A program made the translations under genes and the position numbers. From assembly GCA_012295275.1 (NCBI GenBank), contig CM022671.1, positions 32,555,927-32,619,926 on the forward strand: a DNA stretch of 64,000 nucleotides. Reading direction: 5' to 3'. Shown here in pieces: positions 1-64,000 of the stretch. Below the pieces are notes generated by a model. It had not been told where the DNA came from and did no database searches. It saw only the letters and a list, made by a program, of their open reading frames with translations. Origin of the DNA: Chrysomallon squamiferum. Its lineage: Eukaryota; Mollusca; Gastropoda; Neomphalida; Peltospiridae. The stretch's first letter is position 1. Each line of letters begins with the position of its first letter.

Positions 1-2
1 AT

Positions 3-33
<31 letters not shown>

Positions 34-1832
34 TTGTTTTAAATTCAAACATATAACAAAGTTAAGTTGTAGCAGTAATTATAAAAATTCATCGTAACTG
101 CTTTCTTTTTGTAGATTCAAACTTCTGATTTTTATTTTGTCTTATAGATTTAAACTAATGCAGATAATGCTTTTTTTTTGGCAATTAATATTGGTCGAGA
201 TTAATTTATGAGTTTATTAATTAACTGCATATTGCATTGCTAACTTGTCAGTGTCTGTTGTTTCAGATACATTCATTCCACTAATAAATGCATGTATTTA
301 ATTTATATTTAATATTTTTCTTTCTCTTTTTTTCTTCTTTTCTTTCACTTAGTTTATTCGGAAGGTAATGTTGATTGGGTGTGTTGTTTGTGCACTTTCT
401 TTGTTCAGCCCTAAAACTTCTCAAACCAGAATCCTAAATTAATATTTTATTCATTCAGTTTCATGTGAGAAAATCTTATCTCAAAATGAGGCTGTGAGTT
501 ATTGCTCACATTAACTGTAAGAGAAAGAAATACAATTTTTATAATGATATCTTGAATGATAAAACTTTCAGTATTTTGTGTTTTTAATTTACCATAACAA
601 AACTTTTAACAAATAAAAAAAATTGAAACAGTATAAATATTTATTTATTTATTTTGTTTATTTGTTTGTTTGTTTACTGTCCAGAGACATTAATACAAGT
701 TTGAGAAGTTAATTATCTGTGTTGCACGATGTTTTGCTGTTGTTTTGTGTGGGGTTCCTGCTGCTGTGTTTGGCTTTTAAATATAATTTTGCCAGTGTGT
801 TATTAAAAACAAGTGCTATGTTTTGTGCTTATTTCACACTGCTTGGTCACCATTTTAAGTTATTACATTATTCTGAGCAATGTATAAAGAAACTTTTATT
901 ATTTATTTATTTATTTATTTATTTTTTTTTTTTGCTATTTTTAAAAAAATACTTAATAATCAGGCATGTTTAAAAAAATAAAAATAAAAAAAAATAAAAA
1001 ATGGATACATAAGAATACATATCACGACAAACAAACACACAAAGTAATATGTATATTATTTATGTTATTTGCATCTGACCAAGAGCATCATGGGAAGCAT
1101 TGTATTTTCTGTTTTGCTTATGATATTATTTACAGTTTTATATTTGCTTATCCCTTTAGCAGCTAGTAAGCATATTTATTTATTTATTATTGTTATATTT
1201 AAAAAAATAATAATTTAATATTTATTTATTATTATTATTTTTTTAAACTATTTTAATTTAGTTAAATTTCAGTTTTTTCATACTATTTAAAAATTTATAA
1301 CATAATTTATTCCCAGTTTGTAAAAATAATGTTTTTCTTTGTTTAGATAGCATAATTCAAAAATGTATATAAAAATAACCTTGTTTTATCATTGAATTTT
1401 TAGTTTTGTTATTGTTATTATTAATATTTTGCTATATTAATATTGGTATTAATGTTGTCATTGTCATCATCATTACTCTATCAATTACTTAATGTTTTTG
1501 TTAATGTTGTTATCATCATCATCATCAACATCATCATTATTATGTTATTGTTATTATTTTACTATATAATGTTGGTATTAATGTTGTCATTGTCATCATC
1601 ATTACTATATCAATTACTATTATCATCATCATAATCATCATCATTTTTATCTTTATCATTATTACTGTTATTATTATTATTAATACTCTGCTACTACTAA
1701 TAGTACTTCTACTATATGAAATTGGCTTAAGACATATACAAGCATTTTTTTTATATAAAACTATATATCAGTGACCATCTGACATATTTACTTTTCTCTA
1801 ATTTAATCATATTTAATTAATTAATTTGTCAG
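1..1832. other. AT-rich non-coding DNA, probably intron of the EF-hand gene
   Basis: No exon could be supported here. The stretch holds ATTT-type microsatellites (1-35, about 636-675, about 900-925), long A and T runs and one local tandem duplication (separate entry). It ends in a 3' splice site, so it is probably the intron upstream of the EF-hand exon at 1833, with the gene's 5' part outside the window. Short open frames in it are made of low-complexity codons and show no family signature. Confidence 0.6.
1408..1618. repeat. Two-copy tandem duplication, period about 129 bp
   Basis: The block GGTATTAATGTTGTCATTG followed by TCATCATCATTACT, with the flanking TTATTGTTATTATT, occurs at about 1408-1490 and again at about 1544-1618. 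GGTATT falls at 1445 and 1574, giving the 129 bp offset. The copies differ by a few bases. The repeat is intronic or intergenic and no function is seen. Confidence 0.75.
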
Positions 1833-2307
1833 GAAACAGGAATTCTTCTTAATGACGACGAGATTAATCAACTGATTATGGAACTTGATCGAGACGGAGA
1901 TGGAGAGATTAATTACAGGTGAGAAACATTGTGACAGGTGTGTAAGAAGACTGAACATTCTGACAGACAGACAGACAGACAGACTGACAGTTCATTAAAA
2001 TATCCTTTCATTACTTTTGAATTTTTATCAAAATCTGCAGTGTAAATGTCAAAACAGATCGATGAATATGTAAAAGAAAGTATGTGTGAAAAGCAGAGAA
2101 GATTGCTGAAGTGTGAAAATATATAAATGAATTTAACAAACAAATATTTAATAAAATAATGTGTGTAAATATGTTTTTTTTAAAGGTAATAACAAATAAT
2201 TTATACTTTATTTTTTTAGTGAAATGGTCATTGGTCATACAGATTTCAAAGAACAGGAGAGAAAGATTTCATCCACATTACATGCACTACGACCTATGAC
2301 ATCATAA
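1833..2307 (+). CDS. EF-hand calcium-binding protein, last two coding exons (5' partial)
   Basis: Exons are 1833-1918 and 2220-2307, with a phase-2 junction; they total 174 bases, or 57 residues plus stop. The acceptor at 1831-1832 and donor at 1919 are canonical. The first exon encodes a helix followed by the loop DRDGDGEINYSE, a textbook EF-hand (D at positions 1, 3 and 5, G at 6, I at 8, E at 12). The tail EMVIGHTDFKEQER runs on to a TAA stop. The preceding ILLNDDEINQLIMEL resembles the helix before the last EF-hand of calmodulin-like proteins. The role is presumably calcium sensing, but the exact member cannot be named because the earlier EF-hands are not in the window. The basic C-terminal tail is longer than in calmodulin. 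Confidence 0.8.
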
Positions 2308-5300
2308 AAATAACAGTTTACATATCACCAAAAACATCTACAAGTGCTATTTCTGATGTCCTCAATTACAGAGAGCCCAGAGTTTGGAAAGGACATAAGA
2401 AATTAGTGTCAAAATAATCTTCTATACTTTCAGCTAAAATTCATATGGTCAGTTTTGTGAAGAAAAAAATTGAAAAATATATATATATATATATAGGCTC
2501 CGTCAGTTGCCTAACCTGTAGAGAAACTAATGATTTAAAATTGTCATCATGAAAACAAAAGAGGAAAAGAACTGTTAATGATTTATTCAAGCTCAGAATC
2601 CAGTTTGGATCTTGGTAATATAAAACTAGATCAAGACTTGGTTAATGATAATTTATGATTCACATCTTCAGTTGGACACTGATTTTTATTCAGATATTTC
2701 ACAGTCTTCTTAATAGAGGGTTAAATTTGTCTTTGCTGTGTTAGCAGAAAGTTTACATGCATATCCTGTGCATTAAAAAAAACTAAGAAGGATTTAAATT
2801 GACACAAAAATTATAAAACGTTATGTTATGATAATCTTTTACTTTCAATTAATATAAATCATTTCTTTATTTTAAAATATATTTTTTCACCATCCAGCTG
2901 CCAAATCTGATACTTTTAAATGATGCTGAAAGTATTTAATTGCCAAAGACAAATTCCCAAAGTCTGAATGTAAAACCCAAAGTTGAGATTGAATTGTGCC
3001 TTTCAGTTTACTAATGTTCATTTATTTGTATATATTGTATAATGATGAATTAAACTTTCAAAAAAAAAAAAAATAATAATGAACAAAAACCATGTATAAA
3101 TTTATTTTTATCATCTTAACAAGATTGTGAACTTTAAATAAATGTAATTTCATTATTGGAAACTAAAATGAAGTCATTTATTTTTTGTATCTGCTCCAGA
3201 TGTTACAGTTAGTGATCATAGTTTTATATTGTGTGACAGTTTAAAAGAACCACATATACTCAAATATAAATGAGTTTGTTACTGTTTTTCCTGTAGATTT
3301 AAGTTTTGCTGCTTAAAGTTAACTAACAGATAGTGATGTCTGGCATGTTACTTAATTTTTCACATATATTCAGATTTGAATGCAGTGTGTTCTATAACTC
3401 ATGTTAATTATTATTGACATATGTATGTGTGTGTATGTGTATGTGTATATATGTATATATATACATGTATATTTTACTACGCAATGCACAAATTGAAGCA
3501 ATAGATTCTCCTTACTCATTATGCCTGTGAATTAAAGCATTTTTGTTGTTGTTTTTCTACTGAATATATTTGTTAGTGCTATTGTATATTGCTGGTTTTC
3601 TTACAGTTTGTAAAATATATCCTTAATGGCAGCCTTTTTATTTTATATTTCTCGTTTGCAAAAAAAATAAAAAAAAAATAAAAAAAACTAACATAAAAAA
3701 AAAATAAAATAAAATAAAATTATTAATCAAAACAAAATATAATATTAAATTATACTCTGCTTTCAGAATATAAAAATTGAAATTGAATTATTTCAGTTAA
3801 TATTATATTTTCACATAATGAAAACCCTGTTTCTGCTCTGTACCATACATATATCTATTATTTTATTTTCTTGCAATAATTCATTTATACAAGTATTGTT
3901 TTGAATTGTTGATAAACACTTTTTTTGATAGATGTTTTAGTAACTAGGTGATTATTATTGTGATATATAACTAAGGTGGAAGGAATTTCACTAAATCATA
4001 CATTTATATTATTTGTGATGTTGCCAAATGGGAATCAATATGGCTGTGTTGCACTGCATTGTGGGACAGGTCACGCAAACCAGTGACAGTAAAACTATGC
4101 AATTACACATTTGGGATATCAGCTTTGAGTGTAATGATTTTGTTTCAAATTCAGTAGATTAGCAGTGAAAATTAAAATGATCGGACTCAGTATTAGGTGT
4201 GGAAAACAAACAAAAAATGATAAAAATAATAAATAAAAGAAAGAATGCAGTAATTAAAAAGTATGAGATTATACTTAAGGTTTTTATGGGAGAATTCACT
4301 TTTATATCTTGTTAAATTTTTTTTAGATTATATCTGCATTTTTCACACTGGTTATTTCTGCATAACATCAGAAAAATATATATATTGATGTATTGCTGAA
4401 AATTGTGAACACATGAATTCATCTACTACTAAGTTAACAGTGCATAGAAATCTTCAAATGAAGGAATAAAATGTTTTTCTCTCTTGTTAATAAGTTAACA
4501 GTGCATAGAAATCTTCTCCAGGACAATGAGGCCATTAACATCTCATTTTGCAGTGTGAAAGTTTATAACATTTTAAGATTATTTCTGTCCATGTTTATCT
4601 TTCATACGCAAGTTAAACCTTCTCCCAAACTTCTGTGATATTATAAATACTAATTGATTTAATTTTTGGTTTGTTAATTTTTTAAATAATATTTTGTTAT
4701 GTAGTGCAGAAATCTATGTGAAGCCAACAGTTATCTTTTTTGACCATCTTAATGTTTTAAGTAATATCCATGTAATATAAATTATTGTAATTTTTGTGCA
4801 ATTTTAATATTTTTTTCATTCCATAATAGATTGCTAGTGAAAATAATCTAGAAATATTTTGTGTGTATTATTCATTAAATTGATTAAGATTTTTGATAAA
4901 TGTTTTTAGTTATGTTCAAAAAGAAAATAATAACAGTGACTTTGTTTATCATTATTACCAAAATAAAAATGATTATGGATTACATAATCAGTTGGAATAC
5001 CAACTATATAAAACAGGTAATTAAAAAAAGGTATATAATTATTTCGTTTACGGTGGTTTCAAAAGATACTGTTTATTTTTGAAAAAAAGGGAAATTCAGT
5101 GTCTGTGATATTTTGTAATATTAATGCGTATTAATTTTTTTTATTTATTTATTTATTTTTTTTTATATATATATACATACAAACATATTTCTATATTCTT
5201 TTTATTTACATATTTTTCATTTAACTTAAAAAAAAAAAAAAAAAAAAATTCTTTGGTTTTTATCAAGTAGTGCCTTGCTCAACGGTAAATAAATATATTT

Positions 5301-6696
5301 TTCTAATTTATAATGTTTTATAATATACTTTGGCAAGAAATAAATAAAACACTGAAAAGAGAAAACTTTTTAAAATTTTAAAAAGAAAGATTTTTATTCT
5401 CAGCTGGTCAGATTGCTAAAACAACAATAGGAATGATTCAGCAGTCTTACTAATATGCATTATAATGAACTTTTCATGAATAGTCGTTAACAGATGTTAC
5501 ACATTCGTAATTAAATAAGAAGGTCTTATCTAAAAATTATGACATAGAACAGGATGATGTTTTATTGCCCATATAAGAATTCGTTTTGTATCACAGTTAG
5601 CACTCGCAGAAAAAACTACACTTGACAATGGTAGGGGGTTAGTTTCGCTTACGTAAACCTCTGCACATACACACACACACGCAAATGTAAAAGAAACCTG
5701 AAGCATAAAACAATGTACATTGTAAGGAACGTTATTTATAAAAAGATCAGTTTACTCAATTGATGAATGAGTTCATTAACTGCATATGAAATAACAGACA
5801 ATAACTTATTTTCGATCATTTGGGACCAAAATGGATGACACAATATATGTATTATATTTCTTGAAAAAAAAAGTATTCTCTGTTATGTTTATTTGTTCAT
5901 TTGTTTTATAATTTATAAATTGCATATTTGTTTTGGTATAAATTTGCTAACTTTTCTTATTCAGACGTTCTAGTGAGGATAATAAAAACAATACTAATAA
6001 ATGTATATGTAAAATATTTTGCCAAATATTTTTAAAAATGATGTATTGTTAAAGCCAGTATGTCTGAAAATGGTGGCAATACTGATGTACAATAGAACTC
6101 GTATTTTGTATTTATTAAAAATATTTTTTAAAATTGTTTTCATGTTTTGTTTCAACTCGTTTAAATTTAATTCAGGGACTTAAGGCATTTTAGTTGAATA
6201 TTGTTTCTAACATTTAAAAGTTAAAATTTTGTTTTTTCTAGAGTGTTTCTGACATTTATTCATTCACTCATATACGTTCATTCAATAAGGCACTTATATA
6301 TGGGAATCATCGAAACACAAGAATTAAATTCTTCCATTAACTTACAAAAACAAGTGGATACATGAGCTAATGCTTCCTTCCTGGTGCACAACTTACGTTT
6401 CTACAGAAAATAGCGCCGGTGGTAAGCACTGAAACTGCGGTCATATCTAAATACCCATCTTTACCATAATACACGGTAAAAAAAAAAAAAAACCATTCGA
6501 GTTTAACAGAAAGTTCTCAGCAGAACTGCCAAAACACACTGAATAAATGCCACTAACAGCCGTAAAACAGCTATAAATCATTACAGTTTAACAGTGTATT
6601 TTTATTCTATTTCCATTTGAATATTTATACAGTCACGACAAGATTTACAAGCCTGTATTCAACATTGTAAAACAGTAATCTCAGTGTTAGCCGCTG

Positions 6697-6731
<35 letters not shown>

Positions 6732-6738
6732 CAAATTC

Positions 6739-6771
<33 letters not shown>

Positions 6772-7140
6772 GCCTTGTAATATTAATTTTACCAAGATTA
6801 ACAAAATCATGATTACTTTTCAGAATTATATTTTATTTATTTATTTTTATTTTTGATGATATTTATTATCATCTTTACAATTTAATATTTTATTTTTTAA
6901 TTAAATGTATTTATTATTATTTTCATATTTATTTCTTTTTTTTGCAAGTGATTTATCTAAACAGAAAAATAAACCAACTATAACATAAATATTCTCAAAA
7001 GAGTTTAAAAAGAAATAAGAAGAAGTAAGAAAGAAAGAAAGAAAGAAAAATATCCTTACTGAATGTACACGTGGCTGTTCTTAAAATGCGTTTTATTACG
7101 ATTTGTTAATAGATCGGGCTCAAGTGCTCTTTAATCACTT

Positions 7141-7184
<44 letters not shown>

Positions 7185-7223
7185 CCGTATCTTAACTATT
7201 GTACGTCCTGCATTTAATCAGCT
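2308..7223. other. Intergenic DNA between EF-hand gene and DUF3987 gene
   Basis: No gene was found in about 4.9 kb. It holds the presumptive 3' UTR of the EF-hand gene. An ATTAAA-like hexamer at about 3049 lies just before an A-run at 3060, which may mark its 3' end. Other contents are AT and GT microsatellites (about 3425-3465), an A-run at 5229-5248, a (CA)n tract at about 6698-6730 followed by an A-run, and an (AAT)n tract at about 7141-7184. The two genes converge here. Confidence 0.6.
6698..6768. repeat. (CA)n microsatellite followed by poly(A)
   Basis: An uninterrupted CA dinucleotide tract is followed after about ten bases by some thirty A residues. The arrangement is simple sequence. 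A retroposon tail is possible, but no SINE body is recognisable next to it. Confidence 0.85.
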
Positions 7224-9976
7224 TTACGTCTGCTCGGAAGTGTTGTATACGTATGTGAGACATTTCCCCGGGGTTTTGTTAGTAGTAATGTCATCTTCAA
7301 TAAGCACGAATGAAGAACTGTAACTGTCATCAAATTTGGGATATGACTGTTCATACTCCTCGTCTGAGACAAAAAGTTTCTTTAAATACATTCTTGCCCT
7401 CTGGGTCATATACTCCAGCCTGATCTTGCGAAAGTAAATGGACTGGAATCTATAAACGGGATGCACCAGTTCGCCGAGATCAAGTTTCACAACTCGTTTC
7501 AGGTACTCGATAGCTGCCCACACAGGATGCGTGGTCCTTGGATGCTCCAGCCTCATTTCTTTCGGGACTGGTGGAAACAGTCGTTTTTGACAGATGGTAG
7601 CAGCCCCCACTACCATTCCCGGTAACAACAACAACTTCCTCATTTTCCGCGCGCAGTAATCCACGAGTTCGTCGTCGGTTAATTCGGAAATGTCCTTGGC
7701 AGGTGTTTTAATTTGAAAACCACTGTTAAGCATCAGACTGTGATCCATGCTGCTGTCAGAAGAAATCTGACCATACATCTGAAAGTTTTGATTTTGAGAC
7801 TCGCGACGGATGATGTCTTGATTGTGAACTGAAGAACCAGAAGGAATTTCATCGACAACAGAACGAGTTTCGCTTTCTGAAGACCGAGACATTTCGTCCA
7901 TTTCTTTACCATTAGTGTATATCATAATCTTACGATCGCTGGGAATAGTTTCTCGATTTTTCCTCGTATACGGCACAGATGCTATTTCGTTATTTTCTGT
8001 CAAAACCATCACATCGTCTGGTGAACTCTGATTGCAAAACTCCTCTAAAGACACCGATTTTGCTTCTATTGGACACTGTGTGTCGTCAACTTTAACGGAA
8101 AACTCATTTTCTGGACACGTCTTTTTGGATGCTACTTCTTCATTCGCTCTCGAAACATGAGGTCGTTTGGAACCAAAATACGCTGTTGATCCACCATCAC
8201 ATTCAACTGAAACAGGCGCTGTATTATTTCTCATCTTAGCTTTCGAAGTAGAAGACTGAGGATTTCTGTCCTGAGTTATTCCTAAGCGTTGCTTTGATAT
8301 CAGCGGTTGTCTTGAGCATGGAAAGTTGTCATTAGGCAATTTTATCTTATCTGAATCTTCTTCTGCTTGTCGGCCTGTCGCTGGTACACTGAATACCCTA
8401 TGCGAATCTATAAATGAATCATTCATCTCCACTCTGTAATCTTCCCAGTCAGACTCCTCAACCAGTACTTCCGTGTCTGGCAAAAGCGCCATCTTTTGCT
8501 CAGTAAGATACATCAGAATCTGATACGCCGATCTGACCACGTCACCAGTCATGAGGGACGACGGCAGCACCTGTGAAGTTCCTCCGTTCGAAGACATCTC
8601 TATGCCGTTGTTCAAAGCAGTGATGACCGCGCTGAGTCGAGCGAGCTGCCCGGGAGCCTTGGCTATGGTTCCTCTTCGTCGCTCGTCATTGGCGTGTCTC
8701 TGCTGCCACATGTCTAACTCAGCAAGTCGACTGAAAGTAACAATTTTCAGTTTATATATATATATATATATATAAACTGAAAATGTGTTACTGAAAATAT
8801 AATACATTCGTGTAAAGCATAATTATGTACACGCATACACATGTATGCGGAGATAAACAAATACACTCACGAATATATAAATGTGTTTACACATATTATT
8901 ATTATTATTATTATTATTAATATTGTTGTACATTCACATGTTCTTAGACATTTTAAATAACTTTTTGTTTTGTTTTGTTTTTGTATAATAATAAAAATAA
9001 TAAAATAATATAAAAATTTAGAACATATCTACTTGTGTGTATATGTTTTATGTATATCACCTATTAAATTCTTTCCTGCCGTCTTCACGAAAAGTATAGG
9101 AAACGTTCTGCACTTGATGATAATTCTTAATTCCAGATAAAATCGTCTGCAATGTTGGACTGGTACCAGTGGTGTGCGAGTTGCCATCCCTGTCGCCGTC
9201 TGCTGTTTGAATAATACCTGGGTCTTTAGGACACGTGACTAGCAGACGGTCGCTAAGGCCGTCTGCGTCAAAAACGTCCAACAAACCTGTTGCATCTATG
9301 GCATTTATTGTTCCAATGAAATTGAAATGGAATAAATGATGGACGGATTTATTATTTTCATTTTTATCTGTTGCATCACACGGGCTGTAAAGTTTTAATA
9401 GATTCTCTGGACTGAATAAAGGGCACTTGCTAGTAAAGTCAATTCCTCTAAGAAAAGTTCCAAAGTTATCAAATATTCCGATTAAACTAATTCTATTTCC
9501 CGGCGGATGAACTTTAATTAGAGTTTCATTCACAGTCATTAGATTTTCTTCATCAATTAACAGTCTAGGAAAATTACTGATTTCCTTATCACTGACACTG
9601 TTTATATTCTGCGCTTTGTGAAGCGCCCACATTTCTTTTTCTAAACCGGCCACAGCTTGTTTAATTCTTGATAGAGCTGGAGACTTTTTGTCCCCTCGCC
9701 TCCCGGCTACGCAGATCCATAAAACTGGCTTTTCGGTCCATCCTTTAGCTTTGTCTACCACTACCGTAGCATCTGCGCCCATACAGCCAGCTACGGCCGT
9801 CAGTAACGGAAAAGAATTAGCTCCGTCGAGCAACACAGCGAATCTGTGAAGGTTGATATTAGCGCCCTCGATCCTTGGTCAAGAATGCTATTCAGGTTTA
9901 ATTCGTACCTCTGTGCTTGCTTTATCCTTTTCAAGTACATTTTTACTGTTTCTGGTGAATAAACTCGTGGCAACAT
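7224..9976 (-). CDS. DUF3987-type P-loop NTPase-like protein, frame broken once
   Basis: Exons: 9976 down to 9061, and 8730 down to 7224. The phase-2 intron (donor AATAG|GTGATA) restores KEFNSRLAELDMWQQ. Visible family features, in order, are a P-loop-like GRRGDKKSPAL, RLLIDEENLMTVNETL, IGIFDNFGTFL (Walker-B-like region with DN where family members usually have DE), DADGLSDRLLV, and AKAPGQLARLSAV in exon 2. These follow the DUF3987 pattern known mainly from bacteria and mobile elements; the biochemical role is unknown. A low-complexity linker and a basic C-terminal domain follow. The ATG at 9976 is the first in frame after an upstream stop. The frame of MLPRVYSPETVKMYL stops near 9800 while that of PLLTAVAGCMG is open across it. 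The exons sum to 2423 bases, one short of 808 codons, so one base appears missing near 9808-9814. It may be a pseudogene, an assembly error or a living gene. Confidence 0.6.
8736..8791. repeat. Near-perfect palindrome at the 3' end of the DUF3987 intron
   Basis: Arms ATTTTCAGTTTATATATA and its reverse complement meet in an alternating TA core. The outer arms continue as GTAACA and TGTTAC with a two-base interruption. On the minus strand the hairpin ends only a few bases before the acceptor at 8731-8732, so it covers the expected branch-point and pyrimidine-tract area. Confidence 0.8.
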
Positions 9977-10498
9977 TGTGAAGAAGTCACATGTGTGCAC
10001 TGCTCGCAAGATAAATTCAGATACAACAGTGAAAAGAGGCTAACGCTAAATATCGCAGTATTCACAGCTCGGAAAAACTAATGGCGATAATGTAATGTCA
10101 TGCTATTGGCTGTCGCTATTTTTAGCACAGGCCACGAAGGATTATATCGAACTTAGCTCACTGCGATGATAACACGAACTTTGAACCAGCGCTTGTCATA
10201 AGCCGCTCTTGAAAATCCCGTGGAACAAACACTGCAGATTACTCGAAGTGCGCGTACGACCATGGGGTATGACTGAAAATTAGTGTAAAAAGTTGGGGAG
10301 AAGCAAGAAAAAAAAAAAAAATGTATGTTTTTAAAAGTTCATCTCTATGATTTCTGCTGTGTCGTCAATTGATGATAATAAGATATTTTTATTGGATGTT
10401 CTGGGTTTTTCTCCGTGAAAAGTCAACTCGCTCTGTTCGCTTAACCCAAGAGTCCCCCATATCCTGACTTAGCTAAGAACTTGTGAAATATTAGCTAA

Positions 10499-10530
<32 letters not shown>

Positions 10531-11386
10531 ATAATAATAATAATAAATAAAATAAAATAAAATAAAATAAAAAAATAAAATAATTAAAATAAAATAAAAT
10601 AAAATAAAATAAAATAAAATAAAATAATTAATTAAAAAAAAAAAATAATAAATGAATGGGTTTTAACGTGTAAAATATAACACATAACGACCACGTTTTA
10701 ACGTATACATGTAGGCTGTAATGATTTGTAGGATCAAACTTCGTTGGCGGGCTGGTTTAGCTATAATGTGAAAGTGCTAATAAAAAGTTTCTTACTCCAA
10801 ATCGTTAATGGAGAATCTGAAACTTTTGTTCCCTGATAATTCACATCATGACAAATAGAAAACAGCCATTGAATGTGTACCAATACATCTATTAAGAAAA
10901 CCTGTGTGTACGCGCTCACACACACACACATACATACAAACTCACATATACATAAAAGGATGTATATTAACTTGACTAAAGTAACTCGAATATGTAATTG
11001 AATCGTACTCGTTATAAAGAATGAAACAGAGAAGAAAAAAAAAATGAATTCCAGTACACAAGAGTTCATTTCTTTTTCTTTCAAACAAAAGATTACATTT
11101 AGCCATGGTTTAGCCTTCTATACCATACAGACACCCACGTGTTCACGCCCATCCTTTGGTTATTTCTTTCTTTTTTGAAATAATGCCTTCTTAATCTTCA
11201 AAATCACACAACCATAAACCTTTTGTGAAAGTACGGACCCACTTCTAGTCCTAACATAAGAAGTTCATAAACAAATCAATGCACACTTGTATGATGGGTT
11301 AAAAAGATGTAGTTCAGTCGTTCTGTATTTTATACCGCGGCATTTTCCTTCTCGTCATAAAAGGTGTAGTAGACACACACACAGTA

Positions 11387-11433
<47 letters not shown>

Positions 11434-12085
11434 TAAATCTATATTTTATGTATATGTGAAATCTATATTCTGTATACATACATTCATAAATACGTACATA
11501 CGTATATATTAACGTGCATTCATACGAAAGGACTAAGACAACTATCCTTCAAAATGCTACTTATACACTAGATATTTTTATCCTGTATATAATTTCCACA
11601 GAACAAAAATAGGTTTTGAAACTAAACCATAAATACTATACTGGTAATGAAAACTCTACTGTGAGAAAATCATCTAGGAGACAAAAACATTCTGTTCGTT
11701 GTTAGTAATAATCCATTAACGACAAAATGTGTGTCGAACGTAGTCCGATATTTATCTAAGAATCTCGCAAATGATGAGAGAGGAAACCCGCTGTCACTCT
11801 GTGGGCCATTATATTTTTATTAGCAGGAAGAAATGTTTTATATGCACCGTTTCATAGTCGGGGGAAAACTGCCTTTGATAGATCTGCAAGTGAAAAAATA
11901 ACGTGTGTAATGAGCAAGCTGTTGTGAAGCACGCTTGCTTGTCATGCACTCTGACAAAACCAGTGGGATTGATAAGCTATCACAGAATTGTATCTGTAAC
12001 GTGCATAGTCGTCGTTAGCATAGGGAGTTTGTGCTCAGGGAATAACGTTTGTGTGTGTGTGTGTGTGTGTGTTTATATATATATA

Positions 12086-12123
<38 letters not shown>

Positions 12124-12173
12124 AATACTTTAGTGGCTTTTCATCTAGTAAAGACAATAAAAGAGAGAAAGAA

Positions 12174-12230
<57 letters not shown>

Positions 12231-12819
12231 AAAAATAAAACTATTAGAAAAAAAAAATAATATATTTTTTTTAAAATGTAATAAAATATACAGCGACAAT
12301 AATAATAATCTGCATTATTTGAATAAATGCCGATTGATTTTAAAGCTTTTGTTATTATTTATTTATTTTAAATACCAAGAAATAAAAATGTATTGATTTG
12401 ATAAATCTGTGAAACAAAAGTGAATATAAACATTCATTTATTATTTGGCAGTAGCAGTAGAAATCAAATGAAAACCCGTGTTTCCAAGGTGCAAGATTTC
12501 CGGATTTTGAAAATTAATAATTAATTAGTGACTTTGTTCCCAAAATCGGACCACGCTAAAATCCCCTTTAGATTCGTAACACTGCATAACCTTTTCTTAA
12601 ATAAAACTTGTCTGTAATCGGATATGCTTTAACAGTTTAAGGAAATAAATCGATTAATAAACTTCCTACACTGCGCTCCTGAATTACCTATAATGTATAC
12701 AGTAATCATGTCATTGGTCATAATTCTACTGTTCACCAGAAAATGTCATTAAATTTCAAACCAAATTGTATTTAACGCCCATTAAAATTGGAAAGTGTTC
12801 GATCGAAAACACTTCAATC
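9977..12819. other. Head-to-head intergenic region, DUF3987 gene and CHEK2
   Basis: No coding exon was supported. The first part (about 10060-10290) is less AT-rich than its surroundings and holds a minus-strand CCAAT box (ATTGG at 10105-10109, about 130 bases before the DUF3987 start), so it is a plausible promoter. The rest is low complexity: AATAA/AAATA repeats at 10500-10640, (GA)n at about 11390-11430, (GT)n(TA)n at about 12050-12120 and (AAT)n at about 12170-12225. A short upstream frame starting at ATG 12743 and stopping before the CHEK2 start would lie in the CHEK2 leader if transcription starts upstream of it. Confidence 0.5.
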
Positions 12820-15800
12820 ATGAACAACGGACAATCTACTTTGAAACCAGGGAAAGATGGAATTATCGGGTCTCAGCCGGAAACGGGTACCAGTCTTGAT
12901 CAATACAGCATGGAGACTTTACCCACGCAAGATCTTCTTGATGGTGATTTTAGCGAAAAAGAGGAAGCAGGAGATCAAGCTTGGGGAAGCCTTTTGCCAC
13001 TGCGATCTAGTTTAATCGCTATTGGTAAGAGCGTTGTTCGAATCGCATTCATTTTGCGATAAAAACATGTTGCTAAATTCAGACCTATACATGCATCTAA
13101 CATGATTTCGTGTTGTTTGTAATTCGGAATTGTATAAACTGACATTATTATGATTATGGTTCTGGTTGAACCTACTACATAGTTAAAAGCTTCTTCCATA
13201 ATTACTGTAAATTATGTTATTAAACAAAATATATTTTAATCTACCGGAGATATTTTATCAATTTTGAAAGAATAAGTATTAACAATTTTGGTGCAGCTAG
13301 ACATTTACTGTGGTATCCGCACGGCACGATCGACCTACTTTTATCATTTAAACATAGCAGTGTATAAATTATTATCATTATTTTATTACAAATCAAAGAA
13401 AAAGTTGAATTTTTAAAAACAAATATTGTATTAATTTTGTCTTTTAGTTACCAGGGTCATTGCACACAAATTGTATCTATTTTGGTGATTTTTTTTTTTG
13501 TTTTTTAACCCACGCACGCACGCACACACACCATGAATGATATTAAGGTTAATAATATAATCATTTTAAATAGCATTTACTGATTTATTTTCACATAAAT
13601 GTAGCTCCCCCACATGGAGATCGTCTGGATAAAATCATCATACTCCTTTATTATGATTTAGTTTTTAATATAATTTTGATGAATAAATTTCAGAGCTGAA
13701 ACGAGATGAATACATCTTTGGCCGAGGGGAGGACTGTGACATATGTTTCAAAGCTGACCGAGATCTACCATGTTTTCAGGCTTTGAGCAAAGTACATTTC
13801 AAAATAATCAGAGTAAGTGTATGTATTCTGCTGTTATTTCTTAGTCTGTAAAAGTGGAAGCATTTTGACATCACACCAAAGGGATATTCATGGCCAACAA
13901 ACTGCAAGAGATATTTTGTACATTGTAATTGCCAAAGAGAGGAATATAATGCCAGTTGTATGATTTGGGCTTCCACTAATGACTGACAGAAACTGAAAGA
14001 CATTAAAAAAAAATACTGACAAGTACTTTTTATACTTATATAGATTGCTGTTAATAAAATAGGCATATATTTTTATCTGATGTGTATCAGTATCTTTGAA
14101 TGAGTAATAAATGATGTATTTGAGTATTTGAAAGTTTATTTGCTGACAAGTGGATTCTCCCAGCAACCAGTTGGCTGCATTTAATAGTGTACTCATGTTT
14201 ATTATAATTATGTAAAAATCAAATGAACATATTTGTATATAGAGAATACAAACTTTTACGTTTTGAAATGCACTAGCACTGGTATCATACATAGACATAA
14301 TGTCAGTATATCATACAATTGTTTTTTTAAGTCATTTTTGTAAACAGAATTAATATTTCTATGGTCAGATACCTTTTATATGCATATTACCACATACAGG
14401 AAAACAGAGCTGTAATGGGAAAAAGAAATACAACAGCAGACCTTATTGTTAATAACTACATTTTTTTTTTTATCTCCTGATTTGGTATTCTTTTTAATTA
14501 CTGAATATAACATTTTTTATGGAAAAAAGGTGAAATTGCTACAAAAAGTATTCTGTTAAATACAGTTAGTACCAGGTCATATCGAATTATTTATCTCATA
14601 TCATTTATAAAACACACATTGGCAAAATTCTGTATAGGACTAGGAATACCTTGCACATAATGCACTGCAAAACAAAAACTCTTATCTGCATTAATTAAAT
14701 TAGCATTGTACAGTTGGCATAGTTTCAGTAAGAAAAATTATGATACATGGTTATCCTAAAGAAATATTATTCTAAAATAGAAATAATCATATCTGATTAA
14801 TTTGAAAAGAAAACAAAACAAAGGATAAACATACTGTAATAAATCCTACACCAAAAAAACAACAACAAAAGTTTCAAAGAATTTCCCTCCTGGGCTCCTC
14901 TTTCCATGTTTGTGTGGGTGTTTCTAAATCCTAAAAGTAGGATGGTAGATACAGAGTACAAACACCGGTTCTGTTTCTGTATTGTTTTAATATTTACATT
15001 CTATGTTATTCAATGTTCAGTTCCGGCAGCTGAAACTGATTTGATTTAGAAAAAATCTTATGTTGTCTGACAGTTTATTATTATTATTGTTGTTGTTACT
15101 ATTATTATCCAAGTTTGTTATTTAAACACTGTTATTTAGAAGCTCAGCTGAAAAGAAGTTGTCACTCATCACAATTAGATCTGTTAAAAAACAACAACTT
15201 TAAAATGTGTTATCATTTGTTGAAGAAGATGTTGTGCACATCAAAATTTTGTCCAGGTTTACCTGCACTATTTATCTATGAGCTGTGTGTATGTCTGGGC
15301 ATGCATGTGTGTGTGCACATATATAGGAAAGCATTAACTGTCTTTCAGTAAATATGTCATGGAACTGGCTGGAATGGAAACTATCATTTAATAAGGCAAA
15401 ATGAAAAATTAAAACAATCCTTGTAATTCTTTTTATTTTTAGAAGAATACAAGTACTGGTACACATGTATTTCTGCAAGATACAAGCAGTAATGGTACTT
15501 TCATTAATGGAGAAAAAGTAGGTCAGTATATTTTGCTTTTGATAGTCCACATTATCACACACATAATGAAAAAATGGAATACACAATTCAGTAATGATTT
15601 ATACAAGCTTGTATCAATATATAATGATAATAAAAAGATAAAGTAATTTTACTAAATGTACTCTTTTTTTTTAACTTTTGATAAACTGATTAAATCATTT
15701 AATTAAATTATTTACTCCAAGATGAATTGTTGTAATTACCTACCTACCTAACAATGCGGGTGTGTAGGTACACACATACATAATTATGTGTGTAATATAT

Positions 15801-18064
15801 TAATATAAGAGACAGGTATATGTATATGGATTTATGAAATATAACAAAATACAGTGTAATTGATTACGACATTAAAATAATTTATTTCTTTAAAATAAAA
15901 AATGTCTGTAATACTAATGGTAATGTGTTCATTCATCATTATTACTGTTTTTCTTATTTTTCAGTATAAATAATTATAATCTATATTTATAGTTATTTAT
16001 AGTTAACTGAACTTTGTTTGTGTATGTATGCATGAAACTTAGAAATTCTAAATTTTCTTTATTTAATAATATTTTTAATTTATTAACAGTATCATTTTGA
16101 AAATATTTCCAGGGAAAGGTAACACACAAGTTCTTGCAAACAATGATGTGATTGCATTAGCATTAAAAAAAAATAAAGGTATGTATATTTCCATTATTTT
16201 GATTGATAAAAACGTACTCCTTGCTAGAAGCAAAAATAATAATAAAAAAAAAAAAAAAAAACACATTTTAGTAATAACAGTTGTCAATATGAACTGAAGG
16301 GCCTGGAAAATGAATAAATGAATGAATGAATGTATTTATTTTGTATTTTTTTAAATATTAATCATTACAGATGTCATACATATTTTTTGTATTAACAATG
16401 CCCAAAATGATATACTTTTATTATTGTAATTTCTTAAAATTATTATTAAATCTTTTTTATCTGCTTAAAATATCAACAAAGGAAGTTTAGTTCCACTTTT
16501 CTTTTATATAATTAAAATTTTTTTTTAAATAATAATAATAAATACCACTCTATTTGCAGGATATCCTTATATTAATTTTGAAATATTAATAATAAAATAA
16601 ATAATTAAACAAATTCTGTTATTTAAATTTACAGCTTACGTGTTCTTGGATTTGAACGAAAAGGAAGAAAATGAATTACCCAAAGATTTAACAAACAAAT
16701 ATACAATTACAAAAACATTAGGCAGGTGAGAATTATAAACAAAATATTTTCTGTCTGTCTCTGTCTCTCTGTAAATGTATGTAATATATTTAGTGTACAA
16801 TTAGATTCAGGTTTTTTTTTTAATCATTTTGTTTACCATTTAAATTTGAAAAATAAAAAGACAGATTCTGTAAAAAAACAATTTTAATTAAATATTCTCA
16901 GATTTTGTATCTGACTAAAATACTTAACATCAATGTTGAGAAATATTTTGGGAGGAGAATTTCAATGGTTACTTGATCTAATTTTGTTTTAGGTTTACAT
17001 TTTATAATAATGTCTTTCAGAGGAGCGTGCGGTGAAGTGCGGCTGGCATTTACCAAAGGATCGTGTAATAAATTCGCCTGCAAAATTATTTCTAAAAAGA
17101 AATTTTCTCTCGGTGGCAAACATCAGTTGGTAAGTAGTGTCAAAGATTATCATCATAAGTGAATTTTGGAGGGGTAACCATTTTGCATCAACCTTGTTTT
17201 CAGAGAAGCTTATATTGTTATTATTAGATTATAAATAATATTTATTGATCAGATTAGTAGATGTATTAAAAGATATGATTTTCTCATTTCTTATTACGTT
17301 GTTAAGTTGAAGAATTCTCAAATTACTGTTGATTTTTGCAGAACATGTCATCTCAAGTAATGACTGAAGTGAAAATCCTAAAAGCATTAAAACATGTAAG
17401 TAGTATACACAGTATAAAGAAATCGCATGGTTGTAGGATTCAATAGGTTACTGTTTTATTTATTTGTGGCAACCAGTTATTCTTATTTTTTTATCATATA
17501 TTATTATCAGAAAAAAACTGGATGCCCCAGAAATGAACAAAATATTAATTTCTGAGGCATGCTAATAACATCTGTTAAATGAGCAGCAAATATTGCTAAG
17601 ACTATGTAATGTATATATATGTGTGTGTGTGTGCATGTGCATGGATTAAAGTAGTTAAATATTAGTATATGTAGGTATAAAAAAACAAATATATATATTT
17701 ATAAACATACTCATATTTATAATACACGTACTCATATTTATACATACACATACACACATGGGTGTCATTACTTACATATAAGTATGTGCATGTTATTTGT
17801 ATTCCAGATTATATATTTGCATATGAATGTATGTTCATACAGAAAAACCATGCATTTAAATATAAAATGATTTCGATTTTCAGCCATGTATCATTAAGAT
17901 TGATGATGTTATAGATACTGAGGAGTATTTATTCATAATGTTAGAACTGTGAGTATGTAGTATAAGTATTATTTTAGTTTTAATAATTTACAGTCCTATA
18001 GTGGAATGAATATATATGTTTTTTAAATTTATATTTTGTTTATCTTTTCATTTATTTATTTATT

Positions 18065-18112
<48 letters not shown>

Positions 18113-21100
18113 TTATTTTATTTTTTTTTTTTTTTTTCAGTTATTGGTTTATTGTTAATTCCAATTATTATTTTTTTTCCACATTATATATATATATATA
18201 TATATTAGAGTCATGGTCTGAGTCATAATGCTTTTTGCATCATTGAACAAAAAAAATTACTTATTTATTAAAGGCTGGGATATCTTTTAAAAAGATCCCC
18301 TTTTATTAGAGGAACATTTTTTTTTTTTAGCAGTTTTATTCTTAGGCTGTATGAGCCCCAAATTTTTGAAAAATAGTGACTGTTCTGTGACAAAACTGTA
18401 AAACTATAAAATTTAATTATGTCTTCTTTTTTTTTTAATCTCATTTACATATTAAAATCTTTTGATTTTATGCAGAGTTGAAGGAGGGGAATTATTCGAC
18501 AGAGTTGTTGAATCTGTGCAGTTTGACGAAGCTACAGCCAAATTACTTTTTTATCAGATGGTTTGTGCTTGCAAGGTAATCAAACATTATGCTTTGAGTC
18601 ACCCTTTTTTATTTCAGTGAGGTGTTTTTTTTGGTGGTAGGATTTAAAAAAAAATTATTATTTATTTAAATGATTTTTTTTTTTATAGTCATTTCATATA
18701 AGTTTGTTTCAGTTTCTTCTTCTTTCTTTTGTCTTGTTATGTGTTTCTTAAACTTTAATTTTGAAAAATATTATAATTTGTTACTAAACAAATAATCATT
18801 AATTACTAAATTTATTTCAGTATTTGCATGACCAAGGAATTACACACAGAGATTTAAAGGTATGTACTATTACAATTATTACCACAACTATTACCACTAC
18901 ATTTACCACTATTGCTGCCACTATTTCCATTACTAGAATCATTCTTGTGACATTGGGGCAGTAGACTAGCAATATTAAGGACTGTGAAATGGCATGAATT
19001 TTCTAGAGGTTCTGAACAAATTTTGAAATGTAGATAAATAATATTTGATTGTGATGCTAATTTATATAAATTAACATCAGTGTAAAAAGAGTGAAGGTTA
19101 TTTATTAGTGAAAATTTAGCATATCATGGCAGGCATGTGCAATAGAACTATTAATTATGTAATCTATATACAAATCTAATATTAATCTGTAATGATTTGG
19201 ACAGGACCATTTGGCAATACAAATAAAATTTAGTAAAATGGAAAAAAAATTTGGATGGCACTCTCAAATGGTTAAATTATTGGGATGGCAATCTTTCTGT
19301 TACCTATACTACCAACACTGCTACTACTACAACTACTATTTCTACTGCTATTGATGTTATAACAGTGTATCTTGACGATAACAACTACTGCAACCATTAC
19401 TCCCAATACATAATATTAGTTAGTTGGTGTGGGCATTCTTTTGATTTTAAGCAAAAATGGGGGAAATGGGAAAACTTGAATGTTATTATTATTATTATTA
19501 TTATTATTTTGTTTTAGTAGTATTTATTTAAATATATGTTTCTTAGTTCAAAATAGGGTTGGATTTGATCGAAAGTAAAATGTTCTGTTATATTGAATTT
19601 TCAGCCAGAAAATATTTTATTAGCAACAGAAGAAAATGAAACTCTTATCAAGGTAAATGATAGTTTTGTTTAGACATTTTCACACAAACACACGCTGCCT
19701 CCTCATCTCTCTCTTCCCCCTCCCTCCTTCTCTCTCTCACTCTCTCTCTCTTTCTTTCTCTCTCACAATCTCACAATGCCACATTAACATATTTGTATAA
19801 TTTTAAAATATATTTTGTAATTCCAGTATAGTTTTACAGAATGCTATATAATTAATTTTAACTATCAGTATAAATATAAATGCTTTTGTCTTCCTTCATT
19901 TGAATGGTTATATTAAATATTATTAATTGGCTAAATGTTTTTTTTCCATCTTTATAAATTATTGTAATTTTTTATATACAAACTTTTGTTATTATTATTG
20001 TGATGATTTTTTTTTTTTTGGTAAGGTTACGGATTTTGGGTTATCAAAATTCATTGACGCTGGATCAATAATGAAGACATTTTGTGGAACACCCACATAT
20101 CTGGCACCCGAGATTCTAGAAACTGCAGGCTGTGGGTCATACACTAAAGCAATTGATGCTTGGAGTTTAGGAGTTATCCTGTATATATGGTTAGTTTCAT
20201 AATTATCATCCTGTTGTTAGAGTTTGGGAGTTACACTATATATCTAGTTAGTTACTAGAATTTGGGAGTTGTATTTTATAACTGGTTACTTACATTGTAT
20301 ATTATTATGATTAATTACATTGCATCCTGTTACAGAAGTTGAGGATCTATACTATATATCTAGTTATATATTGTTATCAGAATTAAGCAGTTATTACCTT
20401 TAAGGATATATATTAGCTATCTTAATTTACACTGAATTTAATAATATTTGTATTCAATTTTTATTAGTTTTATTATTATTATTATTATTATTTTTATTTT
20501 TTTTTTTTATTATGTTTACTTATTTATTTATTTGTATTTGTTTTTAAATTTAAAAAAAAATATTTTTTCAACTTAAATATTTAAAAACAGTCTTTAATCC
20601 AAGTAATTAACAATTTATATCTGTATTCTATTTTCATATAGTTTTGCAGTTTTTAACAATTTTTCAGTGTATCTGGTTATCCTCCATTTTCTGATGAGAG
20701 GAAAGATATGGAGTTGCCAAAACAGATACTAGGAGGCCATTACAGTTTTCCTAAACAGTACTGGAATGGCATATCAGAGACTGGTATGTATATATATATA
20801 ATATCACTGATTAATAAAACCTAGGTATTCATAACAGAAATGAATAAAATTAATAGTTGATAGTCTGCTCAAAAATATAATATAAATAATAAAATAACAT
20901 AAAATAAATAAAATAAAATGGAAGTTAATGGTTTTTTCCATAATAGTTAATAAATATACTGATAAATTTGTGGATTATTTCTGTAGAAAATGTATTTCCA
21001 TAATCCTCACAGTATTTTAGCCTCGGATAAATAAACTGACATTGACAAGAAGTAATCAGATACAATTACATTGACATGGTGTAATACAGATGTGTATAAA

Positions 21101-23219
21101 CACTGTAAAAATATTCAGGAAACGGCCTAACTGATTATATTGCAACAGTTTTAAATTAACAAAGCCATGGAAATGGACTCTCATCACTCTACACAGTATA
21201 ACTGGTATTTATGGCTTAACTACACAGCAGTCTTTCAATTAATAATTGGTGTGAGCACCATTGGTTGGTATAAAACCAGTTATTGAAAACTGGAACATGA
21301 AATACATGTACTTATCGATTATACCAGAAATCTGGAACATGAATACGTGTACTTCTTAATTATACCACAATTCAGGAACATTAATACATGTACTTCTTGA
21401 TTATACCACAATTCAGGAACGTGAATACATGTACTTCTTGATTATACCACAATTCAGGAACATGAATACATGTACTTCTTGATTATACCAGAATTCAGGA
21501 ACGTGAATACATGTACTTCTTAATTATACCACAATTCAGGAACGTGAATACATGTACTTCTTGATTATACCACAATTCAGGAACGTGAATACATGTACTT
21601 CTTGATTATAACAGAATTCACAAACATGAATACATGTACTTCTTAATTATACCACAATTCAGGAACATGAATACACGTACTTCTTGATTATAACAGAATT
21701 CACAAACATGAATACATGTACTTCTTAATTATACCACAATTCAGGAACATGAATACATGTACTTCTTGATTATACCAGAATTCACGAACATGAATACATG
21801 TACTTCTTGATTATACCAGAATTCACGAACATGAATACATGTACTTCTAGGTTATTCCAGAAATCTGGAACATGAATACATGTACTTCTTGATTATACCA
21901 GAATTCACGAACATGAATACATGTACTTCTAGGTTATTCCAGAAATCTGGAACATGAATACATGTAACAGAAATGATTTGGGTCTCCACTCTAGTTCTTG
22001 GGAGACAGACTTTCATTACAAAGATACATGTCTATGGTACCTATGATTTGTTTTTTAATAAGAAATATTTTTCTTCCTCAGTGATAGATCTTATTAAAAA
22101 ACTGCTGACTGTTGACCCCAAGAAGAGACTGACATTGTCAGAAGCTCTTAATCATCCGTGGTTTAAAGTAAGTTTTTTTTTTAAAATTTTAGCTTTATTA
22201 TTATAATGAAATATTTTTTTCAGATTAATACTGTCAGTGGTTTAAAATAAACTTTATACTGTATCACTTAATCTACAGTTTCTCTTTTAATATTGTTGAA
22301 AATAATTATCCCATAATACTGTCTCAAGTGGGAATATTTGAAATTACATGAAGCACTTGATTTTAATTTCTTGAATGCATTTTTTGCCTGCTGTAGTGAT
22401 CACAATTTTGATTTCTCCTGTGCCCAGAGTAGCAGTAAATTAAGTTTAATCAATCCTGTATGTTGCCTAAATACTGTCTGTTTCAACATGGTTCAAATTC
22501 TGACAGTTAGATGGTGATATCCAAAATAGTGTTGATAAAAAATTTTCATTCTCTATTCTGACTTAATGTTATTGATTTGGAAAGTTGGATCTTGAATTAA
22601 TTTTAAATATTTGCATTCATTTTATTGAGGATGAAGAGATGAAGCTTAAGGCCAACAGACTGATGTATCCAGAATCAGATGGGATGGCTCCACCAAACAA
22701 GATGGTTAATACATTTGTTTTTTAAATAGTAAAATAAAATAAATACTGTATTAATCTTGTTTGTGAATGTGTATGCATGTTTTTGATTCTGTGTGTGTGT
22801 GTGTGTGTGTGTGTCTGTGCATGTTGTCCTTTGTTTTCATTTAAAATTATTAATTAAGAAAAGGAATCTGCAAAATCATAAAATTTTCACACCACTTTTG
22901 TACCATTTTACCTCTGTTTTAGAACTATATAAAGAAAAAGCATATAAAATATTTTTTTTAAAAAGAGAAAAGTAAGAGATACCAAAGTCCTCAAGTTTAT
23001 TATATAAATACTAATCTGTCAGGCTCAGGAATTATTATTATCACTATGTATATATGCACAAACATCATCATCATTATTATCCATCTTATTACTATTATTA
23101 TTATTATTGTTTAGCCTGGGAAGAAGAGAAGTCTGGAAGGAGGGGAGGATCCTCCCTCAAAGAGGAAATCATCAGCAGACACAACATCACCTCCAGATTC
23201 TCCTGATGATGTTAACTGA
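12820..23219 (+). CDS. CHEK2: Checkpoint kinase 2 (serine/threonine kinase, FHA domain), complete
   Basis: Sixteen exons: 12820-13024, 13694-13812, 15443-15521, 16113-16178, 16635-16725, 17021-17129, 17342-17395, 17884-17948, 18476-18575, 18821-18859, 19605-19652, 20026-20189, 20668-20783, 22082-22167, 22630-22704, 23115-23219. They total 506 residues. The kinase acts downstream of ATM in the nucleus on DNA-damage targets. A short SQ/TQ region has GSQP and [11 protein letters not shown], whose T36 matches the human T68 context. The FHA domain (about 70-160) has [15 protein letters not shown] and SSNGTF. The kinase (about 178-445) has glycine loop GRGACGEV, ATP lysine K208, HRDLKPEN (D307), DFG (D328) and activation segment [12 protein letters not shown]. 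The C-terminal KRSLEGG and SKRKSS patches look like a nuclear localisation signal. ATG 12820 is the first in frame. All catalytic residues seen are intact. A donor-derived array follows exon 12 and a 41 bp minisatellite follows exon 13. Confidence 0.95.
18052..18140. repeat. (TTTA)n/(TTA)n/poly(T) tract in a CHEK2 intron
   Basis: TTTA tetranucleotides run into TTA trinucleotides and then a T-run, within the intron between the exons ending at 17948 and starting at 18476. Simple sequence only. Confidence 0.85.
20163..20400 (+). repeat. Degenerate array derived from CHEK2 exon 12 end plus its donor
   Basis: Exon 12 ends GAGTTTAGGAGTTATCCTG, then TATATATG|GTTAGT. Related units begin at about 20220 (GAGTTTGGGAGTTACAC, then TATATATCTAGTTAGTTA), 20258 (GAATTTGGGAGTTG), 20334 (GAAGTTGAGGATC) and 20379 (GAATTAAGCAG). 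Two units share a longer match 115 bases apart, at 20207-20252 and 20322-20367. The exonic part encodes the conserved kinase segment SLGVILYIC, so the exon is the source and the intron copies are secondary. Confidence 0.75.
21295..21965. repeat. 41 bp minisatellite, about 16 copies, in a CHEK2 intron
   Basis: The unit reads GAACATGAATACATGTACTT then CTTGATTATACCACAATTCAG, with variants such as CAGAATTCACGA and AGGTTATTCCAGAAATCTG. TGAATAC recurs every 41 bases (for example 21422 and 21463). Each unit holds the palindrome TACATGTA. The array lies between the exons ending at 20783 and starting at 22082. Unlike the donor-derived arrays, it shows no match to the adjacent exon ends. Confidence 0.9.
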
Positions 23220-23572
23220 TGTTTTTGTGCAAGAATAGGAAGAAGAAGAAAAAAGAAAATACAAGAATGGGAAATAAGACTGAATGTAATACCAAATATT
23301 AATGCACCAAAATGAACAAAAAATGTCCAAAAAATCCCCCAAATATTGTTGTTGTTGCATAGGTGCATTTCATAACTTGGAAATCTTGTGTACTTAATTT
23401 TATATAATTCCAGATAACTGATGACAAAAAATAACAATTTGTGAAAAAACACGTGGAAACTAATTTGTTTTTCTTTTATGTTATGTAAAGAATTCCACAT
23501 ACACTGGTGTATGTGTGTGTGTGTGTATGTTTATATATATGTGTGTGTATGTTTATATATATGTGTGTGTGT

Positions 23573-23613
<41 letters not shown>

Positions 23614-23881
23614 TATATCAAATGATTTACTGTTTTGAGCATTTCTTCACATAAACATAAAATAAATGTGTAAAAGGTTCATGAGATCTGTTAAGATGAA
23701 ATAAATGCTTTGGTTTCTCAATTTATTTTAAAGTCAGAATTGTAATAAGAGACCAAATAACTGAAACCTCAAATTTATGTATTATACATACTTGTTGAAC
23801 TCTCTAGGTTTATATCAATTATTTTATTTTTATTTTTTTTTTCAATTTGTTGGTAAATTTATAGTTAGATGGTTCTTTTCC

Positions 23882-23914
<33 letters not shown>

Positions 23915-26900
23915 CAGAATGAATATTTCATGTAATCAGATTTTTATTTGGTATGAGACATGTTTTTGTGAAATTATGAGAAAAGAAACCGCCTGTATTT
24001 TGTGTTCAGTATGAAATTGTATAATTTGTAAATGCTGTGTAAGTAAAAACATTCAAGTAAGAGGGAGATTCAGATTGTGTCATTGTTAGTAGCATGTATT
24101 GCAGCTGAAATTACTGTTATGTATATTGTTGTAAAAGGAAAAAAAGATAAAACTTGATGTCAAAATAACCCTTATATTAATATAAATATGCAAAATGAAG
24201 AAATAGTTTGAATGAATGAATGTTTAACAACTGAACCAAACATAAAATTATTCCTGTTAATCATAGAAATAGTTTAGCAAATTCAGGTACTTGCAAAAAA
24301 AAAAAATGAAATAATGTGTAACTAAAATTGTAGTTCATAATGAAAATGTTGGGCATTGTGTTAATTATTTTTTAACATTTGGCTTTAGATAGAAATGAAT
24401 TATTTTTAATCTAGAAATATATATTTTTGTAATTTAAAAGAAAGCACTGCCACTAGTTTGTATTTATGGATTAGCAACAAATCATCTTATGTATGCACCT
24501 ACACTTTGACTGATAACTTTGAAGTACTGACAGGATCGGGAAAACAATTTAGTTTTCATTAGTTCCGATATATTTTCATTTTATTTTCAATACTGTAAAT
24601 TTTCACCAAAAAAAAGTTTGGCTACTGATCATTTCCCCCAAGTTAATAAAAAAAAAAAAAAAAAATAAAACCACTGCTTTGACCAACCTGTGCTTACTTT
24701 TGTAACTATACTTGTTGGCTGTTTAAAATGTTATTCACAAATTTTGAACAATGACTTTCTGTGGACAAAAACAGTTTTGATATTCCTTTATAAAAAATGT
24801 TTATCATTTCCAATTTAGACCTTTCTGTTGTTTTTTGCGGTGTTTTTTTTTTTTTTTTTTTTAGGGAGGGCTTGGCAGGATTAATTTTTTTTTTTTTACT
24901 CATATCTATAGAAAACAATGGACATTTTTTATGGGACAAGGAAGGATACATTAATATAGATTTATTTTAGAAACTTTTATAATATATGACATTGTTTTAT
25001 AGTATTATATTTTGAAAAAAAGTATTGTGACTCAATTTTAAATATTAAATATTAAATATTTTACGAAGTTTGTTTATATATATATATATATAAAATTCTA
25101 TAGACACAAATATACACACATTTTGTCTGTATAGAAATTTTTTGTGAGACATTTACTACCACTGTCACACATTTAAACTATATCAAACACAGTTTTAAGA
25201 TAATTTTGAAACAGAAAAGTGATTTCCAAGATAAAAGTATGAAATTGTTTCATGTGAAAATATACAACAAACAACATTTATTATAAACTTTTATTTAAAT
25301 TGAACTAATGTGAAATAAGATTTGGAGAGTAATTAGAATAGTTACATGGAATGTTTTCAAATATATTTTACAGCTCACCCTGTCTCTCATTTGTCATACA
25401 GGAAAACAAATACTAATAAGTAACCATAAATTACTTTCTTTTTCTTTTTTTAAAGAAAAAGAAATTTATTATATTAATATAATTTATGATATAAATATTG
25501 CACTTAGTGAGTAAAACCCATGTTGTCTGACAACAATATAGTAAATATAATATATTAAGTATTTATTAAAGTTTTAAAATAAAAGAATAAATTGAATCGT
25601 GTAAACAACAAAATAAAACACAAACAACAAAAACACAAGAAATAGTAAAAAAATTTAAAATAAAACAATACATTTGATCAATGCAAAATACTTTTTTTTT
25701 AAATTTTAAAACCTACAGCTAATTTATAATCTACATATTGAACTTCTTACAATACTACAATAAATATATAATATAAAATGTTAAGTATTTATCAAATGTT
25801 TTAAAATGGAACGATAATCTGAATCATAAATATGTAAAATAAAATTAAATTGAAAATATTTCCAAAAATCAAAACATTTGATTAGCACAAAGTAAGTAAT
25901 ATGACCAGATTAAAACTGTAATTATTTATATATACATCTAATTTAACTTTCTGTAAAAACTAACAGTACTAAAGGATGAAAGAAAAGTTTTAATATTGAA
26001 AATACTGTTGACCCTCAATTTCATGGACTAATAGGGGGAGCAGCTGTCCAGTAAATGCATAAAATCTGGGAAGTTGCAAATAAACAACCCTAAAATTTAC
26101 CACAATTTATAACAGGTATATAACAAGGAACAAAATACAGACACAAAAACAATGCATACAGATATCATGCAGTATGTGTAAAGAAAAATGTTAGCTAGAT
26201 TGAGGTGGTTAGTTGTTGAGAATGGGTTGTGATCATACAGTAAAACTTGGGGGGGGTGGGAATTAATATACTTGAAGGTAAGATTTCAAGTGGCAAATAG
26301 TGGTAAGTTTAGATTTAGTTATCTTTTCCAGATTTCTGTGAAACTGAGGGTCAATAATATCAGTATAATTAGAAAAAATGGGAATAATTCCCTCAGATTG
26401 TCAGATACAAATATTGTGAACTGTGAAATAAATATTCCTTGAAATTTTTCAAATAAGATTTCAGGTGAAATTAAACAACTTTGAAGGAAATGAAGAAATC
26501 AGTAAAATTTATTTATAAATAAAAAAACCTGAGAAAAGAAAATATTTATTTAAACAATTGTTGTATCCATCATTGTTTGAAAATAGTATTTTGAGGCAAT
26601 AATCAAAATAAAATCTTTTATGTTCATGTATTCTAAATGGAAAAATAACAAACATTAAATATTTGATTTGACCAAGTATTGTATGTGATGAAGCATTTGA
26701 TATCTTTGTGGACAGTTCTGTATTAGAGATCTTAACATATTTTTTAAAAATAAAATGAATATTTTTCTAAATATTATAAAAATAAATAAATTATAAAGAA
26801 GGTACTACAAAATAATGTAACATTTATTTAAAATGGTGCTTTCAAATATTAAATATGTTTAAAACAACTGTTTCACAATATAACATTTTACACCAACAAA

Positions 26901-27111
26901 GATTTTTGTATAATTATCTCATCTGTAAAGCACTTCATTAACAAAACAAAAAATCTTGTTTTCTCAGTGATAAAATATAATATTCATCAACAGAAATGTA
27001 TGCACCTCTCGACTGTTGATGAAACCAAAATTTAACATCACAATGATTTTCTTATGCACCATTCTCTTGTTAAAATAATACAACATTTAATACCAATAAA
27101 GACTTGTACAC
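23220..27111. other. Convergent intergenic region, CHEK2 and P450 3' sides
   Basis: No coding region was found in 3.9 kb. It holds the CHEK2 3' UTR, with AATAAA hexamers near 23662 and 23701 as candidate poly(A) signals; (GT)n/(TA)n tracts at about 23507-23610; (GT)n at about 23886-23912; and A or T runs at about 24650, 24850 and 24890. On its right side is the presumptive 3' UTR of the minus-strand P450 gene. A block near 26000-26350 is slightly more complex but shows no open frame. Confidence 0.6.
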
Positions 27112-29816
27112 CTATCTCTCAGTGGCTACAATAGAAAAATATTTAGGTCGAATAAGAAAATCATGGTCTCCTTCTATATCTGGTAAAATGTCTTTGTCAG
27201 ATTTCACAGACAGTTGGTGCATAACAGTGGCAAAGAAGAGAAAGAGCTGGATTTCTGCCAGGCTTTCCCCAGAGCAGGATCTGATACCTGCACCGTATGG
27301 TAAAAAATGATCAGGAATCTCCAGTGTTTTATCTTCATTGATAAACCTGTTAAAATAAGAATAGTCTTAAAAATACACACCTGATCAGATAATATACAAA
27401 TCAAAGCATTAAATATTAAATGCACACAACTATGCACAAATACACATACACTTTCCAAAAATGCCTCCATGTGCTATTTCATACACATCATTAAATAATA
27501 AATATAAAGTTTTATACAGTTACATTCATAAATGCATAGAGTGACAGACACTTTTTTCTCCTCTGCAACTACATTTTTGATAAATAACAGATGTGTATAT
27601 ATCTTCTGGGTAACTATTTAATGACACTAGCACAAAATTACGTCTACTATTCCAAACAAAGGTAAATAAATGCTAGCACAAAATTATGTCTACTATTCCA
27701 AACAAAGGTAAATAAATGCTAGCACAAAATTACGTCTACTATTCCAAACAAAGGTAAATAAATGCTTAATAAGAACAGCAGATGCTGTTATATTGAATTT
27801 AAACTCATATTCAATAACATGGCTCAGCCATACCCATGTAGTGGTACAAAATCCAGTAAGGGAAATAAAATACAATAAATAAGCGGTTTACTGATAAAAC
27901 TAATTATCTCATGTCCTCACCTGTTTGGATCAAACTTCATTGGATTTCTCCAGTAACGTGGATCATGGTGGATACTCCATACATTGAACAGGAGACACGT
28001 TCCTTTAGATATTCTGTAACCTAATAATTATAATAAAAGATATGTTTAAAAAAGAGAGAGAAAATTAAAATACTTTATAAAAGGAGATAATAAAGGATAA
28101 TACATTAATTCTGTATCCAAAAGGCTGAATTCAATCTATCCCTGAATCTTTATGGTATTTTTGTGAGGAATGTATTTTCAGGAAAGGGTATGTGTTTTGA
28201 GACATTTTTTTAAAAAGAAATATAAACATATCTGAGTCTTATAATTATGGAAAAGGATTATTTTATTTTAATTGCTTAAAGAAAAAAGAAGAAAATATAA
28301 AACAATCCCCCCCCAAAATAAAATAATAATATTAACCGAATAATTCACAGCTTACCCTGAAGTGTACAGTCTTCAGTTGCCACATGAGGCTGTAAAAAAG
28401 GGTACACGGATGCAATTCTTTCTGTTTCAAATATTACTGCTGTGGTGTATGGCAAATATGGCTGATCCAACAATGAAGGCAACCGATCCCTGCCAACCAC
28501 AGTGTCCAGTTCTTTTTGAACTTCACTTTGAATGCTGGGAAATGCTACCATGTATCTGAGCAGCCATGTCAAGGTCACAGCGATAGCTTCATATCCTGCA
28601 TTTGACAAGTCAAGGAGGAGAAAATCAATGTCTTCCTTCTCCAGCAGAGATCTGTCTTCTCCTGTCTCTAGGTAAAGCAGTAAGTGGTCAACCATGTCTC
28701 TCAGATTTTCTGGATCGTAACTATCTTTGTGGCAGTTAATAATTTTTCTCTGATATTCCAGCTGATTCTCTGTCATCCGAGAAATGGCATCTAAGTCGTC
28801 TCTGGTGCGAAATATTTTCAAAAAAGGAACATAGTCCAGTGGATTGAAGTAACGGACTTTGTTTCTGGCGTGAAATGTGGACAGCATTTCTCTCATTGGC
28901 CATCCTGTGGGGTCAAACCTTTGACCAAAAACAAGCTTCATCATTATGTTGAGACAAGCAGCCTCCAGTGACCAGAACGGGTCAAAAGGCTGATCAGTTT
29001 CAATAAATTTGTTCACAACATCAACAATGTCCAGTGCCAGAACATCTTCAATGCTTTCAGTGTTGCAACAGTAGGCATCGAGACTGCTGTTCAAGAAATT
29101 TTTTTTAATTTTATATTTTTCATTCATAGCTGCTAAACAAACTCCTACAAAGAAATATGGATGGATGAAAGAAATAGTAATAATAATATAATAATAACAA
29201 CAACAACAATATGAATTTATTCCAATACAAATTTAAAACGTAACACTAAACAATTATATACAAATTTTATTGTCATAATATTTATTACGAAAGAGAGAGA
29301 GAAATGAAATAAGTATTTCATGTAAGTACACTAACAGTTTAATTATATTAAATTATATCTTATATTTACAAATTATCTCTTGCAACAAAAACATACAGAT
29401 GTAAGTATTTTCAAATGACCTCTTTCCTTATCTCCTCCATACAGTGAATGACATGACTCAAGACCAGTCCGACCTGAAAACTTGTCTCCATTCTCAACCA
29501 GACCTTCTTTGATAGCTTCCAAAGAACAAGCCACAACAACTGTATTGCTGCCAATCCTCAGCTGAAACACATCTCCATAACTTTCCTTCAGATTGGACAG
29601 AATTATATACGACTTTTGCTGAAAATAGGTTAGATGACCAATGACAGGCCAACCCCATGGTCCAGGAGGTGAATTGTTTGATCGTTTGACCATAAATGTC
29701 AATCCCATCAGACTTAGAATAAGAGCTATTATCCATTGATAACTGAAATCCAACTGTAGATATTCAATTAACTGAGAAGGCACAGCTCCTTGAATGTATT
29801 TGAATAGATACATCAT
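27112..29816 (-). CDS. Cytochrome P450, clan 2 (CYP1/CYP2/CYP17-like), complete
   Basis: Exons 29816-29420, 29129-28356, 28020-27921 and 27346-27112 sum to 1506 bases, giving 501 residues, a normal P450 length. P450s are haem monooxygenases; this one should sit in the ER membrane by its N-terminal segment (QWIIALILSLMGL). Landmarks in order are the proline-rich hinge SPPGPWGWPVIGHL, a helix-C-like KNFLNSSLDAYC, an I-helix with AGYEA (310-314), the K-helix ETER, DPNRF, and the haem loop PYGAGIRSCSGE with ligand C448. The ATG is fixed by an in-frame TAA two codons upstream. Two deviations stand out: the conserved I-helix threonine is alanine (A314), and the usual FGxG is YGAG. FETERIASVYPFLQPH is most like CYP1 proteins. 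The first junction (AG|GTCATT to TAGCAG) is the least certain; the other junctions are canonical. Substrate unknown. Confidence 0.9.
27627..27765. repeat. 46 bp tandem repeat, three copies, in a P450 intron
   Basis: CTAGCACAAAATTA followed by CGTCTACTATTCC and AAACAAAGGTAAATAAATG starts at 27627, 27673 and 27719. The copies are nearly identical, so the expansion is young. It sits in the intron between the last two P450 exons and does not match either exon end on the coding strand. Confidence 0.9.
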
Positions 29817-30574
29817 TTTTTAAATGTAACTGTTAAAATAATATTCTAAACTACTTTAATATTTTATTATTATAATATTAAAAGTTTATGCAGAATGAGT
29901 ATTATTAGTTATTTATTGCAACTGTCTATTATGATAGTTATTAAATAACTTCTAAAGTATACTAATACTAGTACTAGTTGTATTACTATTAGTATTACGA
30001 TTTTCAAGAATACTGAAATTTCGTAAAACTTGTATTCACTTAAATTATCAAGTCTAATATTATAATTATTTAATTTACTAATAAAGTAATATGACCGTCT
30101 TATTGTGACTTATTAAGTTGGAGTAAAAGAATTTGCGCAATTAGGCACAAAATAAATCGTCTTATCAGTCTATTTACTTAATATAACCTGAAGAGTGTAG
30201 TTAGTTGTTCCAAGAATGGAACGATAGGATATTTCATATTTCGATACTGGTCATACTAATTACGAGTATCCACTCCTAAAATTAAAAAATCATTTATCAG
30301 TTGAGAAAATGTTAGTACACTGATTTTTTTTTTTTTTTTTTTTTTATGTAGCATACATATCAATTATAACGATATTTATTTATATTAAGCTTGCACTTAT
30401 CTGAACTGTTTCCTAACAACACGATATGTCAAAACGTGCAAAACAACTTTTGGCACCGTGGTAAACCATCCGCCATTGTTGTAAACATACTTTTTCAACC
30501 AATCAAACATTTATAAATACTTTCATCGGCGTTGAGTGAACCGTAAAACGAATTGTTTCCTGCGTGTTTTCAAA
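29817..30574. promoter_or_regulatory. Divergent promoter region between P450 and NCBP3
   Basis: Only 758 bases separate the start codon of the minus-strand P450 from that of the plus-strand NCBP3, so both promoters must lie here unless leader exons reach elsewhere. On the NCBP3 side a CCAAT box (30499-30503) and TATAAATA (30512-30519) precede the start codon. The region also has a T-run at about 30327-30345 and a short less AT-rich patch at about 30420-30480. Confidence 0.6.
30499..30519 (+). promoter_or_regulatory. CCAAT box and TATA-like box of NCBP3
   Basis: CCAAT at 30499-30503 is followed at 30512-30519 by TATAAATA. The TATA-like element lies about 56 bases before the start codon, which would place transcription initiation near 30540 and give a short leader. 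The start codon itself lies in CAAAATGGCG, which matches the core of a YY1 site. Confidence 0.5.
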
Positions 30575-31991
30575 ATGGCGAGTCGTGGAGAAAAGCTACC
30601 TAATTTGAAGATATGTCTTGACAACACAGAAGATGACGATGATCTTGATGACGAACTGTCTGTTGGCGATAACATTAGTAATGAAGATGATGTGATAGTT
30701 CAACCTGAGATCGTGGAAGATAATGAAAGGGAGGACTGTGTAGAATTTAATGTGAACCTATCAGGAGTGCATCCACATCAACTTGAGGAAGATGATCATG
30801 CTAAAAAGAAAATACAATTTAAACCTGAGGTATACAAATTTGGTTTAAAAATATATTGCTTTTGTGTTTTAAAATTCCAACATTTAGAGCACAAAGAGAA
30901 GAAATACACGTTTAACAGAGGAAAATATAATTATTTGACAATTATGTTTATTAATAATGATGATTCAAAGCCGCTAATTTGAACTTCCGGTAGAGAATAC
31001 ATTTTAAAACAATTAAATTTTAACATAACTAAAAAAAATAAAAAATATAAATTAAAAAAATTCTTAAGATTTGTGATTTGAAACTGTTGAAAACATTTTG
31101 CATTCATTGATTCATAATCGTGATAAAACGTCTGTGATGTAAATATAATTGTCATTTTTTGGAATTAAAAAATTGTTGTTACAATACTTTATAATTTATT
31201 ATTATTATTATTATTATTATGTTGATCATTGTAAATACGCAATATCTTCCTTTTTTCCTACAATTTTCACTATACTATAATACTAAGTACTTCTTTGATA
31301 TCACATCGATGAGAGTAAGAGTCTAGACTAAGATAAATTTTGATTTTATTACAAACTGATTAATGTTCTTAATCTGATATAACACAGAATGTTATAATCA
31401 AATTATCAAAATCACTATATAATTTAAATTTGGCTAAATATTTAATATCATGAAAATCGAATATTTTTTTATTCAGCTTACCAAAAAGTATGAGAATAAG
31501 GCAGGCAACTTCTGTACAGGAATAGATATAACATCAAAGGTATGTTAAACTGAAATGGACTGTAGATATTTTCTACTTTAATTACTTATTTATTCATAAT
31601 CAGTCAGACTCTATTATTTTCTTTAATATGACTAATAATCCTCATAGTCTGGAAATAAGCCACCCTCCATCTTATTAAGAATACTTGTATTGATATAATG
31701 TTAAAAGTTTTAATTAAAATATTAATTATAATTAATTGTCAGCCTCTCTGAATAGCTGCATGTCAGTATGTTATTTTGGTGTGTATCTATTTAACTATTT
31801 ATTGGTAGGAAGCATTTGAAAAGAAGAAAGAGAGAGCCCAGAGATTTGGTCTTCCTGTTGATGAAGTGGAAGAAAAGATAAAGTTATCAGCTCTTTATAC
31901 TAGGTAATAAAAACATTATTTGATTTCATCAGGATATTTTAATAATAAGTGCCTAACAATGCCCTGAGAAAGAGAGAAAGAGAGAGAGACA

Positions 31992-32045
<54 letters not shown>

Positions 32046-33076
32046 AACACACGTGTTTGTATTAAAACTATTGAATATTGTTGTAGTCTAGGGATCAAGG
32101 AAGGTGACTTGCACAAAGACGAGAGGGGAATTCGCCTGGAAGCTATACACCTGCGAGGCACAGAGAACATGAGTACACAGGATGTATTCAAGTATTTTAT
32201 TGAGTTTGCACCAGGAGCTGTTGAATGGATTGATGATAAGTCATGTAAGTTTTTTTTCTCTGCCTGTTTTATCCAGTGGTTTCCGTTAGTTTTTGTTTTA
32301 TGTATGTGTGTGTGTGTGTGTGTGTGTATTTTGATTCTCTGTTTTAGATTTTACCATTTGAAATTGCTCACAGAGGTTATGTTTAATTATTTAACGTTTT
32401 ATATTAATATGAAATTGTAATGTTCTTTTTGTATGAAAATTGAACATTGTGACTTGTATTTCAGGTAATGTGGTTTGGCTTGACACTGTGACTGCAGCTA
32501 GAGCTATGATAAAACTGAGTACAAGTGATGAACAGGCCGACATTCTGCTAGAAGATTTTAGAAAGTCAAGAAAAGAAAAAACATCTCTCATTAAGAAAGG
32601 TAGTTTTTTAGCAGATTCAAAAATATCCCAAAAATTAATAATTTTGCTTGTTTATGTGTATTTTACTTGAAATACACTGTTTTGTTACAATTTAATAACA
32701 AAAAAATAAAAATAAGAAAGTTAAATTTTACAATTTTTTTTATTAAATAAATATATTTGTCAAGATTGGATACTAGCTAAAACCATTTCAACAAAATGTT
32801 CTTTGATTTTGGTGAGATTGCAGAAATGATTTTTTTTTTTTTTTAAATAATATTTTTATAAGAATAATTTTCATGGAATTGTACCTAAACTGCAATGCAT
32901 GACTGAAAATTTTAAAACTCCATATTTTAATTCATTCTTCACTGTTGTATTTTGTTTTCTTGTTTTCCATTTTTTAAAAAAAAGATGTACATGTTCAAAA
33001 CAGACTCAGTTATGTCACATGGATAAGGTTTTGATTGGATCCATTAAGACAAATAAATTTAATGCTTATCTTTGCT

Positions 33077-33125
<49 letters not shown>

Positions 33126-34592
33126 GAGCAATGGTTAAGGTATAATGTGTCATTATTTTTTAATAGTGTTAAGTACTTACTTTTTCTCTGTGTGTGTCTT
33201 TGTGGGTTTATGGGTTTGAAAGAAATTGTTAGACATATACATATGTTTATCCTAGATGATTAATATAAGTAGTCATTGAAATAACAGTGATGATTTTCCT
33301 CAGATGCAATAACAATTAATATTAAAATACTCTAGTTAAATACATATTGATTAATTTGTATTTTATCAATATCATTTTAAAGATGAACCTAAACTTGAAG
33401 ATGTGGAAATGGAAGAAGTTACAACACAAAAATCTGAAGTATCAAAGGATGCAGAGAAAAAAGATGACGAGTCAAAAACAGTCGTTGATGAGCAGCAGAT
33501 GGAGGTGGAAGAGGAAGACGATGTGCTTGATCTGTGTGCTGATGAAGAACTGAAACAAAAACAAACCACAGGAAAAGCTGCCACAAGCCACGAACAGCAA
33601 GCAAAGCCACAGAAACAGCAACCACAGAAGAGTAAAAGTTTGGATGAGGAGTGTGACAGTGGTGTGGAGGACAATACTAGTGACAAGGATGATGAGTCAG
33701 ATGATAAGGATGATCATTCAGATCAGGATTCATCATCAGACAAGAAGGTAATGTTACAAAGCTTAGACGTCACTTCAGTAGTTTAGAAATATAGTAATTC
33801 GTGTTGAAATTATTGTTATTATTTAAGATATATTTGTCAGAAAACATCAGTAATATAGAGGTATGTGTGTGTATGTATAAATTACTTTTCCTTTCATTGG
33901 CAAATGTTCCATATTAAAAATAGTTAACACTTCAGGAAAAAACAATTAGAATTATTTTTTATATCTAAGAATTATTTAAGAAAGGAAAAATAAAATTAAT
34001 ATATGCAATAATGAAAACTTACAATTTGTTTTGTATTTTTTATGCTTAATTCCATTTAGCATAAGAAAGCTTATTTGTAAATAAATACCTTCTACTGTAG
34101 GCATTTAAAAACAAATATATTTTTTTAGAATGATGAAGTAAGTAAAGTAGGTGAAATGACAGATGACAAGACTTCCACAGGAGACGAATTATCTAGAGCT
34201 ATATCATGGCCACCAGGAAGATGGCGACTTGGTAAAGAATGTCCAAAAGCAAGATACCTCTTTATGCGATTTGCAACAAAAGGTGGGTTTTTCATTTAAA
34301 TGTTTCAAATTACTAGTAATGATATTTTCATAGCATTAGTTGTCTTCGGTTTTTATTTATTTTTAACAAAAGGTGGATTTCTTTGTTTTAATAACACTGT
34401 TCTTTATTTTTTTTTGGTTTTTATTTTATTTTTTTTTTTAAAAATAGATTTTAGATATATTAATTTCATTGAAATATTGTTAATTTTTACTTAGATATGA
34501 ATTAAATGCCCGTGTAGCAGAATTATAAATAAACGTTATTAATGTTCTTTCATTCTTAACCTTAATTAATTTATAATTAATATTCTGGTGCA

Positions 34593-34625
<33 letters not shown>

Positions 34626-37600
34626 TAAGTGTCTGTTTTCAGTAATTCTAATAATTTGTATCATTTGTTTTGTCAAATTGTTTTAAAATTTTCAATTTAT
34701 TTTTGGATCCTATTTTTTTTTTTTTTTGTTATAAAAGCTGATAAGAAGATACCAGGAGCTGAAAAGAAAAGCAAATATTACCAAAAACATGGGAATCCAA
34801 ACTATGGTGGTTAGTGAAGAGTATTATTTAATATATTTAGTATTAAAAGGAATTATAACAAAATCTTTTAATATCTAATTAGAAAAATATATATTCTTTT
34901 TTTTTTAAAGTTCCTAGAGTTGTACAAAATGATACAGATATTTAAATTTCACAAAACTGTATATTATAATTATATTAGAATTGTTGTGCTTTTTTTTTTC
35001 AGGTATGAAAGGACTTATTAGTGGAACAAGGTATGTTTTGATGAAATTCATAAATTTGTGAAAATCTCTTACTTCAGGGTTATATGAAAAACAGTATTAT
35101 GTTTTATTATTAATTTAAAAAAACCACTTAATTCTTAATCTTATTTTTCAACTGTTCTGTATAGTTTTGTTACTTGTTCTTTAATCAGGTTTCTTTTCAT
35201 TTCCTAGCCATTTTTAACCATCATTTCATACAGGCTATCAAAAAAGAATACACAAGACTGTATTTTTCAGTTTCATTATTTCCATTTTAATTAATTAGTT
35301 CTTTTCAGGCAAAATGTTTCAAGAAAACATATTTCTTTGAAATGATAAAATCAGTTAGTAAATGATTCCATGGAATTAATTATATTTGTCAGCAGAGGGG
35401 TCTTAAAGTACAATTATTTCAGTCTTTAAAATTTAATGTTATTGTGTTTCCCATTTCAAAAAGTATCAACAATGTTTTGTTTTTAATCAAAGGCTATCCT
35501 GTGTATTTTCCTACCGTTGGGGAGGCATATGTAAAGGAACCCTTTCAGCTAATGCTTGTGAAGTGATAGAATCAGGGTTTCTTTCTATTTATTACAACAA
35601 AAGTTCATGTTGGACATCTAATAATCTTTATTATTTATAACATATCATTAAACATTTTTTGCTTCTTTGTTCACCAGGAAACGTAAATATGTCTACGAAA
35701 AATTAAAAAATGAAGCTGTTGAAACCAAAGATATCATCGTTAATGTAAAGGAGAATGATGATGTAGAAGACGAAGGCGAAGAAGGTGAAATATTTGACAG
35801 TGGTGACAATCAAGATGTCTCTTCTGCTCAGAAAATTAGTGTGTTAAAAAGAGACCTTGACGTAAACGGTAGGAATAAACAAAAACCTGTATATTAAATA
35901 TGTGAGAGCTTGTGAATAGAAAAAACACCTGTTAATGATCTAAAAATATGATTTGATTTTTTCTGATAGCTGCATCAGAATTTAAATATATTCAGCATTT
36001 TTCAGCCTGTGATAGAAACAAAATATTAATTTTTAATTCATGGTTTATTTGTCCTTAACCCTGGTAGTAATGGAAGTACTTGCATTATTTGTGTTAGCAA
36101 GATATTAAATACAAATTCAAAACTACATTTATTGAATGTTAATATCTTTTAGTATCATCTGAGTCCTCATGACCCATAATTTAAAAAACAAAATTTTACA
36201 AATTTATTTTGAACAAGCAAGATATGGGTCATTTCTGTTTTTAAAAAACAAAAAAGAAAATGAAAAACGAATGTACAAAATAAAGCATTTCCTAGCATGT
36301 GCAGTTAAAATATTTTATTCTTCTTTCATATTTTATTCAAAATGTGAAAAAAAGAAATGATTTGATGGATATTCTGTTGGAAGACTTATTAGTACTTATC
36401 CATTTATGTTTTGTTGTTGTTATTATTATTGTTATTATTGTTACAGTTATTGTTAGATGCTTTTGTAGAAGTTTAAATTTCTTCCAATTGATAATTTAAA
36501 AAACCCCACTAATTTATCCATATTAACTGTAGATTAACATTTCTTTTTTTTACTTCTCTTTGAATGCTGTATCTGACAACAGCGACAGTGGACAAAGATG
36601 ATGATGAGGATGAGTTGGACATGGATGCAGAGCTAGAGCAGCTGTTGGGAACACCAACCAAGAAAAGAACAATGAGAATGTACGCTGATGATGAGGAAGA
36701 ACAACTGAGAGCAAAGAGGTTTTCTTTAATATTTGTATTTTTCAATAAATCATAAATTATAATATCTACAAAAAGATAATCGACATGTCCTTTTATTTTG
36801 TTATCTTCATCAGATTTTTTTTCTGCTTTGTAACAGTTCACTGTTGTAACAATTTATTATATCTTACATTTGTTGTTTGCACCTCTCTGATAAGCATTCA
36901 TTATATTGTAAATTTTCTATATTTAAATAGATTTTTGTTTTCTGTATTTTTTTAAATTTTATTTTCCCATTCTTAGCCTGTTGATTTTTTTTCTTTTTAA
37001 AAGTTTTATTTAATTTCTACAAAATAGTCTTTATCAAAATTCTACAAAATTTTACGTATGTTATTTTTTTTCATTCTTCAGAACGGCAAGAGCTGGTATT
37101 TTCACAGTCACCAGAGATGTTGAAGAATCAAAGCCCGGTAAAATCAGAGACGCTCGTGATTTAATTCGACAGGCTCACTCCAGACCAAAATTTGTCAGTG
37201 ACTCTAACCCCCAGCTCAGATCAGACGACTTACGAGCAAGGATTCTTAACAAGAGGAAAAACCGTATTCATTATCATTCCAATTCTGATGATGATGATGA
37301 TGACGACGATAGAACTGATAAAGCTAAGATCAGCAGAAGTGACCTTAGATCAAAACTGAGAGACACCCGTACAGCAAACTCTAGTTCATATTCATCAAGC
37401 CAGCACATCATTAGGAGTAACCGGGAAGTGGGTAGGAGTTACAAAAGAGACAAAGATGAGGAAGGCGGAGGGCGAATATTGCTGAAATACGAGTCTAATT
37501 CTGACGATGATATGGGAAGCACTGACTTGAAGTCGAGACTAGGTCCAGTTAAAAAAACAGCACCTCCTGATTCAGATGATGAGTTACATTCCGAGTTGCA

Positions 37601-37769
37601 AACAAGAAAGCTGAGAGGAAAATCAAGTGACAGTTCAGAGGAGAGTGATATGGAAAGTGACAGTAGCAGTGATGCCAACATTCGAAACAGGGATCTGAGA
37701 TCAAGGCTGGGTGGGAGAAGGAAACCAAATTCAGATTATCCTTCCATGAAGATAGAGGTTCTGGATTAA
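30575..37769 (+). CDS. NCBP3: Nuclear cap-binding protein subunit 3, complete
   Basis: Twelve exons: 30575-30829, 31477-31539, 31809-31903, 32087-32244, 32465-32599, 33383-33747, 34129-34282, 34738-34809, 35003-35030, 35678-35868, 36583-36718, 37082-37769. They sum to 2340 bases, or 779 residues. NCBP3 (C17orf85/ELG) binds capped mRNA with NCBP1 in the nucleus. Family signatures are KKYENKAGNFCTGIDITSKE, the RRM-like segment with MSTQDVFKYF, and the cap-binding signature EWIDDKSCNVVWLD (human WLDD, here WIDD). KKSKYYQKHGNPNYGGMKG and MRMYADDEEEQLRAKR follow. The rest is acidic and disordered. The C-terminal exon repeats short motifs such as SDLRSKL, TDLKSRLG and RDLRSRLG. The ATG lies in CAAAATGGCG. 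It is longer than human NCBP3 (620 residues), mostly in the acidic linkers. Exon 9 is only 28 bases. Confidence 0.93.
31986..32042. repeat. (CA)n microsatellite in an NCBP3 intron
   Basis: A GA-rich start (about 31967-31990) runs into an uninterrupted CA tract that ends about 45 bases before the exon starting at 32087. It is simple sequence close to a 3' splice site. Another (GT)n tract at about 32306-32328 lies 60-85 bases after the donor of that same exon. Confidence 0.85.
33080..33121. repeat. (TA)n microsatellite in an NCBP3 intron
   Basis: About twenty TA dinucleotides lie in the intron between the exons ending at 32599 and starting at 33383. Simple sequence only. Confidence 0.85.
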
Positions 37770-40043
37770 AACATAACTCACGTTCATAACAACTATTTAA
37801 AAAGACTTGACATTGATGTTTGTTTGGTGGATATTTTTTTTTCTTTCTGTTCTCTGTTTGCGAAAAAGAAAAATTTTAAAGATTTTTATTTTATGTTTAA
37901 ATTTTATAATTGAAGCAATAAAATCAGTTTATTTTACCTCGATGAAATGTTTTAATATCAAAAATTATTTTGTTTTTTGTGTTTTTATTAATTATTTTAG
38001 TTTGGATAAACATGTTCTGTCATTAAAATTTTTACATAAAAGTTGTTTTCTTCTCTTTTTTATTTATTTTCATTATAATCCTGAAGTGACATCTTAACTG
38101 GTACAACTGAATCATCAAAATGGTAGTTTGCAAGCTGTTCAGAATTGATGAATAAACTCCAATAAAAGACACGATCAATAAGAAGAATACAAATTTATTC
38201 ATAAAAACAAAATATATAACACTGCAGGAAAGTATAAAACCAAGCAAACTGATCAATGTGGCATTATCACAATAATAAAAAAAAAAAAACACTGAAAGAA
38301 AAGTAAGTAGCTGTACTTCTGTTCAGTTTTAAAAAAAGTTACAATCGGGATATGGTACAATTTCATAACTTGTAAAACTATATTTCTTGCATTAAAATCA
38401 AATGGATACATGATAATTATTTAGTTGATGTTGACATTACACTTGGAGGTGAAAAAAGAAAACTATTCTCTTCATAATCAAGTCAATTATAAAAATTTAA
38501 AATAGAATTTCTCATGCAGTCACTGGATTGTTCTTCAGAATAAAACTAAATTCACTGAAACAGTAATAACACTGATTTCTTGTCTCAACATAATATATCT
38601 ATAAAAATATGTATGATATTTTGACATTTATTTGGGGCCAAAAACAACACATCACAACTACAACTTATTAATGAATGAAAAGTGATTGCTTTGTTTTTAA
38701 TGAGAAAGATGAGACACTGAATAACGTTTGTATCACTGATACAAAAATAACTACAATTCAGGAGAATCCTCAGTTAACTTGGAAAAAGATTAATACTTTA
38801 GAAACATTTTAAAAATAAATTTGCAGTTCTTGGCCTAGTGCACTTTTGTTGCAAGGGCCATTTTTATAAAAGCATATCAAAATAATCCTTCAAAATTGAT
38901 TTTTTATTTTTTTTTTATTTTTTTCATAATTGTAAGACACAAAAAAAAAAAAAAAAATGTAATTTCCATTTTGTAATATAAATTTGAGTAAATACATTTT
39001 GTTGAATTTTGTATATGATTTTTAAATTTAAGATATTAAAATTTGTGTGGTTCCAAAATACAATTATCTTCTCAAGAACAAATATGTTCACAGTTAATTC
39101 ACAATCCAGCTACAGATCTATGAGCTATTTGTCAAATGCAATGAAGTGTGACTTTGTATAAATGATTTCTTGCTCGTCTTCAACAAGAAGAGCCCATGGA
39201 ATAACAACTGGAACTTATTCTAATAGGTTATACATAAAAAAAAATTTAAAAAAAATAATTAAAAAAAAATGGAAAAAAAGATCATCTGGTATTAATATTC
39301 TGAGCTACCATTAGACTAAAATAAATGATTCATATACTGCATAATATAAAAATTTAAGCTAAGTTTTTACATAAAAAATAACAGTTTACTTAGTAATTAA
39401 TATATCTGATATTATTAAAAAATATTTTTAACTTTTAAGATGCTCTCTTATTTTGTTGAATAATAGATATTACTTTCATCTAAATTAATTAAGTATAAAA
39501 TTCTGATTTGTTAAAAATACAAACCAAACTAAATCAATAAATTCTTACAAAGGAATAAATATCACAGACTGATCAGAAATATTTATAATTCAGTGTTTGA
39601 TGATGATGATTTCTTAAAAAAACAAGTTTTCTCTTTCAATACTTTTTACAGATCAATTCCAAACAGTAAAACTTTTGTAATTCTTCTTTCACATAAAGGT
39701 CATCATGCAGTGAATCTGGATGTTTTCTTTACCAGCATGAGTTATGCTGAATGCTACTTTTACTTTGTTTTTGTTTCTTATTATCTTCTTCTTCTTATTA
39801 TTATTATTTTTTTTTAATCATCCTTACATTTTAACCATATTTGGATTTATATTTTGTTTGATATGGATTGTCACTACTATCCTTTTTACTTGTTTTCTGT
39901 AATGTTATTTTTACATTTGGATATTTTTTCTTTCTATGGGAATGAAATCCATGTGTTTTACACAAATCTTTGAGAAAATGTATTCATTATGTTAACATGC
40001 GGTTCTTTAAAATCATTAATAAACAAACTCTTTGATTAGTGTT
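37770..40043. other. Convergent intergenic region, NCBP3 and UNC13-like 3' sides
   Basis: No coding exon is supported. The NCBP3 3' UTR probably ends soon after AATAAA at 37918-37923. The remainder is the presumptive 3' UTR of the minus-strand UNC13-like gene and AT-rich spacer, with A-runs at about 38277-38290, 38941-38957 and 39237-39275. Confidence 0.6.
37918..37923 (+). terminator. Candidate poly(A) signal of NCBP3
   Basis: AATAAA lies about 150 bases after the NCBP3 stop codon at 37769. It is the first canonical hexamer downstream and sits in T-rich sequence, so it is the likely cleavage signal. Confidence 0.5.
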
Positions 40044-42426
40044 TCAGGTTTTACTCTTTGTTAACCTGAAAAATGAAAATATATTTGTCAGTATGTTTCT
40101 TCTACGCACTGCTGAGTGATGTCTGGTGGCATTCTGTCTTGCATCGATGAAAGATTTTGCAGCTGTGTCAAAAGCGCTGCATTCTTTGAGCACCTGAAAT
40201 TGAAATACGTTAAATAAAAGTAGAACATCTTTATTCATAAAACAGTTAAAAAACAAGAACAAGAAAAATAAATTCTGACTGAATCACTTCTTCAACAAAC
40301 AGTTTCAGCTTGCTTCATAAACGTGTAGCCTGATAAATAATTGTAAAGATGTGCTGTTATTTAGAAGTATAATGAAATAAAAGGTCACTTGCATCACTAC
40401 AACTGAATATTTTCCTTAAAATAAACCATCTGACTACAAAGTATCATGCCTGTAATCAAATATTACTTTGACCTTTTAAACCTAATCACTGAAACCAAAC
40501 TTTGTTTATGATAAATTTCTGAATTAAAGTGTCATTTATGGTTTGGATTGGATTGTAAGACACAGACAAAATTGTTTAAATATATATTTTTAGTGTTACA
40601 AATCAGCAAGTTTTAGTGTCTTACTTTGTAAATTCCTTCCATTTTGCAAACTGGTCTTTTGAGAGGCATCATTATCACTGGTAGCACATTAATGGCATCC
40701 ACAGAAGTGACAGACTGAATACTGCTGAGGTGGATAAGAATTTCCCCAGTAAAACCATCATTAGTGATCCACCCATAATCTAAAACAGACAGCAGCATCA
40801 TGGTGCCTCGCATCGTAAGATAATCTTTAGGAATTCCAGTGCTGCAGCAAAACAAAAAAGAAAATAAAAAGTTTAAAAAATACATTCATTTTTGTGTATG
40901 GCTATATTTGCATAATCTTTTTGTTATTTCTCTTATCTTATCTTTCTTTCTTTTTTTTTTTTTTTTAAATATTAAAATATTTATCAAAGGAAAAAGTAAG
41001 AATAAAAACAATAATAATTTTTGTAAGTAAATCCATCTAGTAATGCCTCTCACTGTATAATTTAATGCATGATATAAAATAAAACTTACAATTTGAATGT
41101 GGCATTGAACACAGGCTGTAATGTTTTTTCTACAGCTTTAGTTTTCTGTGGCATGGCAGGCTGAAACATTGTATGGGGCTGTAGGCTAACTTCTACATAT
41201 GTATGACAAAGTCCTGATGGATCGAATTCAGGCAGATCAATTGCTTGTAGCACTGCGAAATACATATTTTTATATGTATATAGATAGATAGATAGATAGA
41301 TCAATAGACATCTATTTAATTTAACAGTATATACAATAACATCAATACTATTACATTTTCATTCTTTACATCTGTATAGTGTGTGCTATAAAAATAAAAT
41401 CCAATAGTTCTTACACTATATGGAGGATAATATGGAGTATCATATGATTACAGTTCAGCATCAAATATAATTCTTTCATTATGTTTTTCTTTTTCATATT
41501 TTCATTAAATGTTTAGTATCAAACAGAATTGTAGAGAGCTGCACACACATACACACACACTCATGTATATATAATATTCTTTCATTATGTTTTTCTTTTT
41601 ACTTTTTCATACATTTAACATTTTTATAACTTCTGATCTATGCATAATAGAACTGACCTGTAAAAAGGATAAGAGAAAATTGTTTTTGATTTTTAAATAT
41701 ATTTATTGTAGAGATTCTAAAAAACACCACTGACATTAATGATACAAATGGGGATATGAAGCTGAAGAATATGAAATACATTTTGTAGCTAATTTTTCAC
41801 TATACCGTGATGATGCTGGTCACACATTCACACACTCACTCACACACACATCTACATACACAAACCCACACATACGTACATTCACACTTAGAATTCTAGC
41901 TCTGGAATTACCTATAACATACACAGTAATCATGTCCCTGGTTTCTTCTAGGTAAGCAGTTCTCACAGAAAGAAGTCCCAAATATTCAGTGGATTTTTGC
42001 TAAAAACAAATTATATATATATATATAAATAAAAATATTAATTGGTGCTTCTTTGTATATTGTTGTGTATATGTAGGTGAGTGTTTGTGTATATATATAG
42101 GTGGATTAGTCTGAGTATTCTTTGGCAGAGGACAGTTCAGACAGACATTTGGAACAGATATTGCTGGAGAACCACCATTATACACCCAAATGTCTGTCAG
42201 AGCTGCTCTGTACCAGATGGTACTCAGGTATTTCTCTGTACAAAAAGGTGGGTATTTTTCTCACTATATGTATATGGAGGTGTTTCTCTGTAGTTATATA
42301 TGTACATGTTTCTCTGTAAGTATATGGATTATTCTCTGCATGTTTGTATATGTATGTGGGTATTTCTCTGCATCACTGTGTATATGTAGGTCAGTATTTT
42401 TCTGTATGTATGTACATATAGGTGTG

Positions 42427-42479
<53 letters not shown>

Positions 42480-42564
42480 ATATGTGTGTATTTGTGCATT
42501 TGTGTCTATATGAATAGGAGTTTGTCCATATATTGATGGGTGTTCCTTTGTGTCAACACACATA

Positions 42565-42613
<49 letters not shown>

Positions 42614-45600
42614 GTATTTATGTAAGTATTTATTTGTATGCATGTATTTGTCTCTGACACTAGAAAGGATGGGATAACTAACTGGATTGTCTGCCAGCTC
42701 CTCGAAGTACTTCATGATCAGTTTTCCTGTTGTCTGGGAGTTTGTCTCCAGCCTATGAATGAGATCGCTGTAGTAAAATGAGTATTTTGTTTCCTCAGGT
42801 AAATCACAGTTTGTGAAAAACGAGGCTAGAGACTGCAGATGCTAGAGAAACACACATTTTTGTTTAGAGCAAAGATTTACATATATCACATGATTAACAT
42901 TACATTGTTGGTTGTATACTAATTATACCTATCTCTTAAAATAATTTTAGTTTCAATGTTTGTGTTTTCTCTCTCTCTATCTCTCAGCCTCTCATCTTTT
43001 ACTCTCTTTTTCATGCAAACTGGCATACATATTCTTATATATACATACATAACCAATGTATTCATACAAATATACATCCACACACACTGATATGCATATA
43101 CATACACACAAAGATGCTCTCTGTAATACGTTAGAATTTGGTGTAATTTTTTAAAAATCAAATTTTATAATTAATGAAGTGATGTGTTATGTGCAACGAA
43201 AAGTCTATTATGAGAAACAAATAATTTAAAAATAAAAAAGTTCTGTAATTAATTTTAAAATACCTACCCTTTTCATGTGTTCATAATATTCAGCTGATCT
43301 CTGTAAATAATAATAATAAAAACAATAATGAAAGAGAAACAATTTTACTCATATTTCCAAAACCTACAACTGAACATAAATTAGAAAACCTTAACTATAT
43401 TATTTTGTTCAGTTATAGCATCCATATTGCTTTACCATATTATCTGTCAACATCCCTCCCATAACATTCAAATATTATAAATGAAATATACTCAATTAAA
43501 AAACTTTTCAACCATTAAGATTTTCACTGTACTTGTTAAAAAAACTCTTAGATGGAAATGGAGAAGTAAGCAGGGGGCATGGCATTCCACATCTTTTTAG
43601 ATTTTAAATCCAATTTACTAGTATGGAGATATTTAATTAGCAAGGCCATAGTGCAAGGAGAAATATTTAATTACGCATCATTATCCAGTATCTACACATT
43701 TCAGACTGGTACACCATTGCAGAAATGACAATTCTAAGATGCTATAAAGGACAGTCTCTTCAGATCAGTGAAGAAATAAACAGTAATAAAAACACTTGGC
43801 TCACAGAGTCCATTCTCCACAGTTTTTCCTAACCACATTCCAATGGACCTTAGCATACCCTAGCTCCTTAAATCCATTTCCATCAGTGGGTGTAATACTG
43901 GTAATAAACAAATACCCCTGTCAGCATGTTGTTATCAAAGAGAAGCAGCATGACACCCCAGACTTCCTCTATCATTTTGGGGTAGATTGTAGCAGACATT
44001 TTTTCTTGAAGTGTCATTAAGTTGGTGGACAAGTACTGAAATGTACTGTCTCCTGACTGAAAGAAAAAAAAAAAAAAACATAAATAAACATATGGAAATA
44101 AAAATGAAAACTATTAATTTAATTTCTTTGATTTTTGTTAATGATGATTTAACATAATTATATAGTTCATATCTTTTTAACAACCACTTTGTGTAGTGTA
44201 TCCTTCCTTAGTGATGTTTACATAACATGCAACATCCAGTCTTTTGAACAAAACACAATTAGCTCATAGTTCAGCCCAAAGAAGTGATATGTATTTATTA
44301 ACAATTGACTGAATTATTGTTGTTCTTTTTCTGGACATTTTAATAAAAAGAAATAATCAGAGATAAATCGTGACGAATAATCAATAATAAATACTGATCA
44401 ACAACTCACTGAAATTTGTTCTGGAGGCTTAGATAAAAACATCTTCATCTGTGTCTGAATGAACGCTTTCATTTTGAAAGCTATTTTCTTTAGCAGAAAC
44501 GAACTCTTCACCATGATGTCCTGAGTTTTGACACTGACCAGACGGTTGAGAGTGACCAGTGACTGCTTGCCAATGCTTTCATTTCCATGGAACGCAGACA
44601 AAGTGTCTGCAGCTGCTTTCCAGTGTAACAGTTCTGGCAGTTCATTAAGATACAGACACACGTGCTCAATGTTGTTAAGTGTTATGCAAACCTGACAAAG
44701 ATGAAATTACATCAGTTAACAGTGATTGTTCTCTAGCACCACTTTAAAGTCTACCTGTGGCCACACCAGTAAACAGACTGACATAAAAATTATTTGAACT
44801 TGGAAGTTATTTTACTGCTTTGGGAGACCCATCATCAGTCACATCACGGAATGACAATAAAATAAATACATTTGAATCTGCCAATTTATCTTTTCAAAGC
44901 TTAATGGTGATGTTATTGTGTATGTGGCAGGATAATGGTTGTAAACACTGGAAGAAATATTAAAACAGAGGGAGACATCATGTCTGCGATGACATAACAA
45001 CTACACAATTATGCTGGCACCCAAGACGTTTTTAAACTGTCCTCTTTTTTTTCTTCATCAAGTATTACGATTGGATAGTAAAAGAATTAACAAAGGAATA
45101 GGGCAAAACTTATAAATATGCAAAATGTGTTTAAACTATTTCTGCGTCTTTCTACAGATACATTTTAAAATGTTATTTTTTGTCACTGTTTCAACTCTGA
45201 CCCCTGCTAAACAAAAATAAATTTTATTGCAACTCATAATGCATTTTATTACATATGGTCTAAAATAAATATCAATATCATTTTTTTTTTTTTTTTTAAT
45301 TTATATAATTAATATTATTTATTTTTATTTATATACTGAAATTAATTTCATTAGAGGTGATATAGTCCTTATAACCAAGCAAAATGTATGTATCATGTTT
45401 GAAATGTATTGATATTATTTATTTACTTAGGCTACATATTAACATCAACTTCATTATAAATTCTATTATATATGCTGCATACCACCATAAAATACCAGCA
45501 TCATTTTTTAGATTTGACTACTATCATTTATTTCACTTACATATTATATTTACCTTTATTACAGGTGATATAAGCTGTTTACCTCAGTGTAATTTTTAAA

Positions 45601-48600
45601 ATTAATTCATATAATTTACAGCTCAGTTACATTTTGTGTATTGTAAACTCATGCAGTTTAATTAAAGTATAGACACAACTGTGTGAAACAAACCTGATCT
45701 GTAATATCAAACTGAACCTTGTTCTTTTCATAGAAATGGTTTCGTTCTAAGGTCAAGTGAATTATGTCAACATAATGTTGAACACCATCACATATCATCT
45801 GAAATACAACAATAATCAATAAATAAATGTGAAAATATTTAAAATTTATTTTAATAAAAAAAAAATTAATAAATTATTTAATTAAAATTATGAATTTCCT
45901 GTAATTAATTTTAAATGAACCATTCCAAACTTTTAAAGAGTATCATTATTACATTTTAGAAAAAAAAAAAAAAAAAAAAAAATTACCATAATATAAAATT
46001 AAAATGATGTACAACAGTTTAAATTATCAGACTTCAAAGTTGAAATTTCAAACATCTCAGTTTTAAAGAAAATACACAATGTCCATAAAGTTAACTCAGA
46101 CAAAAAGAAAAAAGTTTGCATTATAATAAAAACAGATTTTGCATCATATTGTAATATAAAGAGCTTACTTATCTATAAGCAATAGAAGGCAATGTTAGTG
46201 ATCATCATCATACTATTTTTATATGTATAGATCTAATTAATACACTTCTAAGCCTGGTTTTCTCCAAATTAAATAACTGGCCTGCTACCAGTGTATTATT
46301 AAATTTGACTTACATCAGTGATTTTGGTAATGCCCATCATTTTGTAATCAGGATCCTTATAACCAATCTTGATCCATTCATTAACTACCTGTGAAAAATA
46401 ATCTCACATATATCATCTACATTCATTTTTTTTTAATTGAGACATCCATAAAAATTAAAATAATAACTTTATTTCTAATTCCCAGAAAGATTGTTTGATA
46501 TGGATGTATGAGATGTTAACTGAATATTCCAAATTAATTTTTTTTAAAGTTTAAATTTATGTAAAGGTTTAGTTTTTATGTTTTCTGTCTTGTTATTTTA
46601 TCAAATCAAAAAGATTTCTGTTTTTATTTTCCATAATTTATATATGTGCATTTGGAAATTCTCAAATAAATGATTTTGGTAAAGTTTTGTTTCAGAGACC
46701 ATCAACTTAATATTCCACATAAATTTGAAATAAGACAAAAAATTAACAAGATTTAATTTAATTTTTGTATTCTTTTTCCTTTTAGAAATATAATCTGTTT
46801 ATTAAAAACTGACAGAGTGAATTTTCTGATATTTTGCATAATCTTTTTTCCCACTGACAATATAGATAAATAACTGCAAAGAACAATTATAAAATTTAAA
46901 GTCACTCACTGTTGCAAAGCAGGAAAGCACATCCACCGAAGAATTTGAAAACTTCACTAAGGATGTCACTAACACCAACTGTCACAATGAGAAACAAGAA
47001 CATTTTAAACCTCATTTAAAACTCAGTTATTCTTTTCTAAGATGTTAGAAGTGATGTTTGCTTTTTAAATTATTATCAAAGAGCCAGTGAATGAAAAAAT
47101 GAATAAATGAAAGAATGAATGAATAACATAGAGCCAGTGTATGAATAAATGAATGAAGAAACAAATGAATAACAAAGAGCCAGATAGTTATTTTACTCGT
47201 TTAGCATTTAAAAATAAAAATTATTATAAAAAGCTGAACAACAAACATTATTTTTTGTTTAATTACAGACAGGATATCTATATGGTTTCTATTACATTCA
47301 TATCTAGAAAACCCCCCACAAAAATACAACATATAAATAATAAAATGAATGAGCTATCAGTGATATCTTTAATATTCCATAAGCAAAATGTATGTTTTAC
47401 CAACCTAGAAAATAGAATGTAAGAGTTACAAATTTGTTTACGTTTGACATATTACACATATAACACAATAATAACAAAATGTTTTATCTACTCACATCTT
47501 TATCAATTTCCACTGCTTTCTGCAGTCTTGTAAAACATTCAGTCTTAAAGGTCTGAAGCCAGAATACCAGCGATCCTTCAAACCACGTCTGATAGTTACT
47601 GATGGTCAAACGATGCAGGTCCCTGCAGACACAAAGTAAAACCGGTCTTAAGGAACATGAATGATGTTGTGGAAAATGTATTTTATGGTAAATACATGTC
47701 ATGTAATGAAGATGTTATACAAAATGATCACAATAAATACGTCTTATTAATCTAAAGGCTGAAAGATTCAACAGTCAAAGATGCCTGTGTGAAAGGATAT
47801 TTCATTCCCCTGGGTTAAAGAATATTTGTTCATACCCATAAACATTTGTTCGCCTCCCCCCCATGTGTGGAGGAACTATTGATTTTACAGAATTAGGGTG
47901 AATTTTTCAGACTTGGGTAACAATACATTTTTTGAAACTCATTGTCCTCAATATTTTCTTACCAGTGTACTAACTGTCCTTAGTATTTTTATAACTGGAA
48001 ATAAAATGAGAAAAATAAAATCATCGCCTGCAAGAATATTCAGGGGGAACTAATATTCTCTGACACCATATCCAAAATCCAAAATGGCGCCCTATCATTT
48101 AGGCCAGATTATTTTGCCAGTCTGATGTAAGAAAAGAAGAAATGTTTCACTTGCCTGTCATCTAGACCTTCATTTAACAGCTGGTACAATTTTCGAACCG
48201 AGAAGTAAAGACTAAGTGAGAGCTGACTGCTTTTTGTGATGTTCACTGAGTAATTCTGATACTGCAGCTGGTATTTATCCATTTCCAACATCAGCTCTTG
48301 GGTAGCTGTTGCTACCTGAAGAACACATTATAAACATTATAAACAAAATAACATGAATCAATTAAAAAACAAACTCCACCCTTGCAACCCCTCCACAAAA
48401 TGCTTCTGTTAGATCATACAGTTGTTTTTGTTTATAATCATTTATTGTAATTAATTTTTAAAAGAATTTTGTAATTTTCTTTTATAAACAATACTTTAAT
48501 AAAATATACAGTTATATTTTAATTTATATAAATTTTAACAGATTGTCTGCATATAAAATAATTTTTTGAAATTTTGACTGTTATAATAAAGTGGACTGTT

Positions 48601-51600
48601 GTCTATCAGTAGATACATAGATAGAAAGGAAGAGATGATTATTTAAACTAGAAGCAAAACCAATATGCCTACATAATCTATACTAGTCACTAAATAAAAA
48701 TATAATGTTAATTTTTATCATTATCATAATACATTAAACTATTTTAAGCAAGTTCTAATATACTAATTATACAGAAAATATTAAGATAAACAATTAAGTA
48801 ACAGTGTTAGAACCGAATAATCTTCTGAAATGTGATTGTTAAATTACTATTTTATGTTTGGTAATATGCCTTTCAGTTTGTTTTATAATATACCTTTGTG
48901 TCTATGTTTTATAATATACCTTTATATCTGTGTTTATAATATATCTTTCTGTCTGTGTTTTATAATATATCTTTCTGTCTGTGTTTATAATATATCTTTC
49001 TGTCTGTGTTTTATAATATACCTTTTTGTCTGTGTTTATAATATACTTTTATGTCTGTGTTTATAATACATCTTTCTGTCTGTGTTTTATAATATATCTT
49101 TCTGTCTGTGTTTATAATATACCTTTCTGTCTGTGTTTTATAAAATACATTTTTGTCTGTTTTTATAATATACTTTTTTGTCTGTGTTTTATAATATACC
49201 TTTTTGTCTGTGTTTATAATATACCTTTATGTCTGTGTTTATAATACATCTTTGTGTCTGTGTTTTATAAAATATATTTTTGTCTGTGTTTTATAATATA
49301 CCTTTTTGTCTGTGTTTATAACATACCTCTTTGTCTGTCTTTATAATATACCTTTTTTGTCTGTGTTTTATAATATACCTTTTTGTCTGTGCTGAAGGCC
49401 ACCACTCTGTAGAAGTTCAGTCCGAGGTTGTTGTAGAGCTGTTTGACCACAGCGAGAGGAGTACAGTGAAATGTGACAGATCTGATGACCTCTGACAGGT
49501 TCTCCACTCTCGGAATCACAAAGTCCTGCACTTTTTCATGTTCTTTGATGGAACTTAATTTTCCTGTCAGCCACTGATCTGTATCAGTCTGAAATTTCAG
49601 AATTTACTTTTTAATAAATACAATGTCACTGAGCAGCCTCTAGATCAGTTTACAAATCTTGTAACTGTTATAAGCAGTCAGGCATTTAACACATTTGATA
49701 TTTTTATATTTTATGCCACAGACAGTGTCATGTGTCATCACAAATACAGATTTGTATGTGTGGGTTTTTTTTTTTATCCAGTGTATACAGATAAACATAT
49801 ATAAATCAGCTTCACTCTGCAAATACTAAAAAGAACATAAATACGAACCTGCAATTTTGTAAGCAGATGATCCACAACTGCTTTCTGGAGATTGAGGGAT
49901 GGATCCCAGGTAACTTGTTCAAGGATGTGAATAACAACACTAAAAATACATATATCTTCTATTTTGAATCACAGAGTTCAGTTACAAACATGAGTGGAAA
50001 CATTTTTGTTTTAGTTTCAGTTATGTCGTTGTTTCATTTGTATTTTTCTATCTTCTATATATCAACAACCATTTAGACTCATTCACACAAATGTTTGTTT
50101 TGTCTGGATTTAAAAAAAAAACTAAAAATGTTCCATCTTAGGAAATGTATAATTTCTTCAAAAAATGTTATTGGTCAAAGTATTGCTCTTTGTAAAATGC
50201 TGTAACTGGTTTTCAAAAAAACCCACATTAATTTTGAAATGTGTATACAGAACTGTAACATGGCACAAATACTTCACTCAGTGTAGTGCGTTTGGCGTAT
50301 CTTACCCCAAGTAATTTCTCAGCATCAAGAAGCTGTCTGCTGAAGGAGGGAAGAGATTTGACAAATTTTCCAGCGACCTGGTCAAAGACTTGATGTATTT
50401 TTTGCTTGCAGTACAAAAATGATTTATCTGAAAATCAGTATGAATATATAAACATCATCTAAAAGATAGAAATAGGAAATGATTCTGGATAACTACATTT
50501 AATATCTTGCATAGATGGATTTATTTGCAGGAAAAAGCTGATATCTTAAGACAGTTACTAGTTAGATACATATGTATGTATGTATGGAAAATAAAGCACT
50601 AAACAGATGTAAATTTAAATGATATATTTCTGAACTCTACACACTAGAGAGTAGTAGTAGATTCAAGTATATTGCTTTCCTTATTGATGAAAAAATACAC
50701 ATCGAAACAAAATATTTTTTTTACAACAATTTGTCATTTTTAAAATCTAAACCAGCAATTAAACAGTAAAGCAGTAAATCTGAACAATATGTGCGTGCGT
50801 GTGTGTTTTTATAATATACTTTTTTTGTCTGTGTTTATAACATATCTTTTTGTGTTTGTTTATAATATACCTTTATATATGTAATATATGTAAGTAAATA
50901 CAGTTATGACCCAGAAACTATATTTATGTTAAGTGTGCACACTTAAAAACAAACATGTAAATCCAGACAGGGAACTCCACCTACTGTTTACAAACTGAGG
51001 ATTTTTCTTTTCTAAAGTAACACTTTCCTCTGATAATTTTAAAGGCTGGCATCCCCTGGGTTAAATTTTGCTCCATTATTGCATACTCTCTAGACTCATC
51101 ATTTTACTCTACCATTTTACAGTCAGTAGCTCAACTAAGTATAAGAAAATGGCATTTGCTCCATTACTTTATATTAGCTAGACACTGTGATATCAAAAAG
51201 TGGCATTTGCTCTCTTATTGTAACACAACTAGACGTAGCTTGGTGTGAAAAAACTGCATTTGCTCCATTACTGTATCCAGCTAGGCATACCATGGTATCA
51301 GAAAGTGGCATTTGCACCATTAAAGTTTCACAACTAGACATACTTCGGTATCAGAAAGTGGCATTGGCTCTACAAAAGCATATCCCATGGTCTGCTGAAC
51401 AGCTTCCATTGCCATGTGCAGTACTTGATCTGTTATCTTTCTGTTAGCTTCTGATGTGTCTGTCAGATCCAGCATTACGGCCAATTCTCTGTAAACACAT
51501 TTTATTAGCACAAGAACAATTATGAAAACTGCATTTACTGTTATTTGTTATAATTTCAAGCAAGTTACTTAGTCATGGATATATGGTTCCAGGCATCTCC

Positions 51601-52865
51601 ACACATAAACCACAGAATATTTTTTAATTTATTTTTATAAAAGATTAATTTTTGATCTCTGTGGATTATTAAAAGCTGTCTTTTTCAATAAAGTCAAGCA
51701 CTGCTTTAGTTTAAACTTATCAGTAAATTGTATTCCTCAACAAAAACCATCAAGCCAAATACTAATTTATTCACTGGATCGTAGAAACGATCACTAACAT
51801 AATGCATTATATAATAATATAGTTTTTGAGTATATATTGTTGAGTTAGTAATATTAAAATAAGTGTCTGTTACTTAATACTTACAGAATGTTTTGTGGTA
51901 GTTCAGTTAATACTCACAGAATGTTTTGTGGTAGTTTAGTTAATACTTACAGAATGTTTTGTGGTAGTTCAGTTAATACTCACAGAATGTTTTGTGGTAG
52001 TTTAGTTAATACTCACAGAATGTTTTGTGGTAGTTCAGTTAATACAGAATGTTTTGTGGTAGTTTAGTTAATACTCACAGAATGTTTTGTGGTAGTTTAG
52101 TTAATACTTACAGAATGTTTTGTGGTAGTTCAGTTAATACTCACAGAATGTTTTGTGGTAGTTTAGTTAATACTTACAGAATGTTTTGTGGTAGTTCAGT
52201 TAATACTCACAGAATGTTTTGTGGTAGTTTAGTTAATACTCACAGAATGTTTTGTGGTAGTTCAGTTAATACTCACAGAAAGTTTTGTGGTAGTTTGGTG
52301 ATCTGATTGGATATGGCAAAGATGTCCAACAATCGTCGGCTGCTGGCAGGCAAACTGAATTCATTAACATCTAATTCCTGAAACAAAGACAACATCATAT
52401 TGCTTGTTATATCAAAAATATCTGAAATATTTCTAAAACAATGGAATAAAGAATATGCTTGCTAAAAACAGTGGTATATATTAACACCATTAAATGAAAT
52501 GAAAATAAAAAAAACATTTTAATTGCAAGGCTAAAGAACGAAAATATGTAATATAATATATTAGACAACATAATAATTTAAATAATAATTAGCATTACTT
52601 TATAAACTTGAAAGTAAAAAGAATGTAATGTACAGTGCTATTACTTTGCATATGGCTTTCAAGCAATGACAGATTTTGTTTTAAACATACAAATAAGTTT
52701 TTCCTGTTACCTTTGCAGTCCTGAGAGCGAATCTGTAAACAATCAAAGCTGTTTGATAGTATTCTTCATGTGTGAATAAAGATGCAACATCCTGTGAAAA
52801 AAGATCATAGAGACATTCAAGGAAAACATTTTTCCACTGTGGTGAATCCTACAGAAGACAATGAC

Positions 52866-52929
<64 letters not shown>

Positions 52930-55900
52930 TGAAGAATAATCACAACAACAACAACAACAACACTAATAATTTGTTATCAAGTTAAATTAGATTTGATTTT
53001 CTTATTAACAGTTTTTAACTGTACAACATTTAGCACTGGTATTGAACTTTAAAGTGTACCTGTTTATACGAGAGTGAAAGTTTCAGATGACATTCACCAA
53101 CAGGCTTGGTCCGGCTGTTTATGTTGCCGAGAGGGAAAATATCAAACCAGGTATCCCAGCCTTGATGTGGAATATTCTGAAATTAATACCACTTTTTAAC
53201 TAACTGAATAAAGTCTTAAATGAATAATATATCAATGCTTTTGATTTATTGTAACTTTTTTTTTATTGTTTTATTATGAAATATCTTGTAGTCATTTCCA
53301 AATACAATATAACTGCGAATTGTATTATTACATAAAACAGTTGCTTGTTTTCATGAAAACTAAATCTTTCTTTCCTTCCTTCTTGCAAGTCTAGACATAT
53401 ATTTAATGATTATGAAAATATCTTGGTTTCATTTTGTTATGTTGTATGTTAAGTGAATTACTAAATGTTTGATATACAGTCATTAATGACAAGTACCTCA
53501 ATTACTGTGCTGTCTTTAAAAACACAAACAAAGATAAAACAAAACTTTTAACACTCAAGTCTAGTGTTGATTCTTCTGTATTTTCCCTTCCAGAAATAAA
53601 AAATCCTCTCTTACTAAAAATACCATCTTTTACTTTTACAGGAATAAAAATCCTTTCTTTTACCTTGTAGGAATAAGAATCCTTATTCTTACAAAGTTAT
53701 GTAAATAAAAACTTCAGCTTTTAACCATTACAGCAATACAAATACTATCTTTTAATCTAACAGGAGTAAAAACCCCATCTCTTCTTCTTACAGGATTACA
53801 AATCCTGTCACTTTATTCTCAAAGGAAAAGTAAATCCTGTACTTTCTAGGAATAAAAATTCTGAAGCTTACCCTTATAGGAATACAGATTCTACCAATCC
53901 CTCCAGGAACTTGACAGTCAGAGTCTGAAGAGCTTTTTAAGACATTTTTGAAGAAACTGAAAATAAAATGTAAACACTTCCATTTTTATAAAATGTATTT
54001 TGAGGAAACAAGAGAATGGCTATCTTGATTTATTTAAGGTGAAAATTCATCCTTGGAATAAAACACGTAATAAAGACCTATAATCTAACAGTGTCATCTT
54101 TTCCTTTTTTTTTTTTTTTTTTTTTTTTTCACATGGAAACCACATTTTACCTGAAAATATAATTTTTTTGTCTAATTGTTTTTCTCTCATAAAAAAAAAA
54201 AAAAAAAAAAAAAATTAATTTATTTACTTTTTCAATGAATTTTTTTTGTCAGCTTCTGGAGAAGTCTGAGGATCTGCAATACACAGACAAATCTGAAGCT
54301 CTTCGAAGATGATATTTTCTATTTTGCTGAAACAGTGGACAAATATATGTTATAATAATATTAATAATAATATTTTAATATTTTAGTCTCATACACATTA
54401 AACATACTAGCAGCAAATATGTGAAAAGTAAGTAAAAAAACCCAATCAAAAACCCCCATCTATCCACCATTTAAAACACAATGTTAAGAATTTTCTTAAT
54501 TTTTTCCCCTCAATATTTCCATGTAATTGGCTATTAATGACAAAGTATAAATAATAATAATAATAAAAATAGTAGTAGAAGTAGTAGTAGTAGTAGTAAT
54601 AATAATAATAATAATAATAATAAAACGAATTATGAAAAAATAATAATGAAACAGTAACCATAATTATAATAATAATATCAATAATAAAAATAATGTAACA
54701 ACATGAAAATAAATGTAATAAAATTTCTATAATTAATGAATTCATTTAACTTAAATATTTTTTAATTCATACACTGATTTTTTTCAATGAGATGGGGTGG
54801 GAGGTAAAATAATTTCCAAGTTTCACTCACAACACAAAATCTTCATTCCATTTTCCAGCATGCAGTCCTTTAGCCGGCTGTGACTTCAAAACATCTTGTT
54901 CATACTTCAACAGCCTGCCCATGTTAGGGCTGAATTTTGACAGCTGTTTTGGAGAGTGTTTTGGCGACTGTTTTGGTGAGTGTTTTGGTGAGTGTTTTGG
55001 CGAGTATTTTGGCGATCGTTTGCCTTTGTAAGACTGACACAGTGCAAAGAGGCAGTACGTAGAACAGTCTGTCGGGACTTCACCTGATATGATAACAATA
55101 CAGCAAAATGTCTGTTATATATAATAACTGATAAATGTGATAACAGCACTGGTAGTTTTGTTGCCCCATTTGGTTTCATGACAACCAGCTTTAGGGCCTG
55201 CAGAGAAATTGCCACAATAATTCATAAAAAGGGAACAGAAAAATGATTTTCCCATTATAATGTTTGTATTATTGAGTGATCTGAATATGTATTATGGATT
55301 TACTTTCTGTGGGAGATTTTGCAGCAGTCGTTAACAGATCCAGAAAATCAACAGCTTTGTAATGATTGTGTTGTTCATTATATTTCTTTTCTGTTGTTAT
55401 TTAATTTTTATTTATTTTTATTTATTTATTTATATATTTTACAAAAACGAAGTTAACTAGAATATGAAAAATGTTTCTGTTGTGGCTGTTTTTACATGTT
55501 CTCTCTATCTGTCTGTCTGTCTATGTGTCTCACTGTCTGTTTACCTATCTGTATATATTTTACCTCTGTCAGTTTGTGTATTTGTCTGATTATTAATTCA
55601 AAATAAAAACATAATTGTCAAATTGATAAATTCAGAATTACAAAATGATTATAGATTAATTCTTCTTCTAAAATCAATGTAAAAAAAAAAGAAGATAAAA
55701 ATGCATGACAGTTGCTAAGGAAAACACTTCTTTTGTGTTGCTATGGATGATATACATATAAAGAGGTTAACACTCTGAAATAATTCTGTGATAAACATCA
55801 CAGTTTGCATAGCCTCACATGAAATGTTATTACTCGTTTCATTATTTTATATTTCACTTTAATAAAGAAAAGAAAATACAAAAATAATAACAAGTAGGTC

Positions 55901-57379
55901 CTGTGATTATCTAATAACTGTAACTGGTTGTGTAACTTACATTTAAATGAACTGGGAATTGTTACATTTTGTGTCTCCAACAAACTAAAATTTACTTGAC
56001 ACTGTTGAGGCTAAAATAAACAATTATTTATTTAGATAGATTAATGATTACATCCAAATTAGCACACTACAGATGTAAAATGAAATGAAATGAAATAAAA
56101 AAAAAAAATAAAAAAAAAATAAAATGAAATGAACAGAAATAAAAAAAATATATAATAAAATAAAATAATGTAATATAAAATAAAAAAATAAAAAAATAAT
56201 AAACGTAATAAAATTAATAAAGAAGAAGAAAAAAAAAGAAAGAAATGTGGAGAAAGAAAAACAAAGCATAAAAACAAATAATGAAAAACTGTTATGTGAT
56301 AATGTTTTAATTTCATGAAAAAAAAAATTCTCTTTACATCACATTTAGAAATCATTAAAAATTCAGTCATTTTTTTTTGAACCTTTCATTTCAGAAAACA
56401 TGGCTAAGGTTATGCTTTACTGATCAGCAATAACAGATAGTTTTTTACTTACTGCCTTTGCAGTCTGACCCTACCATGTTTATGAATGAGAACTCTATTG
56501 AAAAAGAAAAACTAAACAAAAATCATGTTAATTTTTTCACCACATTTCCTGCAGAAAATGCATTAAAAACAAAAGTATCACAGAAAAAGACAGGTATTCT
56601 TACTTAAATATACAGAGGGTGGAATTAGGTAGTCTTTGTTTTATTTTTTATATTTTTCAGTTTTTGTTATCTTATTAGCTTTCTTTACTAATTTCTGTGA
56701 TTCCAGTTTTTTTCTGAATCATTTTGGTGCAGCCCTGAATATCCTAGCTGACCCATATTATTTCATAAAGAAAGAAAAATACTTAATTAGCTTTTGTCAT
56801 TCAGAAGATAACATGGTAGTATTTAGAAGATATACATATATATATATATACATAAATTACACAGTTAAGACACAAAAGATTTCTGAGTGATGCAGTGGCT
56901 GGTTGGTTTGAAGTATAGAAAATAAAATAAATATTAAATGTTTTAACTTACCCTGTTACGGAGTTCTTCTTCGGAGAAAAATTCATGATCCTCTCGACTG
57001 ACATCAAATACCTGAAAAATCCCAGAGTTAACTTGAATAATTAGGGTATGGGATGTAAATCTGAAATACACCCACCACCAGTTTGACCCCTCAAAACAGA
57101 TTGATGGTTACTTTTTTAAAACTTATGGATTATTTTGATATCAGTTAACTAATTCATTTCTTTTATTTCATTATTGTGGCTCTTTAGTCCTACCTCTCTA
57201 AGATGGTCCATCAGATCTCCTGGTCTAAGTCCTTTCTCAGAGTCAGGATGTCCTAATGGATGAAGTAAATTCTGGAGAATACCTCGATACAGTATTTCAT
57301 TCTGAAAATGTTTGTATTATAGATACATCAGTAATTAATTTTGTATTCATTACATACAGAAAAAGAATGAAAAAAAAAG

Positions 57380-57439
<60 letters not shown>

Positions 57440-57625
57440 AAGAACAATAAGGAAAAAAGAAATAAAAAGAACAGAAGAAGAAAACAATTTAGAAATTTTG
57501 TATTTTGATCACGGTTTGGTAAAAACCACTGTATTCCAAAACATCATCATCATCATTTTTACAGCTGTAATGTTCTCTGTTCTGTTTACATATATGTATA
57601 TAAATGTTAGAACATAATTCAAAAT

Positions 57626-57666
<41 letters not shown>

Positions 57667-57795
57667 AACGCATAAGAACAAAACAAAAAATTAATATAAA
57701 AATTAAAATATTATTATTTAACTAAAGCTCACTTTGATTTTGGTAACATACTCTTTTCTGCGCCAGAAAGGAATAGCCAACATGTCTGATGACAT
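40044..57795 (-). CDS. UNC13D/BAIAP3-like protein (C2-MUN-C2), complete
   Basis: 27 exons: 57795-57733, 57301-57194, 57011-56952, 56010-55941, 55083-54831, 54326-54228, 53956-53872, 53176-53060, 52791-52711, 52377-52277, 51488-51344, 50427-50306, 49939-49849, 49588-49379, 48315-48155, 47622-47496, 46978-46910, 46388-46314, 45798-45694, 44691-44410, 44056-43916, 43300-43268, 42841-42683, 41999-41912, 41252-41090, 40841-40625, 40193-40044. All phases agree; 1124 residues. Munc13-4/BAIAP3 proteins prime vesicles for fusion. NEILYRGILQNLLH matches the family N-terminus. C2A is about 81-285, MUN about 300-915 (VEIDKD, VKFSNSSVDVLSCFAT), C2B about 920-1075 (LSVRTAYLEE, LDYGWITNDGFTGEI). C2A has TDCSTYC and C2B has GLCHTYV where calcium-binding C2 domains have SDPY. 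C2A also has six SPKx units. An in-frame TGA precedes the ATG. Four introns begin with donor-derived arrays and one donor is GC. UNC13D and BAIAP3 orthology cannot be separated by eye. Confidence 0.88.
42129..42227. other. 99 bp complex segment inside an intron, open in several frames
   Basis: This segment lies between microsatellites in the intron separating the exons at 42683 and 41999. It is less AT-rich than its surroundings. On the plus strand it is flanked by TTTGGCAG and GTATTT, like an exon, and is open in all three frames (for example LEQILLENHHYTPK and TDIAGEPPLYTQMSVR). It is also open on the minus strand. The main transcript does not need it, because 42683 to 41999 joins in phase 0 and gives a sensible C2B start. 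It could be an alternative or antisense exon, or chance. Confidence 0.35.
42430..42612. repeat. (CT)n and (CA)n microsatellites in a UNC13-like intron
   Basis: A (TC)n tract of about 44 bases (42430-42473) is followed after some 80 bases by a (CA)n tract with CAAACA interruptions (42556-42612). Between and before them are degenerate GTATATG/TTTCTCTGT motifs recurring from about 42220. Simple sequence. Confidence 0.85.
48870..49391 (-). repeat. About 25 bp array carrying the exon 49588-49379 end and donor
   Basis: On the minus strand the exon ends ACAGACAAAAAG|GTATATTATAAA. About twenty tandem units of the form CACAGACAAAAAGG then TATATTATAAA fill the first 500 bases of the intron. Period is 25-27 bases and divergence rises toward the distal side (for example CACAGACATAAAGG and CACAGACAGAAAGA). 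Most units keep AAGGTATA, an intact 5' splice site. Confidence 0.88.
49350..49352 (-). promoter_or_regulatory. Alternative in-frame 5' splice site, second array unit
   Basis: Twenty-seven bases downstream of the main donor (exon end 49379) a second unit offers the same AAG|GTATATTA context. Use of this site would move the exon end to 49352 and add nine codons (VYYKTQTKK) without a stop. Use of the third unit or later would soon meet a stop (TAA after RQRGML). Confidence 0.5.
50790..50885 (-). repeat. Three-unit relative of the 25 bp array, in another intron
   Basis: TTTATAATATACTTTTTTTG, TCTGTGTTTATAACATATC and TTTATAATATACCTTTATA, read on the plus strand, match the units at 48870-49391. This copy lies in the intron between exons 51488-51344 and 50427-50306, about 400 bases upstream of the latter, and is not at a splice site. 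It may be a dispersed copy of the larger array or its ancestor. Confidence 0.7.
51100..51375 (-). repeat. About 52 bp array carrying the exon 51488-51344 end and donor
   Basis: The exon ends CCAATGCCACTTTCTGATAC then CGAA|GTATGTCTAG. GCATT-anchored units occur at about 51152, 51203, 51256, 51308 and in the exon at 51361 (plus strand). Each reads, on the minus strand, GAGCAAATGCCACTTTCTGA followed by a donor-like GTATGCCTAG, GTACGTCTAG or a degraded form. Divergence grows with distance from the exon. Confidence 0.85.
51872..52295 (-). repeat. 33 bp array carrying the exon 52377-52277 end and donor
   Basis: The exon ends CTACCACAAAACTTTCT|GTGAGT. About twelve units CTACCACAAAACATTCTGTG then AGTATTAACTGAA follow without spacers through the intron. 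Units alternate GTGAGT and GTAAGT and AACTGAA and AACTAAA, so a 66 bp higher-order pattern exists. Every unit keeps a consensus donor. One unit near 52045 is shortened by about six bases. The copies are almost identical, so this is the youngest or most homogenised of the five arrays. Read-through past the true donor meets TGA at once. Confidence 0.92.
52869..52931. repeat. (TAA)n microsatellite in a UNC13-like intron
   Basis: About twenty TAA units between exons 53176-53060 and 52791-52711, followed by a short (CAA)n run. Any open frame here is repeat-encoded polyasparagine or polyisoleucine and is not a gene. Confidence 0.9.
53575..53896 (-). repeat. Degenerate array derived from the exon 53956-53872 end and donor
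   Basis: The exon ends AGAATCTGTATTCCTATAAG then G|GTAAGC. Downstream on the minus strand follow AGAATTTTTATTCCTAGAAA, AGGATTTGTAATCCTGTAAG, GGGTTTTTACTCCTGTTAG, AGTATTTGTATTGCTGTAA, GGATTCTTATTCCTACAAGG and GGATTTTTATTCCTGTAAAA at irregular spacings of about 30-70 bases. Several keep a GTAA core at the donor position. Divergence is high, so the array is older than the 33 bp one. Confidence 0.75.
54540..54625. repeat. (AAT)n/(AGT)n microsatellite in a UNC13-like intron
   Basis: ATA, AGT and AAT trinucleotide tracts follow one another in the intron between exons 55083-54831 and 54326-54228. Poly(T) and poly(A) runs also lie in the next introns at about 54105-54130 and 54190-54215. Simple sequence only. 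Confidence 0.85.
54945..55018 (-). repeat. 12 bp coding repeat: six SPK[YHQ] units in C2A
   Basis: Within exon 55083-54831 the minus strand reads TCGCCAAAATAC, TCGCCAAAACAC, TCACCAAAACAC, TCACCAAAACAG, TCGCCAAAACAC and TCTCCAAAACAG in tandem. These encode residues 124-147 as SPKY, SPKH, SPKH, SPKQ, SPKH, SPKQ. The basic serine-proline repeat sits in a loop of the C2A domain, where homologues also carry variable insertions. Confidence 0.9.
57389..57663. repeat. (GA)n and (TA)n microsatellites in the first UNC13-like intron
   Basis: (GA)n at about 57389-57436 and (TA)n at about 57629-57663 lie in the intron between the first coding exon (57795-57733) and the second (57301-57194). Simple sequence only. 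Confidence 0.88.
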
Positions 57796-59306
57796 TTTTC
57801 AATTATCAAACAGATTCAAAGATTTTGACTGTATCTGGTCAGAATTAATACGTAGTCAGTTGTTATGGCAATAGAAACCAATTAACAACTTTTTTCAAAT
57901 GTCACTGATCTACTTTTAAGTGAACAAAAATTATAAATATTTATATGTAATGTACAGAGCATTTATATCAATTAAAATGAAAGTACTTGTTTCTACTGAA
58001 ATCTTTTTTTTCTTTTTTTTTATGTACTTGTTTGAGACCGAAGATTAAAGGAAACTGTTAATTTCTTTTGCTTGACAGGATACAAAATATATAAATACTG
58101 TTTGATGCAGTTCAGATGTGCACAAAAATGTTACATAGTTTGGATAATGTCCAGTGAACTTAATTCAGTCAATTTTTTTTCGTCAAAGTGGACTTATTGT
58201 TATAATATTATTTACTATGAGTGTTTGCCATCATATGTCTTTTCTGACCATTCTAGATATCTGGCATATGAGGTCAGAACCACCTCTGATAAAAATAGTA
58301 ATAATTATGACCTCCTATTTCACAGAAACAAGACTTATGAAACAAAAATAGGTCTTTAAAATCAGCTGGACCAAATGTCAGCCATCATTGGGCCAGATTT
58401 ATGTGCTATCTTGGTTATATTAATTATATAAAAATTATCAGTTATCTATGCCCCTCACATCATTAACAGGACTCTCCAAACCAGCTCTTTATAGGCCCCC
58501 ATCCAACTGTATATGATCCACAATTATTATTAATGACCATTTTTAAGACATAGGTAACTATATAAATAGGTGCCATTTTTGTTGGTTACTTCCAGCTAAC
58601 AGAATTTGTTAAAGAAATCTGTTGCTATAATAATTATAGGGAACACTACTGGAAGCTTTGAATCATATGTCATTGTGTCTGTGGAGGAGAGGGCATTTGC
58701 AAAGATGCTGCATATTAAGTATGATCTTAAGAGTTTTAAAATATGTGGTCATCGCTATTTCTCTTGCTTACATGGTTTGCTCTAATTTGTTTTATGTTAG
58801 TGTTATCAGAAAGCAGAAAAAAATAACAACTCAATTTATCACGTTTTTGTAAATAGATATTTATTTATTGTCAAACTTTGTCATGAATGATGACAAAAGT
58901 AAATAAGTAGACAATAACGAGAAAATATAAAGAATTTTTATTGGAATATTTATCCATACTTCCACAGATACATTTAATATGTATTGAGGTGTTAACAAAT
59001 AATCCTGTAATTATTTTATTCATCACTTTTTCTCTTTTTTTCAGTCTATCCTTTGTCTTTCATAATCTTCAAAAAAATTGAATGTAGGCTTAGAGTTGAC
59101 ACACAAAAAGGTTTTTAAGATACTAATATTCATAGCCATAAGTGCAATTTTAAGTTAATTGTTTTAAAATTATGTTGTTATCTGCCAGCTTATTATCTTT
59201 AATAACCTATAGCTTTCCTCGTTAGTCAAGTTAGTCAAAATAGGCATTTAAATTTCTAGTTTTAAACTTGCCTCTTATGTTCTTTGAATGTTTTTTTGTG
59301 TATGTC

Positions 59307-59416
<110 letters not shown>

Positions 59417-59940
59417 ACAAAAATAAGAAAAAAGACACAGGGAGAAAGAAAGACAAAAACTGAAAAGTAATCTTCTTTGAATAAAACACAACATTCATGT
59501 TTCTAACATTGATTATCCAATTATACATTTCTAATATTAAGTTAATTTATCTTTGAAAGTTAATTTTCAGTCTTTTATTTTCTATTTGTTAATGGGTCGA
59601 AATAACACACACACACACACACAAAATAATAATAATAATGATAATTACTTAACTCAAGTAACAGTTCTAGTTCTTTTCAACACAAAATAAAAGTGGATGA
59701 ACTTGATTTTGTTTTAATTTTCCCCCAGAATTTGTTTTGTTTACTGCTAAACATTCTCTCTCAAAATATAATGACCACAAATACTATACAATAATGTATA
59801 CATTATTAGTAAGACAGTTTATAAAGTTTGGCTTTGTTAGGCAATGCTTAAATTAAAATGTTGACAACAGATGATCATACATTTGTATGTATATGAATCT
59901 TTGTACGTTTGAGATTGTATTTAAATAAGTATCTATTTTA

Positions 59941-59974
<34 letters not shown>

Positions 59975-62192
59975 AGTATGTATGTTATATGTATATTTTT
60001 TGATTATATGTGTGTGTGCCTGTGTGTGTTTGTGTTTTATTTATATGTATGTCTTTAAGAATTAATAACTTGACTGGAATTTTTTTTTTTTTTATTAACA
60101 AAAGCTCAGGTAACTGCCCAGTGTAATTGTCTTTAGTGGCCCCCGAGGTGAGCAGCCACCTGTGACATACAGACACTTTTCCAAGTGTTGATTATTTCTC
60201 AACAGACACATCCTTTAGATCACATGCACCTGCTGAACACATAATTTTGATAATTGAAACATTCAACATCAATACTAAGTCTTATCAGTTTTTGAAGGTG
60301 AAAAGATAGCGTGGCTAGTGCAGATCAGAGCTCTGTTATCAGATGTTTATTAACTACACTTTTGCTATTTTACAACATTACTAATTATTGGGCAGCAACA
60401 ACTGAATTAAACACATAATGTAAGTTTACAGAATACATTTCGACTATTTCTTCCTGTCACCGAAGTTAAGCCTACGTTTGTAAAACCAATCACTGGAAGT
60501 TAAATGTATAATCATGGTTGTTTGGTATACAGTGTGTTTGTATTATCAGGCAAACAAAATAACGACAAGCTACTTGTTATAATGTTGATTTGCTTTATAA
60601 ATGTGTTTTCAGTTATGTAACCAAAATATTTTATTAATTAGTTCTGTCACGTCAGGGTATTTTGTTTGTTTTTTTAAATTATACATCTCTCTCCCTCTTT
60701 CTACATTATATACAATTTTATATTTTCTCCAAGAATAATTAAATAAATACAGTAGTAGTAATAAATGAATAAAAGAAGAAATAAAATTTTACTTCAAGAA
60801 TCTGCCATCATTTGTAATCAGTGCTCTGTATCCATGTCAACAGACTGAAAATAAATCTACCACACGATTCTATGATCTAACTGATCTTTTAGACCTGTCC
60901 TTGTTAATGAAATATGACATTAAGTTTGCAGTGATTTATATATATAATGTAAAACATTTTAAAGGATACATTAATAAAATTTTATGTTTTCATTAATCAT
61001 ATTTTTTAAGCATTTTCCTAGAACTCTTGATTTAACATAAATAAATAAATAAATAAATTTTAGTAATATTAGTGGTAGTTGTAGCAGCAGTAGTAGTAAT
61101 AAATGAATAAAATAAGAAATAAAATATTACTTAACAGAATCTGCCTCCATGTTTGGATATACCAAAATTTGTAACTGTTCTGTAAGCATGTGAAAGAACA
61201 TCAAGGAAGTGATTTTAAGTGTTTATCATATTTGAAATGTCTCTTTTCATGCCATTAACAAATAAGCCTAATATTTTATATAGTTTAAAGCTTTTGTTTC
61301 ATTTTTTTTGTTTTTTGACTAATCCTTATTAACAATAAAGTATGAGAAGGCGTCTCTAATTATTTATTTCTTTTTAATTTCTTTTCTTTTTACTCTTTTA
61401 ATTATAAAAATATATATATATTTATTTGGCAATTGTGTTTTACATATTAAAAAAATCTGATAGAATGATATATGATAATTATGATACTAAGTCACCATTA
61501 TGAACACATTAATTAGATCAACTGAATACAAAATGCTATCAAATGTATTTAGGCTATGTTTTCAACATATGTACACTTAAACAAAGCAATATTAGTATTT
61601 TTTTATTTGTTTGGTTTTAAACATCACACAAAACTGATTACAGATTTTTCAGTTTTTCTGATATATATATGCATTAATAACCATTGCTTTTTCATATGTT
61701 CTTCTTTCATTCTACTGACAAATAATGCCCTATTTCTGGATAAATAAAAAATTAAAAAGGAAAAGGTGAGAAAAAAGAAAACAAAAACAATATCCCAAAA
61801 CAAAACAAAAATGTATTGCTGACTCACTAATGCTATTATAAATATTTCATTACAACATTAAAACAGTAACTTGTGTTACCTCTATGTAGTTAATGAAATC
61901 CACATTCACACACAATGTAATTATAAAGTTCTTATCTGCAGTTGTATTTCATTACACACAAACTGCCCACCTCTCTTTACTGAAATCCACACATCAAGAG
62001 AGTATAGAACTGCATCAGATACACACAAATGATAATGATAATAATATTGATTGTAATGACGATGATGATGACAATGATGACAATGATGAAGACAATAATA
62101 AATTTAAATTACAATATATATTTTCTGGGTTTTTTTTACAAAAATTTCTTTTCAGAGAAATACACATTAATAATACTAGTATTGATAATATT

Positions 62193-62198
62193 TTTATT
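62193..62198 (-). terminator. Candidate poly(A) signal of MCCC1
   Basis: TTTATT on the plus strand is AATAAA on the minus strand, about 30 bases after the MCCC1 stop codon. It is the nearest canonical hexamer but would give a very short 3' UTR. Confidence 0.35.
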
Positions 62199-62228
62199 AG
62201 TAAGTTCTTCCAAAAAGGTAGGAATTGT

Positions 62229-62532
62229 TTAATCATTCTTTGAATCTTCTTCTGGTGTTTCAGTTTCTTTGAAATGGACCAGATGGGATCCCTTGACAAC
62301 GGATGATCCTTCTTTGAACATAATCTTCTCCACCAGCCCAGCTCTAGGGGCTCGGATTATGTACTGTAAACAATAACATTCTATATTTAGTGTACATTTT
62401 CAAAATACAGTTAAAAGTAATGATGAAAATGAACACACACACAAACAAAAGGATACATACATACTCCCACTCTCACACACACACACATACACCCAAAACA
62501 TCAACATACACACCTACACACACATACCAACA

Positions 62533-62565
<33 letters not shown>

Positions 62566-63074
62566 ACACATATACATAAAAACAAACATGCACATACACA
62601 TCCATAAACATTAATGTATACCCCACCCATAATCTCTCTTTCTTCCTGTCTCTCTGTTATATTAAATAAAAAAAAAATAAAAAACATTTATAAATATGAC
62701 ATTTAGGTTTGAATGCACAAAAAACAGCTAAAATATGTAGAAATATCTCACCTCCATCTTCATGGCAATCATGGACACAAGAGGGTCACCTGCTTGAACA
62801 TCAGACCCTTCAGTGACAAAAATCGTTTCAATAACGCCAGGCATAGGAGCTAAAGCATCACTGGCTGCACCCCCAGTGGCTTCTGATTTAAGGAATTTAG
62901 GCACAGGAAGTTTCAGTTCATGGCTTCCATTCTGAAATCATTAAGACAAAAGAGAAAATATTTAGACATAGATGGACAGAAATTAATTGCAGAGTGAGAG
63001 ATAAATTATTATTCATCTTTCATTTTTCTGGTGAATCAAACAGAATACGTTTCTCTTTTAAGATTCCATAATTA

Positions 63075-63112
<38 letters not shown>

Positions 63113-63868
63113 CACAAATGAAACAGGAACAAAAATATTAATTTAAAAAAAAATTAGATAATAAAATAATACAATAATAAAAAGAAAACCCCCTGAACCA
63201 CAATAATTAATAAATAAAAACAAATCAGAAAACAAAATATGAAATTAATTAAATTAAAATATTAGAAAAATAAAAAAATAAAACCACCACAAAAACAAAT
63301 AAAATGAAAATAAAGAAAACAACAAACAAATAGGCTAAATTATTTCAAAAGCCAAGCTGTACAGTATTGTTGTGGTGATGCTGGTAGGGGTGGTGATGTT
63401 AGTATTGGCAGAAGCTAAATGCTTGGGCGAATTCAGAGCACTCCTCAAGCTATTTTCAACATTTACTGAAACATACTTAGAAAGAAAAAAAACCACATCA
63501 ATTGCAGTTAATGGCATACTTTGCTCATTTTTGGAATACTTACAATATATAATTAGCTAAACACATAAGGATAAATGATGCTGATAAAAACTCTGTCTAA
63601 AGAACATCACACATCCCTCACTGAGGTTTGATCTAGAAACCCTGTCATTTCTGAGACTTGGTTTTTATCTATGTACTAACCAGAGAGAACAGATGAAGTG
63701 AGTTTCCCTGCTTTACGATTGAAGTTGAAGATTTGACACCATCAATAGTACAGGTCAGTCTGAAACCACTGGACGTCTGCTCACACTGACCAAACACCAT
63801 GTGCTGGACATCACCTATGCTGACCACAAAGCAACTGTTGCCACTGTTTGATACCTCCACTTTAATTT
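62229..63868 (-). CDS. MCCC1: Methylcrotonoyl-CoA carboxylase subunit alpha, last three coding exons (5' partial)
   Basis: Exons 63868-63681, 62931-62752 and 62363-62229 are visible. The first begins with two bases completing a codon from an exon outside the window; the other junctions are phase 0. MCCC1 is the biotin-carrying subunit of the mitochondrial enzyme that carboxylates 3-methylcrotonyl-CoA in leucine breakdown. The biotinyl domain spans the last two exons: APMPGVIETIFVTEGSDVQA, then MIAMKME with the lysine that carries biotin, then YIIRAPRAGLVEKIMFKEGS. The MIAMKME context favours MCCC1 over propionyl-CoA carboxylase alpha (EAMKMQ in human). The acidic tail ETETPEEDSKND before TAA matches the acidic MCCC1 tail. 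The exon boundary falls directly after AMKME. The biotin carboxylase part lies beyond 64000. Confidence 0.9.
63076..63111. repeat. Poly(A) tract in an MCCC1 intron
   Basis: About 36 A residues in the intron between exons 63868-63681 and 62931-62752, followed by A-rich AAATAA-type sequence to about 63350. No retroposon body is recognisable beside it. Confidence 0.85.
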
Positions 63869-64000
63869 CTGTCAACAAACAAACAAAATAATCAGTGATT
63901 TTTTTTTAAAGATATTAATTCTGAAAACAAAATGTAATATTTATAATTATTTTCAATTCATATAACAATTATAATGACATTTGAACAAATGTTATCTATC

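Follow-up and report, generated by a model that had tools for sequence, protein, structure and literature searches.

Tandem arrays spanning exon–intron boundaries in a UNC13D-like gene and other genes of Chrysomallon squamiferum

An initial annotation of a 64,000-nucleotide stretch of Chrysomallon squamiferum DNA on contig CM022671.1 (the window) proposed that four introns of a UNC13-like gene open with tandem arrays whose units, unrelated to one another, copy the last 12–30 exon bases together with the donor site, and took these and a case in CHEK2 to suggest a process that recurs in this genome. TRF and alignment of the individual copies bore out the description: tandem arrays open four introns of a UNC13D-like gene, and their units join exon-end bases to the 5′ splice site, with approximately 13 (array D), 20 (array B), 24 (array A) and 27 (array C) exon bases when cut by eye. 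The four exons preceding the arrays are present at the coordinates given below and splice in frame, and the spliced protein aligns over all four array boundaries with ten mollusc UNC13D proteins, which match the exon ends IPIR, QNFL, PLSDTE and FSTDKK without inserted residues. A Pfam search of a 413-residue piece of this protein returned no family; the gene was named from protein comparison instead. Because the mollusc alignment shows that the exon ends are coding sequence of ancestral origin and that the real donor is the first one, the array copies derive from the exon edge.

All four arrays lie on the minus strand. Array A (53615..53871; TRF span 53615–53803, 30 bp) follows the exon at 53872..53956, which ends in GIGRICIPIR, and holds five degenerate copies of approximately 30 bp (65–74% identity) of the exon edge AATCTGTATTCCTATAAGG followed by GTAAGC. 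Array B (51874..52276; TRF span 51874–52295, 33 bp × 12.9) follows the exon at 52277..52377, ending in KLPQNFL, and comprises 12 contiguous 33-bp copies with 85–97% identity to the exon edge, each carrying a GTRAGT donor except one that has a deletion. Array C (51139..51343; TRF span 51139–51370, 53 bp × 4.4) follows the exon at 51344..51488, ending in PMPLSDTE, with four copies of approximately 53 bp (70–79%). Array D (48855..49378; TRF span 48855–49391, periods 51 and 127) follows the exon at 49379..49588, ending in AFSTDKK; its 19 copies (88–100%) are spaced 25–26 bp apart within a 127-bp higher-order period, and several have a changed donor GT. Reading through beyond the exon meets a stop immediately in array B and after 7 codons in array C. 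The four units are mutually unrelated as claimed, yet TRF and a genome query placed three D-unit copies in another intron of the gene (50800..50874, minus strand). Identity to the exon edge was said to fall with distance in three of the four arrays. Each array gave a negative correlation (−0.45 for A, −0.49 for B, −0.90 for C and −0.68 for D), but nominal significance was reached only in C (p = 0.04, 5 copies) and in D, where the 27 hits include several by chance, and it was lost when the hits were limited to 68% identity or more (C, −0.80, p = 0.2; D, −0.32, p = 0.16). The gradient is therefore weak.

Splice junctions were scored by comparing an exon-edge query with shuffles of the same intron, keeping the higher z from two query windows and applying a cut-off of z > 4. 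The UNC13D-like arrays reached 5.9 (A), 17.1 (B), 12.2 (C) and 10.7 (D). Across the 55 curated introns of the window, z exceeded 4 at 6/55 donors and 0/55 acceptors, and none of the 55 acceptors bore a boundary array. The fifth case, placed in CHEK2 by the initial annotation, is a degenerate array: the exon at 20026..20189 (plus strand; reading frame and Chk2 alignment), ending in WSLGVILYI, is followed at 20190..20372 by three exon-edge copies at 66–78% identity (z 7.1 at donor 20189). The sixth is a two-copy case on the plus strand, in the exon at 34129..34282 of what we take to be an NCBP3-like gene, with one downstream copy of the donor edge (80%) at approximately 34352–34381 (z 7.0 at donor 34282). 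CHEK2 donor 22167 (z 3.9 in one run) and CYP donor 29420 (z 3.3 in an earlier run) did not exceed 4 in the final run and were left uncounted. CHEK2 also contains an array away from its boundaries (21292–21966), with relatives at 72–73% identity on C14 and elsewhere on C7.

For a wider sample we took 10-kb stretches at 25 other places in the genome, in which splice sites were predicted with a model trained on the curated exons; at a score above 0 it recovers 47/54 donors and 45/54 acceptors of the window, where it predicts 91 donors and 87 acceptors. It replaced a self-trained exon model, which had strayed into microsatellite sequence and whose splice matrices had become diluted. Raw boundary hits numbered 15, of which seven were discarded: a coding repeat (L009 4546), two that on reading had an exon without support (L024 2174 and L025 6081), three in L030 with exons of just 15–25 bases, and L006 932–1069, which was left out of the kept set. 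The remaining eight, at three donors and five acceptors on four contigs, lie in SPT6 (stretch L031: donors 7518 and 2875, acceptors 2029 and 8701), PRPF4B (L024: acceptors 6077 and 7506), TIPIN (L009: donor 8114) and a receptor phosphatase gene (L027: acceptor 2042). A Pfam search of the PRPF4B-like piece gave no family, and its name comes from protein comparison. The aligned SPT6 protein, like UNC13D, is unchanged at the array exons. The arrays at L017 donor 3022, L027 acceptor 2042 and the two SPT6 donors contain from none to approximately 6 exon bases, which weighs against the explanation favoured below. An array at L028 5939 (31 bp × 30, identity gradient rho −0.84) was not counted as a boundary case because its predicted donor scores just 0.7 and the predicted peptide has no Pfam family. 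Since the new cases lie outside the window and 5/8 are at acceptors, boundary arrays recur in the genome and are not confined to donors; the annotated recurrence stands, whereas a restriction to donors is seen only in the window.

Motif counts point the same way for recurrence. Genome-wide, a second copy of a consensus donor motif lay at 12–42 bases in 629 pairs, against 101 for the reversed motif, and at gaps of 43–73 in 647 against 149, with single counts of 12,823 and 13,447, respectively; per single motif, donor pairs were 6.5 times those of the reversed control. TTTTTCAG gave no pair excess (548 pairs from 69,138 singles against 178 from 26,324), a test of low power because TTTTTCAG is rare at acceptors (3/54 curated, 6/213 predicted). 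For the acceptor motif TTTACAGR, with singles uncounted, there were 1221 pairs against 1029, and the places listed were mostly 30-bp blocks near C1:30.55–30.62 Mb. A small in-sample test found donor core pairs at 5/38, and among eight permuted cores one at 29/65, one at 1/21 and six with none. The genome-wide motif test is clear for donors only.

The arrays probably belong with the 'mirages', minisatellites that span a boundary, as local tandem duplications whose founder crossed a splice site and which are tolerated through use of the exon-proximal site. A short tandem duplication straddling a splice site would have placed a second exon edge in the intron, made of the exon end and donor in the window and, elsewhere in the genome, also of the intron end and exon start; unequal exchange or slippage could then have amplified and homogenized this copy within the intron. 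Judging from protein conservation, such an array would be tolerated because the exon-proximal splice site remains in use, leaving the mRNA unchanged. Such arrays recur at unlinked genes of this genome and would make their introns longer.

Boundary-spanning arrays have already been described in amphioxus, and the present cases carry them to a second animal group. Amphioxus mirages are reported as minisatellite-like tandem duplications of exon–intron boundaries in Adh3, the globins BflGb6 and BflGb9, PGBD5 and troponin C, with units of 10–72 and approximately 150–160 bp, many of them carrying splice signals, at both 5′ and 3′ boundaries and with apparently normal splicing (PMC3087553; PMC3902484); copy number polymorphism and somatic instability are reported for Adh3. 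The snail units likewise cross the boundary and affect both boundary types, with acceptor arrays in PRPF4B and SPT6 and none in the window, but they occur in a mollusc, in several unlinked genes and with genome-wide motif counts, and are known from one assembled sequence. Minisatellites with similar units at boundaries also appear among the internal tandem repeats of human segmental duplications (mean unit 30 bp, some at exon–intron boundaries), which are reported to change splicing or coding in recent paralogues (PMC2812944), whereas the aligned snail UNC13D and SPT6 proteins are unaltered at the array exons. In the model of Rogers, as outlined in a report on potato RdRp, introns are gained by tandem duplication of AGGT segments (PMC4974935). 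The snail duplications carry splice signals too, but intron gain, which the initial annotation had raised, is not shown here, because each array stays within one intron, with one intron per site, and no residue is inserted at the UNC13D array exons. The annotated observation is thus confirmed and its interpretation partly supported. What was known from a few amphioxus genes is extended by a dozen or so snail cases that were read and by a genome-wide count. Up to about a dozen near-identical donors or acceptors beside one real site are natural tests of exon-proximal choice by the splicing machinery, and the arrays offer many entry points for asking if duplication at boundaries extends existing introns or gives rise to new ones.

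Do splice junctions attract duplication at all? Arrays may simply fall at random over non-coding DNA, with junctions taking their share, a reading whose chances we put somewhat short of even and which agrees with the array anatomy, contesting the enrichment alone. Interior clusters numbered 17, after two of 19 were excluded for lying within introns of counted arrays (L024 5245–6076 and L027 1486–2041); against these, in 1079 windows, the eight kept boundaries in 326 show no significant excess (p = 0.34). TRF permutations agree with random placement, with 4/21 arrays anchored against 2.25 expected outside the window (p = 0.18; one of the four is the uncounted L028 array) and 3/14 against 1.2 in the window with its flanks (p = 0.11), as do the donor-pair loci on C1–C3 (19 against 11, p = 0.14). 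Against it stand the pair excess per single donor motif, the 14 loci with at least two pairs on C1–C3 compared with 10 for the control genome-wide (100 of its 101 places listed), the raw boundary hits (15/326, p = 0.003) and the window donors (6/55 against 7 interior clusters in 389 windows, p = 0.002), although the window was chosen for showing arrays. Random placement does not predict the clusters of four arrays in UNC13D and SPT6, which suggest gene-level factors.

Those clusters, together with a motif-pair excess seen for donors and not for TTTTTCAG, would also fit donor sites that nucleate duplication through transcription- or U1-linked breaks or slippage, so that introns are built outward from exon ends. 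With 5/8 new cases at acceptors and few acceptors marked in the low-power TTTTTCAG comparison, we regard this as unlikely. Equally unlikely is its broader form, in which tandem duplication in this lineage is actively seeded by 5′ splice sites, with R-loops formed during transcription or nascent RNA bound by U1 as examples of the means, and introns grow outward from exon ends at very many sites; if true, a tandem-duplication route of intron growth and gain would be directly observable. It is highly improbable that the arrays are selected, as rows of U1 sites that tune splicing or prevent premature polyadenylation in long, AT-rich introns. Copies whose score differs from that of the authentic donor by at most one unit number 11 in B, 9 in D and 5 at SPT6 2875, but 2 at SPT6 7518, 1 each in C and TIPIN and 0 in A and CHEK2; part of array D has altered donors, acceptor arrays would not serve such a role, and intact copies are expected in young arrays regardless. 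Least credible of all is an assembly artefact or dispersed satellite, even with the relatives of the off-boundary CHEK2 array and a genome search that scores best candidates only. A 601-bp query of array B with its exon, array C and the L016 array each matched only their own locus, and the D-unit copies at 50800–50874 matched array D at 81–88% and one weak place on C12; beyond that place, none of these four units showed a second locus in that search, let alone the homologous copies at many loci of a dispersed repeat or introner. The copies within arrays differ among themselves, and contigs C1–C9 are 17–49 Mb long.

In the window (G000:C7:32555927-32619926; 28.7% G+C, in a genome of 404.6 Mb on 22 contigs), the minus-strand gene was best matched by mollusc UNC13D proteins, Gigantopelta aegis being the top match (57% over the whole query), followed by Haliotis and Littorina, which points to a gastropod. 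The identity of CHEK2 was backed by a Chk2 structure (residues 44–470), and two further window genes are those that we take to be NCBP3 and a CYP. The initial annotation held that four introns of the UNC13D-like gene open with tandem arrays of the exon end and its 5′ splice site, and each was seen at its exon with the boundary aligned to homologues. Array A (unit of about 30 bp, 5 copies, 65–74%) follows exon 53956-53872 (−), whose end encodes IPIR; array B (33 bp, 12 contiguous copies, 85–97%) follows 52377-52277 (−; QNFL); array C (about 53 bp, 4 copies, 70–79%) follows 51488-51344 (−; PLSDTE); and array D (25/26 bp, 19 copies, 88–100%) follows 49588-49379 (−; FSTDKK). All four exons splice in frame, and alignment with the ten UNC13D homologues listed revealed no inserted residues at the four boundaries, indicating that the exon bases at these edges are ancestral and that the first donor of each intron is very likely the working one. 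Translation continued past the exon would hit a stop codon immediately in B and 7 codons on in C. CHEK2, proposed as a fifth case, proved to have three degenerate copies of the exon edge downstream of donor 20189 (z>4, where z scores the junction self-match against the shuffled intron), and the NCBP3-like donor 34282 has one downstream copy. Three D-unit copies at 50800-50874 lie in another UNC13D-like intron, about 1.4 kb upstream of D along the gene, as though part of array D had been copied between introns.

Scoring of the 55 curated window introns (30,087 bp) against shuffles yielded z>4 at 6/55 donors and 0/55 acceptors, and each of the six donors also passed z 5 with one or both of the two query windows used; the intron interior, with boundary arrays left out, gave 7 clusters at z>5 in 389 windows. 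The resulting p-values for donors versus acceptors (0.027) and donors versus interior (0.002) overstate the case because the window was picked for these arrays.

Elsewhere in the genome, 29 stretches of 10 kb were taken, 25 of them not adjoining the window (16 at round-number places and 9 random, all on C1–C9; 228.7 kb without N). The curated exons served to train an exon model, which predicted 109 introns (86,065 bp) in these 25; 156 donors and 170 acceptors were scored with the first query window and 153 and 155 with the second. Fifteen boundaries exceeded z 5 with either query window, of which 7 were discarded and 8 kept. The SPT6-like gene (L031, C7; 452 bits and an SH2_2 domain) has four counted arrays in one 10-kb stretch, as UNC13D has four: donors 7518 and 2875 and acceptors 2029 and 8701 (local coordinates, as for the other stretches). 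The remainder are acceptors 6077 and 7506 of PRPF4B (L024, C3; PRP4 homologue, 112 bits), donor 8114 of TIPIN (L009, C4; Swi3/TIPIN domain) and acceptor 2042 of a receptor phosphatase (L027, C1; phosphatase domain; the first query window gave z 0.9 and the second 7.7). At SPT6 7518, 2875 and 8701 the homologue match includes the exon that bears the array; at the remaining five boundaries it falls on other exons of the predicted gene. At SPT6 donor 7518 the protein is continuous without insertion (FPELSE|VW). Recurrence in this genome thus gained eight boundary arrays, but the supposed limitation to donors fell, as acceptors were as frequent in the distant stretches; cases seem to cluster in genes. 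A 69-bp ×3.4 array at L031 4523-4757 starts about 8 bases past SPT6 donor 4765 without copying the junction, and was uncounted.

In stretches adjoining the window, exon-end copies (68–78%) downstream of donor 1474 of an LRR gene (L016) merge into a 61-bp ×24 array making up about half of the predicted intron, and an array abuts donor 3022 of a biotin-carboxylase gene (L017). Two of the distant stretches hold further arrays: at L028 5910-6810, where no gene was identified, copies in a 31-bp ×30 array drop from 97% to 65% the farther they lie from one of its ends (rho −0.84), and a 66-bp array at L009 3802-4803 is mostly predicted coding (PPTTLETEVS repeats) at the end of the TIPIN-like gene.

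Intron interiors in the distant stretches, counted boundary arrays left out, gave 17 clusters in 1079 windows, which the raw boundary matches exceeded (15/326, p 0.003); the kept cases showed no significant excess (8/326, p 0.34). Neither did TRF permutation, with 4/21 arrays anchored versus 2.25 expected in the distant stretches (p 0.18, including the uncounted L028 array) and 3/14 versus 1.2 in the window and flanks (p 0.11). Genome-wide, the donor motif MAGGTRAGT, which marks few donors (0/54 curated, 4/193 predicted), occurs singly 12,823 times and its reverse, the control, 13,447 times; tandem pairs, which are not independent of each other, numbered 629 versus 101 at gaps of 12–42 bases and 647 versus 149 at 43–73 bases. 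The 100 of 629 donor pairs listed, which reach from C1 to C3:21.2 Mb, group into 19 loci whose units visibly differ where letters are shown, and 14 of these loci hold two or more pairs; the 100 of 101 control pairs listed make up 56 loci, of which 10 hold two or more. Among the matches listed on C1–C3, the control has 11 loci, none with two or more pairs, so that loci with any pair differ little (19 versus 11, p 0.14) and multi-copy loci strongly (p 7e-6, single counts scaled to contig size). Since introns are not the only place where the control motif occurs, some of the donor surplus could come from a higher frequency of arrays inside introns than outside them. Pairs of TTTTTCAG showed no clear excess (548 of 69,138 singles versus 178 of 26,324); few acceptors carry it (3/54 curated, 6/213 predicted), and the test therefore leaves room for acceptor enrichment. 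At G000:C1:30553530-30615867, TTTACAGR blocks spaced by about 30 bases occur on either strand and resemble a satellite.

Amphioxus 'mirages' are described as tandem repeats spanning boundaries in Adh3, globins, troponin C and PGBD5; they affect either boundary, splicing is apparently normal, and the Adh3 mirage shows somatic instability (PMC3087553, PMC3902484). On those descriptions the snail arrays are of the same kind, being boundary-spanning tandem repeats at both 5′ and 3′ boundaries, although normal splicing is reported for amphioxus whereas the snail arrays are known from DNA. Human tandem repeats at exon–intron boundaries (PMC2812944) and intron gain through tandem duplication (PMC4974935) have also been described; among the non-subscription papers listed, at most 20 per search, titles and abstract openings held no report of molluscan boundary arrays.

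When B, C, the D copy at 50800 and the L016 array were used as queries, each matched its own locus, with one weak further place for D. This confinement favours local DNA duplication over transposition as the more likely maker of boundary arrays. A CHEK2 intron array lying off the boundary (21292-21966, 41-bp ×16) has distant relatives (72–73%) on C14 and at C7:26.36 Mb. Copies scoring within one unit of the authentic donor number 11 in B and 9 in D, and PRPF4B 6077 has 12 acceptors of similar strength to the authentic site; the A, CHEK2, C, TIPIN and phosphatase arrays have none or one. Where such copies persist, the exon-proximal site would win by position or exon context.

Two further features of the UNC13D-like gene were seen. 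Exon 48315-48155 (−) precedes a GC-AG intron (GACAG|gcaagt), on which frame and homologue alignment agree, and a 12-bp coding repeat (SPKH/SPKQ) lies within an exon at 54945-55015, with SPK-rich repeats at the matching region in several listed homologues.
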